A stretch of 64,000 bases of DNA, taken from the NCBI RefSeq assembly GCF_023015695.1, contig NZ_JALKAS010000001.1, positions 2,170,001-2,234,000 on the forward strand, read 5' to 3'. Every line of letters starts with the position of its first letter. Position 1 is the stretch's first letter. Shown piece after piece: positions 1 through 64,000 of the stretch. The notes beneath the pieces are model-generated. The model was not told the origin of the DNA. It saw nothing but the letters and a program-made list of their open reading frames with translations, and made no database searches. The stretch comes from Jannaschia sp. S6380. GTDB taxonomy: Bacteria > Pseudomonadota > Alphaproteobacteria > Rhodobacterales > Rhodobacteraceae. Position numbers and translations under genes: made by a program.

Positions 1-217
1 CGGCGCGCGCGAAATCCGCGACCACGCGCGTCACGGCGTCGGGGTCGGTGACGTCGCCCGGCAGGACGTGGGCGGCCGGATGACCCCCGGCCACGGCGGC
101 CAGCGCATCGGCCCGCCGCGCCATCAGGCCGACCGCCCATCCGGCGTCCAGAAACAGGCGCGCGGTGGCCGCCCCGATCCCGGAGGAGGCGCCGGTGACG
201 AGGATGCTGCGGTTCAT
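1..217 (-). CDS. SDR-family oxidoreductase, N-terminal part
   Basis: This is the first 72 codons of a short-chain dehydrogenase/reductase; the rest lies beyond the window edge. The N-terminus reads MNRSILVTGASSGIG, the classical Rossmann TGxxxGxG cofactor loop at residues 8-15, which is known to bind NAD(P)H. The start ATG overlaps the stop of the upstream helicase gene as ATGA, so the two are probably translationally coupled. The substrate cannot be predicted from this fragment. Confidence 0.85.
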   Translation of the reverse strand, partial: MNRSILVTGASSGIGAATARLFLDAGWAVGLMARRADALAAVAGGHPAAHVLPGDVTDPDAVTRVVADFARA

Positions 218-1743
218 TCGGTCTCCTCCTGCGAAAGGGTCAGGGGCGCGGGCTCGGCCCTAAGGTCCGACGTGTCCAGCGGCCTGCGGGGCATCGCCAG
301 CGCATAGCGTCGCACCCAGATCAGCCGCGTGACGGCGCGCGTGATCGCGACATAGGCCAGGCGTTTCCAGAGTTGCTGCCCCGCCTCCATCCGGCCGGCG
401 CGACTGGCGGCATAGAGGTCGGGCGCGAAGACCTGCACCGCGTCCCACTGGCTGCCTTGCGCCTTGTGCGTCGTGACGGCCGCGCCATGCAGAAAGGCCG
501 CACCCATCCGCGCGGCGAAGGGCAGGAAGGGCTCCTCCTCCTCGGGGTGCTCGATCTTGACGATGGAACTGACGCTGATCTCGGGCTCGGGGGCGCCGAC
601 GACATGCAGCTTGCTGAAGCCGGGCTTGCGGCCGGGGCCCAGATAGACGACCTGCGCACCCTTGATGAGGCCCCGCGCCTCAAGGTCGATGCGCCGCTTG
701 CGATGCTTCAGCGGCAGTTCCAGCCCGTCGCAGATCAACGGCTCCCCCGGAAGAAGCTGTGTGTCGTCGGCCCCGTGCGCCTGACGAAAGGCCCGGATCA
801 GGCGGATGCGGGTGGCATTGCGCCAGACCAGGACGGGTGAGCGCGCCATCAGGTCGCTGTCGACGCGGGCGGCGACCTCGACCCGGTCATCGCGCGCGGC
901 CGCGTCCTCGACCATCCGTTCGAAATCCTGGAAGTCCAGCGCCGGATCGCCCAGCGCATGCGCCAGGTCGAGGATCGGGCTGTCCGCCTCCTGCCGGTGG
1001 ACACGATCGAGATGCAGGTGGTCGTCGCCCGCGAAGCGATCGAACACCATCCGGCCGGACTGGTTCACGGGGGCGAGCTGCGCCGGATCGCCGAAGAGGA
1101 CGAGTGTCGGAAAGATCTCCTTCAGGTCCTCGTATTGCTTGTCATCGAGCATCGAGGATTCGTCGACGAACCCGATGTCGAGGGGGCTGTCCCGTCGTTT
1201 CCATCCGGTGATGAAATCCGATCCGCGCAAGCCCGCCGCGGCCAGTGCGCCGGGGACGGACCCGGTTTCGTCGAAAACACGCTTGGCCCGGTCCATCGCC
1301 TCGTCGGTCAGGCCCTCGACCGTGGTGGGCCGGTCGCGGTCTCCGGCCAGCCATTCGGCCAGCTTTTCGTATTCCGGGTCGTAGACAGGGGTGTAGAGGA
1401 TGCGGTGGATCGTCGTCGCCGGCACGCCGCGCGTGCGCAGGACGCTGGCCGCCTTGTTGGTGGGCGCCAAGACGGCCAGCGTGCGGCGGTCGCGGCGCTT
1501 GCGCTCATAATCGCCCGAGACGAGGTCGAGCCCGGCCCCGCGCAGCGCCTGCACGAGCTGCGCCAGAAGCAGCGTCTTGCCCGACCCGGCCTTGCCGGTG
1601 ACGGCGAGCACCCGGCTGTCGTCATCCTCGCGCGCGGCGGCGAAACCTTCGACCAGGTCGATCCCGCTCTCGCCCAGAACCTCGGCGATGCGGTCCCATG
1701 CACTGGCCTGATCGGCTGAGAGGGCGGGGGCGCTGCTGTCCAC
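214..1743 (-). CDS. RecD-like ATP-dependent DNA helicase
   Basis: A 509-residue superfamily 1 helicase of the RecD/Dda type. Visible motifs are the Walker A loop GKAGSGKT at residues 50-57, APTNKAA (motif Ia) near 94, VDESSML (motif II) near 193, FGDPAQLAPV (motif III) near 218, and a C-terminal UvrD_C_2-type segment with TTHKAQGSQWD and YVAITRA. It lacks the long N-terminus of RecD2, so it is a short stand-alone RecD-like protein rather than a RecBCD subunit. It is probably cytoplasmic and acts in DNA unwinding or repair. It is followed by an SDR gene in a 4-base overlap and preceded by luxI on the same strand. Confidence 0.88.
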   Translation of the reverse strand: MDSSAPALSADQASAWDRIAEVLGESGIDLVEGFAAAREDDDSRVLAVTGKAGSGKTLLLAQLVQALRGAGLDLVSGDYERKRRDRRTLAVLAPTNKAASVLRTRGVPATTIHRILYTPVYDPEYEKLAEWLAGDRDRPTTVEGLTDEAMDRAKRVFDETGSVPGALAAAGLRGSDFITGWKRRDSPLDIGFVDESSMLDDKQYEDLKEIFPTLVLFGDPAQLAPVNQSGRMVFDRFAGDDHLHLDRVHRQEADSPILDLAHALGDPALDFQDFERMVEDAAARDDRVEVAARVDSDLMARSPVLVWRNATRIRLIRAFRQAHGADDTQLLPGEPLICDGLELPLKHRKRRIDLEARGLIKGAQVVYLGPGRKPGFSKLHVVGAPEPEISVSSIVKIEHPEEEEPFLPFAARMGAAFLHGAAVTTHKAQGSQWDAVQVFAPDLYAASRAGRMEAGQQLWKRLAYVAITRAVTRLIWVRRYALAMPRRPLDTSDLRAEPAPLTLSQEETE

Positions 1744-1760
1744 CGCCCCCTTCTACCCGG

Positions 1761-2378
1761 TCAGGCGCGGACGGGAAGGGGCAGCCCTTCCAGCGCGGTC
1801 TCGAAGGCGCGGCGCAGGGCCTCGGGCTCGATCCCGGTATCGGCGCAGAGCTTGGCATGCACCTCCTCGGAGAAGGTCCAGAGCCCGGCGGCGATGCCGT
1901 CGCGGTGCCCCAGCATCTCGGGCGACCAGCCCAACCGGCGATAGACGCGCACCATGGGCCGGTCGAACACGCCCAGCGACTGGCGCACGCCGATGGCGAG
2001 CCCCAGTTCGGATGCCGCGAGGAGCAGCATCTGCGCCACCCGGCCCGACGCGTTGGGCGACAGGCAGAAGCGCGTGCATTCCCAGACGTCCGGGCTGCTG
2101 ATCGGGCGGTGGTCGACGAGATGCGGGAAGATCTCGGCCAGCATGGTCCGGCCGGTGGTAGGCAGGAACCGCATCGAGCCGGCGTGATGGCCCTTCTCGT
2201 CCTCGACCACGACATAAAGCGGGTCGAGAACGTCGTACTGGTCGGTCTCCCAACCCATGTCGTCCACGGTGACGTCCCACCCCATCCGGTCCCGGAACTG
2301 CGTTGCGCGATCTCGGAACATTTCCGCTGCCAGTTCGGCATGCTGTTCCATCTGTGAGCCGTAAAAGTAGCGGATCAT
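1761..2378 (-). CDS. acyl-homoserine-lactone synthase (LuxI family)
   Basis: A 205-residue LuxI-type autoinducer synthase, which makes N-acyl-homoserine lactones from S-adenosylmethionine and acyl-ACP. Counting from the ATG at 2378, the family's invariant residues fall at the expected positions: R24, F28, W34, D46, D49, R70, E100 and R103. That register, and an AGGAGAG Shine-Dalgarno just upstream, favour this start over an upstream in-frame ATG at 2396. No luxR-type receptor gene lies next to it in the window, so its partner is elsewhere or lost. The acyl-chain specificity cannot be told from the sequence. Confidence 0.93.
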   Translation of the reverse strand: MIRYFYGSQMEQHAELAAEMFRDRATQFRDRMGWDVTVDDMGWETDQYDVLDPLYVVVEDEKGHHAGSMRFLPTTGRTMLAEIFPHLVDHRPISSPDVWECTRFCLSPNASGRVAQMLLLAASELGLAIGVRQSLGVFDRPMVRVYRRLGWSPEMLGHRDGIAAGLWTFSEEVHAKLCADTGIEPEALRRAFETALEGLPLPVRA

Positions 2379-2440
2379 TGGTCTCTCTCCTGTCAACAGT
2401 GACAGGATTGAGTCTGCGCGTTGAAGTTTAGGAAAGGTTA

Positions 2441-2469
2441 ACGTGGCAAAAATTGGGCAAAAACCACGT
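2441..2469 (-). promoter_or_regulatory. composite repeat upstream of luxI
   Basis: About 63 bases upstream of the luxI start, an inverted pair (ACGTGG at 2441-2446, CCACGT at 2464-2469) encloses two direct copies of GGCAAAAA at 2445-2452 and 2456-2463, 11 bases apart, which is one helical turn. It does not match the 20-base lux box. It could be an operator for a non-LuxR regulator. The remainder of the 2379-2623 gap shows nothing else I can support. Confidence 0.35.
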
Positions 2470-2623
2470 GATTCCGCCGATATACGGCTGGATTTCCGGT
2501 CCGATCAGGGAATTTGTCGCCCCTTCGGGGACTGATTCGTTTACCTTTGGGGCGCATTTGCGGCGGCGCGACGCGGTGTGCAACCCGCGCCGCGTCCGCC
2601 TGATCGTCGGTCCCGCCCGGGGA

Positions 2624-3916
2624 TCAGTCGGCCTTGCCGGCCTCCAGCACATCCTCCAGCGTCCGCAGGCCCGTCACGGGCGCCTGGACCAGCACCGCCA
2701 TGTTGCCCGGCTTGTGCTGGTTGCGGCGCATCTTCATATGCGCCTCCGGCAGGTCGTCCCAGGCGAAGCATTCGGACATGCAGGGGTCGAGCCGCCGTTC
2801 CACCATCAGGTTGTTGGCCGCGCTCGCTTGCTTGAGATGCGCGAAATGGCTGCCCTGGAGCCGCTTCTGGTGCATCCACATGTAGCGGACGTCGAAAGTC
2901 AGGTTGTAGCCGGTCGTCCCGGCGCAGATCACGACCATGCCGCCCTTCTTGCACACGAAGGTCGAGACGGGGAACGTCGCCTCGCCCGGATGCTCGAACA
3001 CCATGTCGACATTGTTGCCCTTGCCGGTGATGTCCCAGATGGCCTTGCCGAACTTGCGCGTCTCGGCGAACCAGGTGGCGTATTCGGGCGTGCCCACGGT
3101 CGGCAACTGCCCCCAGCAGTCGAAATCGTTGCGGTTGATGACGCCCTTGGCGCCCAGACCCATCACGAAGTCGCGCTTGCTCTCGTCGCTGATGACGCCG
3201 ATCGCGTTGGCACCGGCGGTATTGATGAGTTGGATTGCGTAGGAGCCGAGGCCCCCCGACGCGCCCCAGACGAGGACGTTCTGGCCGGGCTTCAGGTCGT
3301 GCGGCTCGTGCCCGAACAGCATGCGGTAGGCCGTGGCCAGCGTCAGGGTGTAGCAGGCCGACTCTTCCCAGGTCAGGTGGCGCGGGCGCGGCATGAGCTG
3401 CTGCGACTGGACGCGGGTGAATTGCGCGAAACTGCCGTCGGGCGTCTCGTAACCCCAGATGCGCTGGGTCGGCGAATACATCGGGTCGCCGCCGTTGCAT
3501 TCCTCGTCGTCGCCGTCGTCCTGGTTGCAGTGGATCACGACCTCATCGCCGACCTTCCACCGCTTCACCTTGTCGCCCACGGCCCAGACGATGCCGGACG
3601 CGTCGCTGCCCGCAATGTGATAGGGTGCCTTGTGGCCGTCGAACGGACTGATCGGCACGCCGAGCGAAGCCCAGACGCCGTTGTAGTTCACGCCCGCCGC
3701 CATCACGAGAACGAGGACGTCCTGGCTGTCGAGTTCGGGGATCTCGACGACTTCCTGCTGCATGGCGGTGTCGGGCTCGCCATGGCGTTCGCGGCGGATG
3801 GCCCAGGCATACATCTGCTTGGGGACATGGCCGAGCGGTGGCATCTCCCCCATCTCGTAAAGGTCTTTGGCCACGGCGTCGTAGGAAAGCGGGCCGGGTT
3901 GCGTGTCGAGCGCCAT
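2624..3916 (-). CDS. ccr: crotonyl-CoA carboxylase/reductase
   Basis: A 430-residue medium-chain dehydrogenase/reductase that converts crotonyl-CoA, CO2 and NADPH to ethylmalonyl-CoA, the key step of the ethylmalonyl-CoA pathway for acetate assimilation. It has the family N-terminus (MALDTQPGPLSYDAVAKDL), the GroES-like fold, and the nucleotide loop VWGASGGLGSYA. The ATG at 3916 was chosen because AGGAGG sits 7 bases upstream and the N-terminus matches the family; the frame stays open further upstream without coding character. The 110-base gap upstream (3917-4026) contains three GCAAC repeats (3954, 3967, 3990) whose role is unknown. Its neighbours are an acyltransferase and divergent ecm. 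Confidence 0.95.
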   Translation of the reverse strand: MALDTQPGPLSYDAVAKDLYEMGEMPPLGHVPKQMYAWAIRRERHGEPDTAMQQEVVEIPELDSQDVLVLVMAAGVNYNGVWASLGVPISPFDGHKAPYHIAGSDASGIVWAVGDKVKRWKVGDEVVIHCNQDDGDDEECNGGDPMYSPTQRIWGYETPDGSFAQFTRVQSQQLMPRPRHLTWEESACYTLTLATAYRMLFGHEPHDLKPGQNVLVWGASGGLGSYAIQLINTAGANAIGVISDESKRDFVMGLGAKGVINRNDFDCWGQLPTVGTPEYATWFAETRKFGKAIWDITGKGNNVDMVFEHPGEATFPVSTFVCKKGGMVVICAGTTGYNLTFDVRYMWMHQKRLQGSHFAHLKQASAANNLMVERRLDPCMSECFAWDDLPEAHMKMRRNQHKPGNMAVLVQAPVTGLRTLEDVLEAGKAD

Positions 3917-4026
3917 GTCAGTGCCTCCTGAAGCTATGCCGCGTCGCGGAATCGCAACGCTGCGCTGCAACAGCGCTAACATTCGTATCGCAACATTCCA
4001 ACCCCGGGTCGGGACATTATGAAACT

Positions 4027-5391
4027 TTATGACCCATCTACAGATCCCGGAAGCGTGTTCGCGTAGAAGGCAAAGACGTCTTCCCACCCCTCCTCCGGCG
4101 TGATCGCGCCCCCGTCGAGGCGCAGCGCCCGGCGTACTTCCAGCATGCGGAGCGCGACCAGCGCGGTCTCCCGCGCCTCGCGGTTGGCGTGGTGGACGAC
4201 GTGGCCGGCGGCGCGCCAGGCATCCGCGTGCGCGTCCAGATGGGCGGCGACTGCGCTCACGTCGCGGGCCCCGGCATGCAGCGCCTCGCAGACCAGCGCC
4301 ATCGGCAGGACGGGCAGGACCTCGGCGATGCGGTCCATCAACTCCTGCCCGAGCGCGGCGGCCGGATCGGTCGCGCCCTGCCAGCGGAAACGGTGCAGCG
4401 ACAGCGGCCGCCCGAAGGCCACGGCGGCATAGCCGAACCGGCTGAACCGTCCGGTCACGCGCAACTGGATGTGGCGCCAGAGATAGCGAACCACCATCCA
4501 CCAACGCAGCCGGAACGCGCCTGCCCCATCCGTCCCGGCGGCGATCAGGACGCGGTCCTCCAGCACACGCTCGTAATTCACGGCCACCGGCACGAAGATC
4601 ACGTCGCGCGCCTCCTCGATGTCGTGATCGGCCAGGATGTAGCTGAGGATGCCGAGCTTCGGCGGTTGCAGCGCCCCGTCACGCGACAGCCGACCCTCGG
4701 GGAAGACCGCCTGCGTCACGCCGTTCCGCGTGGCGATCTGGACGTAGCGCGCCAGGATCCGACGATAAAGCGGGTTGAGGTCGCGCCGTCGCACGAAATA
4801 GCCCCCCATCGCCCGGATCAGCGAACCCAACGGCCACCGGCGCGCCCATTCGCCCACCGCATAGGCCAGCGCCGTGTGCCGCGCCGCCAGCCAGGTAACG
4901 AGGACGTAATCCATGTTGCTGCGGTGGTTGAGCACGAAGATTACCGTTGCGTCCCCGGGCAGGTCCTCGGTCGCCTCGGCCTCGCCCGTGACGCGCACGC
5001 GGTAGAGGCTGCGCGACAGCCAGCGCGCCAGCCGCGTGGCGACGCCGAAATAGAGCTGCGCCGAGAAGCCGGGCACGATCTCACGGGCATAGCGCCTGGC
5101 GGTCTCGAAGGCGACGGCCTCGGGGATGCCGGTCTCGCGCGCGTGGTCGAGAATGGCCTGCGCGACCTGTGGATCATGGGTCAGCCGGTTGATGGTGTCG
5201 GTCCGGCGGGCCAGTTTGAACGGCTGGATCGGGCGCTTGAGGCGGGCGTTCAGGCGCGTGACGAGACGTTCGGCGCGGCGGCGGAAGAACCAGCGGACCG
5301 AGGGGAACAGGAAATGCGACGCAAAGGTCACCGCCGCGAAGGCGAGGAGGAGCAGAAGCGCCCAGAGCGGTATCTCGACAGTGCGGAACAC
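4027..5391 (-). CDS. glycerol-3-phosphate/1-acylglycerol-3-phosphate acyltransferase family protein
   Basis: A 454-residue PlsB/PlsC-superfamily acyltransferase. It has an N-terminal membrane segment (about residues 8-28), the catalytic HX4D motif in NHRSNMD (H156, D161), and the FPEGRLSRDG block that binds glycerol phosphate. A long C-terminal extension resembles the PlsB class more than PlsC. It probably acylates glycerol-3-phosphate or lysophosphatidate at the inner membrane. It lies directly upstream of ccr on the same strand and divergent from ecm. Confidence 0.85.
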   Translation of the reverse strand: MFRTVEIPLWALLLLLAFAAVTFASHFLFPSVRWFFRRRAERLVTRLNARLKRPIQPFKLARRTDTINRLTHDPQVAQAILDHARETGIPEAVAFETARRYAREIVPGFSAQLYFGVATRLARWLSRSLYRVRVTGEAEATEDLPGDATVIFVLNHRSNMDYVLVTWLAARHTALAYAVGEWARRWPLGSLIRAMGGYFVRRRDLNPLYRRILARYVQIATRNGVTQAVFPEGRLSRDGALQPPKLGILSYILADHDIEEARDVIFVPVAVNYERVLEDRVLIAAGTDGAGAFRLRWWMVVRYLWRHIQLRVTGRFSRFGYAAVAFGRPLSLHRFRWQGATDPAAALGQELMDRIAEVLPVLPMALVCEALHAGARDVSAVAAHLDAHADAWRAAGHVVHHANREARETALVALRMLEVRRALRLDGGAITPEEGWEDVFAFYANTLPGSVDGS

Positions 5392-5527
5392 GCCGCGATC
5401 AGGTCCCGCCGACCGATGGATGCGCGTTGGTCTTCGTCACGCGGGGCGGGGTGATCGAGCATCCATGGATCACCTATAACACCGTATCGGCGCGGTCATA
5501 CAGCCACCCTTGCCGCATCGCAGCGAA

Positions 5528-5582
5528 TTGACGGGGCTGGACATGTCCTATATTTCCGCCTGAGGGAAACAATATTGCGCAA
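5528..5582 (+). promoter_or_regulatory. candidate ecm promoter with palindromes
   Basis: TTGACG (5528-5533) and TATATT (5549-5554) resemble -35 and -10 boxes, but the 15-base spacer is short. The spacer contains the perfect palindrome GGACATGTCC (5539-5548). A second palindrome, TTGCGCAA (5575-5582), lies just before the ribosome-binding site. This second site is similar to, but not the same as, the TTTGCAAA half-sites known for ScfR-type regulators of acyl-CoA metabolism in related bacteria. Confidence 0.4.
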
Positions 5583-5591
5583 AGGCTCACC

Positions 5592-7553
5592 GTGATGCAG
5601 AAGGATCGGCCCTGGCTTTTCCGGACTTACGCGGGTCATTCGACGGCCGCGAAATCCAACGCGCTTTACCGGGCGAACCTGGACCGCGGGCAGACCGGCC
5701 TGTCGGTGGCCTTCGACCTGCCCACGCAGACCGGATACGACAGCGACCACGTTCTGGCCCGGGGCGAGGTCGGCAAGGTCGGTGTGCCGGTGGCGCATCT
5801 GGGCGACATGCGCACGCTCTTCGCGGATATCCCGCTGGAGAAGATGAACACGTCGATGACGATTAACGCGACGGCGCCGTGGTTGCTCGCGCTCTATATC
5901 GCGGTGGCCGAGGAGCAGGGCGCGGACGTCGCGGCCCTTCAGGGGACGGTGCAGAACGATCTGGTGAAGGAATACCTGTCGCGGGGCACCTATGTCCTGC
6001 CGCCTGGACCGTCGATGAAGCTGATTTCGGATGTCGCGGCCTATTGCTATTCCGAGGTGCCGAAATGGAATCCGATGAATGTCTGTTCCTATCACCTGCA
6101 GGAGGCCGGCGCGACGCCGGAGCAAGAACTGGCCTTCGCGCTCGCGACTGCGACGGCGGTTCTCGATACGCTCCGCGACCGCGTCCCGGCTGAGGATTTT
6201 CCCCGACTGGTCGGCCGTATCTCGTTCTTCGTGAATGCCGGAATCCGTTTCGTCACCGAAATGTGCAAGATGCGCGCCTTCGTGGAATTGTGGGACGAGA
6301 TCTGCCGCGAGAGATACGGTGTCGAGGATCCGAAATACCGGCGGTTCCGCTATGGCGTTCAGGTCAATTCCCTGGGCCTGACCGAACAGCAGCCCGAAAA
6401 CAACGTCTACCGCATTCTGCTGGAAATGCTGGCCGTCACCCTGTCGAAGAACGCGCGCGCCCGCGCCGTGCAATTGCCCGCATGGAACGAGGCCCTGGGC
6501 CTGCCGCGACCCTGGGACCAACAATGGTCGCTGCGCATGCAGCAGGTGCTGGCCTATGAAACGGATCTTCTGGAATACGGCGACCTGTTCGACGGATCGC
6601 CGGTCGTCGCCGCCAGGGTCGAGGCGCTGAAGGACGGGGCGCGGCAGGAACTGGCGACGCTGGACGCGATGGGGGGTGCGGTGGCCGCGATCGGCTACAT
6701 GAAGGGGCGGCTGGTGGAGTCGAACGCCGAACGGCTCGCCCGGATCGAGACCGGCGAGACGACCGTCGTCGGCGTGAACGCCTGGACCAATGGCGAGCCG
6801 TCGCCGCTTGTGGGCGAGGATGGCGGCATCATGACCGTGGACCCCACCGTCGAAGCCGAGCAGATCGCCCGGCTGGAGGCCTGGCGCGCCGGTCGCGATG
6901 CCGATGCCGTCGAAGGCGCGCTGGACGCGCTGACCCGCGCTGCCCGTGCCGGGGAGAACATCATGCAGCCCTCGATCGCGGCCGCGAAGGCCGGCGTGAC
7001 GACCGGCGAATGGGCCGGCGTGATGCGCGCGGTTCATGGGGAATATCGTGGTCCGACCGGGGTTTCGGACGCGCCCTCGAACCGCACCGACGGATTGGAG
7101 GCACTGCGCGCGGCGGTCGATGCCGTGTCGGACCGCTTGGGGCGACGGCTCTCGTTCCTGATGGGCAAGCCCGGGCTGGACGGACATTCCAACGGCGCCG
7201 AGCAGATCGCCGTGCGCGCGCGCGATTGCGGAATGACGATCCGGTACGAGGGCATCCGCCTGACGCCGGAGGCCATCGTCGCCGCGGCCGCCGAGACGGG
7301 CGCGCATGTCGTGGGCCTGTCCATCCTGTCGGGCAGCCACATTCCGCTGGTCAAGGATCTGGTGACGCGGATGCGCACTGGCGGGCTGGGGCATGTCCCG
7401 CTGATCGTCGGCGGCATCATCCCCGAGGAGGACGCCGCGCGGCTGCGGGCCATGGGTGTGGCCGCCGTCTATACGCCCAAGGACTTCGAGTTGAATGCCA
7501 TTATGGCCGATATCATCGAACTCGCCGATCCCGATCGGATGGCGGCGGAATGA
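5592..7553 (+). CDS. ecm: ethylmalonyl-CoA mutase
   Basis: A 653-residue B12-dependent mutase of the MeaA/Ecm type, converting (2R)-ethylmalonyl-CoA to methylsuccinyl-CoA. The N-terminus (QKDRPWLFRTYAGHSTA) and the TIM-barrel block FDLPTQTGYDSDH are typical. The C-terminal cobalamin domain has GLDGHSNGAEQ, in which the DxHxxG histidine ligates B12, followed by LSGSH and VGGIIP. A GTG at 5592 is immediately followed by ATG at 5595; GTG gives the length closest to relatives and AAGG is 6 bases upstream. It is divergent from the ccr-acyltransferase pair, so both steps of the pathway sit together. Confidence 0.95.
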   Translation: MMQKDRPWLFRTYAGHSTAAKSNALYRANLDRGQTGLSVAFDLPTQTGYDSDHVLARGEVGKVGVPVAHLGDMRTLFADIPLEKMNTSMTINATAPWLLALYIAVAEEQGADVAALQGTVQNDLVKEYLSRGTYVLPPGPSMKLISDVAAYCYSEVPKWNPMNVCSYHLQEAGATPEQELAFALATATAVLDTLRDRVPAEDFPRLVGRISFFVNAGIRFVTEMCKMRAFVELWDEICRERYGVEDPKYRRFRYGVQVNSLGLTEQQPENNVYRILLEMLAVTLSKNARARAVQLPAWNEALGLPRPWDQQWSLRMQQVLAYETDLLEYGDLFDGSPVVAARVEALKDGARQELATLDAMGGAVAAIGYMKGRLVESNAERLARIETGETTVVGVNAWTNGEPSPLVGEDGGIMTVDPTVEAEQIARLEAWRAGRDADAVEGALDALTRAARAGENIMQPSIAAAKAGVTTGEWAGVMRAVHGEYRGPTGVSDAPSNRTDGLEALRAAVDAVSDRLGRRLSFLMGKPGLDGHSNGAEQIAVRARDCGMTIRYEGIRLTPEAIVAAAAETGAHVVGLSILSGSHIPLVKDLVTRMRTGGLGHVPLIVGGIIPEEDAARLRAMGVAAVYTPKDFELNAIMADIIELADPDRMAAE

Positions 7554-7623
7554 ACGTTCTTGATTTCTGGATGATTCCATTCATAAGACAGGGTGGGGAA
7601 ATCCAGAAACCGGGAAACTTGGA

Positions 7624-7968
7624 ATGGCGAAATACGAAAAGATGACACGCGATGAACTCGAGAAAGAGCGGAACGAGACCGAGGCCCGCCTGCAGGAGAT
7701 CGCGCGTGCGCAATCGGAATATGACGGCCGCCGTCTGAAGGAATTGCGCGCCGAAATCGATGCGATGCTCGCCAAGGAAGGCTATTCCTTCGACGACCTG
7801 GCGGGCGGAAAGTCCGGCAAGCGCAATACGGGCGGGCGCGCCAAGGCCCCGGCGAAGTATCGCCACCCCGAGAATGGGTCGATCACCTGGTCGGGACGCG
7901 GGCGTCAGCCCGGCTGGTACAAGGAAGCCCTGGCCGGCGGCGCCAAGCCCGAGGACATGGCGGTCTAG
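7624..7968 (+). CDS. H-NS family nucleoid-associated protein
   Basis: A 114-residue H-NS/HvrA-type protein. Residues 1-50 form a charged coiled-coil oligomerisation region, and the C-terminus has the AT-hook-like DNA-binding core (KYRHPENGSITWSGRGRQPGW). Family members silence AT-rich or horizontally acquired DNA, and HvrA-like members in photosynthetic relatives modulate metabolic genes. It follows ecm by 70 bases and ends just before a strong terminator. Confidence 0.9.
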   Translation: MAKYEKMTRDELEKERNETEARLQEIARAQSEYDGRRLKELRAEIDAMLAKEGYSFDDLAGGKSGKRNTGGRAKAPAKYRHPENGSITWSGRGRQPGWYKEALAGGAKPEDMAV

Positions 7969-7989
7969 ACCTTTCATCGGATTAGACGG

Positions 7990-8016
7990 AAAAGGGGGCG
8001 ATCACGCCCCTTTTTT
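7990..8016 (+). terminator. rho-independent terminator
   Basis: GGGGCG (7995-8000), loop ATCA, CGCCCC (8005-8010) and then six T residues. The stem is extended by the A-run before it pairing with the T-run. It ends the H-NS transcript 18 bases before deoD. Confidence 0.9.
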
Positions 8017-8033
8017 CATTTCCGGAGCCGTCC

Positions 8034-8738
8034 ATGACCCCCCATATCCGCGCCGAAAAGGGCCAGATTGCCGAAACCGTCCTGCTGCCCGGCGATCCGC
8101 TGCGCGCGAAATGGGCGGCCGAGACGTTCCTCGAGGCACCGGAACTGGTGAACGACGTGCGCGGGATGCTGGGGTTCACCGGCACCTGGCGCGGCAACCG
8201 GGTGACGATCCACGGGTCGGGCATGGGGATGCCGTCGCTGTCGATCTATGCCAACGAGATGATCGCGCAATACGGGGCGAAGACCCTGATCCGGATCGGG
8301 TCCTGCGGCGCGATGCAGGAGCATGTCGGCATCCGCGACGTGATCCTGGCCATGACGGCGACGTCGATCTCGACCCCCTCGCGCGGGATATTGCGGGACC
8401 TGAACTTCGCGCCCTGCGCCGATTGGGACCTTCTGTCGGCGGCGCATCGCGCGGCCGAAGGCAAGGGGTCGAAGGTGCATGTGGGCGGGATCTATTCGTC
8501 GGACGTGTTCTACGACGAGCGGCCGGACCTGAACGAGCAGCTCACGCGTCATGGCGTCCTCGGCGTCGAGATGGAGGCGGCGGAACTTTATATCCTCGCC
8601 GCCCGCCACAAATGCCGCGCGCTGGCCGTCCTTACCGTCAGCGATCACCTGCTGACGCATGAGGCGCTGCCGGCGTCGGACCGTCAGTCGTCCTTCGGCG
8701 ACATGGTCGAGATCGCGCTGGAGGCGGCCTTCGCCTGA
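8034..8738 (+). CDS. deoD: purine-nucleoside phosphorylase, DeoD type
   Basis: A 234-residue hexameric-type phosphorylase that splits purine nucleosides with phosphate into base and (deoxy)ribose-1-phosphate. It has the phosphate-binding [10 protein letters not shown] near residue 20, the GSGMGMPS loop, the RIGSCGA block and the nucleoside-binding VEMEAAELY. The length is exactly that of E. coli DeoD. Its last 55 bases overlap the convergent creD gene. Confidence 0.95.
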
Positions 8739-10087
8739 GACGGCTGCGGGCGGCGGCGAAACCCCCGCCCCGGGCCGTCGGGGCCGTACCAATCCTCGTT
8801 CCGGGTCAGGATGATGGTCAGGGTCAGCGCCGCGAAGGCCAGCGTCGCCCCGGCCAGCAAAGCCAGGTCGGTCGAGCGCAGGATCAGGTAGAGCACAGCG
8901 TAGAGCACGACCAGCAACGCCCCCAGCACCCAGGTCCGCGTCCCCAGCTTCAGCCCGATCCATCCGAACAGCGTCAGCAGGCCGATCGTGGCCGCCGCCG
9001 ATCCGACATAGGCGGGCGTGAAACCGACCTGTTCGGCATAGCCGACCATCAGCAGGATGAAGACCGACTGCGCCAAGCCGATCAGGATGTACTGCACCGG
9101 ATGCGTCGGCCGGTCCTTCCGATCGAGCAGCAGGACCGTCAGGAATGTCAACGCGATGAACAGGATGCCGTAACGCGCAGCCCGCCAGGCCTTCTGGTAG
9201 AAGTCGTTGACCTGCACGAACGCGGTGCCGAAGGCCGAGTTGGCGTCCACGAGGCCGTCGCCGCGCGACACCTGCGGCAAGGTCCGCGCCAGATGCGGGA
9301 CCGACCAACGGGCAGCGAACCCCTCGGGCCCGACCTCGTGCGCGTCCGGCAGGAACGCCCCGGTGAACCCCGGATCGGGCCAATCTCCCGACATGGTGAC
9401 ATCATTGTCCCGGCCCACGGGCACGACGAGGATCTCCTGCGCGCCGTTCAGCTGTAGCGCGATGGTGAAGTCGGCCGTGCCGGTCAGCGCACCGGTCGCC
9501 CCCTGGATGCCGCCCGCGCCGGCATCGCCATAGGGTTCGAGCTCGAGCGCGCCGTCCGGGCCGGCCACCCGCGCCTCGCCGCGCAGGCCGGCATTGCCCG
9601 TCAGACCCAGACGCAGAACGGCCGCCGCGGGCAGCAGACGCTCCCCCGATCGCAGCGCATCCTCGACGCGCGACAGGTCGAACCGCATCTCGATATCGAT
9701 ATCGGCGGAATAGACCGGAACCTCGAATATGCCGCGCCGACGTATATCCGTCCGCGTGTCCGCCCCGAGGCGCAGCATGTCGGGCAGCAGCAGGACAGAC
9801 GAGACGCGCCCCCGTTCGCGCAGGGTGACGGTCTCCACCGTGATCTCGCCCGTCGCCGGATCGGTCCTCTGCCGTCGCTCCTGCCGCGTGACGTCGCCCT
9901 CGACGGGAATTACCAGATAGGGTCCGGTCAGTGTCTGCGGCCCGCCCCATTCGCGTCCGACACTCAGCCGGGTCTGTTCGGCATGGAAGTTCCGCTCCTG
10001 CACGATGCTGCCCGCGAAGAAGAGCGGGACGAACATCAGCAACGTCAGCAGACCGACGACAAGAAACCGGAACCCGGCAGACCGCAT
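8684..10087 (-). CDS. creD: inner-membrane protein CreD
   Basis: A 467-residue CreD-family membrane protein. It has an N-terminal membrane segment ([19 protein letters not shown]), a large periplasmic part rich in beta-structure (about residues 35-300), and five or six C-terminal membrane segments from [12 protein letters not shown] onward. The family is known from CreBC regulons and affects envelope integrity, but its biochemical role is unknown. No creBC two-component genes are adjacent. ATG 10087 was preferred over GTG 10093. The 3' end overlaps deoD tail-to-tail. Confidence 0.9.
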
Positions 10088-10156
10088 GAACACACCCCCC
10101 CGCTTTGGACGGAAGGGTGCCAGTTTCGCAGGCGATCTCCTAGAGGTGACGCAGGG

Positions 10157-11323
10157 TCAGATGACGACGCAGTCCAGCGGCGGGAAGCCGTTGAACCCGA
10201 CCGAGGAATAGGTCGAGGTGTAGGCCCCGCAATTGCGGATCACGATCTTGTCGCCGGCCCGCAGCGAAAGCGGCAGCTGGATCGGGCGCTTCTCGTAGAG
10301 CACGTCGGCGCTGTCGCAGGACGGGCCGGCCAGAACGCAGGCGCCCGTCTCCTCGCCGTCGCGCGGCGTGCCGATCTGATAGCGGATCGCCTCGCCCTCG
10401 GTCTCGGCCAGGCCCGAGAAGCGGCCGATGTCGAGATAGACCCACCGGTGCAGGTCCAGCTCCGACTTGCGCGACACCAGCAGCACCTCGGCGGCGATGG
10501 CCCCGCATTCGGCGACCAGGCCACGGCCCGGTTCGGCCATAATCTGCGGCACGTCGCCGAAACGGTCGGCGATCAGGTCCATCACCGATGCGGCATAGAC
10601 CGTCGGATGCTGGATCGCCTCGCCGTAGTAGGCCGGGAAGCCACCGCCGATGTTCAGAAGCTGCAGGTCGAAGCCCGCGTCCCGGGCGCGGTGCCAGATC
10701 GCAGCCACCTGATCCAGCGTGCCGGTCCACATCCGCGCCTCGCGGGTCTGGCTGCCGACGTGGAAGGACAGGCCATGCGGGACGAGGCCAAGTTCGCGGG
10801 TCAGCGACAGCAGGTTCAGCACTTTGTCGCTGGCGCAACCGAACTTGCGCGACAGCGGCCAGTCGGCCTCGGGGTTGTCGACGATTACGCGGATATAGAC
10901 GCGCGCACCCGGCGCGTTCTCGGCGATCTTGACCAGCTCCTCCTCGGCATCGGCGGCGAAGAGGGTCACGCCGGCCTGATGCGCGAAACGGATATCGGAC
11001 GCCTTCTTGATGGTGTTGCCGAAGGAGACCTGATCGACGTCCGCACCCTGGCCCAGCACCAACTCGATCTCGCCGCGCGAAGCCGCGTCGAAGCCGGAGC
11101 CGAGCCGGACCAGGCGCTCGATGATGGCAGGATGCGGGTTCGCCTTGACGGCATAGTGGACATGCGCGCGGCCCAGACCGGACGACAGGGCACGGAACTG
11201 ACGCTCGACCGCGTCGACGTCGATCACCAACGTCGGATGGGCGAAGTCGTGGTTCGCGATATAGGACTCGACGCGGGACGGCGTGACGAATTCCGGACGG
11301 CCGAGGCCGGTTACTGCGTTCAT
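10157..11323 (-). CDS. ornithine/lysine decarboxylase, PLP fold-III type
   Basis: A 388-residue decarboxylase of the alanine-racemase fold, like eukaryotic-type ornithine decarboxylases in Rhodobacteraceae. K60 in YAVKANP would bind pyridoxal phosphate, NIGGGFP and EPGRG bind its phosphate, and C336 in GPSCDSAD is the catalytic cysteine from the partner subunit. It should make putrescine from ornithine (possibly cadaverine from lysine) for polyamine synthesis. It is probably monocistronic. The 262-base region upstream (11324-11585) shows no clear promoter or leader peptide. Confidence 0.92.
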   Translation of the reverse strand: MNAVTGLGRPEFVTPSRVESYIANHDFAHPTLVIDVDAVERQFRALSSGLGRAHVHYAVKANPHPAIIERLVRLGSGFDAASRGEIELVLGQGADVDQVSFGNTIKKASDIRFAHQAGVTLFAADAEEELVKIAENAPGARVYIRVIVDNPEADWPLSRKFGCASDKVLNLLSLTRELGLVPHGLSFHVGSQTREARMWTGTLDQVAAIWHRARDAGFDLQLLNIGGGFPAYYGEAIQHPTVYAASVMDLIADRFGDVPQIMAEPGRGLVAECGAIAAEVLLVSRKSELDLHRWVYLDIGRFSGLAETEGEAIRYQIGTPRDGEETGACVLAGPSCDSADVLYEKRPIQLPLSLRAGDKIVIRNCGAYTSTYSSVGFNGFPPLDCVVI

Positions 11324-11585
11324 GGGTCATCTCCGATCAGACCCGGCCATACCGGATGTCCCGGCGAAGACCGCTCAGTTCCAAGGGAGACGTTACCGTC
11401 GCTACGTAACCGTGCGTGAGCCGTGCCAGAGGCGCGTGCGTTGGCGTCTATGCGCGGCCACATGGGGCCAATCGACGAGTCGGTCAAGATGGAATCTTGC
11501 GAAATCGCCGCCGATCGGATGCGTCAGGGAACTTCGACGGCTCCCGCCCGGTTGTCGAGACGATAGCCAAGAACGGAGATAGCCG

Positions 11586-11765
11586 ATGTCCCTGCCCCTC
11601 AAGATGCTCACCGCCCTGCCCCTGATCGCCCTCACGGCCGGTTGCGTGGCCGGCGGCAACGACCGCGTCGACACCCTCAGCGAGATCGAGGCCACGACGG
11701 ATGACGACATCGACGGCGACGGCACCGTCCCGCAGGGCGGCGTCGAGGTCGCGGCCTCCGACTGA
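11586..11765 (+). CDS. small lipoprotein
   Basis: A 59-residue protein not easily called by length-limited gene finders. The N-terminal signal peptide ends in the lipobox LTAGC, with the lipidated cysteine at residue 20. The mature part is short and acidic, with DDDIDGDG. GGAG lies about 8 bases before the ATG. It runs toward sdhB and stops 12 bases before that gene's stop. Function unknown. Confidence 0.7.
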   Translation: MSLPLKMLTALPLIALTAGCVAGGNDRVDTLSEIEATTDDDIDGDGTVPQGGVEVAASD

Positions 11766-11777
11766 CGCCTTCGGCAC

Positions 11778-12557
11778 TCAGAGCTGCCGCTCGACCATCA
11801 TCTTCTTGATGTTCTGGATCGCGCGCGCCGGGTTCAGGCCCTTGGGGCAGGTCTTGGCGCAGTTCATGATCGTGTGGCAGCGATAGAGCTTGAATGGATC
11901 CTCCAGATCGTCCAGCCGCTCGCCTGTCGCCTCGTCACGCGAATCGATGATCCACCGATAGGCATGCAGCAGCGCCGCGGGGCCGAGGTAGCGGTCGCCG
12001 TTCCACCAATAGCTCGGGCAGGCGGTCGAGCAGGACGCGCACATGATGCATTCGTAGAGGCCGTCGAGCTTTTCGCGATCGGCGATCGACTGGCGCCATT
12101 CCTTGGCCGGCGTGTTCGACTTCGTTTCGAGCCAGGGCATGACGCTGGCATGCTGCGCATAGAAATGCGTCAGGTCCGGTATCAGGTCCTTGATGACCGG
12201 CATGTGCGGCAGCGGGTAGATCTTCACGTCGCCGCGAACCTCGTCGATGCCCCAGGTGCAGGCCAGCGTGTTCACCCCGTCGATGTTCATCGCGCAAGAT
12301 CCGCAGATCCCCTCGCGGCAGGAGCGGCGGAAGGTCAGCGTCGGGTCGATCTCGTTCTTGATCTTGATGAGACCGTCCAGGATCATCGGGCCGCAGGTGT
12401 CGAGGTCGACCCAGTAGGTGTCGAGCCGCGGGTTCTTTCCGTCTTCGGGGTTCCAGCGGTAGATCTGGAACTTGCGCAGGTTATTCGCCCCCTCCGGTTT
12501 GGGCCAGGTCTTGCCCACGGTGATCTTGGAGTTCTTCGGCAGGGTGAATTGAACCAT
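11778..12557 (-). CDS. sdhB: succinate dehydrogenase iron-sulfur subunit
   Basis: A 259-residue SdhB that carries electrons from SdhA to ubiquinone at the inner membrane. The 2Fe-2S ligands are C80, C85, C88 and C100. The C-terminal ferredoxin part has [12 protein letters not shown] and [14 protein letters not shown] for the 4Fe-4S and 3Fe-4S clusters. Its AGGAGG ribosome-binding site directly follows the TAG stop of the upstream small lipoprotein gene, which suggests coupling. It is the last gene of the sdh operon and is separated from sdhA by five extra genes. Confidence 0.98.
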
Positions 12558-12566
12558 GGGGTCCTC

Positions 12567-12881
12567 CTAGAGGGTGTTCAGCAGCACCGGCAGACCTGTC
12601 GTCGCGATGCAGTCTATGGTGGCGGGACGGCCGGCGATGTCCAGCACGATCCGGGTGGCGGCATCGGATGCGCCGCCGGCGGACGTGGCGAGGGTCACGA
12701 TCTCGGACGCGGTGGCGTTGTCGATGATGCAGTTCGTCGCGGGCTCCAGCGGGACACCGGGGAACCGCTGCGCGATGATGGGGTTCACCGCCGCCTTTGC
12801 CGCGCCGCGCGCGACCTCGTCGGCCAACGGCGTGTTGCACGCGGCAAGCGCCAGGGTAAGGGCCAGGGGTTCAGGCCGCAT
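12567..12881 (-). CDS. putative lipoprotein in the sdh operon
   Basis: A 104-residue protein with a short signal and lipobox-like LALAAC (cysteine 15), then two further cysteines. It is conserved-looking in codon use but I recognise no domain. It overlaps the upstream sulfotransferase gene by 11 bases and its stop abuts the sdhB ribosome-binding site, so it is clearly operonic. Its position suggests an accessory or unrelated hitchhiking role; function unknown. Confidence 0.7.
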   Translation of the reverse strand: MRPEPLALTLALAACNTPLADEVARGAAKAAVNPIIAQRFPGVPLEPATNCIIDNATASEIVTLATSAGGASDAATRIVLDIAGRPATIDCIATTGLPVLLNTL

Positions 12882-13662
12882 CGCGGATCTCCTTCAGCCA
12901 GGCGGTCGGGTGGCTCTCATAACCCAACGATACCAGCGCATCGCCGTGGCGTTCGGCATAGGCCCGCGCCACGGAACGCGGCAGCAGCCGACGCCATTGC
13001 GACGGGGCGCCATCCGTGACGTGTCCTCTCCGTGCGGGGTCGTCCGCCTTCGCCAAGCCGCCGAACAGGGCATTGCGCCAGAAGGCGCGCGCGCCCTCCT
13101 CAACCTCGGGCTCGGTCAGGCCGAGGTCGCGCAGATGTTCCCGGAAGGTCCGGCCGTCGGTATCGGCGATCAGCGTCTCGTAACGCGCCTCGATCGTGTT
13201 CGGCCGGTCGTAGGGCCAAGCCAGCATCTCGGCCAGGGTGCCGGCATGCTTGCCGGACATCTCGAACATCAGGCGTTCCTCGGGACCGTCCAGCGCCCGC
13301 AGATGCTGTTGATATGTCCGGCCGTCCAGATCGTCGCGGGGTTCGTGCAGGAATGCCTCCTCCGCCCGCGTGGTGGTCAGATGGTACCGCATGCCCGACA
13401 GAAGCACGTCGCGTGGATCGCGGATCAGGTGCAGGAAGCGCGCGTCGGGGCGGTCGTGCAGCGCCGGCTGGAAGGCCGAGGACCAGCTGACCAGGAAGGC
13501 CCGGTCGCGGTCGGGCACGAGGTGCAGGCCCGACCTGGCGAAGGCCGGGTAAAGGGCCACGCCGATCACGTCGGCCAATTGCCGGAACACGGCGCGCATC
13601 CACAGCGTGCCGGTCTTGTGATGCGTCCCGATGCAGAAGATACGCGGCGCGATCAATTCCAT
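12871..13662 (-). CDS. sulfotransferase-domain protein
   Basis: A 263-residue protein with PAPS-dependent sulfotransferase features. The 5'-phosphosulfate loop is GTHHKTGTLWM at residues 12-22, and the 3'-phosphate motif RDPRDVLLSGMRYH lies near 81-94. The family transfers sulfate from PAPS to hydroxyl or amine acceptors; the acceptor here is unknown. It sits inside the sdh operon between a tiny lipoprotein gene (1-base gap) and the next one (11-base overlap), an unusual place for such an enzyme. Confidence 0.8.
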   Translation of the reverse strand: MELIAPRIFCIGTHHKTGTLWMRAVFRQLADVIGVALYPAFARSGLHLVPDRDRAFLVSWSSAFQPALHDRPDARFLHLIRDPRDVLLSGMRYHLTTTRAEEAFLHEPRDDLDGRTYQQHLRALDGPEERLMFEMSGKHAGTLAEMLAWPYDRPNTIEARYETLIADTDGRTFREHLRDLGLTEPEVEEGARAFWRNALFGGLAKADDPARRGHVTDGAPSQWRRLLPRSVARAYAERHGDALVSLGYESHPTAWLKEIRDAA

Positions 13663-13663
13663 G

Positions 13664-13879
13664 TCAGCGACTCGCCCGGTCGGAGGTGCAGGCGAGGAGT
13701 CCGGCGATCTCGGCCTCGCTCATGGGGGCATCGGGGTCGGCGGCCACGTCCGGCCTGCCGATCGATGCGAGGCAGGAGGCGAGCCCCGGCGTGACCCCTT
13801 CACCGGCGACCAAGGCGCGCCCGCCGGGCTGGCAGCCCGTCAGGAGGACGAGCGAGAGGCATGTCGCCACCGCCTTCAT
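13664..13879 (-). CDS. small lipoprotein
   Basis: A 71-residue protein starting MKAVATCLSLVLLTGC, with a clear lipobox (LLTGC, cysteine 16). The start is fixed by an ATGA overlap with the preceding gene's stop; an upstream extension in the same frame lacks signal-peptide character. The mature part has two more cysteines, which could form a disulfide. Function unknown. Confidence 0.7.
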   Translation of the reverse strand: MKAVATCLSLVLLTGCQPGGRALVAGEGVTPGLASCLASIGRPDVAADPDAPMSEAEIAGLLACTSDRASR

Positions 13880-14175
13880 CGGCGCGAGTCCCCGAGCGAT
13901 ATTCCGAAGGTGGTGGGCGCCGGGCGACCCGCGGTCCGCCGCGCGATGCAATCGGCCAGGAAATCCTCGGGCGCCTGCGGGTTCAGAACGCGGTTCGTGA
14001 TCGTGATGTTGCCGGTCGCAACCGGACCGTCATTCGAAACGCCCGCCCCGACATTGCCCGAGATGCCGTCGGCCTGCCGCACCTCGGCCTGGCAGGCGCG
14101 CGCGGCCCGGTCGGGCGTCATCGGCGAGGGGTCGCAGGCCGCCAACAGCGGCAGGAGGGCGAGCCGGCGGATCAT
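13876..14175 (-). CDS. small lipoprotein
   Basis: A 99-residue protein with signal peptide and lipobox LLAAC (cysteine 14). The mature part contains GNITITNRVLNPQAPEDFLADCIA, suggesting a small beta-rich periplasmic domain with one disulfide. It overlaps both neighbours by 4 bases (ATGA), so it is co-translated within the sdh operon. Function unknown. Confidence 0.7.
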   Translation of the reverse strand: MIRRLALLPLLAACDPSPMTPDRAARACQAEVRQADGISGNVGAGVSNDGPVATGNITITNRVLNPQAPEDFLADCIARRTAGRPAPTTFGISLGDSRR

Positions 14176-14384
14176 CGCGGCAGCGCCTCACACGCGTCGA
14201 GCCGGCGCAGATCGGCCGCGGACCGGCTGACGATGGTCCCGTCCCGAACGGTCACGCCCTGGTCGCGCGCGCAATCCAGATAGGCCGCGCGGCGCGCCTC
14301 GGGCCCCGCGGGCACGCAGGTCGCCAGCGCCGCGAGCGTCGCGGCACCGCCGGCCCATCGCAGGATCGCACGGCCCCCGATCAT
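14172..14384 (-). CDS. small lipoprotein or exported protein
   Basis: A 70-residue protein with an N-terminal hydrophobic signal ending around LAALATC, a degenerate lipobox, and two later cysteines. Its ATG overlaps the sdhA stop by one base (TGATG). The next gene overlaps it by 4 bases, so it begins the string of small genes between sdhA and the sulfotransferase. Function unknown. Confidence 0.65.
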   Translation of the reverse strand: MIGGRAILRWAGGAATLAALATCVPAGPEARRAAYLDCARDQGVTVRDGTIVSRSAADLRRLDACEALPR

Positions 14385-16195
14385 CAGTAGACGCGCGCCT
14401 TCGGTGCGATCTTCTTGAGGTCGATGCCGCCGTCGTTATGGCTGGTCAGCGGGTTCATGTGCACGCCGCGATAACCCAGATCGGCCGTCATCGCATCGCC
14501 CTTGAACCAGGTCAGCGAATGCTTGCGCCAGTTCTCGTCATCACGGTCGGGGAAGTCCTCATGCGCATGCGCGCCGCGGCTTTCCCTGCGGGCCTCGGCG
14601 GCGACGACGGTGGCGACGGCGTTCGGCATAAGGTTCGCCAGCTCCAGCGTCTCCATCAGGTCGGAGTTCCAGATCAGCGTGTTGTCGGTCACCTGCAGGT
14701 CGTCGAGCTTGCCGGCGATCCCCTCCATCTTCTCCTTGCCCTGGGCCAGCGTCTCGGAGGTGCGGAAGACGGCGGCGTCGTCTTGCATCGTCTTCTGCAT
14801 CTCGAGGCGCAGCTCCGCCGTGGCGACCTGGCCGCGCGCATGGCGCAGCCCGTCGAACCGGGCGAGCGCCATCTCGACGGAGCGCATGTTGGGGCTGGGC
14901 ACGGCGGCGTCGGGATCCACGATCTCGCCCGCGCGGATGGCCGCGGCGCGACCGAACACCACGAGGTCGATCAGCGAGTTGGAGCCGAGGCGGTTGGCCC
15001 CGTGCACCGATGCGCAACCCGCCTCGCCCACGGCCATCAGGCCCGGCGCCACGTGGTCGTCGTCGCCGGGCTTCGGCGCCAACACCTCGCCCCAGTAATT
15101 CGTCGGGATGCCGCCCATGTTGTAATGCACCGTCGGCAGGACGGGCACCGGCTCCTTCGTGACGTCGACGCCCGAAAAGATACGCGCGCTCTCGGAGATG
15201 CCAGGCAGGCGCAGGGCCAGCGTCTCGGGCGGCAAGTGGCTGAGATTGAGGTGGATGTGGTCGCCGTCCTTGCCGACGCCGCGGCCTTCGCGGATCTCCA
15301 TCGTCATGCAGCGGCTGACGACGTCGCGGCTGGCCAGGTCCTTGTAGGTGGGGGCGTAGCGTTCCATGAACCGCTCGCCCTCGGAATTGGTCAAGTAGCC
15401 GCCCTCGCCCCGCGCGCCTTCGGTGATCAGGCAGCCGGCGCCGTAGATGCCGGTCGGGTGGAACTGCACGAATTCCATGTCCTGCAGCGGCAGGCCCGCG
15501 CGGGCCACCATGCCGTTGCCGTCGCCGGTGCAGGTATGGGCGGACGTGGCCGAGAAGTAGGCGCGGCCGTAGCCACCCGTCGCCAGCACCGTCATCTTGG
15601 CGCTGAACAGGTGCAGCGTGCCGTCGTCGAGCTTCCAGCAAAGCACGCCCTGACACACGCCGTCTTCGGACATGATGAGGTCGATGGCGAAGTATTCGAT
15701 GAAGAACTGGGCTTGCTGCTTCAGCGACTGGCCGTAGAGCGTGTGCAGGATCGCATGGCCGGTGCGATCGGCTGCGGCACAGGTGCGCTGTACCGGCGGG
15801 CCCTCGCCGAACTCGGTCGTGTGGCCGCCGAAGGGGCGTTGATAGATCTTGCCCTCCTCGGTCCGGCTGAACGGCACGCCGTAATGTTCGAGTTCGTAGA
15901 CCGCCTTGGGTGCCTCGCGGGCGAGGTATTCCATCGCATCCGTATCGCCCAGCCAGTCCGAACCCTTGACGGTGTCGTACATATGCCATTGCCAGCTGTC
16001 GGGGCCCATGTTCCCCAGGCTGGCGGCGATGCCGCCCTGTGCGGCGACCGTGTGCGAGCGGGTCGGAAACACCTTCGTCACGCAGGCCGTGCGCAACCCC
16101 TGTTCGGCCATTCCGAGGGTCGCGCGCAGGCCTGCCCCGCCGGCGCCGACCACGACGACGTCGTATTCGTGAGTCTCGTATTCATAGGCAGCCAT
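14384..16195 (-). CDS. sdhA: succinate dehydrogenase flavoprotein subunit
   Basis: A 603-residue SdhA that oxidises succinate to fumarate in the TCA cycle and complex II. The FAD Rossmann motif GAGGAG is at residues 17-22, and the covalently flavinylated histidine is H48 in [19 protein letters not shown] and the C-terminal REHAHED-like region ([12 protein letters not shown]) are family features. It lies 16 bases downstream of sdhD. An overlapping small gene follows. Confidence 0.98.
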
Positions 16196-16211
16196 AGCGG
16201 TTCTCCGAAGC

Positions 16212-16598
16212 TTACAGGGCCAGGCGGGCGAGCGCGTAGAGACAGGCGGCCGCCGCGGCGTAGCTGATGATATGCGTGACGACGATCAGGACCTTGCGGG
16301 TCATCCCGCGCGAATAGTCGGTGATCAGGACATGGACGCCCTTGGCGAAGTGCCACCAGCCGACGGCCAGCGTCAGCGCGGCCACGATCGCCGGGAAGGG
16401 CCGGGAGTAATAGGCCACGACCTCGGGCCAGGGCTCGCCCAGGGCGGCGCCGAAGGTAAACACAAAAAGCGGGACGAGGATGACCAGCGCCACCGAGGAG
16501 ATCGTCACCCGCCAGTGCTGCGCGGTGCCGGTATGGGCCGAGCCGTAGAGGTCGACACGCTTACGGTCGGTCAGGAAAGTCTGTGCGGCGGATTTCAT
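16212..16598 (-). CDS. sdhD: succinate dehydrogenase membrane anchor subunit
   Basis: A 128-residue protein with three membrane segments (about residues 33-53, 65-87 and 100-122). [16 protein letters not shown] contains the likely heme b ligand and the quinone-site tyrosine region typical of SdhD. It anchors SdhAB to the inner membrane with SdhC and lies between sdhC (10-base gap) and sdhA. Confidence 0.95.
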
Positions 16599-16608
16599 CT
16601 GTCGCCCC

Positions 16609-16992
16609 CTACAGCAGGATGACGGTCAGGACCGTCAGCAGGATCGAGCCGCCGATGCAGGCCCAGCCGAGCTTTTCGGCCGTTCCGATGTCGAGGCCGT
16701 GGCCGGTGTCCCAGATCAGGTGCCGGATGCCGGCCAGCGTGTGATACCACAACGCCCAGATCGAGCCGAGGAACACCAGCTTGCCGAACCAGGAGGTCAG
16801 CACCGCATCTGCGGTCGCGAACGCGTCGGGCCCGGCGGCGGCGGCCACGAACCACCACGTCACCATCAGGCCCGCCACCACCAGCGCGTTGCCGGAGATC
16901 CGCGTCAGGATCGAGGTGATGGAGGTGAGCTGCGGTCGATAGACCTGCAGATGCGGGCTGAGGGGGCGGTCCCCCCGGTTCACGTCGGCCAT
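16609..16992 (-). CDS. sdhC: succinate dehydrogenase cytochrome b556 subunit
   Basis: A 127-residue three-helix membrane protein. It shows the SdhC signature near the N-terminus (RPLSPHLQVYRPQLTSITS, with the quinone-site serine) and WYHTLAGIRHLIWD, which holds the heme-ligating histidine. It is the first gene of the sdh operon, so the operon promoter should lie in 16993-17247, a gap shared with a divergent gene. Confidence 0.95.
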   Translation of the reverse strand: MADVNRGDRPLSPHLQVYRPQLTSITSILTRISGNALVVAGLMVTWWFVAAAAGPDAFATADAVLTSWFGKLVFLGSIWALWYHTLAGIRHLIWDTGHGLDIGTAEKLGWACIGGSILLTVLTVILL

Positions 16993-17167
16993 GCGGCGTC
17001 CTTCTTCTCTCGGCGTTCCGGAAGGGTTCTAGCGGTTTTGACGGCGGTGTCACGGGGTCGCGGGGTCGCAGCGCGCCGCCTCCCCTACCTTCGCAGGACC
17101 CGCCACGGCGTGTCGCGCCCCGTGCCCTCGCAAGGGCCGGCGCGGGGCGCACCGCGTGCGGGATCGC

Positions 17168-17193
17168 GGAACCCATGGGAAAATCACGGGTTC
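17168..17193 (+). promoter_or_regulatory. candidate alternative-sigma promoter or operator
   Basis: GGAAC at 17168-17172 and GGTT 16 bases later resemble the GGAAC-N16-CGTT promoter of EcfG-type general stress sigma factors, with one mismatch. The same bases also form an inverted repeat, GAACCC (17169-17174) and GGGTTC (17188-17193). It precedes a stress-type membrane protein gene by 55 bases. Both readings are tentative. Confidence 0.3.
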
Positions 17194-17247
17194 ACCTCAT
17201 CGAAGGACCGCACGAACGTCCTCGCCACGCGAGATCCGGAGAACACG

Positions 17248-18291
17248 ATGATCGACCACGTAAGACATGACAGCCGCCAGGAGGCCGTCGCCCATGCCCG
17301 CGACCTGACCCATGACGGGATCGAACGGCTCTACGACAGTCGCGGGCGTGCCTCCTGGGGGGCGATCCTTGCCGGGACGGTCGTCGCGCTCGGCGTGTTC
17401 GTCCTGCTCAGCCTCGTGGGAATCGGCCTGGGCCTGTCCATCTTCGAGGCCGACGAGGCCACGCCGATGAACGGCAGCCTGACCACCACCGCCATCTGGC
17501 AGTTCCTGAGCCAGTTGATCGCGCTGGGCGCTGGGGGCTTCACGGCCGGACGCCTGGCCGGCGTGCTGCATTCCACCGGGACGATGCTGCACGGCGCGAC
17601 CGTCTGGGCGCTGACGACGCTGGCCGCGGTCTGGCTGGCCACGCAAGCCACGATGGGCATCGTCAACGTCGCGGGCTCGGCGGTGACGTCGCTGGCAAGC
17701 GGGACGGCATCGGCGGCGCGCGCGGCGATCCCCGACGACTTCTCGCTGCCGGATCTGTCGCTCGGCTCCATCTCGCTCGACGATCTGCCCGAGGGCGTGC
17801 AGCAGACCCTACGCGAGAACGGCATCACGCCCGAGAACTTCCGCGCCGAGGCGCGCGAGGCGTTCCGCGCCGTCATCTCGCAGCAGGAGCAGGCCCGCAT
17901 CCGCCGTCAGGCGAGTTCGACCGCACAGGACATCCTGTCCAATCCGACCGATGCCATGCAGGAGGCGGACCAGTTCGTCGAACAGGTGTTCGGCCGCGGC
18001 GGCGTGCTGGGCGAGGAAGACCGGGCCGAGGCCATCGCGGTGATGGAGGACCGGTTCGGGCTGAGCGCCGCGCAGGCCGAGGAATACGTCACCTATGTCC
18101 AGACCCGCGCCGAGGAGCTGCAACAGGAGGCCGCGGCCGCGATCGACGAGGCGCAGCAGGCCGCCGTGGACGCCGCGGATGCGGCCGCCGACGCCGTCGC
18201 GACCGCCGCCTGGCTGGCCGCGCTGGCCTCGCTGATCGGGCTGGGCGCCGCCGTGGCCGGGGCCGCCGCCGGACGTCCCGCCCGGGCCTGA
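17248..18291 (+). CDS. membrane protein with coiled-coil, PhnA-like/TIGR04086-like
   Basis: A 347-residue protein. The N-terminal third has a WGAILAGTVVALGVFVLLSLVGIGLG segment and two further membrane helices, a pattern seen in alphaproteobacterial proteins loosely named PhnA-like. Residues about 180-320 are charged and alanine-rich and probably coiled coil, and a last hydrophobic segment ends the protein. The ATG at 17248 has GGAGA 7 bases upstream. It is probably co-expressed with the DUF3140 gene that follows. Function unknown; such pairs are often stress-induced, which is inference here. Confidence 0.7.
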   Translation: MIDHVRHDSRQEAVAHARDLTHDGIERLYDSRGRASWGAILAGTVVALGVFVLLSLVGIGLGLSIFEADEATPMNGSLTTTAIWQFLSQLIALGAGGFTAGRLAGVLHSTGTMLHGATVWALTTLAAVWLATQATMGIVNVAGSAVTSLASGTASAARAAIPDDFSLPDLSLGSISLDDLPEGVQQTLRENGITPENFRAEAREAFRAVISQQEQARIRRQASSTAQDILSNPTDAMQEADQFVEQVFGRGGVLGEEDRAEAIAVMEDRFGLSAAQAEEYVTYVQTRAEELQQEAAAAIDEAQQAAVDAADAAADAVATAAWLAALASLIGLGAAVAGAAAGRPARA

Positions 18292-18373
18292 CCGGGCATC
18301 GCCACATCGGTCCGGGCGGTCCCGTCCCGCCCGGACACGAAATCTTCACCCGGTCCGTCGAAAGGAATCCCGC

Positions 18374-18709
18374 ATGTCGAAATCACACGATCAGATCTGG
18401 GAGGAGTGGGGCGACCTGGTCAACATGGCCCCGAAGGAGCTGGAGGACTGGCTCGAGACCGAGGAGAGCAAGTCGGTCGGCGCGGATTCCGGCGACGGCG
18501 AGTCGAAGGGTCACAAGTCCGGCGAGCGCATCATCGAGATCAAGCGCACCAACAAGGACGACCTGAGCGACGATGACTGGGACCACATGGCGAAGGTCGT
18601 GGGCTACATCAAGCGCCACAAGGCGCAGGGCGGCCCGGATGACGACATGGAACATTCGGACTGGCGCTATTCGCTGATGAACTGGGGCCACGACCCCAAG
18701 AAGGACTGA
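18374..18709 (+). CDS. DUF3140 family protein
   Basis: A 111-residue, very hydrophilic protein matching the DUF3140 pattern: IWEEWGDLVNMAPKELEDWL near the N-terminus, a central SGERIIEIKRTNKDDL, and a C-terminal HSDWRYSLMNWGHDP. It has no membrane segment or cysteine. The family often neighbours stress genes and its function is not known. It is 82 bases downstream of the membrane protein gene and convergent with the next gene. Confidence 0.8.
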   Translation: MSKSHDQIWEEWGDLVNMAPKELEDWLETEESKSVGADSGDGESKGHKSGERIIEIKRTNKDDLSDDDWDHMAKVVGYIKRHKAQGGPDDDMEHSDWRYSLMNWGHDPKKD

Positions 18710-18712
18710 CGC

Positions 18713-19411
18713 TCAGCGACGCGCGCGGGCGCCCCGCATCAGGGCGTCGACCATCTCGTCGCAGATCACCATGCGGTCGTCGTAGTGGTAGTAGAAGGCG
18801 TTGTCCTCGCCACAGGCCTCGACCGTCAACGGGGTCCGACGCGGCAGGGCAATCATTCGGTTGAGGCGGTCGATATCCGGCGCCAACAGGTGCAGCGCCT
18901 TGCCGGCGCCCCGGACACGCAGCGTGGCCGAATCGGCCTCACTCGGCTTCAATCGTTCCAGGACCGGCGCCCAGGCCCGCCGCAGGCTGCGCGCGCTCGC
19001 CGCGCAGGTCCGTGCCACGAACGGGGGCATGCCGAGGGCGCGGGCCAGATCGCCCCGATGGGCCGGGGCCAGCCCGTACCACAGGCAGATCGCCCGGGCC
19101 GTGCGTTGCGCACCGGGCATGTACTCGGCCCAGGGGTCGAAGATCTCGGCCGCCGCCTCGTCGCGCCCCAGGAGCGTCACGTCGCGGATGATCCGGTCCA
19201 TCTCCGCGTCGGAATGAAGCCGATCGGCCAAGAGCAGTGCGAACCCGTCCGCCGCCGTCTCCTCGGTGCTCATCAAGGGAACATCCGCCTGATCGATCAC
19301 CGCGTGCCCCATTTCGTGATAGAGGGTCATGCGCAGGTTGTTCAACACGAACTCCGCCGCCGCCGGCGAGGCGGCGAGACAGGCGATGAGCAGGGTCGCG
19401 AGGCGAAGCAT
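18713..19411 (-). CDS. DUF4344-type putative metallopeptidase
   Basis: A 232-residue exported protein (signal peptide about residues 1-19, cleavage after SPAAA). It has a HEMGH zinc-binding motif near residue 32 followed by a glutamate-rich EETAADGFA block, the gluzincin arrangement of DUF4344 peptidases. It is expected in the periplasm and its substrate is unknown. It runs convergent with the DUF3140 gene, 3 bases apart. Confidence 0.78.
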   Translation of the reverse strand: MLRLATLLIACLAASPAAAEFVLNNLRMTLYHEMGHAVIDQADVPLMSTEETAADGFALLLADRLHSDAEMDRIIRDVTLLGRDEAAAEIFDPWAEYMPGAQRTARAICLWYGLAPAHRGDLARALGMPPFVARTCAASARSLRRAWAPVLERLKPSEADSATLRVRGAGKALHLLAPDIDRLNRMIALPRRTPLTVEACGEDNAFYYHYDDRMVICDEMVDALMRGARARR

Positions 19412-19462
19412 GCCCCATCTGACCCGGTGCGGGCAGGGCTGGCAAGGCCGCCCGGCGGCGGG

Positions 19463-20488
19463 TCACCCGGGCATCAGCACCCAGTAGTCGAGGTCCAGCA
19501 GGACGTCCGGCAGATAGGCACCGGCGTCATCACGCAGCGCGAAGGCCGCGCCCCGGGTCGCAACCGTGCGCAGCCGCAGCGCCCCGATCCCGTCGCGGAG
19601 CCGGGCCACGTCCAGCACCTCGGACCAGGCGCGCACGGTGTCGCCGGCAAAACACGGGTTGGCATGCGCGCCGGCATTTATCGCCGCGACGAACTGCGCG
19701 TTGGCCAGCCCGTTGAACGACAGCGCGCGCGCCAGGCTGATGATGTGACCGCCATAGATCAGGCGGCGGCCGTCGGCGCGATGGGTGGCGTCGAAATGCA
19801 CCTTGGCCGTGTTCTGCCACAGACGGGTGGCCAGCATGTGCTCGGCCTCCTCGACGGTGACGGCGTCGACGTGGTCGATACGCTCGCCGATGGCATAGTC
19901 CGACACCCGGTGCGGCTCGCCGGCCAATGTGAAATCGTAGCCGTCGAAATCCAGGCCCTCGGGCACGCAGAGCGCATCGGCGGGCACGGCATCGCCGAGA
20001 CCGGGGATCACCGTTTCGGGCGCGGGGGCGTCGATGTCCCGCTTGCGGACCATGACCCAGCGGACATAGCTCAGCACCGGGTCGCCCGTCTGGTTCAGCC
20101 CGGTCGTGCGCACCCAGACGACGCCCGATCTGCCGTTGGAGTTCTGCTTCAGCCCGATCACCTCGGACTCGGCGCGCAGCGTGTCGCCCGGCCAGACCGA
20201 CCGCAGGAAACGCCCCTCGGCATAGCCCAGATTGGCCACCGCGTTCAGCGAGATGTCCGGAACGGTCTTGCCGAACACGGTGTGGAACACCGCGAGGTCG
20301 TCCATCGGGCTGCCGTCCAGCCCGCAATCCAACGCGAAGGCGTCCGAGGACTGCACTGCGAACCGCTGCGGATAGAGCGCGGCATAGAGCGCGCGCTCCC
20401 CCTCGGCGATGGTGCGCGGCACGGCATGGCGGATCGTCTCGCCCAGGCGGTAGTCCTCGAAGAAGCGGCCGGGGTTCGTCTTGCTCAC
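19463..20488 (-). CDS. mch: mesaconyl-CoA hydratase
   Basis: A 341-residue MaoC/hotdog-fold hydratase with the Mch N-terminus (KTNPGRFFEDYRLGETIRHA). It hydrates mesaconyl-C1-CoA to beta-methylmalyl-CoA, the last step before cleavage in the ethylmalonyl-CoA pathway. Two hotdog repeats are visible, the second with the hydratase-like IYGGHIISLARALSFNGL. The GTG start at 20488 overlaps the stop of a DUF1737 gene as GTGA and gives the usual family length. It shares a minus-strand cluster with mcl2, as in Rhodobacter sphaeroides. Confidence 0.9.
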   Translation of the reverse strand: MSKTNPGRFFEDYRLGETIRHAVPRTIAEGERALYAALYPQRFAVQSSDAFALDCGLDGSPMDDLAVFHTVFGKTVPDISLNAVANLGYAEGRFLRSVWPGDTLRAESEVIGLKQNSNGRSGVVWVRTTGLNQTGDPVLSYVRWVMVRKRDIDAPAPETVIPGLGDAVPADALCVPEGLDFDGYDFTLAGEPHRVSDYAIGERIDHVDAVTVEEAEHMLATRLWQNTAKVHFDATHRADGRRLIYGGHIISLARALSFNGLANAQFVAAINAGAHANPCFAGDTVRAWSEVLDVARLRDGIGALRLRTVATRGAAFALRDDAGAYLPDVLLDLDYWVLMPG

Positions 20489-20691
20489 TGTGCGCCCAGC
20501 TTCATGTCGGGGGCGTAGTCGGCATCGACATCCTTGGTCACGGCCTGCGCGCAACGCATCACGCCCGCCGCATGGTCCCAGGCATAGGCGGGCGAGCCAT
20601 GCAGGACCCAACCCCTGGCCAGCGCCTCCGACACCTTGTGGCAGAAGGCGGACGTGTCCTCGGCGGTCAGCAGACGATAGAGCGTGGTCAT
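20485..20691 (-). CDS. DUF1737-like small protein
   Basis: A 68-residue protein (MTTLYRLLTAEDTSAFCHKV...) with the DUF1737 pattern: a short LTAED, FCHKVSEAL and a GWxLHGSPAYAWD stretch. It overlaps mch by 4 bases (GTGA), so it is co-translated with it. GGAACC precedes its ATG. Function unknown. Confidence 0.75.
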   Translation of the reverse strand: MTTLYRLLTAEDTSAFCHKVSEALARGWVLHGSPAYAWDHAAGVMRCAQAVTKDVDADYAPDMKLGAQ

Positions 20692-20711
20692 CGGTTCCTC
20701 CGGTTCGGGTG

Positions 20712-21266
20712 TCAGATGCCGGCCGGCGACGGCCCGATCCAGCCATGGATCAGGAACACGACGACGAACAGCGCGACCGACGCGACGACGGCCGTGATCT
20801 CCTTGCGGATCGGCGGCGGATGGGCCGGGGTCCAGGCGGGCTGGACCCGGTTCAGCACCACGATCTCGGCCATGGCCCAGACCAGCAGGCCGCCGAACAG
20901 CAGGATCGACGCGACATCGCCGTTTGCCAACAGATGGGCCGCGGCCCAGACGATCACGGCGGTCAACTGCGGATGGCGAACCACCCGCGTCACCCGCGTC
21001 TTGGCACCACTGGCCGCGAACAGGTAGAACGCCCCCAGCACCGCCAGGTTGTTGACCGGATAGACCCAGGCCCCGAACGCCCAGACCGGGTCGTAGGGTG
21101 CCCATCGGTATCCGAAGATCATCACCAGGATCGACAGCAGCAGCAGACCCGTTACCAACCCCTTGCCCGCATCGCCCATCCGGGCGCGGATGTCGGGGGC
21201 CGCGCGCTTGAAGAAATGTGCGCCCGACCAGAGCGCGATGCCCAGCACGATCAGCAGATATCCCAT
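20712..21266 (-). CDS. NnrU family membrane protein
   Basis: A 184-residue membrane protein with five or six hydrophobic segments and the NnrU features GAHFFKR near the N-terminus and VRHPQLTAVIVWAAAHLLANGD in the middle. NnrU proteins were first linked to denitrification, but many lineages carry them without that pathway. The ATG at 21266 follows the mcl2 stop by one base. It sits between mcl2 and the DUF1737-mch pair. Confidence 0.85.
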   Translation of the reverse strand: MGYLLIVLGIALWSGAHFFKRAAPDIRARMGDAGKGLVTGLLLLSILVMIFGYRWAPYDPVWAFGAWVYPVNNLAVLGAFYLFAASGAKTRVTRVVRHPQLTAVIVWAAAHLLANGDVASILLFGGLLVWAMAEIVVLNRVQPAWTPAHPPPIRKEITAVVASVALFVVVFLIHGWIGPSPAGI

Positions 21267-21267
21267 C

Positions 21268-22125
21268 TCAGCCCTCCAGCGCCGCGATCGCGTCCATCCT
21301 TGCCAGCACCCGGCGGGCGCTGTCCACATGCAGGTTCTCGACGATGCGCCCGTCCAGCACGGCGACGCCCTGCCCTTCGGCCACCGCGGCGTCGTATGCG
21401 GCGATGCGGCGGCGGGCCAGGTCGACTTCCTCGGGGGTGGGGGCGAACACGGCGTTCGCGATTTCGACCTGTGCGGGGTGGATCAGGGTCTTGCCGTCCA
21501 TCCCCAGGTCGCGGCCCTGCTCGCATTCCGCGCGCAAACCGTCCGCATCCTTAAAGGCGTTGAACACCCCGTCGATGCAGGGGATGCCGGCCGCCCGCGC
21601 CGCCAGCAGGCAGGTCTGCAGCGCCGTCATCAGCGGCAGCCGGTCGGCGCGGTCGCGGCAGCCGAGGTCCTTGGCCAGATCGTTCGTGCCCAGCACCAGT
21701 CCGCCCGTTCCCGGGGCGTGTGCGATGCGCGCGGCGTCGAGGATGCCCTGCGGCGTCTCCATCATCGCCCAGATCTGCGTGTTGTCCGACACGGCGCTCG
21801 CGGCGGCGGCGATGTCGTCGGGCCCGTTCACCTTGGGCAGCAGGATCGCGTCGGGCGCCAGCGGCGCGATGGCCGCCAGATCATCCGCGCCCCAGGTCGT
21901 GTCGGCACCGTTGATCCGCACGATGCGGAAGCGCGGTCCGTACTCGGCATGTCGCAGGGTCTCGGCCAGCGTCTCGCGGGCCTCTGCCTTCTCGTCGGGC
22001 GCGACCGCGTCTTCCAGGTCGAAGATGATCGCATCCACCGGAAGGGTCGCCGCCTTCGCCAGCGCGCGCGGCTTGGAGCCGGGGATATAGAGGACGGATC
22101 GAAAGGGGCGGTCGGCGGAATGCAT
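21268..22125 (-). CDS. mcl2: (3S)-malyl-CoA thioesterase, CitE-like
   Basis: A 285-residue CitE-superfamily TIM-barrel protein with FDLEDAVAPDEKAEAR (metal-binding acid cluster), RINGADT, MMETPQGI and a late GMDGKTLIHPAQV. It starts MHSADRPFRSVLYIPGSK. This form resembles Mcl2 of Rhodobacter sphaeroides, which hydrolyses (3S)-malyl-CoA to malate, more than the longer Mcl1 lyase. The order mcl2-nnrU-DUF1737-mch also fits that organism. GGAGG lies 8 bases before the ATG at 22125. A lyase activity cannot be excluded. Confidence 0.8.
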   Translation of the reverse strand: MHSADRPFRSVLYIPGSKPRALAKAATLPVDAIIFDLEDAVAPDEKAEARETLAETLRHAEYGPRFRIVRINGADTTWGADDLAAIAPLAPDAILLPKVNGPDDIAAAASAVSDNTQIWAMMETPQGILDAARIAHAPGTGGLVLGTNDLAKDLGCRDRADRLPLMTALQTCLLAARAAGIPCIDGVFNAFKDADGLRAECEQGRDLGMDGKTLIHPAQVEIANAVFAPTPEEVDLARRRIAAYDAAVAEGQGVAVLDGRIVENLHVDSARRVLARMDAIAALEG

Positions 22126-22314
22126 CGGGGTCCTCCAGTCTGGCCGCTTGCAAGCATGCCGCGCAACGGATGGCAAGCGGAACGGCGGATGACGCATCTA
22201 TGTTGCGGCGGCACCTGCTGCGATGCGGCAGGGGGGCCGGGCAGCGTTAACCAATTCTTCGGATTTCGACGTCAGGAGGTTCCGAGAAATTCCAACCACC
22301 GGAGGACCGTGTCC

Positions 22315-23719
<1,405 letters not shown>

Positions 23720-23730
23720 TGCCCCGGACA

Positions 23731-23789
23731 TCGCGCCCCGCCCCTCTCGGCGGGACGCGACACCCTCATGCGGGGGTGGATGCCCGCAT
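23731..23789 (+). other. paired hairpins after mdh
   Basis: The first hairpin has TCGCG/CGCGA outside CCCGCC (23737-23742) and GGCGGG (23749-23754), with one unpaired position per side. The second has ATGCGGG (23768-23774) and CCCGCAT (23783-23789). Neither is followed by a T-run, so they may stabilise or process the mdh 3' end rather than terminate it. Confidence 0.5.
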
Positions 23790-23791
23790 AA

Positions 23792-23822
23792 TGTGATCAC
23801 GCCGCGTGAAAGCGTGATCACA
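23792..23822 (+). promoter_or_regulatory. double GTGATCAC operator upstream of sucC
   Basis: Two copies of the palindrome GTGATCAC (23793-23800 and 23814-23821) lie with centres exactly 21 bases apart, two helical turns. They form a larger perfect 11-base inverted repeat, TGTGATCACGC and GCGTGATCACA. This is the geometry of a cooperative dimer-of-dimers operator. The cognate regulator is not known. Confidence 0.6.
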
Positions 23823-23830
23823 CCGCCTTG

Positions 23831-23870
23831 ATTTCCTGTTTCAATCGTTCAAATCCGGGCATTTCCTGTT
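23831..23870 (+). repeat. ATTTCCTGTT direct repeat
   Basis: Perfect 10-base copies at 23831-23840 and 23861-23870 are 30 bases apart, about three helical turns, between the GTGATCAC operator and sucC. It could be part of the sucC regulatory region. Confidence 0.4.
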
Positions 23871-23937
23871 CCCAACCCGCCTGTCGTCATGCCAAGCCCG
23901 AGGGCGATCCATAACGAACCGAAGCGGGGCGCGACCC

Positions 23938-25131
23938 ATGAACATCCACGAATATCAGGCCAAGGCCCTTCTGCGTGACTACGGCGCCCCGGTCAGCGAC
24001 GGCGTCGCGGTGACGCGCGCGGCCGATGCCAAGGACGCGGCCAACCAGCTCGACGGCCCGCTCTGGGTGGTCAAGGCGCAGATCCATGCCGGTGGCCGCG
24101 GCAAGGGGTCCTTCAAGGAGGCCGACGCGGGCGAAAAGGGCGGCGTGCGCCTGGCCAAGTCCGTTGAGGAGGCCGCCGACGAGGCCAAGCGGATGCTGGG
24201 CCGCACGCTGGTCACCCATCAGACCGGCCCCGCGGGCAAGCAGGTCAACCGCGTCTATATCGAGGACGGCTCCGATATCGCGCGCGAGCTGTATCTCGCC
24301 TTGCTTGTCGATCGGCAGACCAGCCGCATCGGCTTCGTCTGCTCAACCGAGGGCGGCATGGATATCGAGGAGGTGGCGGCGAGCACGCCCGAGAAGATCG
24401 TCAGCTTCGACGTCGATCCCGCCACCGGCTTCCAGCCCTATCATGGCCGCCGCGTCGCCTTCGCGCTGGGGCTGGAAGGCGCGCAGGTCAAGCAATGCGT
24501 CGCCCTGATGGGCAAGCTCTATGCCGCCTTCACCGAAAAGGACATGGAGATGCTGGAGATCAATCCGCTGATCGTGACCGACAGCGGCGACCTGAAGGTG
24601 CTGGACGCCAAGGTCGGGTTCGACGGCAACGCGATCTACCGCCACAAGGACATCGCCGAGCTGCGCGACGAGACCGAGGAGGATCCAAAGGAACTGGCGG
24701 CCTCGAAATACGACCTGAACTACATTGCGCTCGACGGCGAGATCGGCTGCATGGTCAACGGCGCGGGCTTGGCGATGGCGACGATGGACATCATCAAGCT
24801 CTATGGCGCGGAACCGGCGAACTTCCTCGATGTCGGCGGCGGCGCGACGAAGGAGAAGGTGACCGAGGCGTTCAAGATCATCACTTCGGACCCGAACGTC
24901 AAAGGCATCCTGGTGAACATCTTCGGCGGCATCATGCGCTGCGACGTCATCGCCGAGGGCGTGGTGGCCGCGGTCAAGGAAGTCGGCCTGAAGGTCCCGC
25001 TCGTCGTCCGGCTGGAAGGCACGAATGTCGAGAAGGGCAAGGCGATCATCAACGAAAGCGGCCTCGACGTGGTTGCCGCCGACGACCTGAAGGACGGCGC
25101 GCAGAAGATCGTGAAGGCGGTGAAGGGCTAG
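23938..25131 (+). CDS. sucC: succinyl-CoA synthetase beta subunit (ADP-forming)
   Basis: A 397-residue ATP-grasp protein starting [28 protein letters not shown] binds nucleotide, EINPLIV lies in the grasp domain, and the C-terminal CoA-ligase domain has [15 protein letters not shown]. With SucD it converts succinyl-CoA to succinate with ATP formation. Three small unknown genes separate it from sucD, an unusual split for these partner subunits. Confidence 0.97.
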
Positions 25132-25135
25132 GAAG

Positions 25136-25549
25136 ATGGGGTTCAAGGACGCATTCGAGGCGCTGGGCTACACCCTCTCGAACCACCAGACGGACTGGTC
25201 CGCCGAGAACGCGGACGGCGTCTGCATCACGATATGGAAATGCGAGCTCAGCGAAGCGGCGAAGCCACATCTGGTCTACGATTTCGGCTTCGACGGAACG
25301 CCGCCGGATTGGACGAACAAGGTGGGACACACCAAGCGTCGCAAACACGTCGCCCGAGCGGTCGACGAGTTCGGCGGCAAGGTGGATGTCGTATTGCTTG
25401 ACGGGCCGTCCGGCGGGCCGCAGACGGGTGCCCACCCCTGGATCAAGGAGACCCGCGGCAAGGGTTGGCGGATCACGCGCTTCAACGACATGGATCGCAG
25501 GCACGGATCGTTTCGGGCCGAGATCGACATGAGCCATGACCATGGGTGA
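25136..25549 (+). CDS. hypothetical protein between sucC and sucD
   Basis: A 137-residue soluble protein ([38 protein letters not shown]...). It has a WITRF-like end and many charged residues, and resembles no family I can name. It begins 4 bases after sucC and overlaps the next gene by 14 bases, so it is in the suc transcript. Its codon use is somewhat less GC-biased than its neighbours. It could be a small nuclease-like or accessory protein; function unknown. Confidence 0.6.
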
Positions 25550-26081
25550 TCTGCCCGGAAGATCTCGCTATCTGGGCCTGGCCGCCGCGCTGGCGGCAAT
25601 GGGACACGGGGTCCAGGCCGAGTCATCGGAGAAAGCGGCGCTTTCGGCCTTCGCCGACAACTGTCTTTCGCCGCACCTCACCGCGCGCGCAGCGAACGAA
25701 GCATTCGCCGGCCCGGAAATTCGCCACGACTTCTACGACCTCGACCCATTCTCCGCTCCCGCCCCTTCGCCGGCGGCCGGCATGCCCACCCCCGGCACCG
25801 ACCGTCGCTGCGAAGTGACCTTCGACGGCGACCAGGGCGCGCAGGCGGCCGAGACTGCGCGGGCGGCGCTGGCAGCCGAGGGCATCACGACCGAAGCTCC
25901 GCTGCCCGCCACCCATACCGGTGCCCACCGGCCCGGCACGACGTTGCTGGCGGCGCGCGCGTTGAACCCGGGGCGCGTCGCGGTCGTTCACACCGGAACC
26001 CGCCCGGGCCCGAACGGCCCCGAGACATTCCTGCGCGTCGAACGCCTGACCCCCGAAGCCAGCCGCGAGGCCCTGAAATGA
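25536..26081 (+). CDS. exported hypothetical protein
   Basis: A 181-residue protein with a signal-like N-terminus (YLGLAAALAAMGHGVQAE) and two cysteines in the mature part. It is proline- and alanine-rich in the middle and ends in a compact beta-rich region (GRVAVVHTGTRPGPNGPETFLRVERL). The start may be ATG 25536 or ATG 25542. It overlaps the next gene by 4 bases (ATGA). Function unknown; such genes between sucC and sucD are sometimes misnamed after the synthetase. Confidence 0.6.
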   Translation: MTMGDLPGRSRYLGLAAALAAMGHGVQAESSEKAALSAFADNCLSPHLTARAANEAFAGPEIRHDFYDLDPFSAPAPSPAAGMPTPGTDRRCEVTFDGDQGAQAAETARAALAAEGITTEAPLPATHTGAHRPGTTLLAARALNPGRVAVVHTGTRPGPNGPETFLRVERLTPEASREALK

Positions 26082-26650
26082 TCCGCCTCCTTCCCGTGCT
26101 GCTGGCCCTCGCCGCCTGCGTGCCGGCCACCCAGGGCGGCTTCGGGCCCGGCGTCGCCGACATCGCCGCGCAACGGATGCGCTTCGCCGCCGAGGCGGTG
26201 TGCCTGAACAACCGGACCCGCGCCGGACAGGACCGTGCCGCCCGCGCGCTGAACTTCCCGGTTCGCGAACGCGACGGAGACGCGACCATCTACGCCAATC
26301 CCGGCACGCTGACCTTCGTTCGCATCGGCCCCGCCCCGGTGCAGACCTTCACTGACGACCAGGGCCGCCGGCAGGCCGTGGGCGGCGACGGCTGTTCCGT
26401 CGGCTCGCCCGCGGTGGGCACCGAACGGGCCAACCGCCTGGCCGGCGAAATCCTGGCGCCACGGCTGGTCGACGGCTCCGACACGCTGCTGGCGCCGCGG
26501 GGCGCGGGGCGCAACGTAGATGGCGGCGTCGGCTTCTTCTTCGACAACCTGTCCGTCACGCTGCCCGTGGCACGCACGACCTTCACCAATCCCGAAACCG
26601 GCGAGGGCGCGGCCTTCGACCATCCCGTCATCCTGATCGTCCACCGCTAG
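26078..26650 (+). CDS. putative lipoprotein
   Basis: A 190-residue protein with signal peptide and lipobox LALAAC (cysteine 14). A second cysteine lies in AEAVCLNN and a third in GDGCSVGSP. It has no recognised domain. It is translationally coupled to the preceding gene and lies 52 bases before sucD, so it is in the same transcript. Probably anchored in the periplasm; function unknown. Confidence 0.6.
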
Positions 26651-26702
26651 GGCGATCCGGCCCCGCGCGGGCCGCGACATCACACGACCAACGGAGGGGC
26701 CG

Positions 26703-27584
26703 ATGGCCATTCTCATCGACGAAGAAACCAAGGTGATCTGCCAGGGCCTGACCGGGTCGCAGGGTACGTTCCACACCGAGCAGGCCATCGCCTACGGCAC
26801 GAAGATGGTCGGCGGCGTGACGCCCGGGAAGGGCGGGCAGACGCATCTGGACCTGCCGGTCTTCGACAGCTGCCACGAGGCGGTGGCGAAGACCGGGGCG
26901 AACGCGTCGGTGATCTACGTCCCGCCGCCCTTCGCCGCGGATTCCATCCTGGAGGCGATCGACGCAGAGATACCGCTGGTGGTCTGCATCACCGAGGGCA
27001 TCCCCGTCCTCGACATGATGAAGGTCAAGCGCGCGCTGGACGGATCGAAGACGCGTCTGATCGGGCCGAACTGCCCCGGCGTGATCACGCCCGACGCCTG
27101 CAAGATCGGCATCATGCCGGGCCATATCCACAAGCGCGGCAGCGTGGGCGTGGTGTCGCGGTCGGGCACGCTTACCTATGAGGCGGTCAAGCAGACCACC
27201 GACTTGGGGCTGGGCCAGTCGACGGCGGTGGGCATCGGCGGCGACCCGATCAAGGGCACCGAGCATATCGACGTCCTCGAGATGTTCCTGGCCGACGACG
27301 AGACGCAATCGATCATCATGATCGGCGAGATCGGCGGCACCGCCGAGGAAGAGGCGGCGCAGTTCCTTGCCGACGAGAAGAAGCGCGGCCGCTGGAAGCC
27401 CACCGCCGGTTTCATCGCCGGCCGAACCGCCCCCCCGGGCCGCCGCATGGGCCATGCCGGCGCCATCGTCGCGGGCGGCAAGGGCGATGCGGAGTCGAAG
27501 ATCGAGGCGATGCGGTCCGCGGGGATCGTGGTGGCCGACAGCCCGGCGACGCTGGGCGAGGCGGTGAAGGAGGCGATTGGCTAG
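26703..27584 (+). CDS. sucD: succinyl-CoA synthetase alpha subunit
   Basis: A 293-residue partner of SucC. The CoA-binding N-terminal Rossmann domain has [28 protein letters not shown] lies in the middle, and the phosphorylated active-site histidine is in [11 protein letters not shown]. It catalyses the reversible succinyl-CoA/ATP step of the TCA cycle in the cytoplasm. GGAGG precedes the ATG. Confidence 0.98.
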
Positions 27585-27586
27585 GG

Positions 27587-28096
27587 ATGGGACCGCGCAA
27601 GGCAATCCTGACCGGGCTTCGCAGAACGTTTGACTTTACCGGTCGTTCGTCGCGATCGGAGTACCTATGGTTCGTCCTTATCATGACGGTCACGCTCGTG
27701 ATTGCGATCGCCTTCTGTCATCTCTTCCTGGTGGGACCCTCGGCTTGGATCGGGACGGCCATCGTTGTGGCCCTGCTCTATGTTCCCGTCACATCGGCAG
27801 GGGTGAGACGCCTTCACGATGCGGGCTTTCGCGGTACTCTGATGCTTGATCCGCTCGTTCCAACGGCGAAACTTGCGATCGTCGTCGGCGTGCTTGCTCT
27901 CGTACCACCACTCTCGTGGTTAACAGGGGCTATATTCGGTTGGTCCATGGGTCTCGCCGTTGTTTTTCCGTTGCCGATCCTCGTGCTAGCGATCGGGATA
28001 GGGATTGGGCTGGCGATCACGGCAATCGGTACGCTCGTCGCTTTCACGAATACCGCCGCACATCTCCTGCTTCCCTCCAGGCGGACGCCGACATGA
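27587..28096 (+). CDS. DUF805 family membrane protein
   Basis: A 169-residue protein with the DUF805 signature (FDFTGRSSRSEYLWFVL and VRRLHDAGFRG) and four membrane segments. It begins 2 bases after sucD and its stop overlaps the next gene's ATG. The codon use is less GC-rich than the suc genes, suggesting later insertion. Function unknown. Confidence 0.8.
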   Translation: MGPRKAILTGLRRTFDFTGRSSRSEYLWFVLIMTVTLVIAIAFCHLFLVGPSAWIGTAIVVALLYVPVTSAGVRRLHDAGFRGTLMLDPLVPTAKLAIVVGVLALVPPLSWLTGAIFGWSMGLAVVFPLPILVLAIGIGIGLAITAIGTLVAFTNTAAHLLLPSRRTPT

Positions 28097-28596
28097 TCCG
28101 CTCCGCTATGGCAACGGTTGTTCTCGTCACGGCAGCCACCCCCGCCCTCGCCGACCTCCCCGCGGCCTGCACCCAGGCCCCGACCTTCGCCGCCGCCCTC
28201 GCCCAGCTCGAAGCGGGCGGCTGGCAGACCCAGCCCCGCGACGCGACCTTCACCCAGGCCCAGACCGACGCGCTCGCATGGACGTTGATGACCCGCTACG
28301 TCGGCACCGATACCGGCGGCGAGGAGATCGCCACCCTCCTCGACCTGCAACGCGCCGCCGTCCCCGGCCTTCTCGCCCGCGTCGACGGCGACACGACTCT
28401 TTCTCGCGTCCTGCTCAACGGCGACGACGCCCTCACGATAACCCAGACGCGCACCGCGCCCGGCCGGATCGAACGCTCCTGTCGGCTGGCCTCCGCCGGG
28501 CCGGCGCCGGCAGGGCTCGACCTCATCGACACCAGCGGCATAGAGGGCGCGCCCGCGACGCTCGCCGAAACGCTCACCATCCTCCCCGAGGAATGA
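28093..28596 (+). CDS. exported hypothetical protein
   Basis: A 167-residue periplasmic protein. The signal peptide ends near ATPALA, and two cysteines (in PAACTQAP and ERSCRLAS) could pair. It overlaps the DUF805 gene by 4 bases, and its stop lies within the sucA ribosome-binding region (GAGGAATGA). It is therefore part of the suc operon but of unknown role. Confidence 0.65.
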   Translation: MIRSAMATVVLVTAATPALADLPAACTQAPTFAAALAQLEAGGWQTQPRDATFTQAQTDALAWTLMTRYVGTDTGGEEIATLLDLQRAAVPGLLARVDGDTTLSRVLLNGDDALTITQTRTAPGRIERSCRLASAGPAPAGLDLIDTSGIEGAPATLAETLTILPEE

Positions 28597-28600
28597 TCCC

Positions 28601-31570
28601 ATGACCGACCAGACTCCCAACGACGCCTTCCGCTCCACTTCCTTCATGCAGGGGCACAACGCGGAATATCTCGAACGGATGTATGCCCGCTATGCCGCCG
28701 ACCCGTCCGCGGTCGACGAAAGCTGGGCGCAGTTCTTCGCGGCGCTTGAGGATGACGCCGCCGATGCGAAGGCCGAGGCGGCGGGGCCGTCCTGGGCACG
28801 CGCCGACTGGCCGCCGATGCCCGAGGGCGAGCTGACCGCGGCGCTGACCGGCGAGTGGCCGGCCGCGCCCGTCGACCCCAAGGAGGCACGCGCCGCCGGC
28901 GACAAGATCCGCACCAAGGCCGAGGAGACCGGGGCCGCCATCACCGACGAGCAGGTCCGCCGCGCCGTGCTCGACTCGATCCGCGCGATCATGCTGATCC
29001 GCGCCTACCGCATCCGGGGCCACCTTGCCGCCGACCTGGACCCGCTGGGACTGCGCGAACAGACCGACCATCCGGAGCTGGACCCCCGTTCCTACGGCTT
29101 CTCGGAGGAAGATCTCGATCGCCCGATCTTCATCGACAACGTGCTGGGACTGGAGGTGGCGACGCTCAACCAGATCGTCTCGATCCTGCGGCGCACCTAT
29201 TGCGGGACCTTCGCGCTGCAATACATGCACATCTCCGACCCCGAGCAATCCGCCTGGCTGAAGGAGCGGATCGAGGGTCTGGGCAAGGAGATCACCTTCA
29301 CCCAGAACGGCCGCCGCGCCATCCTCAACAAGCTGGTGGAGGCCGAGGGCTTCGAGAAGTACCTGCACGTCAAGTACATGGGCACCAAACGTTTCGGCCT
29401 CGACGGCGGCGAGGCGCTGATCCCGGCGATGGAACAGATCATCAAGCGCGGCGGACAGCTGGGCCTGCGCGACATCGTCATCGGCATGCCCCATCGCGGC
29501 CGGCTGTCGGTTCTGGCGAACGTGATGGGCAAGCCCTACAAGGCCATCTTCAACGAGTTCCAGGGCGGCAGCTTCAAGCCCGAGGACGTGGATGGATCGG
29601 GCGACGTGAAGTATCACCTCGGCGCGTCGTCCGACCGGGAGTTCGACGGCAACGTCGTCCACCTGTCGCTGACGGCGAACCCCTCGCATCTGGAGGCGGT
29701 GAATCCGGTCGTCCTCGGCAAAACCCGGGCCAAGCAGGATCAGCTGGGCGACCGCAACCGCACGCAGGTCGCGTCGATCCTGCTGCATGGCGACGCGGCC
29801 TTCGCGGGCCAGGGCGTGGTGGCCGAGTGCTTCGCGCTGTCGGGCGTGCGCGGTCACCGCACCGGGGGCACGATCCATATCGTCGTGAACAACCAGATCG
29901 GGTTCACCACGGCGCCGCATTTCTCGCGCTCCAGCCCCTATCCGACCGACAACGCGCTGGTGGTTGAGGCGCCCATCTTCCACGTCAACGGCGACGACCC
30001 CGAAGCGGTCGTGCACGCCGCCCGCGTGGCGACCGAGTTCCGTCAGAAGTTCGGCAAGGACGTCGTGCTCGATATCTTCTGCTATCGCCGCTTCGGCCAT
30101 AACGAGGGCGACGAGCCGATGTTCACCAACCCGATGATGTACAAGCACATCAAGGGTCACAAGACGACGCTGTCGCTCTATACCGAACGCCTGGTCAAGG
30201 ACGGCCTGATCCCCGAAGGCGAGATCGAGGACATGAAGGCCGCCTTCCAGGAGCGCATGGCCGAGGAGTTCGAGGCCGGGCGCGACTACAAGCCCAACAA
30301 GGCCGACTGGCTCGACGGGCGCTGGTCGCATCTGGACCGCCGCAACGAGGACGACTACGTCCGCGGCGAGACGGCCATCGCCCGCGACACGTTCGACGAG
30401 GTCGGACGCGCGCTGACCGCTGCCCCCGAAGGATTCCCGCTGCACAAGACCGTGGGCCGTCTGCTGGATGCCAAGCGCAAGATGTTCGAGACCGGCGAGG
30501 GCTTCGACTGGGCCACGGCCGAGGCGCTGGCTTTCGGCTCCCTCCTGACGGAGGGATACAAAGTCCGACTGGCCGGGCAGGACAGCACGCGCGGCACGTT
30601 CAGCCAGCGCCACTCCGCCTTCGTCAGCCAGCAGGACGAGGATCGCTACTATCCGCTCAACCACATTCGCGAAGGCCAGGCCCAGTACGAGGTGATCGAC
30701 AGCGCCCTGTCGGAATACGCCGTCCTCGGCTTCGAATACGGCTATTCGCTGGCCGAACCGAACGCCCTGACCATGTGGGAGGCACAGTTCGGCGACTTCG
30801 CCAACGGCGCGCAGATCATGTTCGACCAGTTCATCTCCTCGGGCGAGAGCAAGTGGCTGCGCATGTCGGGCCTCGTCTGCCTGTTGCCGCATGGCTATGA
30901 GGGCCAGGGACCGGAACATTCCTCGGCGCGGCTGGAGCGGTTCCTGCAGATGTGCGGCTCCGACAACTGGATCGTCGCCAACTGCACGACGCCTGCGAAC
31001 TATTTCCACATCCTGCGCCGTCAGCTGCACCGCGACTTCCGCAAGCCGCTGATCCTGATGACGCCGAAATCGTTGCTGCGCCACAAGCTGGCCGTGTCGA
31101 CGACCGAGGAGTTCACCACCGGGTCCAGCTTCCACCGGGTGCTGTGGGACGACGCCCAGCAGGGCAATTCCGACACCAAGCTCGTACCCGACGACGAGAT
31201 CAAGCGCGTCGTCATCTGTTCAGGCAAGGTCTACTACGACCTGCTGGAGGAGCGCGACGCCCGCGGCATCGACGACGTCTACATCCTGCGGCTGGAGCAA
31301 TTCTACCCGTTTCCCGCGCTGTCGATGGTCAACGAGTTGGGGCGCTTCAAGCAGGCCCAGATCGTCTGGTGCCAGGAGGAACCCAAGAATCAGGGCGCCT
31401 GGACCTTCGTGGAACCCAACATCGAATGGGTCCTGACCCGGATCGGCGCGACCCATACGCGGGCCGTCTATGTCGGGCGCGCGGCGGCCGCCTCTCCGGC
31501 CACGGGCCTCGCCAGCCAGCACAAGTCACAACAAGCAGCGCTCGTGAACGAAGCGCTGAGCACGGAGTAA
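28601..31570 (+). CDS. sucA: 2-oxoglutarate dehydrogenase E1 component
   Basis: A 989-residue thiamine-diphosphate-dependent E1. The N-terminal segment with [18 protein letters not shown] binds E2. The HRGRL region and the ThDP block [13 protein letters not shown]...NNQIGFTT are intact, and the C-terminal transketolase-like part ends in an E1-type domain. It decarboxylates 2-oxoglutarate and passes the succinyl group to SucB. It is followed 4 bases later by sucB. Confidence 0.98.
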
Positions 31571-31574
31571 TCCC

Positions 31575-33134
31575 ATGACCGTCGACGTCAAAGTGCCCAC
31601 CCTGGGCGAATCCGTCACCGAGGCCACCGTCGCCACCTGGTTCAAGCAGCCCGGCGATGCGGTCGCCACCGACGAGATGCTGTGCGAGTTGGAGACCGAC
31701 AAGGTCACCGTCGAGGTGCCCAGCCCCGCCACCGGCACCCTGGGCGAGATCGTCGCGAACGAGGGCGATACCGTGGGCGTCGACGCGCTGCTGGCCACGA
31801 TCCAGGAAGGCGCCGGCGCGCCCGCCTCCGACGAAGCGCCTGCGGCCGTGGCCGAACCCGGCTCCTCCGGCGACGCCGAAGACGGCGCGCCCACCGATGG
31901 CGGCGACGGCGAAACCGTCGACGTCATGGTCCCCGCCCTGGGCGAATCCGTGACCGAGGCCACGGTCGCCACCTGGTTCAAATCCGCGGGCGACAGCGTC
32001 GCGGCCGACGAGATGCTTTGCGAACTGGAGACCGACAAGGTCTCGGTCGAGGTGCCTGCCCCCGCCGCCGGCACCCTGACCGAAATCATCGCGAAGGAGG
32101 GCGAGACCGTCGCCGCCGGCGGCAAGCTGGCCGTCCTGACCGCGGGCGCCGGCGCCAAGCCCGCCGCGCCCAAGGCCGTCGATCCGACGCCCAACCCCGA
32201 TGCCGGAAAGGCCGAAATTGAGGAGGCCAAGTCCAACGTGGCCGCGAAGGGCGATGTCGAGGACGCGCCTTCGGCCAGGAAGATGATGGCCGAGAAGGGG
32301 CTCTCCGCCGATCAGGTCACAGGCACCGGCCGCGACGGCCGCATCATGAAGGAGGACGTGCTGAAGGCCGCCTCCGCCGCGAAGGACGCCGTCGCGAGCC
32401 CGGCCCCCCGCGCGCCCAGCCCCGCCGGTGATGCCGACCGGGAGGAGCGGGTGAAGATGACCCGCCTGCGCCAGACCATCGCCCGCCGCCTGAAGGACGC
32501 GCAGAACACCGCCGCCATGCTGACCACCTACAACGAGGTCGACATGGGCGCGGTCATGGACCTGCGCGCCGAGTACAAGGACCTGTTCCTCAAGAAGCAC
32601 GGCGTGAAGCTGGGCTTCATGTCCTTCTTCACCAAGGCCTGCGTCCATGCCCTGCGCGAGGTGCCCGAGGTCAATGCCGAGATCGACGGCACCGACGTCG
32701 TCTACAAGCACTTCGTCCATATGGGCATCGCCGTCGGCACGCCCACCGGCCTCGTCGTGCCGGTGATCCGCGACGCCGACGCCATGGGCTTTGCCGAGAT
32801 CGAGAAGGCGATCAACGACATGGGCGCCAAGGCCCGCGACGGCAAGCTGTCGATGGCCGACATGCAGGGCGGCACGTTCACCATCTCGAACGGCGGCGTC
32901 TACGGCTCGCTCATGTCCTCGCCGATCCTGAACCCGCCGCAATCGGGCATCCTCGGCATGCACAAGATCCAGGACCGCCCCATGGTCGTCGGCGGCGAGA
33001 TCGTCATCCGCCCGATGATGTATCTCGCGCTGAGCTACGACCACCGGATCGTGGACGGAAAGGGCGCGGTGACGTTCCTGGTGCGGGTGAAGGAGGCGCT
33101 GGAGGACCCGCGGCGGCTGTTGATGGATTTGTGA
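31575..33134 (+). CDS. sucB: dihydrolipoamide succinyltransferase E2 with two lipoyl domains
   Basis: A 519-residue E2. Two near-identical lipoyl domains (residues 1-78 and about 112-190) have lipoylation lysines K43 and K155, each in LETDKV. They are joined by an alanine/acid-rich linker. Then follow a peripheral-subunit-binding domain ([25 protein letters not shown]) and the acyltransferase domain ending in [13 protein letters not shown], with the catalytic histidine and aspartate. The usual OdhB has one lipoyl domain, so this one appears duplicated. Confidence 0.97.
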
Positions 33135-33145
33135 ACACGCGAAAG

Positions 33146-33208
33146 GCCCCGTAAGAGCGGGCCCCACGAGGCTGGCCTGCAACTTGAAGTCGTCGCGACG
33201 GCCAGCCG
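33146..33208 (-). other. structured region downstream of sucB
   Basis: Two hairpins lie side by side: GGCCC/GGGCC (33146-33150, 33160-33164) and GGCTGGCC/GGCCAGCC (33171-33178, 33201-33208). Read on the minus strand, the first ends in a short TTT and could terminate a transcript coming from the toxin side. Read on the plus strand, they follow sucB. I see no gene between 33135 and 33372. Confidence 0.35.
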
Positions 33209-33372
33209 CCCTGGTTAGGGTCTTAATGGGATACCGAAGCATTGCCCTGACATGCGAACAGATGGGCTGATATAGTCGTCATGTCAACGGCGGATCTCCA
33301 AGGCTGCACATGATACAAGTCACAATTTGGTTCAGATGAGCCTTGGAAAGCGTTGACGTCTGATATCTGCGC

Positions 33373-33696
33373 TTACCATTTTCGTCCTTTTTTCAAACGC
33401 AAGAGATCGAGCCTGTGAAATCCAACCGCGCAGATCATGTCGGCTTTCACCCTTCGGGGACGGTTTCCCCATGGCTCTGGAACGGGAAATGGGACATTTA
33501 ACATGTAATGATAGCCCATGACTGGGTCAGGGGCCGTCGTACTCAAGGGAACGACAGTGCACAAACCAGCACGAACCTTTATCGGGCGGGAAACGACGAT
33601 ACAGAGACGGCGTTTCACCATCTCGGGGGCCTTGAAGCCTTGATCGAAATTGGCACACAGAATTGTTCCGCGTTTTGGGTGATATCTTATCGCCAC
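33373..33696 (-). CDS. PemK/MazF-family toxin, orphan
   Basis: A 107-residue MazF/PemK-type endoribonuclease. It has RGTILCANFDQGFKAPEMVKRRLCIVVS at the N-terminus, then GLCTVVPLSTTAPDPVMGYH, the core of this fold. Family toxins cleave mRNA and are normally neutralised by an antitoxin gene just upstream. None of usable length is seen in the 82 bases upstream or downstream on this strand. The codon use is clearly lower in GC than the flanking TCA genes, suggesting horizontal arrival. The start is GTG at 33696. Confidence 0.75.
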   Translation of the reverse strand: MAIRYHPKRGTILCANFDQGFKAPEMVKRRLCIVVSRPIKVRAGLCTVVPLSTTAPDPVMGYHYMLNVPFPVPEPWGNRPRRVKADMICAVGFHRLDLLRLKKGRKW

Positions 33697-33777
33697 GTAG
33701 GCTTTCCGTACTCTTCAGGATACCTTGCAAAGACCGGATAGGGAAACATCCCACCAACCTCAACGGACTTTGCCCCC

Positions 33778-34017
33778 ATGAACCTCCTCACCCATCACAC
33801 GCCCGCCTCCTACGACGCATGGAAAGCCGACTTCGATGCCCACACGGAGACCCGCATGAACGCGGGCCTCACCCTCCTTCAACTCTGGCGCGACATTGAC
33901 GGCCCGGGCGTCACCGCGCTCTATGAGGTCAACGACCGCGGCAAGGCCGAAGGCTGGCTGGACCGCGAGGCCGCCACGGACGGGCCTATCGACGCCCGGT
34001 TCATGCGTACCGCCTGA
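33778..34017 (+). CDS. small hypothetical protein
   Basis: A 79-residue soluble protein (MNLLTHHTPASYDAWKADFDAHTETR...) resembling a single small ferredoxin-like-fold monooxygenase or DUF-type domain. YDAWKADFD and ALYEVNDRGKAEGWLD are the only recognisable blocks. It has normal high-GC codon use. Function unknown; it lies 39 bases before an L,D-transpeptidase gene. Confidence 0.6.
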   Translation: MNLLTHHTPASYDAWKADFDAHTETRMNAGLTLLQLWRDIDGPGVTALYEVNDRGKAEGWLDREAATDGPIDARFMRTA

Positions 34018-34055
34018 CCCTTCCGTCCGCCGCCCGCGCGGCCTAGATTGGGGCC

Positions 34056-34568
34056 ATGCGCCTCGTCCTAGCCCTCTGCCTGGCCCTGCTGCCCGGACCC
34101 GCGCCGGCCGGGCCGCCCGACCTGGTGCCGCAGGACGCGCGGGCCGACCTGATCCGCGTCGACAAGTCCGGCCGGCGGATGGACCTGCTGCGCAAAGGGA
34201 TGGTGATCGCGACCTATCCGATCCGGCTGGGCGAGGACGGCGATGACGGCCACAAGATGCGACAGGGCGACGAGCGCACGCCCGAGGGCAGATACACCGT
34301 CGACTGGCGCAACCCCGGATCGCGTTTCCACCTGTCGCTGCACATCTCCTATCCGAACGCCGCGGACCGGGCGCGCGCCGCCGCCGCGGGCGAGGATCCG
34401 GGCGGCGACATCATGATCCACGGCTTTCCCAACGGCTGGGGCCTGCTGGCCTGGCCGCTGCATCTTATGGGCGACTGGACCGACGGCTGCATCGCCGTCA
34501 GCGACGCCCAGATGCGCGAGATCTGGTCGCTGGTGCCCGACGGCACCCCGATCGAAATCCGCGCCTGA
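34056..34568 (+). CDS. L,D-transpeptidase (YkuD family)
   Basis: A 170-residue exported enzyme with a signal peptide (cleavage near APAGPP). The YkuD-type catalytic region has MIHGFPNGWG and DWTDGCIAVSDAQM, the second supplying the nucleophilic cysteine and a conserved histidine block. It is short, with no separate binding domain. It probably cross-links peptidoglycan or attaches lipoproteins in the periplasm. Confidence 0.88.
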   Translation: MRLVLALCLALLPGPAPAGPPDLVPQDARADLIRVDKSGRRMDLLRKGMVIATYPIRLGEDGDDGHKMRQGDERTPEGRYTVDWRNPGSRFHLSLHISYPNAADRARAAAAGEDPGGDIMIHGFPNGWGLLAWPLHLMGDWTDGCIAVSDAQMREIWSLVPDGTPIEIRA

Positions 34569-34670
34569 TCGCCCACGACTCCACCCCGACAGATCGCCGC
34601 ACTGGCACATGGTACCCCGAGCGGGCAAAAGGGGCCACGAAGACGATCGCCACAGGATGAAGACCGCGCC

Positions 34671-34847
34671 ATGACACCCACGACCCGTGCCCTCGCCTTC
34701 TGGCTCGTCCGCGTCGGGATCGCCGTCGTGCTCGTCCTCGCGATCCGCGCCTGGCGCGGTCCGGACCCGATGCTGTGGTGGCTGGCGGGGGGCTATGCCC
34801 TGATCTCGCTCTTCACGACCTGGATGATGATCCGGGCGCGCCGATGA
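34671..34847 (+). CDS. small two-helix membrane protein
   Basis: A 58-residue protein, too short for most gene finders, with two membrane helices (about residues 8-26 and 33-54) and a basic C-terminus RARR. Its stop overlaps the ATG of the next gene (ATGA), which strongly supports it as real. Function unknown; it may assist the MAPEG-type neighbour. Confidence 0.6.
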   Translation: MTPTTRALAFWLVRVGIAVVLVLAIRAWRGPDPMLWWLAGGYALISLFTTWMMIRARR

Positions 34848-35239
34848 CGCCCGAACTGACCGTCCTCGCGCTGGCGATCCTGCTGCAGGCCGTGCAGTTC
34901 GTGGCCTATGCCATCGGCGCCAACCGCGAATTGGGGCCCGGCTACACGATGTCGGCCCGCGACAGCGAGCCCAGCCGGTCGATGTCGCCCGCCACCGCCC
35001 GCCTGGGCCGCGCGTTCGGCAATCATTTCGAGGGGCTGATCCTGTTCACCGGCGCCGTCGTCCTCGTCACGCTGTCGGGGCAGGCGACGGGCTTCACCGC
35101 CGCCTGCGCCTGGATCTACCTCGCGGCGCGAGTCGTCTACGTGCCGGCCTATGCGTTCGGGTGGCGGCCGTGGCGGTCCTACATCTGGATCGTGGGGTTC
35201 CTCGCGACGGTCGCAATGGTTATCTCGACCCTGATCTGA
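34844..35239 (+). CDS. MAPEG family membrane protein
   Basis: A 131-residue protein with four membrane helices and the MAPEG features AxRxxxNHFEGL (RAFGNHFEGLILF) and RVVYVPAYAFG. Relatives are glutathione-linked or of unknown function. The start at 34844 overlaps the preceding small gene by 4 bases. It lies 84 bases before lpd. Confidence 0.85.
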   Translation: MTPELTVLALAILLQAVQFVAYAIGANRELGPGYTMSARDSEPSRSMSPATARLGRAFGNHFEGLILFTGAVVLVTLSGQATGFTAACAWIYLAARVVYVPAYAFGWRPWRSYIWIVGFLATVAMVISTLI

Positions 35240-35323
35240 CCCGCTTCGCGTCCGCCGGGCGCAAAACGCAGACGATACGGGATTAATACGCGGCAGATAC
35301 GCCGGCACCATTTCGGAGGCATC

Positions 35324-36718
<1,395 letters not shown>

Positions 36719-36787
36719 TCGGCCGGCCGAACGGGGGCGGGATTGCGGCGGCGCCGTCGCGTAAACCCCGGAAGAAAGTCATATTCG

Positions 36788-36818
36788 AGCGGCAGGTCTT
36801 CCCCGGTCCTGCCGCTTT
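36788..36818 (+). terminator. terminator-like hairpin after lpd
   Basis: AGCGGCAGG (36788-36796) and CCTGCCGCT (36808-36816) form a perfect 9-base stem with an 11-base loop, followed by TT. It lies 70 bases downstream of lpd and probably ends the TCA transcript. The T-run is short. Confidence 0.6.
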
Positions 36819-36873
36819 CCCGTGACAGATATCCCGGATTGCCCAACACCACATCCATTTCCCGGATTACCCT

Positions 36874-37488
36874 TTGTACCGTCTGCCATTCCTCCTTTTC
36901 TCGCTGGCCGTGTTGCCGGCCGGACCGGCGTTCCCGCAGGGCGCCTGGGTTCCGCCCGATCTCGGTCGGCTGCCGGCCCCGGTCGCGGAATCCCTCCGTT
37001 CGATCCCGGTCGTCCCGATCCTTCTGGTCGTCCTGTTCGCGGCGGCCCTGGCCGTTGCCATCCGGCACAAGCTGCGCCTCCGGCGTCGCCAGATGCGGCA
37101 GAAGATCCTCGGCCTTCCGATCGGTCCGCGCTTCCTTGTCGTGGACGCGATGTGCCACGCATTGATACGATCGGGCCGGGTCGACCCCGACCATCTGGCG
37201 CGGGCGCATCAGATCGCGCGGGATACCACCGGGATGGATTTCACCAAAGATCATCTGCGCGAGGCGGCGCACCGGGCCGATCGCGTCCTGCTGCCGATGG
37301 ATTTCCGCTGGATGCGCGCCGGTCTGACCCGCGAGGAAAAGCTGGTGATCTTCAATGCGACCGCCTCGGTCCTGCTGGTCGACGGGCCGTTGAAGCGGTC
37401 CGACCGTCGCTTCCTGCGGGTGCTGGTTCGCGGCCTCGGCGTCGGACGGCGCGAACTGCGTCGTCTCAGCCGCATGATCGACGACTGA
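36874..37488 (+). CDS. membrane-anchored TerB-like hypothetical protein
   Basis: A protein of up to 204 residues. It has an N-terminal hydrophobic signal, a second membrane segment (VVPILLVVLFAAALAVAI), then a basic stretch, and a cytoplasmic helical domain of about 120 residues whose VIFNATASVLLVDGPLKRSDRRFLRVLVRGLG resembles TerB-like acidic helical domains. The only upstream start is a TTG at 36874 with no clear ribosome-binding site, so the true start may be downstream. It is convergent with the GntR gene. Confidence 0.6.
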   Translation: MYRLPFLLFSLAVLPAGPAFPQGAWVPPDLGRLPAPVAESLRSIPVVPILLVVLFAAALAVAIRHKLRLRRRQMRQKILGLPIGPRFLVVDAMCHALIRSGRVDPDHLARAHQIARDTTGMDFTKDHLREAAHRADRVLLPMDFRWMRAGLTREEKLVIFNATASVLLVDGPLKRSDRRFLRVLVRGLGVGRRELRRLSRMIDD

Positions 37489-37501
37489 CGTCCGCGACCG
37501 C

Positions 37502-38149
37502 TCAGCCGGCGATCAGGCGCAGGCCCTGCGTCACGTCGGCCCGGACCGCCAGGCGCAATCCGGGTTCGTCGCCCGCACGCAGGGCCGCCACGATGAGGCG
37601 ATGGTTCTTGGGCAGCTCGGTGCGGTTCAACCGCCCATAGAGCGCGCGCATCGTCGGGCCAAGTTGCAGCCAGACCGTTTCGGCCATGGCTAGCATCGCC
37701 GGCGCCTGCGCGCGCAGGTAGAGCGTGCGGTGAAACTCCAGATTGGTCCGGATGTATCCCGAGGCGTCGTGGCGCGCGATCTGTTCGGCGATGGCGCGGT
37801 TGATCGTCTCCATCCGGTCGACCAGCGCCAGATGGGCCCGAGGAAGCGCGCGCACCGCCAGCTCCGGCTCCAGCAGCGACCGAAGGGCGGCAAGTTCCTC
37901 AATCCGCTCGTTCGACAAGGCCGGCGTGGTCACCCGGCCCGAGGCCGAAAGCGACAGCGCCCCTTCGGCGACCAGCCGCCGCAGCGCCTCGCGCACGGGG
38001 GTCATGCTGACGCCGTAGTCGCGCCCGATCCCCCGCAGCGTCAACGCCGCGCCGGGTGCGAGTTCGCCATGCATGATACGGCTGCGGAGCGACCGGTACA
38101 GACGCTCATGCGCCGCCCCCGGCCCATCGGTCAACGTGTTCAGCATCAT
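37502..38149 (-). CDS. GntR-family transcriptional regulator (FadR/FCD type)
   Basis: A 215-residue repressor. The winged helix (residues about 12-75) has the GntR signature ERLYRSLRSRIMHGEL and GVSMTPVREALRRLVAEG. The C-terminal FCD domain binds a small ligand, probably an organic acid, through metal-ligating histidines such as those in EFHRTLY. It stands alone between convergent and same-strand genes, so its targets are not indicated by context. Confidence 0.88.
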   Translation of the reverse strand: MMLNTLTDGPGAAHERLYRSLRSRIMHGELAPGAALTLRGIGRDYGVSMTPVREALRRLVAEGALSLSASGRVTTPALSNERIEELAALRSLLEPELAVRALPRAHLALVDRMETINRAIAEQIARHDASGYIRTNLEFHRTLYLRAQAPAMLAMAETVWLQLGPTMRALYGRLNRTELPKNHRLIVAALRAGDEPGLRLAVRADVTQGLRLIAG

Positions 38150-38164
38150 CGCGCCACCATGGCC

Positions 38165-38860
38165 CTAGCGCCCCCCGAAATCCACCGCATGCAGCGCCGC
38201 GCCCTCGCGCCGCAGCCAGTCACGCCGCACCGCGTAATCGGGCAGCAACGCCGCGACCTGCGCCCAGAATCGCACCGAATGATCCATATGCGCCAGATGC
38301 GCGACCTCATGCGCGGCGACGTAGTCCAGCACCTCCGGCGGGGCCATCAGCAGGCGCCAGCTGAACATCAGCTCTCCGCGCATCGAACACGACCCCCAGC
38401 GCGAGCGCGTGTCGCGCAGCGTCATGCGCGACGGCTCTCGCCCCAGAGCCGCGGCGTGCCGGTCGACCGCCGCGCGCAGATGGGTCTGGGCCATGGTCCG
38501 CATCAGCGCCCGCACGCGCGGACCGGCCCGGTCGTCATCCGCCACCGCGATCGCCGCGCCGGTATAGCGCGCCGATCGGCCGGGGCCCGCGATCACCGGG
38601 ACCTCCCGCCCCAACAACGGCAGCGTACCACCTACCCGCACCATGCGCGGCGCGGGCGCGGCGGCCACGTTGCGACGGATCCAGTCCGCCTGCGTGGCCA
38701 CGAAGGCCCGCGCCTCTGCGAGCGATGCGCAGGGCGGCAGCGTCAGGGTGACGCGCCCGTCCGAGCGGCCGACCCGCAGCGACAGTCGCCGGGCCCGCGC
38801 CGTCCTGCGAAGGATCACGGCGATTTCAGGTGCGCCGGGCACCGCGAGCGTGTCGGACAT
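38165..38860 (-). CDS. YgjP-like metal-dependent hydrolase (DUF45)
   Basis: A 231-residue protein with a SprT-type zinc site. It has DTRSRWGSCS, then YVAAHEVAHLAHMDHS (HExxH plus a third histidine), and a C-terminal LLPDYAVRRDWLRR. Homologues are YgjP-type metallohydrolases of poorly defined substrate. The ATG at 38860 was chosen because upstream sequence in frame lacks family similarity. It is 15 bases upstream of the GntR gene on the same strand. Confidence 0.85.
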   Translation of the reverse strand: MSDTLAVPGAPEIAVILRRTARARRLSLRVGRSDGRVTLTLPPCASLAEARAFVATQADWIRRNVAAAPAPRMVRVGGTLPLLGREVPVIAGPGRSARYTGAAIAVADDDRAGPRVRALMRTMAQTHLRAAVDRHAAALGREPSRMTLRDTRSRWGSCSMRGELMFSWRLLMAPPEVLDYVAAHEVAHLAHMDHSVRFWAQVAALLPDYAVRRDWLRREGAALHAVDFGGR

Positions 38861-38971
38861 GCGCCCCTCCCTCGGGGCTTGCCACCCCTTGCGCGCTGTG
38901 GCATCCGCCCCCAATTCCCGGAACCCGGGGCGCACGGCGCGGCCGCGCCTGGACGAGATGAAGGAACCGAC

Positions 38972-39310
38972 ATGCCGAAGGAAGAATGGGGCGTCAAGCG
39001 GGTCTGCCCGACGACCGGCAAGCGCTTCTACGATATGAACCGTTCGCCCGTCGTCAGCCCCTATACGGGCGAGGCAGTCAACGTCGACACCGGAACCAAG
39101 ACCCGGATCCTGGTCGCCGACAAGGATGACGCCGACAGCAAGAAGGCCAAGGCCGACGACGATCTGCTGCTCGATGACGACGATGTCGAGCTGGAGGAGG
39201 ACGACACCGAGGAGGACGATACGGACGTCGTTCTCGACGATGATGACGACAGCGATACCGTCTCGCTGGACGAGATCGCCGATGTCGGCGGGGACGACGA
39301 CGACGAGTGA
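38972..39310 (+). CDS. TIGR02300 family protein
   Basis: A 112-residue alphaproteobacterial protein. The N-terminal third has GVKRVCPTTGKRFYDMNRSPVVSPYTG, the conserved TIGR02300 block; the rest is a long run of aspartate and glutamate. The acidic tail suggests binding to a basic partner such as a nucleic-acid-binding protein. Function unknown. It is widely found upstream of tRNA-Ala in this group, as here. Confidence 0.85.
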   Translation: MPKEEWGVKRVCPTTGKRFYDMNRSPVVSPYTGEAVNVDTGTKTRILVADKDDADSKKAKADDDLLLDDDDVELEEDDTEEDDTDVVLDDDDDSDTVSLDEIADVGGDDDDE

Positions 39311-39351
39311 TCGCCGCCGCGCGATGACGGCGGCGGGGGCGGATTTTCCGC

Positions 39352-39380
39352 TTGCGCAGCCACCGGGCCTGTCCTAGATC
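39352..39380 (+). promoter_or_regulatory. promoter of tRNA-Ala
   Basis: TTGCGC (39352-39357), a 17-base spacer and TAGATC (39375-39380), 12 bases before the mature tRNA 5' end. The spacing is ideal for the housekeeping sigma factor. Confidence 0.55.
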
Positions 39381-39392
39381 GCAGGCCGGTCA

Positions 39393-39468
<76 letters not shown>

Positions 39469-39715
39469 TCCTGCATTTTGATGATACGTGCCGGATAGTC
39501 TACGACTTCTGGCCATCGCGATCGTCTTCCAACCGTGTGGTGAACTTGACAGAACTGACGCGAACGGCGCCGCTCGTTACGTCTCAAGAGCGGTCGTTGG
39601 CAGAAAATGCGGCGAAGGTCTGCTTCGAGCCCAGATAGACCGATGCTGCGCCGAGAATGAACGTCCGGTTACGGCGTTGTCACACTTTGTCCGCCTTCCG
39701 ATTGCCCGTAATTTG

Positions 39716-40546
39716 TCAGCGCTGCCAACCTTCCGTTGCCATAATGTCCTGTGCTTCACCTGAAACGAGAAAATCCACAAACTGTTGCGCCTCTGGATCG
39801 GCGTTCGGTGAAATGACGATGCTGACATCGCGATAAATAACGCGTTCTTCCGACATTTCGATCATCTCGAGATCGTCTTTCGTGATTGGCCAGTTTGGCC
39901 ATGTAATCCAAGCATCAGCATCTTGATCGACAAACTGTTGATAACTCGCGCCCGAACCGAGCGCGTAGGCCACGATATTGCTGCGAAACTTCGCAATATC
40001 GTCCAGTCTGCCAAGGCGACCAGCAACGTCTTCCCAGACGCCGGTACCGGACGTGTTGTATACGCCAGCCCCTTCGGTCACGATGATCTTGACATCATCG
40101 GCTAGCAAATCTTCAAACCCATCGATCCCCAACGGGTTTCCGGCTTTCACGGCGATGACAGCGGGCCGCAGATAGATCGGCTCGACGTTGTCATGATCGA
40201 AGGCTGGATAGGTGAGCAAAAACGCGGTCATCGCCTGCTCGGCGGTGCCCCACAGAATGTCTGCATCGGCTTGCGCATCTGCCGTCCATGCCGCTTCAGG
40301 GCCAGCGACCACTTCCACGGTGTTGCCTGTCATCTCTTCCCAGACATCGGCCACTTGACGAAATGCCGTATGCGGTCCACCCGCGCCATACAGCTTGACG
40401 ACACCATCGTTTGGAGCGTGCTCGATTGAAGCATCATGCAACTCGGTTTGACCCAATCTGTCAGCGAAAACATCTGCCTGTGCAGCGAGTGGGAGGACAA
40501 ACGAAAGCGTCAGGGCAATCGGGAACGTGTTCGGTTTGAGAAGCAT
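39716..40546 (-). CDS. orphan ABC solute-binding protein (oxyanion/ModA-like)
   Basis: A 276-residue periplasmic binding protein. It has a signal peptide (cleavage near LAAQA), KLYGAGGPHTAF near the N-terminus, DILWGTAEQAM, and a C-terminal VDFLVSGEAQDIMATEGW typical of type-2 binding proteins of the ModA/PstS class. No permease or ATPase gene is adjacent. Its GC content and codon use are clearly lower than the window average, and it lies just after a tRNA gene, so it is probably acquired. The ligand is unknown. Confidence 0.75.
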   Translation of the reverse strand: MLLKPNTFPIALTLSFVLPLAAQADVFADRLGQTELHDASIEHAPNDGVVKLYGAGGPHTAFRQVADVWEEMTGNTVEVVAGPEAAWTADAQADADILWGTAEQAMTAFLLTYPAFDHDNVEPIYLRPAVIAVKAGNPLGIDGFEDLLADDVKIIVTEGAGVYNTSGTGVWEDVAGRLGRLDDIAKFRSNIVAYALGSGASYQQFVDQDADAWITWPNWPITKDDLEMIEMSEERVIYRDVSIVISPNADPEAQQFVDFLVSGEAQDIMATEGWQR

Positions 40547-41282
40547 TGAAGTATCCTTGGTTCGAGAAAAGACCGTGATCGCTTCAATCTGAAATCGAGC
40601 GGGGAAGTCCGATATATTGGCAAACTCCCGGTTGGTCGCTTTGGTTCAAAACAATCAATGTCGTAGGCGCCCAGTTTACGGGAGAGCACAGGGACTTGAG
40701 CCCTGTTTCCGAGTTCTATTGGTCGATCCAAAGCAGTCATTCGAAACCAGATCGTCAACGACCGCTTCGTCCGCCTTGCGGACCTCTGCCTATGCCCCTC
40801 AATACGTCCGCTTTCGGCAGAAGTCGCAGTAAGGCATACAATCGGCAACGCCACAGCGGCGCAACTGATGGCCCATCTGGACACGGACCGCCCCGACATC
40901 CGCGCTGCCCTCGACGAGGGGCGGACAGGTCCGCTGCGCGAGGCTTTGTCCGACCTCGTCTGGCGCCATGGCCGCTCTCGCAGCCAGGTGGGGATCTTGG
41001 CGGGCATCGGCCGGGACCCGCGCGACCCGGGCGCGTACCTGACCTATCCGGGCACCAAGTTCGCCGGATAAGGGAAGCGTGGGGTCACGGGGCATGTGAT
41101 CGGCATTCCGTCGTCTGTCGCCGGAGTCGATGCTGCCAGGGGGTCATGGGCAGGACGTCGAGGAACCGCGCCACGCCGCGTCATGGTGCATTTCTGATCT
41201 CGGGCCTCAAGAACGTCGATTTGTCCCGGAAGCCGGCGGACGGCGCTCGTCCATCCCGCGGTACGACCGAGGTCTCCCCTTG
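40547..41282. other. gene-poor region, possibly decayed
   Basis: A 736-base stretch between the orphan binding protein and the peptide-transport operon. Only one short open frame (40868-41071) has coding-like codon use; the rest appears non-coding or decayed. I found no copy of the tRNA-Ala 3' end that would mark an integration boundary. Confidence 0.5.
40868..41071 (+). CDS. possible small protein or gene fragment
   Basis: A 67-residue frame (MAHLDTDRPDIRAALDEGRTG...) with strong GC preference at third codon positions, as in real genes here. It has no recognised domain and no obvious ribosome-binding site. It may be a remnant of a longer gene. Confidence 0.3.
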   Translation: MAHLDTDRPDIRAALDEGRTGPLREALSDLVWRHGRSRSQVGILAGIGRDPRDPGAYLTYPGTKFAG

Positions 41283-41328
41283 ACGTGAGCGTCACGTTCG
41301 ACAAGCTGAACCAATACGAAATTGGTTC
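41283..41328 (+). promoter_or_regulatory. paired inverted repeats upstream of the peptide ABC operon
   Basis: ACGTGA-GCG-TCACGT (41283-41297) overlaps a TTGACG (41280-41285), and a second repeat, GAACCAAT-acgaa-ATTGGTTC (41308-41328), has perfect 8-base arms. Both lie 50-95 bases before the first transporter gene. The GntR regulator at the operon's end is a candidate binder, which is inference. Confidence 0.5.
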
Positions 41329-41376
41329 GCAGGCAAATTCGTCGATCGGGGGCGGGGTGAGGGAAGGCTGGCAGAC

Positions 41377-42393
41377 ATCGAGACCGACCTGAATACGAAG
41401 AACCAGCCGCTCCTGTCGCTGGAAGGGCTGTCGCTGCGCTTCCGTGGGCAGGCGGCCGATGTGGTGGACGGCGTGTCGCTCGCGGTCGGGCGTGGCGAAG
41501 TCCTCGCGGTCGTGGGCGAGAGCGGGTGCGGCAAGAGCGTAACCGCCATGGCGCTGATGGGGCTTCTGCCCAAGGAGGCCGCGCGAATTTCCTCGGGCGC
41601 GCTGACGCTGGCGGAGGCGCGGTTCGATCTGAAGAGCGAGACGCTGCCGCGGGCGATGCGCGGCGACCGCATGGCGATGATCTTCCAGGAACCTATGACC
41701 TCGCTCAACCCGGTGTTTCGCATCGGGGACCAGATCGCGGAAGTGGTGCTTCGCCATCGCGGCGGCACCCGCGCCGCGGCCATGGACCGCGCGCGCAAGA
41801 TGCTGGACCGCGTCGGGATCGCAGATCCCGGCCAGCGTCTGAACGAGTATCCGCACCAATCCTCGGGCGGCATGCGACAGCGCGTGATGATCGCGATGGC
41901 GCTGGCCAACGACCCCGAGATCCTGATCGCTGACGAGCCGACGACGGCGCTGGACGTCACCATCCAGGCGCAGATCCTCGACCTGATCCGCGACCTGCGC
42001 GACGACACCGGCATGGGCACGATCATGATCACCCACGATCTGGGCGTCGTCGCCGAGATCGCGGACACGGTGGCGGTGATGTACGGGGGCCAGGTCGTCG
42101 AGCGCGGACCGGTGGTGCGCGTCTTCGACGACCCGCAGCATCCCTATACGATCGGCCTGATGAGCGCGATGCCGCAACTCGACCGACCCGGCGGACGACT
42201 GGCCATCGTGCCGGGCACGGTGCCCACGATCGCGACCATGCCCGGGGGCTGCCGGTTCCGCACGCGCTGCGCCTTCGCCACGAAGACCTGCGCGGTGCGG
42301 CCCGCGCTGTCACGGACGGGGGCTGGCCACGAGGTCGCGTGCCACTACGCCCCGCTCGAGCACCACGTGTCCGTGGCGGAGGTCGCGACGTGA
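41377..42393 (+). CDS. peptide/nickel-type ABC transporter ATP-binding protein (DppD-like), no normal start codon
   Basis: A 338-residue ABC ATPase if it starts at 41377. LLSLEGLSLRF forms strand 1, Walker A is GESGCGKS, the signature is SSGGMRQRV, and Walker B is ILIADEPTTALD. A C-terminal cysteine-rich CRFRTRCAF..C region is typical of DppD/OppD. Upstream of strand 1 the frame is open to 41284 but has no ATG, GTG or TTG. At 41377 an ATC sits 9 bases after GGGAAGG, where an ATG would be expected. The first standard start (GTG 41461) would delete strand 1. It overlaps the next gene by GTGA. Confidence 0.85.
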   Translation: METDLNTKNQPLLSLEGLSLRFRGQAADVVDGVSLAVGRGEVLAVVGESGCGKSVTAMALMGLLPKEAARISSGALTLAEARFDLKSETLPRAMRGDRMAMIFQEPMTSLNPVFRIGDQIAEVVLRHRGGTRAAAMDRARKMLDRVGIADPGQRLNEYPHQSSGGMRQRVMIAMALANDPEILIADEPTTALDVTIQAQILDLIRDLRDDTGMGTIMITHDLGVVAEIADTVAVMYGGQVVERGPVVRVFDDPQHPYTIGLMSAMPQLDRPGGRLAIVPGTVPTIATMPGGCRFRTRCAFATKTCAVRPALSRTGAGHEVACHYAPLEHHVSVAEVAT

Positions 42394-43493
42394 CGGGGGA
42401 AATCATCCTCGAGGCGCGGGGCGTCACCAAGCATTTCGGCGGCGGAAGCTGGCTGCAGCCCGCGCCCCTGGTGCGCGCGGTGGATGACGTGTCGCTGCGG
42501 GTGCGGCGGGGCGAAACCTTCGCCATCGTGGGCGAAAGCGGTTGCGGAAAGTCCACGCTGGCGCGCGTGCTCATGCGCCTGACCGATCCGACGGATGGCA
42601 GCGTCACCTTCGAGGGGCGCGACGTGGGCGGCGCCTCGGGTGCCGATCTGCGCGCGCTGCGCGGCGAGATGCAGTTCATCTTCCAGGACCCGTTCTCCAG
42701 TCTCAATCCGCGCATGACCGTCGCGGCGCTCGTGGGGGAGCCGCTGGAAGTTCACGCACCGGGGATGTCGATCCGGGCCCGGCGCGACCGGGTCGCCGAG
42801 TTGCTGCGCCAGGTGGGTCTGCGCCCCGAGCATGGCGACCGCTATCCCCACGAGTTCAGCGGCGGTCAGCGGCAGCGTATCGGCATCGCCCGCGCGCTGG
42901 CTTCGGGGCCCAAGCTGATCGTGGGGGATGAGCCGGTCTCCGCGCTCGACGTGTCAGTGCAGGCGCAGGTTATCAACCTACTGGGCGATCTGTCGCGCGA
43001 TCTGGGCCTGACGCTGATCGTGATCGCGCACGACCTGGGCGTGATCCGCCACATGAGCGATCGCGTGGCCGTGATGTATCTGGGCCGCATCGTCGAGAGC
43101 GGGACCACCGAAGAGGTCTATGCCAACCCGCGTCATCCTTACACGCAGGCGCTGCTGGCTTCGATCCCTTCGATGGCGGGCCGGACGGCGGACCACCGCG
43201 CGACCGTCATGGGCGAGATGCCCAGCCCGTCGGCGCCGCCGCCCGGCTGCCGCTTCCACACCCGCTGTCCGCACGCGCGCGACCGTTGCCGCAACGAGGT
43301 GCCCGATCTGGGGGATGACCCGGACGCGCACGGCACCGCCTGTCATTTCTGGCCCGAGATCGCGTTCGAGGCACCGCCTGCGGGCGGCGTGCGCCGGAGC
43401 CCCGCCGCCGAGGCGCGCCTTGCGCTGTGGCGCGCGGCGACCGAGGGCGCCCCCGTCACCCACCATCGGCTTATCCCAAGCGAGAGGACCTGA
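42390..43493 (+). CDS. peptide/nickel-type ABC transporter ATP-binding protein (DppF-like)
   Basis: A 367-residue ABC ATPase: Walker A GESGCGKST, Q-loop FQDPFSSLNPRM, signature FSGGQRQRIGIARAL, Walker B LIVGDEPVSALDVS, and the C-terminal CRFHTRCPHARDRC module of the oligopeptide class. The GTG start overlaps the previous stop. With its DppD-like partner it energises import through the two permeases that follow. Confidence 0.93.
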   Translation: MTGEIILEARGVTKHFGGGSWLQPAPLVRAVDDVSLRVRRGETFAIVGESGCGKSTLARVLMRLTDPTDGSVTFEGRDVGGASGADLRALRGEMQFIFQDPFSSLNPRMTVAALVGEPLEVHAPGMSIRARRDRVAELLRQVGLRPEHGDRYPHEFSGGQRQRIGIARALASGPKLIVGDEPVSALDVSVQAQVINLLGDLSRDLGLTLIVIAHDLGVIRHMSDRVAVMYLGRIVESGTTEEVYANPRHPYTQALLASIPSMAGRTADHRATVMGEMPSPSAPPPGCRFHTRCPHARDRCRNEVPDLGDDPDAHGTACHFWPEIAFEAPPAGGVRRSPAAEARLALWRAATEGAPVTHHRLIPSERT

Positions 43494-43496
43494 CCC

Positions 43497-45017
43497 ATGC
43501 CACATCTCAACACAGCCCTGATCGCGGCGCTGCTCGGCGCGACCGCGCTGAGCGCGACGCCCGCGATCGCCAAGGACCTTCGGATCGCGCTGCAATCCGA
43601 TGCCGACGTGCTGGACCCCGATCAGTCGCGCACCTTCGTGGGGCGGATCGTCTACGCGTCGCTCTGCGACAAGCTGGTGGACATCACCCCCGACCTCGAG
43701 ATCGTGCCGCAATTGGCCACCTCCTGGAGCACGTCCGAGGACGGCCTGCGCGTCACGATGCAGCTGCGCGAGGACGTGCTGTTCCATGACGGCACCCCCT
43801 TTGACGCGGACGCGGTCGCGCGCAACATCGAACGCTCGCAGACCCTCGAGGAATCGCGCCGCAAGTCCGAATTGGCCTCGATCACCGGCACCGAAGTGCT
43901 GGGTGAGTACGAGATCGCGCTCGACCTCGCGGGCCCCGACGCCACGCTGATGGCGCAGCTCGCCGACCGCGCCGGCATGATCATGTCGCCCAGCGCATTC
44001 GACGAGACGGGCGTCGACTTTGGCCTGAACCCCATTTGCTCGGGTCCGTTCGCCTTCGAAGAGCGCGTCGCGCAGGACCGGATCGTGCTGACGAAGTTCG
44101 ACGACTACTGGAACGCGGATGCCATCCATTTCGATAGCGTCACCTTCCTTCCCATCCCGGACACGACCGTGCGTCTGGCCAACCTGCAGTCGGGCGATAT
44201 CGACATGCTGGAGCGCCTGGCCGCCACCGATCTGGCGCAGGCCGAGGCCGATGACGGCATCGTCGTCGATAGCGCGGTGTCGTTGGGCTATCAGGGGATC
44301 ACGTTCAATCTCGGCAATGGCGAACGAGGCGACAACCCCTGGGGCAACGACGCGCGGCTGCGTCAGGCGCTGAGCTATGCGATCGACCGCGAGGCGATCA
44401 ACCAGGTCGTGTTCGACGGCGCCTTCGCGCCGGGCAACCAGTCCTTCCCGCCGACCTCGCCGTGGTACAATTCGGACCTGCCGGTCGAGGGTCGCGACGT
44501 GGAGCGCGCGCGCGAGTTGCTCGCCGAGGCGGGCTATCCCGACGGCCTCGAGCTGGAGGTGCAGGTCCCCAACACGACCGTGCCGCTGCAACTGATGCAG
44601 GTGGTCCAGGCGATGGCCGCCGAGGCGGGGATCGACATCTCGATCGTGTCCAAGGAGTTCGCGACACTGCTGGCCGACCAGTCCGCCGGTGACTACACCG
44701 CCAGCCAGGTCGGTTGGTCGGGCCGGGTCGATCCCGACGGGAACAACCACCAGTTCGCCACCACCGACGGGGGCATCAACGACTCGAGGTTTTCCGATCC
44801 GCGTGTCGACGAGCTTCTGAACGCAGCCCGTGTCGGCACGACCTTCGAGGCGCGCAAGGCCGCCTATGACGACGCGATGGCGATCATGCTCGAGGAGTTG
44901 CCGCGGCTGTTTCTCTACCACCAGACCTGGATCTGGGCCTATGACGACGCGTTGCAGGGCTTCGTGCCCTATCCGGACGGCATGATCCGCCTGGAAGGCG
45001 TCACCTGGGAGGAGTGA
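43497..45017 (+). CDS. ABC transporter solute-binding protein (SBP_bac_5)
   Basis: A 506-residue periplasmic protein. The signal peptide is cleaved near TPAIA, and the DppA/OppA-type fold shows LDPDQSRTFVGRIVYASLCDKLV, GLRVTMQLREDVLFHDGTPFDADAV and RQALSYAIDREAI. It captures peptides or similar compounds. The neighbouring gamma-glutamyltransferase suggests gamma-glutamyl peptides such as glutathione, which is inference. It begins 3 bases after the ATPase gene. Confidence 0.92.
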   Translation: MPHLNTALIAALLGATALSATPAIAKDLRIALQSDADVLDPDQSRTFVGRIVYASLCDKLVDITPDLEIVPQLATSWSTSEDGLRVTMQLREDVLFHDGTPFDADAVARNIERSQTLEESRRKSELASITGTEVLGEYEIALDLAGPDATLMAQLADRAGMIMSPSAFDETGVDFGLNPICSGPFAFEERVAQDRIVLTKFDDYWNADAIHFDSVTFLPIPDTTVRLANLQSGDIDMLERLAATDLAQAEADDGIVVDSAVSLGYQGITFNLGNGERGDNPWGNDARLRQALSYAIDREAINQVVFDGAFAPGNQSFPPTSPWYNSDLPVEGRDVERARELLAEAGYPDGLELEVQVPNTTVPLQLMQVVQAMAAEAGIDISIVSKEFATLLADQSAGDYTASQVGWSGRVDPDGNNHQFATTDGGINDSRFSDPRVDELLNAARVGTTFEARKAAYDDAMAIMLEELPRLFLYHQTWIWAYDDALQGFVPYPDGMIRLEGVTWEE

Positions 45018-45024
45018 TCCCCGC

Positions 45025-45050
45025 CCCCCGCGCCGGTCACGGCGCGGGGG
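45025..45050 (+). other. intercistronic hairpin
   Basis: CCCCCGCGCCG (45025-45035) and CGGCGCGGGGG (45040-45050) form a perfect 11-base stem with a GTCA loop right after the binding-protein gene. Such stems commonly stabilise the upstream mRNA and lower read-through into permease genes. Confidence 0.65.
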
Positions 45051-45077
45051 TTCCCGTTCCTGCGTTCGGTGTCGCCC

Positions 45078-46022
45078 ATGCTGCTGTTTCTGTTGCGCCG
45101 CATCCTGATCGCGGTGCCGACCATCTTCCTGATCTCGATATTCGTGTTCCTGCTGCAGAAGCTGCTGCCGGGCGATCCGCTGCTCGTGTTGGCGGGCGAG
45201 GAGCGGGACCCCGAGGTGCTGGAATTCCTGCGCGAGAAGTATCGCCTGAACGATCCGATCTGGCGGCAATACCTCGCCTGGATCGGCAATGCGCTGCAGG
45301 GCGATCTGGGCATCTCGCTTCGCACCAATCAGCCGGTGACCGAACTGATGGCCGAAAAGCTGCCGGTTACGATCCAGCTGGCGGTGATGTCGATGATCTT
45401 CGCGCTGACCATTGGGATTCCGGCAGGCATCCTGTCGGCGGTCAAGAAGGGCACGGCCACCGACTACGTCGCCAACGTCGTGGCGTTGTCGGGCCTGTCG
45501 ATCCCGAATTTCTGGCTGGGCATCATGCTGATCCTGCTGGTGTCGGTGAAATGGCAGCTGCTGCCCGCGTCGGGCTACGTGCCGCTCTCGGAAGATTTCG
45601 GCCAGTCGATCCGCACCATGATCATGCCGGCCTTCGTGCTGGGCACGGCGTTGGCGGCGACGCTGATGCGGCATACGCGATCTTCCATGCTCTCGGTGCT
45701 CTCGGCCGATTACGTCCGCACCGCGCGGGCCAAGGGCCTGACCGAGCGGGTGGTCGTGCTGCGCCATGCGTTCCGCAACGCGCTGACGCCGATCGTGACG
45801 TTGACGGCGCTCCTCTTCGGAGAGCTGGTGGCGGGCGCGGTCCTGACCGAGCAGATCTTCACCATCCCGGGCTTCGGCAAGCTGGTGGTCGATGCGGTGT
45901 TCAACCGCGACTACGCCGTGGTCCAGGGCATCGTGCTGGTGACGGCGGTGGGGTTCATCGCGATGAACCTTGTGGCCGACATGCTCTATTTCGTGCTCAA
46001 CCCGCGCCTGAGGGGGCAATGA
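45078..46022 (+). CDS. peptide ABC transporter permease (DppB-like)
   Basis: A 314-residue inner-membrane permease with six helices: MLLFLLRRILIAVPTIFLI at the N-terminus, QKLLPGDP, and the EAA-type loop VRTARAKGLTERVVVLRHAFRNAL that contacts the ATPase. ATG 45078 gives the typical DppB start; GTG 45069 is an alternative. One base separates it from the next gene. Confidence 0.92.
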   Translation: MLLFLLRRILIAVPTIFLISIFVFLLQKLLPGDPLLVLAGEERDPEVLEFLREKYRLNDPIWRQYLAWIGNALQGDLGISLRTNQPVTELMAEKLPVTIQLAVMSMIFALTIGIPAGILSAVKKGTATDYVANVVALSGLSIPNFWLGIMLILLVSVKWQLLPASGYVPLSEDFGQSIRTMIMPAFVLGTALAATLMRHTRSSMLSVLSADYVRTARAKGLTERVVVLRHAFRNALTPIVTLTALLFGELVAGAVLTEQIFTIPGFGKLVVDAVFNRDYAVVQGIVLVTAVGFIAMNLVADMLYFVLNPRLRGQ

Positions 46023-46023
46023 C

Positions 46024-46917
46024 ATGACCGATGCCGCCACGCCCTCCACGATCACCGGCGCGACCGATCCCGTCCTCGCCGCCAAACCCGAGAACCGCGT
46101 CTGGAAGAAGTTCCGCCGCCACCGAAGCGCGCTGTTCGGCGGCGGCCTGGTGGTGTTCTTCGTTGCCATCGCGCTGCTGGCGCCGATTTTGCCGATCCCG
46201 GACCCGGCGGCAACCGATTGGTCCGCCGTCCGCCAGGCGCCCGGCTGGGATCACTGGATGGGGACCGACGAGATCGGGCGCGACGTGATGTCCCGCATGA
46301 TCTGGGGCGCACAGGCGTCGCTGCTGGCCGGTGTGGTGTCGGTGGGCATCGCGGTGATGCTGGGGGTGCCGCTGGGCCTTGTGGCAGGGTATTTCGGCGG
46401 TTGGACGGATGCCGTCATCTCGCGTTGCACCGAGGCGCTCCTGGCGGCGCCGTTCCTCATCCTCGCCATTGCGCTGGCGGCGTTCCTCGGGCCGTCCCTG
46501 ACGAATGCGATGATCGCCATCGGCATATCGGCCACGCCGATCTTTATCCGGCTGACCCGCGGGCAGGTTATCGCCGTCGCCTCCGAGGACTATGTCGAGA
46601 GCGCGCGGGCCATCGGGCTGCCCGTGCCGCGTATCCTGTCGCGCTACATCCTGCCCAACGTCCTGCCGCCGATCCTGGTGCAGGCGACGCTGACCATCGC
46701 GACGGCCATCATCGCCGAGGCGTCGCTGTCCTTCCTGGGCTTGGGGCAACAACCGCCGGCGCCGTCCTGGGGGTCGATGCTGAACACGGCCAAGAACTTT
46801 CTCAACCAGGCGCCGTGGATGGCACTCTGGCCCGGCGTCTCAATCTTCTTCGTCGTACTGGGATTCAACCTTCTGGGCGACGGGCTGCGCGATGCGCTAG
46901 ACCCGCGCGAACATTGA
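46024..46917 (+). CDS. peptide ABC transporter permease (DppC-like)
   Basis: A 297-residue permease with a cytoplasmic N-terminus, membrane helices from about residue 40, and the EAA loop DYVESARAIGLPVPRILSRYILPNVL. It pairs with the DppB-like subunit. The order ATPase-ATPase-binding protein-permease-permease is a complete dipeptide-type system. Confidence 0.92.
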   Translation: MTDAATPSTITGATDPVLAAKPENRVWKKFRRHRSALFGGGLVVFFVAIALLAPILPIPDPAATDWSAVRQAPGWDHWMGTDEIGRDVMSRMIWGAQASLLAGVVSVGIAVMLGVPLGLVAGYFGGWTDAVISRCTEALLAAPFLILAIALAAFLGPSLTNAMIAIGISATPIFIRLTRGQVIAVASEDYVESARAIGLPVPRILSRYILPNVLPPILVQATLTIATAIIAEASLSFLGLGQQPPAPSWGSMLNTAKNFLNQAPWMALWPGVSIFFVVLGFNLLGDGLRDALDPREH

Positions 46918-46929
46918 ACCGAGGCAAGG

Positions 46930-48711
46930 ATGAGCGATTTCACCACCCGACCCGAGATACGCGGCACGTTCGGCGTCGCTACGTCGACGCACTGGATCGC
47001 CTCGGCCGTGGGCATGGGCATCCTAGAGCGCGGGGGCAACGCCTTCGACGCCGCCGTGGCCACGGCCCTGACGCTGCAGGTCGTCGAGCCCCATCTCAAC
47101 GGCCCGGCAGGCGACATGCCCGCGATCTTCCATTCCGCCAAAACGGGGCGGACCGAGGTGCTCTGCGCGCAGGGGCCCGCCCCCGCGGCCGCCACGATCG
47201 AGCATTACCGTGCCGAAGGGTTGTCGCTGATCCCCGGATCGGGCCTTCTGGCAACGGTCGTGCCCGGCGCGTTCGACGGCTGGATGCTGATGCTGCGCGA
47301 TCACGGCATCATGGAGATCTCGGACGTGATGCGCCCGGCCATCGACTACGCGCGCGACGGGCATCCCGTGCTGCCGCGCGTGGCGAACACGATCCAGGGG
47401 CTTGCCGGTTTCTTCGCGGAACACTGGCCCAGCTCGGCCGAAGTCTGGACCCCCGGCGGCGCGGTGCCCGAACCCCACGCCCTGTTCCGCAACCCCGACC
47501 TCGCGGCAACCTACGACCGTCTCGCATCCTCGGACGGCGACACCCGCGAGGCCCGCATCGACGAGGCGCGGCGGCAATGGCGTGAAGGGTTCGTGGCCGA
47601 GGCGATCTTCGACTATCTCGCGGATGCCGAGGTCCTGGATGTCTCCGACGCGAAACACCGGGCTGTCCTTGCCCCGGCCGACATGGCCGACTGGCGCGCC
47701 ACCTACGAGGAGACGCTGACGCTCGAGTATCACGGCTGGACCGTCCACAAGACGCAGGCCTGGTCGCAGGGGCCGGTCCTGTTGCAGGCGCTGGCTATCC
47801 TGCGGGGCGTCGATCTCGGGGCGATGGACCCCAACGGCGCCGAGTTCGTCCACACCGTGATCGAGGCCGTCAAGCTCGCCTATGCCGACCGCGAGACCTA
47901 CTATGGCGATCCCGACCACAGCAACATCCCGATGGATGAACTTCTGTCGGAAGATTACGCCGCCGCGCGCCGCGCCCTGATCGGGACGCAGGCCTCGACG
48001 GAGCAGCGGCCCGGCCGTATCCCCGGCTTCGAGGCGCAGGCGGATGCCTATCTCGACCGTGCGACCCGCGATTTCGGCGTGGGCCGCGTGGCCGCCCAGG
48101 AACCCACCATGTCGCACCTCACCGAAAAGCGCGGCGATACGGTCCATCTCGACATCATCGACCGCTGGGGCAACATGGTCGCCTCGACGCCTTCGGGCGG
48201 GTGGCTGCAGTCGAACCCGGTGATCCCCGGTCTCGGATTTCCGTTGAACTCGCGCGCGCAGATGTTCTGGCTGGACGAGGGGCTGCCCACTTCGTTGGCC
48301 CCGGGCCGCCGCCCGCGCACGACGCTGACGCCCAGCCTTGCCGAGAAGGACGGCCGGCGCCTCGTGTTCGGAACCCCCGGCGGCGACCAGCAGGACCAAT
48401 GGCAGCTGATCTGGTTCCTCCGCTTTGTCCATCATGGGCTGGGCCTGCAGGAGGGGATGGATCAGCCGCTCTTCCATTCGATGCATTTTCAGGGCTCGTT
48501 CTTCCCGCGCGAAGTGCGCCCCGGCGAGATGATGATCGAGCCGGCCGTGGGCGAGGCGGTCATCGACGAGCTGCGTGCACGGGGCCATATCGTCACCGTG
48601 GCCGAGCCGTGGACCGTCGGCCGCCTGACGGCCGCCCTGCGCGAGGCGGACGGCACCCTTCGCGCCGCCGCGACGCCCCGGTTGATGCAAGCCTATGCGG
48701 TGGGCCGATGA
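46930..48711 (+). CDS. gamma-glutamyltransferase family protein
   Basis: A 593-residue Ntn-hydrolase proenzyme. The catalytic threonine is T404 in GDTVHLDIID, where self-cleavage makes the small subunit's N-terminus. GGNAFDAAVATALTLQVVEPHLNGPAGD and VEAVKLAYADRE are in the large subunit. No clear signal peptide is seen, so it is probably cytoplasmic, closer to YwrD-type members than to periplasmic Ggt. It would hydrolyse gamma-glutamyl peptides imported by the upstream transporter. Its stop overlaps the DUF1028 gene (ATGA). Confidence 0.9.
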   Translation: MSDFTTRPEIRGTFGVATSTHWIASAVGMGILERGGNAFDAAVATALTLQVVEPHLNGPAGDMPAIFHSAKTGRTEVLCAQGPAPAAATIEHYRAEGLSLIPGSGLLATVVPGAFDGWMLMLRDHGIMEISDVMRPAIDYARDGHPVLPRVANTIQGLAGFFAEHWPSSAEVWTPGGAVPEPHALFRNPDLAATYDRLASSDGDTREARIDEARRQWREGFVAEAIFDYLADAEVLDVSDAKHRAVLAPADMADWRATYEETLTLEYHGWTVHKTQAWSQGPVLLQALAILRGVDLGAMDPNGAEFVHTVIEAVKLAYADRETYYGDPDHSNIPMDELLSEDYAAARRALIGTQASTEQRPGRIPGFEAQADAYLDRATRDFGVGRVAAQEPTMSHLTEKRGDTVHLDIIDRWGNMVASTPSGGWLQSNPVIPGLGFPLNSRAQMFWLDEGLPTSLAPGRRPRTTLTPSLAEKDGRRLVFGTPGGDQQDQWQLIWFLRFVHHGLGLQEGMDQPLFHSMHFQGSFFPREVRPGEMMIEPAVGEAVIDELRARGHIVTVAEPWTVGRLTAALREADGTLRAAATPRLMQAYAVGR

Positions 48712-49454
48712 CCTTCTCCCTGATCGGACGCGACGACGACGGTGCCATCGGCCTGATCGTCGCCAGCAAGTTCTTCGCCTGCGGCGCCGTCGTCCCTTGC
48801 CTCTCGGGGCGGGTCGCGGTGGCCTCCCAGGCGTTCTGCAATCCGGTCTGGGGCACCGAAGGCCGCGCGCGGATGGAGGCCGGCGAGGGGGCCGAGGCCG
48901 TGCTGGCCGACCTCGTGGCCCGCGACGAGGGCCGGGCGATCCGGCAGGCCCATCTGATGGATGCCGAAGGCCGCTTCGCCGCCCATACCGGTGCCGACTG
49001 CGTCGACTGGGCCGGCCACCTCATCCGCGAGGATCATTCCGTGGCGGGCAACATGCTGACCGGTCCGAACGTGATCGAAGCGACCTCCGAGGCGTATGCG
49101 GCCGGCGGGGGCAAGCCTTTCCCCGAACGGCTGCTGTTCGCGATGCGCGCGGGCGAAGCGGCGGGCGGCGACAGGCGGGGACGCCAGGCGGCGGGCCTCA
49201 CGATCCATCGGGGGGAGGCGCATGCCTGGCTGGACCTGCGCGCGGACGACGACGCCGACCCACTGTCCGAGCTGGGACGCCTATGGGACGTGGCGCAGGA
49301 GCGTTACGTACCGTTCTCCGAGGGCATGCCGACGGAGGATCGCTTTTCCGGCCACCCGATCCGCGAGGGCATCGACGCGGCCATCGCCGCCGCGGAGGCG
49401 CGGCGAAAGGCCGAGGGCCGGCCCAGCCGGTCGCGAGCGGTCGAGTACGAGTGA
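48708..49454 (+). CDS. DUF1028 Ntn-hydrolase-like protein
   Basis: A 248-residue protein with the DUF1028 pattern: TFSLIGRDDDGAIGLIVASKFFACGAVVPCL at the N-terminus, then GAVAVAS-like and GNML blocks and a C-terminal DDADPLSELGRL. The family looks like an Ntn-type amidohydrolase and often neighbours gamma-glutamyltransferases and peptide importers. It overlaps both neighbours by 4 bases, which points to a shared pathway for peptide or amide cleavage. Confidence 0.88.
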   Translation: MTFSLIGRDDDGAIGLIVASKFFACGAVVPCLSGRVAVASQAFCNPVWGTEGRARMEAGEGAEAVLADLVARDEGRAIRQAHLMDAEGRFAAHTGADCVDWAGHLIREDHSVAGNMLTGPNVIEATSEAYAAGGGKPFPERLLFAMRAGEAAGGDRRGRQAAGLTIHRGEAHAWLDLRADDDADPLSELGRLWDVAQERYVPFSEGMPTEDRFSGHPIREGIDAAIAAAEARRKAEGRPSRSRAVEYE

Positions 49455-50152
49455 AGGACGGCGGCGACAGCACGGAGGCCGGCCTACGCGCCCGCCTGCT
49501 GGAGCTGATCGCCTCCGGCGGAGGCCTGGGCGAAGGCGGGCGTCTGCCCACCGAACGGGAGTTGGCGGAGCGGTTTGGCGTGGGCCGCCGCTCGGTGCGC
49601 CACGCGCTCGACACGCTGGAAGACGAGGGCCTCGTCTGGCGGCAGCAGGGCCGCGGGACCTTCGCCGGCCAGCCCGACGATCCGCTGAGCGATCTGGCGG
49701 CCGCCGTCATGACCGAGACGAACGCGCTCGAGGTGATGGAGGCGCGGTTGTGCATCGAGCCGGAGCTGGCCGCCCTCTGCGCGCAGCGCATGCAGCCGGG
49801 CGAGACGCTTCGCCTGCGCGCGCTGGCACAGCGGCGGCTGGAGGCCGACGACGCGGCGGCGATCGAGCTCTGGGACGGGTCGCTGCATCGCCTCATCGCG
49901 CGATGCGCCCGCAACCGGCCGCTGCTGACGGCGTTCTCGTTGCTGGATCGCATTCGCTCCGACCCCGATTGGATCGCCTTGCGCGCGCGCGGGCGGGATG
50001 AGGCCTCGATGCGGGCCTCCCATGCCGAACACATGACCATCATCGCCGCCATCGAGGCGCGCGATGCGGACGGCGCCCGCGCGGCGATGCGCGCGCATCT
50101 CGACACCCGGGCCGGTGCGCTGCGCAGCGGCGGGGCGCCGACCGGGGCCTGA
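49451..50152 (+). CDS. GntR-family transcriptional regulator (FCD type)
   Basis: A 233-residue regulator. The winged helix has LPTERELAERFGVGRRSVRHALDTLEDEGLVWRQQGRGTF, and the C-terminal FCD ligand-binding domain has LWDGSLHRLIARCARN. The GTG start overlaps the DUF1028 stop, so it is the last gene of the peptide operon and probably its regulator. The paired inverted repeats at 41283-41328 are possible targets. Confidence 0.88.
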   Translation: MKDGGDSTEAGLRARLLELIASGGGLGEGGRLPTERELAERFGVGRRSVRHALDTLEDEGLVWRQQGRGTFAGQPDDPLSDLAAAVMTETNALEVMEARLCIEPELAALCAQRMQPGETLRLRALAQRRLEADDAAAIELWDGSLHRLIARCARNRPLLTAFSLLDRIRSDPDWIALRARGRDEASMRASHAEHMTIIAAIEARDADGARAAMRAHLDTRAGALRSGGAPTGA

Positions 50153-50192
50153 CATCCACCTGACGCTTCGGACCGTCGCCATGAGAAAATCG

Positions 50193-50243
50193 TTGACAAA
50201 CACATCTCGGACTCACGACGATCAAGGCTAGTGAAACGTTTCA
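50193..50243 (+). promoter_or_regulatory. promoter and LacI-type operator of the sugar ABC operon
   Basis: TTGACA (50193-50198), an 18-base spacer and GACGAT (50217-50222) could form a promoter. The perfect LacI-family palindrome TGAAACGTTTCA (50232-50243) sits at the expected transcription start, where a bound repressor would block initiation. It differs by one base from the site in front of the LacI-PfkB gene. Confidence 0.75.
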
Positions 50244-50274
50244 AACCCGGACGGGGGGCCAGGTTGCAGCCGTG

Positions 50275-51045
50275 ATGCCGAAACTGTCCATGCGGGGTAT
50301 CGTCAAGCGGTTCGGCGGTGTCGTCGCACTGGACGGCGTCGACTTCGACGTCCGGCCCGGTGAAGTCATGGCGCTCGTGGGGGACAACGGCGCAGGCAAG
50401 TCGACCCTCATCAAGACCTTGGCCGGCGCACACATGCCCGACGAGGGCGTGATCGAGATCGACGGCGCCCCCGTGCGGTTCACCTCGCCGCAGGACGCCT
50501 GGACGCGGGGCGTCGCCACCATCTTCCAGGAGCTTGCGCTGGCGGGAAAGATGACCATAGCCGACAATATCTTCCTAGGGCGGGAAATCACGCGCCGCAT
50601 CGCGGGGGTGGAATTCCTCGACCGTCGCGCCATGCGCGACCGGGCGCATGCGCTGCTCAACGAACTCGACGTCGTGGTCCCCGACATCCACACTTGGGTC
50701 GAACATCTCTCCGGCGGGCAGCGGCAAGGCGTGGCCATCGCCCGCGCCCTCAATATCGACGCCGAGGTCATCATCATGGACGAACCGACCGCCGCGCTGG
50801 CCGTGGCGGAGGTCCGCAAGGTGCTGAACTTCGTCCGTACGCTGCGCGAGCAGGGCAAGTCCGTGATCCTGATCTCACACAACGTAGGCGACGTCCTAGA
50901 GGTCTCGGACCGCATTACCGTGCTCCGGCGCGGGCGGAGGACGGGGCTTCTGGAGACCGCGCGCACCACCCCAGAAGAGGTGGTGGCCCATATCACCGGC
51001 GCGGTGGTGAGCGAAGAGCGGGTCGAACCGGCCCCCTCCCCCTGA
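50275..51045 (+). CDS. sugar ABC transporter ATP-binding protein, single domain
   Basis: A 256-residue ABC ATPase of the carbohydrate-uptake CUT2 class: Walker A GDNGAGKST, Q-loop FQELALAGKMTIADNIFLGRE, signature LSGGQRQGVAIARAL, Walker B VIIMDEPTAAL. Most CUT2 ATPases (RbsA type) have two fused domains; this has only one, like FrcA. ATG 50275 follows a GTG at 50272 that could also start. It is the first gene after the LacI-type operator. Confidence 0.92.
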   Translation: MPKLSMRGIVKRFGGVVALDGVDFDVRPGEVMALVGDNGAGKSTLIKTLAGAHMPDEGVIEIDGAPVRFTSPQDAWTRGVATIFQELALAGKMTIADNIFLGREITRRIAGVEFLDRRAMRDRAHALLNELDVVVPDIHTWVEHLSGGQRQGVAIARALNIDAEVIIMDEPTAALAVAEVRKVLNFVRTLREQGKSVILISHNVGDVLEVSDRITVLRRGRRTGLLETARTTPEEVVAHITGAVVSEERVEPAPSP

Positions 51046-51069
51046 ACCAGACCCAACAGGAGAGAGACC

Positions 51070-52053
51070 ATGTCACTGAGAGCAACCATCGCGGGCGGCG
51101 TCGCCCTGACCCTGGCGGCCCTGCCGGTCGCCGCACAGGACGATACGACCCAGATCGCCTTCATCCCGCAGATCGCGGGCATTCCCTACTACATCGCCAT
51201 GGAGGAGGGCGCCCAGCGCGCCGCCGAGGCTCTGGGCGTGGAATACGTGCAGGAAGGTCCGACCAGCACCAACGCCGCCGATCAGCTCCGGATCTTCGAA
51301 AGCTTCGTCAACCAGGGTTTCGACGTGATCGCCATCTCGCCGCTGGACGAGGAGACGCTGAAGCCCGCCATCTCCCGCGCCATCGAGGCGGGGATCGTCG
51401 TGCTGACTTCCGACGCCGACGCGCCCGGCAGCGACCGGCAGTTCTTCGTGGCCCAGGCGCTGGACCAGGATCTGGGCGAGACGCTGCTGAACGAGGCCGC
51501 GGACCGCATCGGCGAGAGCGGCAAGATCGCCATCGTCTCCGATTCACCCACGATCTCCTCGATGCAGAACTGGATCGCCGCGATCGAGGCGCGCGCCGCC
51601 GAGGCCTATCCCGACATCGAGATCGTATCGGTCGATCATACCGACGGTACGGCGCAGCGCGCCTATCAGTTCGCCACCGACGCCATGACACGCAACCCCG
51701 ATCTCAAGGCGGTTCTCGGCATGGCGTCCACCACCTGCCCCGGCATCGCGCAGGCGGTCGAGGCGGCGGGCATGACGGGCGAGGTCCTGACCGCGGGCTT
51801 CTGTTCGCCCAACACCGCCCGCGACTACATCAAGTCGGGCGCGATGCCGTTCTCGGTGCTGTGGAACCCGGCCGATCTGGGCTACCTTACCGTCTGGGTC
51901 GGCAACCAGCTGGCCTCGGGCGGCACCATCGACGGCGACCTGACGGTCGAGGGGCTGGACGATCCCGTCCGCTTCCTGCCCGAGAACGACATCATCCTGC
52001 TGGGGCCGCCGGCGGTCTTCACCGCCGAGAACGTCGACGAATTTGACTTCTGA
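51070..52053 (+). CDS. sugar ABC transporter substrate-binding protein
   Basis: A 327-residue periplasmic protein. The signal peptide is cleaved near PVAAQ, and the type-1 (Peripla_BP_4) fold has IPQIAGIPYYIAMEEGAQRAAEALG, the region of RhaS/LsrB-type binding proteins, and VIAISPLDEETLKPAI. It binds a sugar or sugar-like molecule; the similarity to rhamnose and AI-2 binders is only approximate. GGAGAGAG precedes the ATG. Confidence 0.9.
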   Translation: MSLRATIAGGVALTLAALPVAAQDDTTQIAFIPQIAGIPYYIAMEEGAQRAAEALGVEYVQEGPTSTNAADQLRIFESFVNQGFDVIAISPLDEETLKPAISRAIEAGIVVLTSDADAPGSDRQFFVAQALDQDLGETLLNEAADRIGESGKIAIVSDSPTISSMQNWIAAIEARAAEAYPDIEIVSVDHTDGTAQRAYQFATDAMTRNPDLKAVLGMASTTCPGIAQAVEAAGMTGEVLTAGFCSPNTARDYIKSGAMPFSVLWNPADLGYLTVWVGNQLASGGTIDGDLTVEGLDDPVRFLPENDIILLGPPAVFTAENVDEFDF

Positions 52054-53014
52054 GGTCGCCCCCACGTCGAAGCGCCCCTCCCGCCCGGTTCGCATCGGGC
52101 GAGAGGGGCTCTTGCTGGTGGCGCTGGTCGTGCTGATCGCGGTCTTCGCCAGCCAGTCCGAATTCTTCCTGACCGAACGCAACCTGACGACGATCCTGCG
52201 AAACTCCGTCGATCTGGCGGTGATCTGCGCGGGCATGACCATCGTCATCATCCTGGGCGGAATCGACGTCAGCGTGGGGGGCATCCTCGCGGTGTCGGCG
52301 GTCCTGATCGGACGCGCCTACCAGATGGGGATGCCGGACTGGATCGTGGTGCCCGTGGGCCTCGCGGCGGGCGCCGCGCTGGGGGCGATGAACGGCGCGG
52401 TGATCGCGCGCACCCGGGTGCCGCCCATCGTGGCGACGCTGGGCACGATGTATATCTTCATCGCCGTCCTGTTCCTCGTGATCGGGGGCGTCTGGATCAG
52501 CGGCCTGCCCAACACCCTGTCGTTCCTGGTGCTGGGCGACGTGTTCGGCGTCCCGTCGGGGGTATTCATCATCGCGGGCGTCTACCTTGTGGCATGGGCG
52601 TTGCTTCGGCGGATGCCCTGGGGACAGCGGGTCGTGGCGATCGGCTGCGACGAGGGCGCGGCCCGTCTGGTCGGGATCCGCGTGGACCGCACCAAGATCG
52701 AGGCGTACGCGCTGCTCGGCCTTTTCGCGGGCCTGGCCGCCATCCTTTATGTCGCGCGTCTGCGCAACGTCGAGGTCAATATCGGCACCAACATCGCACT
52801 CGAAGCCATAGCCGCCACCATCCTGGGCGGCGCAAACATCCGCGGCGGCACAGGGTCGCTGCTGGGCGCGCTGATGGGCGTTGTCTTCATCAAGATGACC
52901 CAGAACGGCCTCGTCCAGATCGGCGTCTCGTCCCTGTGGGAAACCGTCGTCATCGGCGGCCTTCTGATCGTCGTACTGGTGCTGGACGCCATCGAGGAAA
53001 GGCGCGCCGGATGA
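52043..53014 (+). CDS. sugar ABC transporter permease
   Basis: A 323-residue CUT2 permease with about ten hydrophobic segments and typical blocks AGMTIVIILGGIDVSVG, RTRVPPIVATLGTM, and AIAATILGGANIRGGTGS. The TTG start overlaps the binding-protein gene by 11 bases. It pairs with the next permease, whose ATG overlaps its stop. Confidence 0.9.
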   Translation: MTSEVAPTSKRPSRPVRIGREGLLLVALVVLIAVFASQSEFFLTERNLTTILRNSVDLAVICAGMTIVIILGGIDVSVGGILAVSAVLIGRAYQMGMPDWIVVPVGLAAGAALGAMNGAVIARTRVPPIVATLGTMYIFIAVLFLVIGGVWISGLPNTLSFLVLGDVFGVPSGVFIIAGVYLVAWALLRRMPWGQRVVAIGCDEGAARLVGIRVDRTKIEAYALLGLFAGLAAILYVARLRNVEVNIGTNIALEAIAATILGGANIRGGTGSLLGALMGVVFIKMTQNGLVQIGVSSLWETVVIGGLLIVVLVLDAIEERRAG

Positions 53015-53973
53015 GCGACCCTCTGAACCAGCGCCTTCTGTTCCTCGCCGGCCTTCTCGTCGCCGTCGCGGCCCTGGGCTCCGTGTTGTCGCCGTCCTTC
53101 CTTCAGGCTTCGACGGTGGGATACCTGCTGCAATACGTCCCCGTCCTGGGCGTTCTGGGCCTTGCACAGACCCTTGTCATGCTGTCAGGCGGGCCGGGGA
53201 TCGACCTGTCCATCGGCGCGATCATGTCGCTCGTCGGGCTGGCCATCGCGGCGATGTTCGGCGCGGGCGTTCCGTTGTTGCTGGCCTGCCTGCTGGGCCT
53301 CGGGCTCGGCACGATCCTGGGCGCGGTGAACGCCGTGCTGGTTTGCGTGCTGGGCGTGCCGTCTCTCATGGGCACGTTGGCCACCTTCTTCGCCTATTCC
53401 GGGCTGGCGCTGGCCCTGACCGGCGGCGCGCCCATCGGCGGCATTCCCGACTGGTTCGGTACGCTGGCGCAGGGTCGGCTGATCGGCGTGCCGATCCACG
53501 TCTGGGCGGTGTTCATCCCGCTGGCGATCGCGCTGCATGTCCTGTTGTCGCACACCCGCACCGGGAGTCACATCTACGCTGCCGGAAACGACGAACGCGC
53601 GGCCTTCCTGTCGGGCGTCGCGGTCTGGCGGCTCCGATTCGGCCTGTATTGCCTTAGCGGGGCCATCGCGGGGCTTGCCGCGATCATGACCCTGTCCTGG
53701 TTCCAGGCCGCCCGTCCCGACGCGGGCGAGGGGATGGAGCTGCTTTCCGTGACCATCGCCGTGCTGGGCGGAGCGCATATCTTCGGCGGAATCGGGCGCA
53801 TTTCCGGCACGGTACTGGCGATCCTGATCATCACGACGCTTCAGGTGGCACTGCAACTGGCGAACATATCCCAGGCGTGGCAGCTCGCCGCCATCGGTAT
53901 CCTGCTCATCGGCAGCGTCGTCGCCGACAATGCCGTGGGCGACCGACTGCGCGCGCGCGCCCGACGCGCCTAG
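53011..53973 (+). CDS. sugar ABC transporter permease
   Basis: A 320-residue CUT2 permease: QTLVMLSGGPGIDLSIGAIMSL, GVPSLMGTLATFFAYSGLAL, and SVTIAVLGGAHIFGGIGRISGT. Two distinct permeases imply a heterodimeric channel. Its TAG stop overlaps the stop of the convergent SIS gene in CTAG, so the two operons meet with no intergenic DNA. Confidence 0.9.
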   Translation: MSDPLNQRLLFLAGLLVAVAALGSVLSPSFLQASTVGYLLQYVPVLGVLGLAQTLVMLSGGPGIDLSIGAIMSLVGLAIAAMFGAGVPLLLACLLGLGLGTILGAVNAVLVCVLGVPSLMGTLATFFAYSGLALALTGGAPIGGIPDWFGTLAQGRLIGVPIHVWAVFIPLAIALHVLLSHTRTGSHIYAAGNDERAAFLSGVAVWRLRFGLYCLSGAIAGLAAIMTLSWFQAARPDAGEGMELLSVTIAVLGGAHIFGGIGRISGTVLAILIITTLQVALQLANISQAWQLAAIGILLIGSVVADNAVGDRLRARARRA

Positions 53974-54986
53974 CCCTGCCAGCCGAACCAGTCGCGCTGC
54001 ACCTCGGCCGCCGCCGTCCCCCGCCCGGGGTCGGTCACGTCCAGATCCAGCCGCTCGGCCACGGCGAGGCACAGCGCCTGACAGGCCAGCCCGGCGTCGA
54101 GCGCGGCCAGGAGCGGGTGGCCGTCGTCGAAGCCGGCCGCCCCCACCGTCACGCCCAGCCGCTCCAACCCGTGGCGCAGCGCCAGCGTCCGCGCATCGCC
54201 AGGGCCGCCATCGCCGCACAGCATGACGTGATCCCCCGGGCGCAGCATGAATTGGGCGCCATGGGCCACGTTCTCGCCCTCGAACGCCCAGGCGGGCAGG
54301 CCGCCGGCCTCGTGCATCTTGGCCGCCCCGTATTCCGCCGAGCCGAGCGCCGCGCCGCAGCCCAGGAAGACGAAGCGCGGCGCATCCGGCAGCCCCGCCG
54401 CCACTGCCCGCGCCGTGTCCAGGTGGGCGGACGTGCGCGCCGCGATTATCGTGCCGATGGCATCCGCATCCAAATCGCCCGCGAGCGCCGCGAGCGCGAG
54501 CACCGTCACGTGGTAGTCCAGCCCATGGGGGATTGCCCGGCTGATCGGTTCGTAGTCCAGTGGCAGCACCGCGTCCGCCACCTGCGCCAGTGCGCTGTCG
54601 GACTTCATCGTCACCGCCAGCGTCCGCGCGCCCGTCCGGGCGGCGGCCTGCACCGCGTCGACCGTGCGCCGGGTCGAACCGGAGATGGAGATCCCCACGA
54701 CGAGGTCGCGTGCCGTAATCGGCGCATCCCATAGCATTTCCGCTGCGCTGGCAGGCCGGAGGTCGAGGCCCTGCCCCCGCCACAACCGCGCCACCGCGCG
54801 CGCCGCGAACAAGCTGTCGCCGCAGCCGCCAGACCAGACGGTCGTGCCGGGCGCGGGGCGCAGATCGCGCACGGCTCCGGTCAGGCGGGCGGCGATGGCG
54901 GGCAGAAGCTCCGGCTGCGCGTCCAGTTCGCGCTGCATCAAGGCATGGCTTTCCGTCGGGGTCATGGGCGGCTCCGGGTCAGGCAT
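53970..54986 (-). CDS. SIS-domain sugar-phosphate isomerase-like protein
   Basis: A 338-residue protein with two SIS domains, like the isomerase half of GlmS or AgaS. SGGCGDSLFAARA and GISISGSTRRTVDA bind sugar phosphate, and a FEGENVAHGAQFMLRPGD block matches the GlmS ExE..HG region. It probably isomerises or deaminates an amino- or keto-sugar phosphate. ATG 54986 overlaps the previous gene by ATGCCTGA; an ATG at 54965 with GGAG upstream is also possible. It is the last gene of the LacI-PfkB operon. Confidence 0.82.
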   Translation of the reverse strand: MPDPEPPMTPTESHALMQRELDAQPELLPAIAARLTGAVRDLRPAPGTTVWSGGCGDSLFAARAVARLWRGQGLDLRPASAAEMLWDAPITARDLVVGISISGSTRRTVDAVQAAARTGARTLAVTMKSDSALAQVADAVLPLDYEPISRAIPHGLDYHVTVLALAALAGDLDADAIGTIIAARTSAHLDTARAVAAGLPDAPRFVFLGCGAALGSAEYGAAKMHEAGGLPAWAFEGENVAHGAQFMLRPGDHVMLCGDGGPGDARTLALRHGLERLGVTVGAAGFDDGHPLLAALDAGLACQALCLAVAERLDLDVTDPGRGTAAAEVQRDWFGWQG

Positions 54987-55908
54987 CGGGGCACAGGGCG
55001 GCCAGACCGTCGGGCGCCACCGGCCCGCGCTCCGTCAGGATCGAGGTGATCAGGGCGGGCGGCACGACTTCCAGTTCCGGCGCCTCGGTCGAGGCAACCT
55101 CGCCCGCGCGCAGCAGACCGTCGTAGCGGCGCGCCGCGGGCGACGGCAGGTCGGTGGCGTCCCGGTCGCCCACCTTGAACAGGTCCGCCGCCCCATGCAC
55201 CGCCACGCCATGCGCCCGCGCCGTCCGCGCGGTCATGATCGAGCCGATCGTGTTCACGATGCCGCCGTCCCGCGACACGCTTTCCGCGCCCAGCAGCACC
55301 GCATCCGACCGGGCCATCGCATGGTCGATGGCCGCATCCGGCAGGAACAGGATCGGCACGTCCAGATCGGCCAGCGCGGTCATGTAGCGGCGCCCCCCGT
55401 CGATGGCGCGGCTTTCGGGAATGACGATCCGGTCCAGCCGCGCGGCAGAGGCGCGCACAAGATCGGCCACGGTACTGGAATAGTCGAAGATCAACGGTGC
55501 GCGCATCCCGGACAGCGCCCGTGCCCCGGCCGCAATCAGATCGCGGCGGCGGGTGGCGGCGGCCACGTCCCATTCGGCGGCCCGTGTGCGCAGCAGGTTG
55601 GCGGCGGCGGACGGGTTCATCCCATCCGCGCCCGCGATCTGCCACGACAGGGCGTTCGCCACGATAGGTGCCCCCTGCCCCCGCGTCTCCGCGATGAACC
55701 GCGCCAGCGAAAGTGCCTCGTCCCGCGCGGTCGCCCGCTCCATCGCGGCCAGCCGCGCCACCAGAGGTAGCGCCAGCGCGACATGGTTCGACGCGCCCAG
55801 CGTCCCCTCGTCGACGATATCCAGTAGCCCCTGCATCGTCTCCGCGTCGGGTGCGGGATGGCCCCGCGCCTGCGCCTGCGCGACGTAGTCGAACCGTCTG
55901 TCAGGCAT
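54979..55908 (-). CDS. eIF2B-like protein lacking the isomerase catalytic cysteine
   Basis: A 309-residue member of the eIF2B/M1Pi/R15Pi superfamily, with PESRAIDGG and GAESVSRDGGIVNTIGS. In catalytic sugar-phosphate isomerases of this family, a Cys (HCNS) and an Asp (GAD) do the chemistry. Here they appear as DYSS (residues 142-145) and GAE (E209), as in regulatory eIF2B alpha subunits. It may therefore bind a sugar phosphate without isomerising it, or use other residues. It overlaps both neighbours by 8 bases (ATGCCTGA). Confidence 0.78.
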   Translation of the reverse strand: MPDRRFDYVAQAQARGHPAPDAETMQGLLDIVDEGTLGASNHVALALPLVARLAAMERATARDEALSLARFIAETRGQGAPIVANALSWQIAGADGMNPSAAANLLRTRAAEWDVAAATRRRDLIAAGARALSGMRAPLIFDYSSTVADLVRASAARLDRIVIPESRAIDGGRRYMTALADLDVPILFLPDAAIDHAMARSDAVLLGAESVSRDGGIVNTIGSIMTARTARAHGVAVHGAADLFKVGDRDATDLPSPAARRYDGLLRAGEVASTEAPELEVVPPALITSILTERGPVAPDGLAALCPDA

Positions 55909-56830
55909 CCCGCACCCCGTCCACATCGAGAAACGCCGCCATCTCGGCGGCGGTGGGCGCGCCTGCCTGCGCGCCGTAAGCCCGCGTGGAAAGGGCCGCC
56001 GCCGCGTTGGCCCGGCACAGGGCCGTGGCGTCGTCCGCGCCGTCCAGCATCGCCGACAGGAACGCACCCGCGAAGGCGTCGCCCGCGCCGGACGTATCTG
56101 TCACGGGGACGCGGTGGCCCGGGATCTGCGTGCGGGTGCCGCTCCGCTCCAGCATGGCGCCCTGGCGCCCGCGCGTCGTAATCACGGCCCGCCCCTCGGA
56201 GGTCAGCGGGCCCAGCACCGGCTCCACCGCCGCGCGGCTCCGGTCGCTGACGAACAACAGGTCGACGCTCGCCAGCAGGTCCGCCAGCGCGCCGCCCCCC
56301 TGCGGCAGGTCGGCAGGCAGGTCTGCGGCCTCGAGGTCCAGCGACAGCGTGGCCCCCGCAGCCCGCGCCATCGCCGCGACCGCCAGACCCGGATCGGCCC
56401 GCGCCACCGTCAGGTGGACATGGGCCACGCCCGCGAAAGCCGCTGCCATGATCTCGTCGGCGCGCGGCAGGAAGGCCGGGCTCATCACCTTGACCAGCGA
56501 CTTCTCCCCCTCGTCGTCCACGAGGATCACGCAGAAGAACGTCGCCTCGCCGTGCCGCGTTGCCACATGGCTCAGATCCAGACCCTCGGACGTCAGCGCC
56601 GCCAGCGCTTCGCGTCCCAACGCGTCGTCGCCCACCGCCCCCAGAAGCCGCGTCCGCGTGCCAAGCCGCCGCGCGGCCACCGCAACGTTCGCGGCCATAC
56701 CGCCGGGCGTCTGGGCGATCCGCCGCCCGTCCACCTTACCGTCGCGCGACGGCGGGGCCGGCACGCGTACGATCAGGTCCATGTCGATGTCGCCCACGCA
56801 CAGGAGGCGGGCCGTCGCGTCCGCATCCAT
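55901..56830 (-). CDS. PfkB-family carbohydrate kinase
   Basis: A 309-residue ribokinase-fold kinase. It has GDIDMDLIVRVP, the GG motif PGGMAANVAVAARRLG, and DTSGAGDAFAGAFLSAML with catalytic D251 at the second Asp. It should phosphorylate a sugar or nucleoside with ATP. It starts one base after the LacI-PfkB stop and overlaps the eIF2B-like gene. The substrate is unknown. Confidence 0.88.
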   Translation of the reverse strand: MDADATARLLCVGDIDMDLIVRVPAPPSRDGKVDGRRIAQTPGGMAANVAVAARRLGTRTRLLGAVGDDALGREALAALTSEGLDLSHVATRHGEATFFCVILVDDEGEKSLVKVMSPAFLPRADEIMAAAFAGVAHVHLTVARADPGLAVAAMARAAGATLSLDLEAADLPADLPQGGGALADLLASVDLLFVSDRSRAAVEPVLGPLTSEGRAVITTRGRQGAMLERSGTRTQIPGHRVPVTDTSGAGDAFAGAFLSAMLDGADDATALCRANAAAALSTRAYGAQAGAPTAAEMAAFLDVDGVRDA

Positions 56831-56831
56831 C

Positions 56832-58019
56832 CTAGACCCCCGCCGCGGCAGCCGCCGAAGCCCGCGTGCCCGTCAACGCCCCCTGCGCGCCCATCGTGGC
56901 GAGCGAGGCGCTGGCGCCCCGAACCGCCCGCGACAATGCGTCCTCCCCCATGTCCCCTGCCAGCCAGCCGGCGAGAAAAAGCCCCGTGAACGCGTCACCT
57001 GCCCCCGTCGCATCCACGACCTCCACCGGCGGGGCCGGACAATTCACCGGCGCCGCGCCGGGCCGAAGCAGCGTGGCCCCCTCCGCGCCCCGCGTCAGCA
57101 CCAGCATCCCGCAGCAGGGATGGCCACCAGGCGGGCCGAAGGCGCGGCCGGGGTCGGCGGCGAGGTCGGGGGCGCGGGCGGTCATGGCCTCGAAGCTCTC
57201 ACGGTTGAGCATCAGCACGTCGCAGAACCCCATCAAGGCGCGCAGCCCGTCAAGCGTCAGCCAGTCCGACGACAGCCCCGCCGAATGAACCGAGATACGG
57301 TGCCCCGCCGCGCGGAGCGATGGCTCCGCAGATTGCGCGATGTCGGCGTGGAACCCGTCGAAATGCACCACGACGGGCAACTCGCCGGGGGGGCGGCGGG
57401 CCAGATGGTCGACCAGCGTGTCGGCGCGGACCTGAAAAGGTTCGTTGATGATGGTGCGGCGGCCGCCCGGCTCCACCATGACGATACACCGCGAAAGGCG
57501 CGTCCCCGGCGCCTGCAGCGCGCCGCTCGGGTCGACGCCCCGTTCGGACAGCTGCTCCAGCGCCCAAAGGCTGTCGTCGTCGCGCCCGAGCTGGGTGACC
57601 ATCTCGACGCCGATGCGTGCGGGGGGGTCTCCGGCTGCGGCGAAGGCGGCGACGTTCGCCGCGGGCCCGCCCAGCATCTTGGTAATGCCGTCGGAGGTGA
57701 CGCGCTCGCCGGACTGGGGCGCGTTGCCCAGCATCACCATGTAGTCGATGGAAATGTATCCCACCGAGATCAGCCGTGGCAGGTCGGCCCGGGCCGGACG
57801 CCCGGGGACGGCGCGCCGCGAGATCAGGGAGCGTGCCATCGTGTTGGGCCGATATCCCAGGTCATCCGCCGCACAAGTCACCGCGCGCCGCGTGCCGTCA
57901 GACACGGCCTTGCTGCCATTGAGAACATGGGAAACGGTGCCCACGGACACGCCGGCCCGGCGGGCCACGTCCCGTATCGTGACGCGACGGGCGAACGGTT
58001 TGGGATCCGGTTCTGTCAT
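56832..58019 (-). CDS. LacI-type HTH fused to a PfkB carbohydrate kinase
   Basis: A 395-residue protein with two domains in one open frame. Residues 13-70 are a LacI-family DNA-binding domain (VTIRDVARRAGVSVGTVSHV plus hinge helix LGYRPNTMARSLISRR). In place of the usual periplasmic-binding-like sensor, residues about 80-395 are a complete PfkB kinase with MLGGPAANVAAFAAAGD and DATGAGDAFTGLFLAGW (catalytic D342). The start at 58019 puts the HTH at the usual distance from the N-terminus. It is the first gene of a four-gene operon and has a matching LacI-type operator 46 bases upstream. It may act as repressor and enzyme at once. Confidence 0.88.
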   Translation of the reverse strand: MTEPDPKPFARRVTIRDVARRAGVSVGTVSHVLNGSKAVSDGTRRAVTCAADDLGYRPNTMARSLISRRAVPGRPARADLPRLISVGYISIDYMVMLGNAPQSGERVTSDGITKMLGGPAANVAAFAAAGDPPARIGVEMVTQLGRDDDSLWALEQLSERGVDPSGALQAPGTRLSRCIVMVEPGGRRTIINEPFQVRADTLVDHLARRPPGELPVVVHFDGFHADIAQSAEPSLRAAGHRISVHSAGLSSDWLTLDGLRALMGFCDVLMLNRESFEAMTARAPDLAADPGRAFGPPGGHPCCGMLVLTRGAEGATLLRPGAAPVNCPAPPVEVVDATGAGDAFTGLFLAGWLAGDMGEDALSRAVRGASASLATMGAQGALTGTRASAAAAAGV

Positions 58020-58064
58020 GCCCAGCAAGCACCATGGCCTTTCGCGGACGCCACCCGTCCATCC

Positions 58065-58099
58065 GGTGAAACGGTTCACCAATCACGGGCCCATGTCAA
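58065..58099 (-). promoter_or_regulatory. promoter and operator of the LacI-PfkB operon
   Basis: On the minus strand TTGACA (58099-58094) is followed 13 bases later by the palindrome GGTGAACCGTTTCACC (58080-58065), covering the -10 zone. Its core TGAACCGTTTCA shares 11 of 12 bases with the operator in front of the sugar ABC operon, which points to autoregulation by the fusion protein. Confidence 0.75.
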
Positions 58100-58747
58100 C
58101 GCCGCCGCGGCGCCTCGCAGGCTGGCCACCGTTGATGGCCGTGACGGCATCAGTTCCACGGCAATGGAGGGCGTCATCCTTCGTGCCAGGGCGTACCGGG
58201 GTCGGCGCCCTGAGGTGCGTGGTCGCCGCTGCCTCGTTCCCACCTCCGGAATACGTAGTCTTGCTTCCAAACGGGGGCATCGCCACGCCGCAATGCATCC
58301 ATCTGGCCGCGACCTGCGTGCAACGCCCTTGTCTGGCCACGGGGGGGGCGATGGTCGCGGTCGAATGCAACGCGCCCGCCCCATCCGCGCCAGGCGCTCG
58401 GCCGAGCCGGCCCCGTGGATCTTCAGTCACGGCTGCGCCCCTGGATGAACGCGCGTGACACCGACGCCGATCCGGTCGGCGTGCCGGACGACACCTGCGC
58501 GGGTCAGACGCCGATCGATCAGGTTCGACAGGATGCCAAGCAGGGGCCGCGCCCGTCCAGTCCGCCGGGACCGACGCCACCTGTTCCGCCATGGAATTTA
58601 TCGCTTCGGCACTCGTGACGTCCCGCGCGTCGGACTATCCGATGCCGATCACGTCCCCGCACCGAGGTGGTTGGTACCGTTCCGCTTCCGGGTCGACGTG
58701 GGGCTTGCCGCGATGCGGCGGCAGGGGCACGCGCTGGCCTGAAATAC
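58100..58747. other. region without a recognised gene
   Basis: This 648-base gap separates the sugar locus from the copper locus. Several frames are open because of high GC, but none has domain similarity, a ribosome-binding site or consistent codon use. It may hold decayed sequence and the upstream promoter elements of the LacI-PfkB operon. Confidence 0.5.
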
Positions 58748-59020
58748 CTACCGGGACGCCTTCTGTAATAGCCCGATCAGCTCGTCGAACTTGGCGCGTT
58801 GTTCTTCGGGGTCTCCGCTCGCAATCGCGGACTCGACACAATGCTCGGCGTGGTTCTCCAGAACGAGCCTTTCGACGCCGAGTACGGCGGATCGTATCGC
58901 GGCCGTCTGCGCCAGGATGTCCATGCAGTAACGGTCGCTTTCGACCATCTTGGCGACACCGCGCACCTGTCCTTCGAGCCGTGACAGGCGATCCAGCGCC
59001 CTTTGCTTGTTGGCCTTCAT
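58748..59020 (-). CDS. csoR: CsoR-family copper-sensing repressor
   Basis: A 90-residue all-helical repressor. C32, H57 and C61 have the exact spacing (25 and 4) of the Cu(I) ligands of CsoR, in YCMDIL and ENHAEHCVE, which favours copper over nickel (RcnR) or formaldehyde (FrmR). AGGAG precedes the ATG at 59020. A perfect operator lies 47 bases upstream. It probably represses the divergent genes and itself when copper is low. Confidence 0.85.
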   Translation of the reverse strand: MKANKQRALDRLSRLEGQVRGVAKMVESDRYCMDILAQTAAIRSAVLGVERLVLENHAEHCVESAIASGDPEEQRAKFDELIGLLQKASR

Positions 59021-59066
59021 GCGGCGGCACTCCTTTTTCGCGAAACCTTCGGGTGACATCTTGGCT

Positions 59067-59087
59067 ATATACCCTATGCGGGTATAT
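59067..59087. promoter_or_regulatory. CsoR operator
   Basis: ATATACCC (59067-59074), a 5-base centre TATGC, and GGGTATAT (59080-59087): a perfect inverted repeat matching the known CsoR half-site (TACCC...GGGTA). It sits between csoR and the divergent copper-type genes. Confidence 0.85.
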
Positions 59088-59180
59088 TGAAGTGACGGCA
59101 ATGGCACAGCAGAACGACGCTACAATGGTCTTCAAAGCGCAGGTCATCACAGTGGCAGCGGCCAAGGCCGGTTCTTTGCG

Positions 59181-59336
59181 ATGATCGGCGCCTCGACCTT
59201 GGTGATGCATGGCCCGATCCATCTCGATACCTACGCGCAGGACCACGTCCTTTTCTTGCAGACGCGGGCCCGGATGTCGCTCCACATGGGCGGCGTGCTG
59301 ACGATCATCCAGGCGCGGCGAGATCGCGGAGATTGA
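59181..59336 (+). pseudogene. DUF305 protein remnant
   Basis: A 51-residue frame whose STLVMHGPIHLDTYAQDHVLFLQTR resembles the membrane segment before the DUF305 domain in copper-linked proteins (HxxxxYLNTYALDHVxFSETR), but it stops before the DUF305 domain itself. Several otherwise conserved positions differ. A 27-residue frame (59101-59184) overlaps its ATG and may be part of the same decayed leader. It lies directly after the CsoR operator, as an intact copper gene would. Confidence 0.55.
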
Positions 59337-59399
59337 AGCAGTCGGCGATGCAGCCCCCGGCACAGCCCGAACCGAACCCTGAGACGAAAGAGACCCATC

Positions 59400-60188
59400 A
59401 TGCCCAAGGACACCCGAGACGTCGCCGATGTGACAACGGATCCCGCCACCGCCGCGACCGGCAAGACGGCCGTCCTCTACCGCATGGCCCTCCCGAACCA
59501 TCTGTGCCCATCGGGCCAAAAGGCGCGCTGGCTCTTGAACCGCGAGGGCTTCGAGGTCGACGACCGCCTGTTCCGAGACCGCTCGGAGGTCGATGCATTC
59601 AAGAAGGAACACGACGTCTCCACGACGCCGCAGGTCTGGATCGAGGGCGAGCGGGTCGGTGGCTACGATGCCCTGCGCGCGCGTCTTACCGACCACGACC
59701 CGAACGCTAAGACCTACAGACCGGTGATCTACCTCTTCGCCGTGGCCGCCGCGACCGCGCTCACGCTGTCCATCGGTTTTCTCGGCGCCGTCACATGGCA
59801 GACGCTCGGGTGGTTCATCTCAGTCGCGATGATCCTGCTGGGGATGCAGAAGCTCCGCGATATCGAAGGCTTTACCACGATGTTCCTCAACTACGACCTG
59901 CTGGCGCGGAAATGGGTGCCCTATGCCTATATTTATCCCTGGGTCGAGACCGGGGCGGGCATTCTGATGACGGGCATGCTGCTGACCTGGCTTGCCGCCC
60001 CCGCGGCGCTCTTCATCGCCACGGTCGGCGCGATCAGCGTGTTCAAGGCGGTCTATGTCGACAGGCGAGAGCTGAAATGCGCCTGTGTGGGCGGCAACTC
60101 GAACGTGCCGCTCGGCTTCGTGAGCCTGACCGAGAACCTGATGATGATGGGGATGGCCATCGTCATGCTGATACTGATTGTCGTTTAA
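59400..60188 (+). CDS. glutaredoxin fused to a MauE/DoxX-type membrane domain
   Basis: A 262-residue protein. Residues about 22-100 form a glutaredoxin with one active-site cysteine (C36 in HLCPSGQKA, a monothiol type) and the cis-proline loop STTPQVWI. Residues about 108-260 hold four or five membrane helices of the MauE/DoxX type, with a CxC in LKCACVGG. Such fusions are often near CsoR and copper-handling genes and may reduce membrane thiols. It is 64 bases after the DUF305 remnant. Confidence 0.82.
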   Translation: MPKDTRDVADVTTDPATAATGKTAVLYRMALPNHLCPSGQKARWLLNREGFEVDDRLFRDRSEVDAFKKEHDVSTTPQVWIEGERVGGYDALRARLTDHDPNAKTYRPVIYLFAVAAATALTLSIGFLGAVTWQTLGWFISVAMILLGMQKLRDIEGFTTMFLNYDLLARKWVPYAYIYPWVETGAGILMTGMLLTWLAAPAALFIATVGAISVFKAVYVDRRELKCACVGGNSNVPLGFVSLTENLMMMGMAIVMLILIVV

Positions 60189-60682
60189 AGGGAGTGGCGG
60201 CAAACAGGGTTGCCGGTGACGGTGCGCGCGAAATGCGGCACGTCATATATCTCGACGAAGTTGCGGGAGCCGTCGCCTTCTACGCTGAGTATTCCGGTGT
60301 CCGCCCGCCACTTTCAGGGGCTATGTCGACCGCCAATCGATTGTGTACAAAACCGTCAGTCTGACGATCCTGCGGCACGACTAGAGATGGTTCCTGGCAA
60401 GGGACGTTGACGCGTTGCACAAGCGGAGAACAGGCAGCGCCGGCGAACGCGTAGCGGGCTACGCGTCGCGGAACGTATCACGGGCCGGCTCGCGACCTGC
60501 GCTTGTCACTCCACCTGAGAGTTCTCCTGCGCCGGCGCTGGTCCGGAAAGGCGTGGCCTATCCGGTGGTCGTGTAAGTCATGCCTCGGCTCCGTGAGGTC
60601 GCCTGAACTATGCCCTTAGGCAAGATAACTTGCATCTAAATGCCATACATGAAAGTATGCTTGCAGTTATTCCCGAGCCATC
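60189..60682. repeat. gene-poor region with nested inverted repeats
   Basis: No gene is seen in these 494 bases. Inside, ACAAGCG (60419-60425) and CGCTTGT (60500-60506) flank a perfect hairpin ACGCGTAG-CGGG-CTACGCGT (60447-60466). A smaller repeat, CATAC (60644-60648) and GTATG (60655-60659), lies 24 bases before the RpiR gene and could be its operator. Confidence 0.45.
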
Positions 60683-61519
60683 ATGTCCCTCCTGCAGAAA
60701 ATTTCCGGCCAGGCCCCGACCCTGACGCCCAGCGAGCGGCGACTGGTGGAGAACGTGATCGAGAGCCCCACGGCCGCGGCCCTTGGCACCGCGGGCGAAC
60801 TGGCGCGCGCCGTGGGCGTACACGAGGCGACCGCGTCGCGACTGGCGAAGAAGCTGGGCTACGACAGCTATGCCGCCTTCCGCGACGCGCTGCGCGACGA
60901 GTTCATCGCCACGCGCGAGACCGCGACGCGGTTCGAGAAGACTATTGCGGAAGCCGGGTCCGACACGGTTCTCGGCAAGCTCGCGCGCGACGAGATGCAG
61001 GCCCTCGGCCGGATCGAGGAATTCATCACCCCCGACCGGATCACCGAAATCGCGGCCCTCCTGATGCGCGCCAACCGCATCTTCATCTACGGCTACGGCA
61101 ATGCCGAGGTTCTCGCCCTGATGATGGTCAAACGGTTCCGACGCTTCGGCAAGGACGTCCAGCAACTCGACACCGACCCGAGGGGGTTGGCCGAACAGAT
61201 GCTCGGCCTCGCGGCGGGCGACGTCGTGCTCAGCTTCGCCTTCCGCCGACCGCCGCGCGGCTATGCCGCCCTGATAGAGACGGCGCGCGAAATCGGTGCC
61301 GAAACGATCATCGTATCGGGCAAATCGGGCGCGCTTCTTTCGCCGCCCCCCGATCACATCCTGACCGCGCCCCGCTCCGGCGACCAGGATGCGTTCCAGA
61401 CCCTGACCGTGCCGATGACGGTGTGCAACGCGCTCGTCATCGCCGCCGGCCTCACCGCGAAGGACGAGTCGCTCAAGAAACTCGACCGCCTGGGGCAATT
61501 GATCGAGCGCTTCGACTAG
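60683..61519 (+). CDS. MurR/RpiR-family transcriptional regulator
   Basis: A 278-residue regulator. The N-terminal HTH_6 domain has LTPSERRLVENVIESP and ELARAVGVHEATASRLAKKLGYDSYAAFRDAL. The C-terminal SIS domain has FIYGYGNAEVLALMMVKRFRRFG and LSFAFRRPPRGYAALIETARE, where a sugar phosphate would bind. It begins a plus-strand group with an ABC transporter and probably regulates it. Confidence 0.9.
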   Translation: MSLLQKISGQAPTLTPSERRLVENVIESPTAAALGTAGELARAVGVHEATASRLAKKLGYDSYAAFRDALRDEFIATRETATRFEKTIAEAGSDTVLGKLARDEMQALGRIEEFITPDRITEIAALLMRANRIFIYGYGNAEVLALMMVKRFRRFGKDVQQLDTDPRGLAEQMLGLAAGDVVLSFAFRRPPRGYAALIETAREIGAETIIVSGKSGALLSPPPDHILTAPRSGDQDAFQTLTVPMTVCNALVIAAGLTAKDESLKKLDRLGQLIERFD

Positions 61520-61546
61520 GAAAACGAGGATTCAAGGGAGGATCAC

Positions 61547-62668
61547 ATGACGTCCCGCAACGCAACGCGCCTCGGCGCGATCGGTATTCTGTTGTCTTCG
61601 GCCGCGCTGGCCGATGGCCATCTGGATGAAATGGGGCCGGAGGAGTTGCTGCCGCTGGCGCAGGAGGAAGGGACCGTGACGGTCTATTCCTTCACCAGCC
61701 GCATCGGCCGCGTGGAGACGGCCTTCGAGGAGGCCTATCCCGGCATCGACCTGCAGGGCTTCGACATCTCGTCGACCGAACAGATCGCCCGGCTTCGGGC
61801 CGAGGCGCAGGCCGGCGTGACCAACGCGGATGTCGTTTATACCTCGGACACGCCGGTTGTCCTGGGCGAGCTCCTGGAGACCGGCATTGTCAGGCCCTAT
61901 GTTCCGCCGCGCGTCGCCGAGCGCGTGCCGCAGAACTACCGCGAACCCCTTCTCGCGCAACGCCTGTCCACCAAGGTCCTGATGTATAACGAGGAGGCCC
62001 ATCCCGACGGCGCCCCCGTCACCAACCTGTGGCAATTGACGACGGAGGATTGGCGCGGGCGCGTCGTGATGGTCGATCCGCTGCAGCGGGGCGACTACCT
62101 CGACCTGATGACCGAGATCGTGCTGCGCGCCGACGAGATGGCCGGGGCCTACGAGGCGCAGTTCGGCAAGGCGCTCGCGCTGGATGGCGCGACCAATGCG
62201 GGCGAGCAATTCATCGTGGACCTGTTCGCCAACAACGTGATCCTGGTCGGGTCCACCGATGACGTGAACGTGGCCGTCGGCGCGACGGGGCAGGAGGCCC
62301 CGCCCGTGGGCTTCACCAGCTATTCCGACCGCTGCGACAACGAGGACGAGGGCTGGGCCCTGCAGGTCGCCAACGAAGTGGAGCCCGCGCCGGGCATCAT
62401 CTTCCCCGCCGTTTTGGCCCTGGCGGCCGAACCCAACAACCCCGCCGCCGCGCGGCTCGTCATCGACTTCCTGATGGGCGACGAGAGCGAGACCGGCGGC
62501 CCCGGCCTCGCGCCCTTCTACGTCGCCGGGGACTACGTGACGCGGACGGACATTCCGCCGCATCCCGATGCGGTCCCGCTCGACACGTTCAACGCCTGGC
62601 GGATCGCACCGGCCGAGACGGCGACGATCCGGGCCGAGATCGGCGACCTGATCCTGACCCTGCAATAG
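61547..62668 (+). CDS. ABC transporter substrate-binding protein, iron/2-AEP type
   Basis: A 373-residue periplasmic protein. The signal peptide is cleaved near AALAD, and the type-2 fold has GTVTVYSFTSRIGRVETAFEEAYPGIDLQGFD and ADVVYTSDTPVVLGELLETG. The class transports ferric iron, sugars or 2-aminoethylphosphonate. A regulator of the sugar-phosphate-sensing type upstream makes an organic ligand somewhat more likely than iron. GGGAGG precedes the ATG. Confidence 0.85.
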   Translation: MTSRNATRLGAIGILLSSAALADGHLDEMGPEELLPLAQEEGTVTVYSFTSRIGRVETAFEEAYPGIDLQGFDISSTEQIARLRAEAQAGVTNADVVYTSDTPVVLGELLETGIVRPYVPPRVAERVPQNYREPLLAQRLSTKVLMYNEEAHPDGAPVTNLWQLTTEDWRGRVVMVDPLQRGDYLDLMTEIVLRADEMAGAYEAQFGKALALDGATNAGEQFIVDLFANNVILVGSTDDVNVAVGATGQEAPPVGFTSYSDRCDNEDEGWALQVANEVEPAPGIIFPAVLALAAEPNNPAAARLVIDFLMGDESETGGPGLAPFYVAGDYVTRTDIPPHPDAVPLDTFNAWRIAPAETATIRAEIGDLILTLQ

Positions 62669-62741
62669 CGGATCCCGCACCGGGGATGGCATTGGGTCCG
62701 CCCCCGTGCCGTTCTCGACCCACTGAACAGGGGTGATCTCG

Positions 62742-64000
62742 ATGGCCAATGCTGCCGCGCGCCGACAGGGCCGCCGGGTGATCTTCCGGCAGGGCACCAT
62801 TCTCAAGGCGGGCGTCCTGGCGATCCTGATCGCACTGATCGTCCTGCCGCTCCTGCGCACGGTGCTGTTCACGCTGCAGCCCGACACCATCCGCGCGTGG
62901 TCGGACGTGCTCACGGGGCGGCTTTCGACGAACCTGTTCTACAAGCCCCTGGGCAACACCCTGCTGATCGGCGTGGTGGTATCGACGGGCTGCGTGTTGC
63001 TGGGCGGGTTCCTCGCCTGGCTCGTGGTGATGACCAATGTGCCCTATCGCCGGATCATCGGCGTGATGGCCACCCTGCCCTTCATGATCCCGTCCTTCGC
63101 CGCCGCCCTGGCCTGGGGCGCGCTGTTCCGCAACGACCGCGTGGGAGGACAGGTCGGCTGGCTGCAGGGACAGGGACTCGACATCCCGGATTGGCTGGCC
63201 TGGGGCCTGGTACCGACGCTGATCGTGCTGACGCTGCACTATTTCAGCCTGGCCTTCACCATCATCGCCGCGGCGCTGGCCACCGTGAACTCCGATTTGG
63301 TCGAGGCGGCGCAGATCGCGGGCGTCAGGGGGCGGCGCATCCTGCTGGGCATTATCCTGCCGGTGACGATGCCCGCCCTGGTGGCCGCCGGATCGCTCTG
63401 CTTCGCGGGCGCGGTCTCGAATTTCGCCACGCCGGCGCTGCTGGGATTGCCGGTGCGGATGCAGACGCTGTCGACCCGTCTGTTCGGCATGATCGAGGTG
63501 GGACAGGTCGGGCGCGGCTACGTCATCGGCATCCTGCTGGTGCTGATCTCGGGGGCCTTTCTGTGGGCGGGCAACCGCATCGTCTCGGGGCGTCGCTCCT
63601 ATGCCACGATTACGGGGAAGGGCGGGCGGGCCAAACGCTTCGACCTGCGCGGCGCACGCTGGCCGCTTTTCGGCGCGGCGATGGCCGTGCTGCTCGCTTC
63701 GACCGTGGTGCCGGTCATCGTACTGACCGCGTCCAGCCTCGCGCCCTCCTCGGCCAACCTCTTTTCGGGCTGGACCCTGCACTACTGGACCGGGCGGAGC
63801 GACCCGTCCTTCGCGCAGGGCATTCCCGGCATCGCTCATAACGAGGATATCGTGCGCGCGCTGACGGTCACGCTGGCACTCGGGCTCTGCGTGGCCATTA
63901 CCGGCATGATCGTGGGGCTGCTTGCGTCCTACACAACGGCGCGGTTCCGCGAGGGCTGGATGTCGGCGGCCATCACGCAGATCAGCTTCCTGCCGCTCTT
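62742..64000 (+). CDS. ABC transporter permease, iron/spermidine type (partial)
   Basis: The first 419 codons of a permease that runs off the window. It has an N-terminal helix (ILKAGVLAILIALIVLPLL) and a first complete permease unit with the EAA loop VEAAQIAGVRGRRILLGIILPVTMPA. A second unit starts near residue 300 (WPLFGAAMAVLLAS), so it looks like the fused two-domain FbpB/AfuB-type permease. It lies 73 bases after the binding-protein gene. Confidence 0.88.
   Translation, partial: MANAAARRQGRRVIFRQGTILKAGVLAILIALIVLPLLRTVLFTLQPDTIRAWSDVLTGRLSTNLFYKPLGNTLLIGVVVSTGCVLLGGFLAWLVVMTNVPYRRIIGVMATLPFMIPSFAAALAWGALFRNDRVGGQVGWLQGQGLDIPDWLAWGLVPTLIVLTLHYFSLAFTIIAAALATVNSDLVEAAQIAGVRGRRILLGIILPVTMPALVAAGSLCFAGAVSNFATPALLGLPVRMQTLSTRLFGMIEVGQVGRGYVIGILLVLISGAFLWAGNRIVSGRRSYATITGKGGRAKRFDLRGARWPLFGAAMAVLLASTVVPVIVLTASSLAPSSANLFSGWTLHYWTGRSDPSFAQGIPGIAHNEDIVRALTVTLALGLCVAITGMIVGLLASYTTARFREGWMSAAITQISFLPL

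Follow-up and report, generated by a model that had tools for sequence, protein, structure and literature searches.

The comparisons presented here suggest that a gene of Jannaschia sp. S6380, in which a LacI-family helix-turn-helix (HTH) is fused to a PfkB sugar kinase, encodes a local LacI-type repressor with a ribokinase-fold effector-binding half; based on sequence comparisons, we put the probability of this interpretation at roughly 0.7. The gene is located in a 64,000-nucleotide stretch of genomic DNA (the whole stretch analysed, here called the window), the relevant features of which are listed in Table 1. A preliminary description had claimed a LacI HTH joined to a complete PfkB kinase in one continuous frame, with an intact GG motif and the catalytic Asp D342, and these claims were borne out. 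The 395-aa ORF runs unbroken from the ATG at 58019 to the stop codon at 56832. In Pfam analyses, the N-terminal PF00356 match scored 62.3 bits (cut-off 27) and the PF00294 match scored 106.8 bits (cut-off 25.8), the latter being near full-length (profile positions 5-297 of 302). G117-G118 were found, as was D342 within DATGAGDAF, and a structure model of the monomer predicted a ribokinase fold for the kinase domain. This model also predicted a helix at residues 60-66, at the start of the linker, with pLDDT below 50 for residues 61-72. A hinge helix of this kind has a role in LacI proteins, and an ARSL-type hinge sequence is present in most rows of the fusion alignment. The kinase occupies the usual place of the periplasmic-binding-like sensor domain, and no Peripla_BP match was found in the fusion protein by Pfam at E 0.001. 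At the same E threshold, Pfam likewise gave no match to PF00480, the family number of the ROK domain (PMC4856308).

Table 1. Features of the LacI-PfkB locus, in window coordinates.
Feature	Position	Strand	Remarks
LacI-HTH::PfkB fusion gene	56832..58019	-	395 aa
LacI-family HTH, residues 14-59	57843..57980	-	Pfam PF00356; HTH placed identically by genome-wide search
Hinge-helix-like stretch, ~residues 60-66, in NTMARSLI	57822..57842	-	Model and alignment
PfkB/ribokinase-fold domain, residues 84-380	56880..57770	-	Pfam PF00294
GG motif, G117-G118	57666..57671	-	Invariant in 25/25 fusions
TGAGD motif, residues 338-342, catalytic-type Asp D342	56994..57008	-	Invariant in 25/25 fusions
Candidate operator O1, GGTGAAACGGTTCACC on + strand	58065..58080	.	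Core match 58067-58078
Candidate operator O2, AGTGAAACGTTTCAAA	50230..50245	.	Core match 50232-50243
Second PfkB kinase	55901..56830	-	ATG 1 nt past fusion stop; Pfam/NCBIfam
IF-2B-family sugar-phosphate isomerase-like protein	54979..55908	-	PF01008, 78.5 bits; start inferred
SIS-domain protein	53970..54986	-	PF01380
ABC ATPase, sugar type	50272..51045	+	PF00005; NCBIfam sugar-ABC ATPases below cut-off
Substrate-binding protein	51070..52053	+	Peripla_BP_4
ABC permease	52043..53014	+	PF02653
Second ABC permease	53011..53973	+	Clustering with first permease and its homologues

LacI-PfkB fusions were found at a minimum of 30 distinct loci, mostly in Rhodobacterales and Rhizobiales and in different genera. 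A scan of named genomes matched at least 595 stretches, at least 311 of which encoded a relative, and the best 80 loci were kept. Among these 80, 21 loci (L014-L034) had E values of 5e-54 or lower, and each contained a LacI HTH in frame with the kinase; the match that followed them, among the matches listed, was L035 at 1e-18. L035 was rejected as a fusion, its tblastn alignment running across a stop codon and its kinase being a separate gene, and L037 was rejected because its kinase end precedes a LacI-type HTH, which is the wrong order. Alignment A3 contained 25 proteins, namely the window protein (W), L010, L011, L013, and L014-L034. Identity to the window protein is 35-58% for the remaining 24 and 36-58% for L014-L034. 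The 30 loci comprise these 25, L100 and L102 (from one genome), and the plasmid loci L111-L113; L101 duplicates L029 and was not counted. Given these in-frame orthologues, a frameshift or misassembly was rejected: with at least 30 distinct in-frame loci in different genera, and with a tree compatible with one origin (below), an erroneous join of two genes, one of the refuting outcomes named in the preliminary description, or a chance join has next to no probability.

Four genome screens, each including the genome of the window, recovered the fusion in 3 of 295, 2 of 398, 1 of 385, and 3 of 390 genomes; because the top few first-look candidates alone were scored per genome, these counts are lower bounds. 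Among the genomes listed in the 390-genome screen are 10 congeners that gave no match. The distribution of the fusion is rare and patchy. Some orthologues are plasmid-borne, and one of the plasmids is predicted to be conjugative; on that plasmid (L112, NZ_CP017242.1), the rhizobial fusion operon adjoins type I restriction-modification and Kiwa-like genes. When 93 kinase domains were placed on a tree, those of the 27 fusions included formed one group requiring one change (support 77/88; 82% of 200 bootstrap trees), separate from the two lineages of neighbouring second kinases. The tree is moderately supported, with long branches for L102 and S_L075; its topology fits a single origin of the fusion.

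The candidate operators are of the palindromic type TGAANCGNTTCA, which has at its centre the CG characteristic of LacI-family sites. The 3.53-Mb genome contains this palindrome at five places, compared with none for the reversed-pattern control, and two of the five lie in this cluster, one before the fusion operon (O1) and one before the convergent ABC operon (O2). Read on the fusion strand, O1 is GGTGAACCGTTTCACC; its centre is 53 bp upstream of the fusion ATG, and its core begins 15 bp past a TTGACA hexamer. O2 ends 26 bp upstream of the first start codon of the ABC operon. When one mismatch was allowed in the window alone, two matches were obtained, against a mean of 0.21 in dinucleotide shuffles; two matches were reached by 2 of 100 shuffles, and both real sites have zero mismatches. 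A relaxed search of the same genome with two mismatches gave 20 rows versus 5 for the reversed control, and was set aside as too loose. As for the remaining genomic sites, L094 and L098 are well within long predicted coding frames. The L095 site, TGAAACGTTTCA (G000:C1:2099136-2099147), is found where a short predicted frame begins and about 155 bp upstream of a divergent LysR-like frame; given this position, it may belong to a promoter away from the cluster, being part either of a regulon member elsewhere or of the site set of another LacI protein. Other LacI proteins of this genome might use similar sites.

Sites of this type recur at the orthologous loci. At least one was present in the stretch examined at 25 of the 30 fusion loci (30 sites in 498,682 bp), compared with 1 of 59 control loci, which are more distant relatives. 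The controls contain 2 sites in 850,008 bp, and both belong to L037, where a separate LacI-type HTH frame is found beside a kinase. The reversed pattern occurred once in the 21 fusion loci L014-L034 and not at all in the controls. In 20 of 30 loci, the site centre was no more than 60 bp upstream of the point where the fusion starts. The rhizobial sites, with centres about 21 bp upstream, are nearer than is usual, and O1 of the window fits the usual placement. At L014, L015, and L016, a second site lies 30-65 bp ahead of the ABC-ATPase match, giving the same two-ended arrangement as in the window. The L029 site is upstream of the first gene in the fusion-containing row, L018 has one between divergent substrate-binding protein and BtpA genes, and the L017 site adjoins a partly matching BtpA frame. 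No operator-type site was found in the stretches examined at L010, L025, L031, L100, and L111 (5/30), and a search for an operator in the L010/L100/L111 branch found none. L010 and L100 are also without the ARSL-type hinge, and DNA binding may have been altered or lost in the L010/L100 branch. The candidate sites agree with LacI-site features given in a published survey (PMC4052901), namely an even palindrome, a central CG, and a location near target promoters. These combined sequence data indicate that palindromes of the O1/O2 type are probable operators, through which the fusion protein would control the adjoining sugar-uptake and sugar-processing genes.

Selection on the HTH was assessed in close pairs of fusions. 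In the 23 computable of 25 pairs, HTH dN/dS took values of 0 to 0.22, lower than kinase dN/dS in 18; the linker between the two domains drifts. The HTH is under strong purifying selection and, because of this low dN/dS together with the upstream operator-type sites, looks like that of a working regulator. The same two observations, an HTH dN/dS as low as that of the kinase and operator-type sites upstream, argue against a chiefly metabolic kinase whose HTH is vestigial or left untranslated, as reported for RikA of Salmonella. That explanation, which we consider improbable, draws on the naming of two of the three plasmid orthologues as 'PfkB family carbohydrate kinase' (the third carries no annotation) and on the RikA protein as made under the reported conditions, which appears to start at M90 (PMC13432705). 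In the fusion gene, a Shine-Dalgarno-like string is absent at the assigned ATG and at the in-frame start codons at residues 60-96 alike.

The genes around the fusion point to the import and processing of a sugar. At the window, L014, L015, and L016, the fusion is followed by a second kinase, an IF-2B-type isomerase, and a SIS gene, and this row faces the ABC genes (the second kinase and ABC ATPase of L015 were missed by the gene call and recovered by separate sequence inspection). At L018, L019, and L024, the fusion, ABC genes, isomerase, and SIS genes form a single row. Most other rhizobial loci have the order fusion, GATase1_like, ABC, M20 deacylase, and the remaining fusions are beside TenA, BtpA, or phosphotriesterase families, as assigned through Pfam-scanned representatives. 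GATase1_like proteins recur beside LacI-PfkB fusions (rhizobial loci among L013-L034, L029, and L109 10647-11411), as judged by Pfam for L022 and by clustering or eye for the others. Because of these neighbourhoods, the ligand is probably an imported sugar or sugar conjugate that differs between branches. The best NCBIfam match of the second kinase in the window was ribose-1-phosphate kinase, far below cut-off. Weak NCBIfam matches of this kinase and the isomerase, likewise far below cut-off, had pointed to a RuBisCO-linked pentose-bisphosphate pathway; this candidate was rejected, as the RuBisCO large subunit is absent from the genome of the window.

Genome G125 was considered as a fusion-free control. 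Its second kinase, isomerase, SIS protein, and ABC genes are 59%, 62%, 65%, and 76-83% identical to those of the window; the second kinase is not preceded by a fusion, and the fetched stretches are free of the operator. G125 was rejected as a fusion-free test because the same strand encodes, about 1.7 kb past the ABC ATPase, a fusion of the L010 branch. At L105 (285-9739) and L114, the second kinase, isomerase, SIS, and ABC genes correspond to those of the window, a window-type fusion and the operator are absent, and an L010-branch fusion with its own kinase adjoins the ABC row. Other putative regulators are encoded nearby in the window: a gene judged GntR-like from its sequence is located just upstream of the ABC operon (49445-50152, + strand), and a small protein resembling CsoR/RcnR metal-type regulators is recognizable by eye at 58748-59107 (- strand). 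Also by eye, a divergent glutaredoxin-like/membrane protein is encoded at 59400-60188 (+ strand). An RpiR-family regulator (HTH_6 plus SIS by Pfam; 60683-61519, + strand) lies upstream of a gene that by eye resembles iron-type substrate-binding proteins.

Whether the kinase half would also be an enzyme bears on the remaining proposal of the preliminary description, in which binding and turnover by an active sugar kinase set DNA binding, such that repression tracks catalytic flux. We regard this true trigger enzyme as possible but doubtful. D92, G117, G118, N122, T309, D336, T338, G339, A340, G341, and D342 are invariant in 25/25 fusions, and given the conserved D92, GG, N122, and GAGD, the fusion may be an active enzyme. 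Moreover, the gene call placed no second kinase in the fusion operon of most rhizobial loci (at L022, L030, and L034 one lies further off, on the other strand). Against an active kinase stands the NXXE motif, which reads N-R-E-S in the window protein. Its last residue is Glu, Gln, or Asp in 0/25 fusions versus 53/54 standalone relatives (29 Glu, 18 Gln, 6 Asp); these comparators, selected through GAGD or LGG patterns, include many members of one actinobacterial clade, with five of the 59 control loci left out (L035, L037, L052, L074, and L086), and their GAGD conservation is partly the result of that selection. Changing the NXXE Glu of adenosine kinase to Lys abolishes activity (PMC3118340), and NXXE is reported to participate in Mg binding (PMC5931981). 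A second PfkB gene directly after the fusion in the window also speaks against a catalytic role for the fusion. We did not accept NXXE loss as proof of inactivity, because the Glu is also missing from 6 of 13 second kinases examined (W, L014, L015, L016, L019, and L024; 12 aligned and L015 read by eye), and if its loss were fatal, those six operons would be left without any kinase. On sequence grounds, NXXE loss thus lowers the odds of kinase activity without settling them.

L102 (L109 3828-5165, - strand), a 445-codon open frame with LacI HTH and PfkB matches of 47.3 and 76.5 bits, also bears on this question. L102 departs from the 25 fusions at 18 of their 48 invariant positions, including four in the HTH (R12P, S25A, G27S, and T28S) and D92E, T338G, A340M, and G341D in the active site, where DEGGMDD replaces DATGAGD and the catalytic Asp is retained. 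The gene is behind two ABC ATPase genes, peptide-type by eye, and an operator-like palindrome (L109 7164) lies in the gap between its row and a divergent row of permease-like and GATase1-like genes (by eye). A protein with a degraded GAGD that retains a LacI HTH match and a nearby operator-like site argues against the trigger enzyme. L102 looks like a pure receptor, and may alternatively be a decaying gene.

Taken together, these sequence data are explained no less well by a kinase-fold ligand sensor that turns over weakly or not at all than by a trigger enzyme coupled to flux. What stands of the earlier proposal is a regulator with the kinase in the sensor position and an HTH resembling that of a working local regulator with conserved operator-type sites; the coupling to catalytic flux is the doubtful part. 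For the local LacI-type repressor that we favour, we infer that a dimer of the fusion would occupy O1 and O2 and repress both operons. The imported sugar, or its conjugate or phosphate, with or without ATP, would then bind in the kinase cleft, lid closure would change the dimer and the hinge helices, and the protein would release the operators, inducing the uptake and processing genes. The second kinase would perform most or all of the phosphorylation in the pathway, with turnover by the sensor domain being weak or accessory at most. LacI-family practice is repression from sites at promoters; because of this practice and because the sites are at presumed promoters, repression is taken as likelier than activation. 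More tentatively, such proteins might form a class of repressors in which a working ribokinase site reads the substrate, ATP plus sugar lifts repression, and slow phosphorylation resets the switch, a class that would include the degraded, receptor-only L102. If so, the switch would weigh unphosphorylated substrate against kinase capacity, and the evolution of an enzyme into a sensor could be traced inside one family through L102, in which the fold would be kept as a receptor alone.

The candidate operators make the regulator idea directly testable. Moreover, because two of three plasmid records annotate such proteins as plain kinases or leave them so, regulators of this type can be masked by annotation. 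NadR, BirA, and PutA are trigger enzymes in which an enzyme fold is coupled to a DNA-binding domain, as in the fusion, whose catalysis is putative; their catalytic domains are unrelated to that of the fusion. Compared with E. coli ribokinase RbsK, the fusion is 18-19% identical and without the NXXE Glu, and it has P119-A120 where three aligned ribokinases have K-G.

The LacI family is a textbook case: a 2014 survey takes a PBP-like C-terminal domain as its defining feature and describes the domain structure as rigid (PMC4052901). The fusion resembles the family in its HTH, hinge-like helix, even palindromic candidate operator with a central CG, and what appears to be local control over sugar transport and catabolism, its own operon among the targets. 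It falls outside the canonical LacI proteins, since it lacks the periplasmic-binding-like domain and has a ribokinase-fold kinase as effector domain instead. A conserved branch with a kinase in place of the receptor suggests that the LacI DNA-binding and hinge module can be driven by an unrelated receptor fold.

Among the hits listed from the open-licence literature, no title or abstract beginning had a LacI-PfkB protein as its subject. ROK repressors have lost catalysis. ROK repressors such as Mlc consist of an N-terminal HTH on a body of a sugar-kinase family (PMC4856308); the fusion shares this plan, and differs in its kinase superfamily and its HTH and in retaining GAGD and the Asp. The nearest published architecture found in the open-licence literature is RikA (STM3547) of Salmonella. 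RikA is annotated with a DeoR HTH and a PfkB domain, has ribose kinase activity, and under the conditions tested appears to have been made without the HTH (PMC13432705); a homologue of its neighbour STM3548 is a predicted glutamine amidotransferase (PMC13432705). Like RikA, the fusion places an HTH before a PfkB domain, the HTH being of the LacI rather than the DeoR type. The amidotransferase-type neighbour of rikA also parallels the GATase1_like neighbour of many rhizobial fusions, and a shared pathway may lie behind these HTH-PfkB proteins. The domain swap described here is therefore a variation on a known theme, represented by the ROK repressors and the DeoR-PfkB protein RikA.
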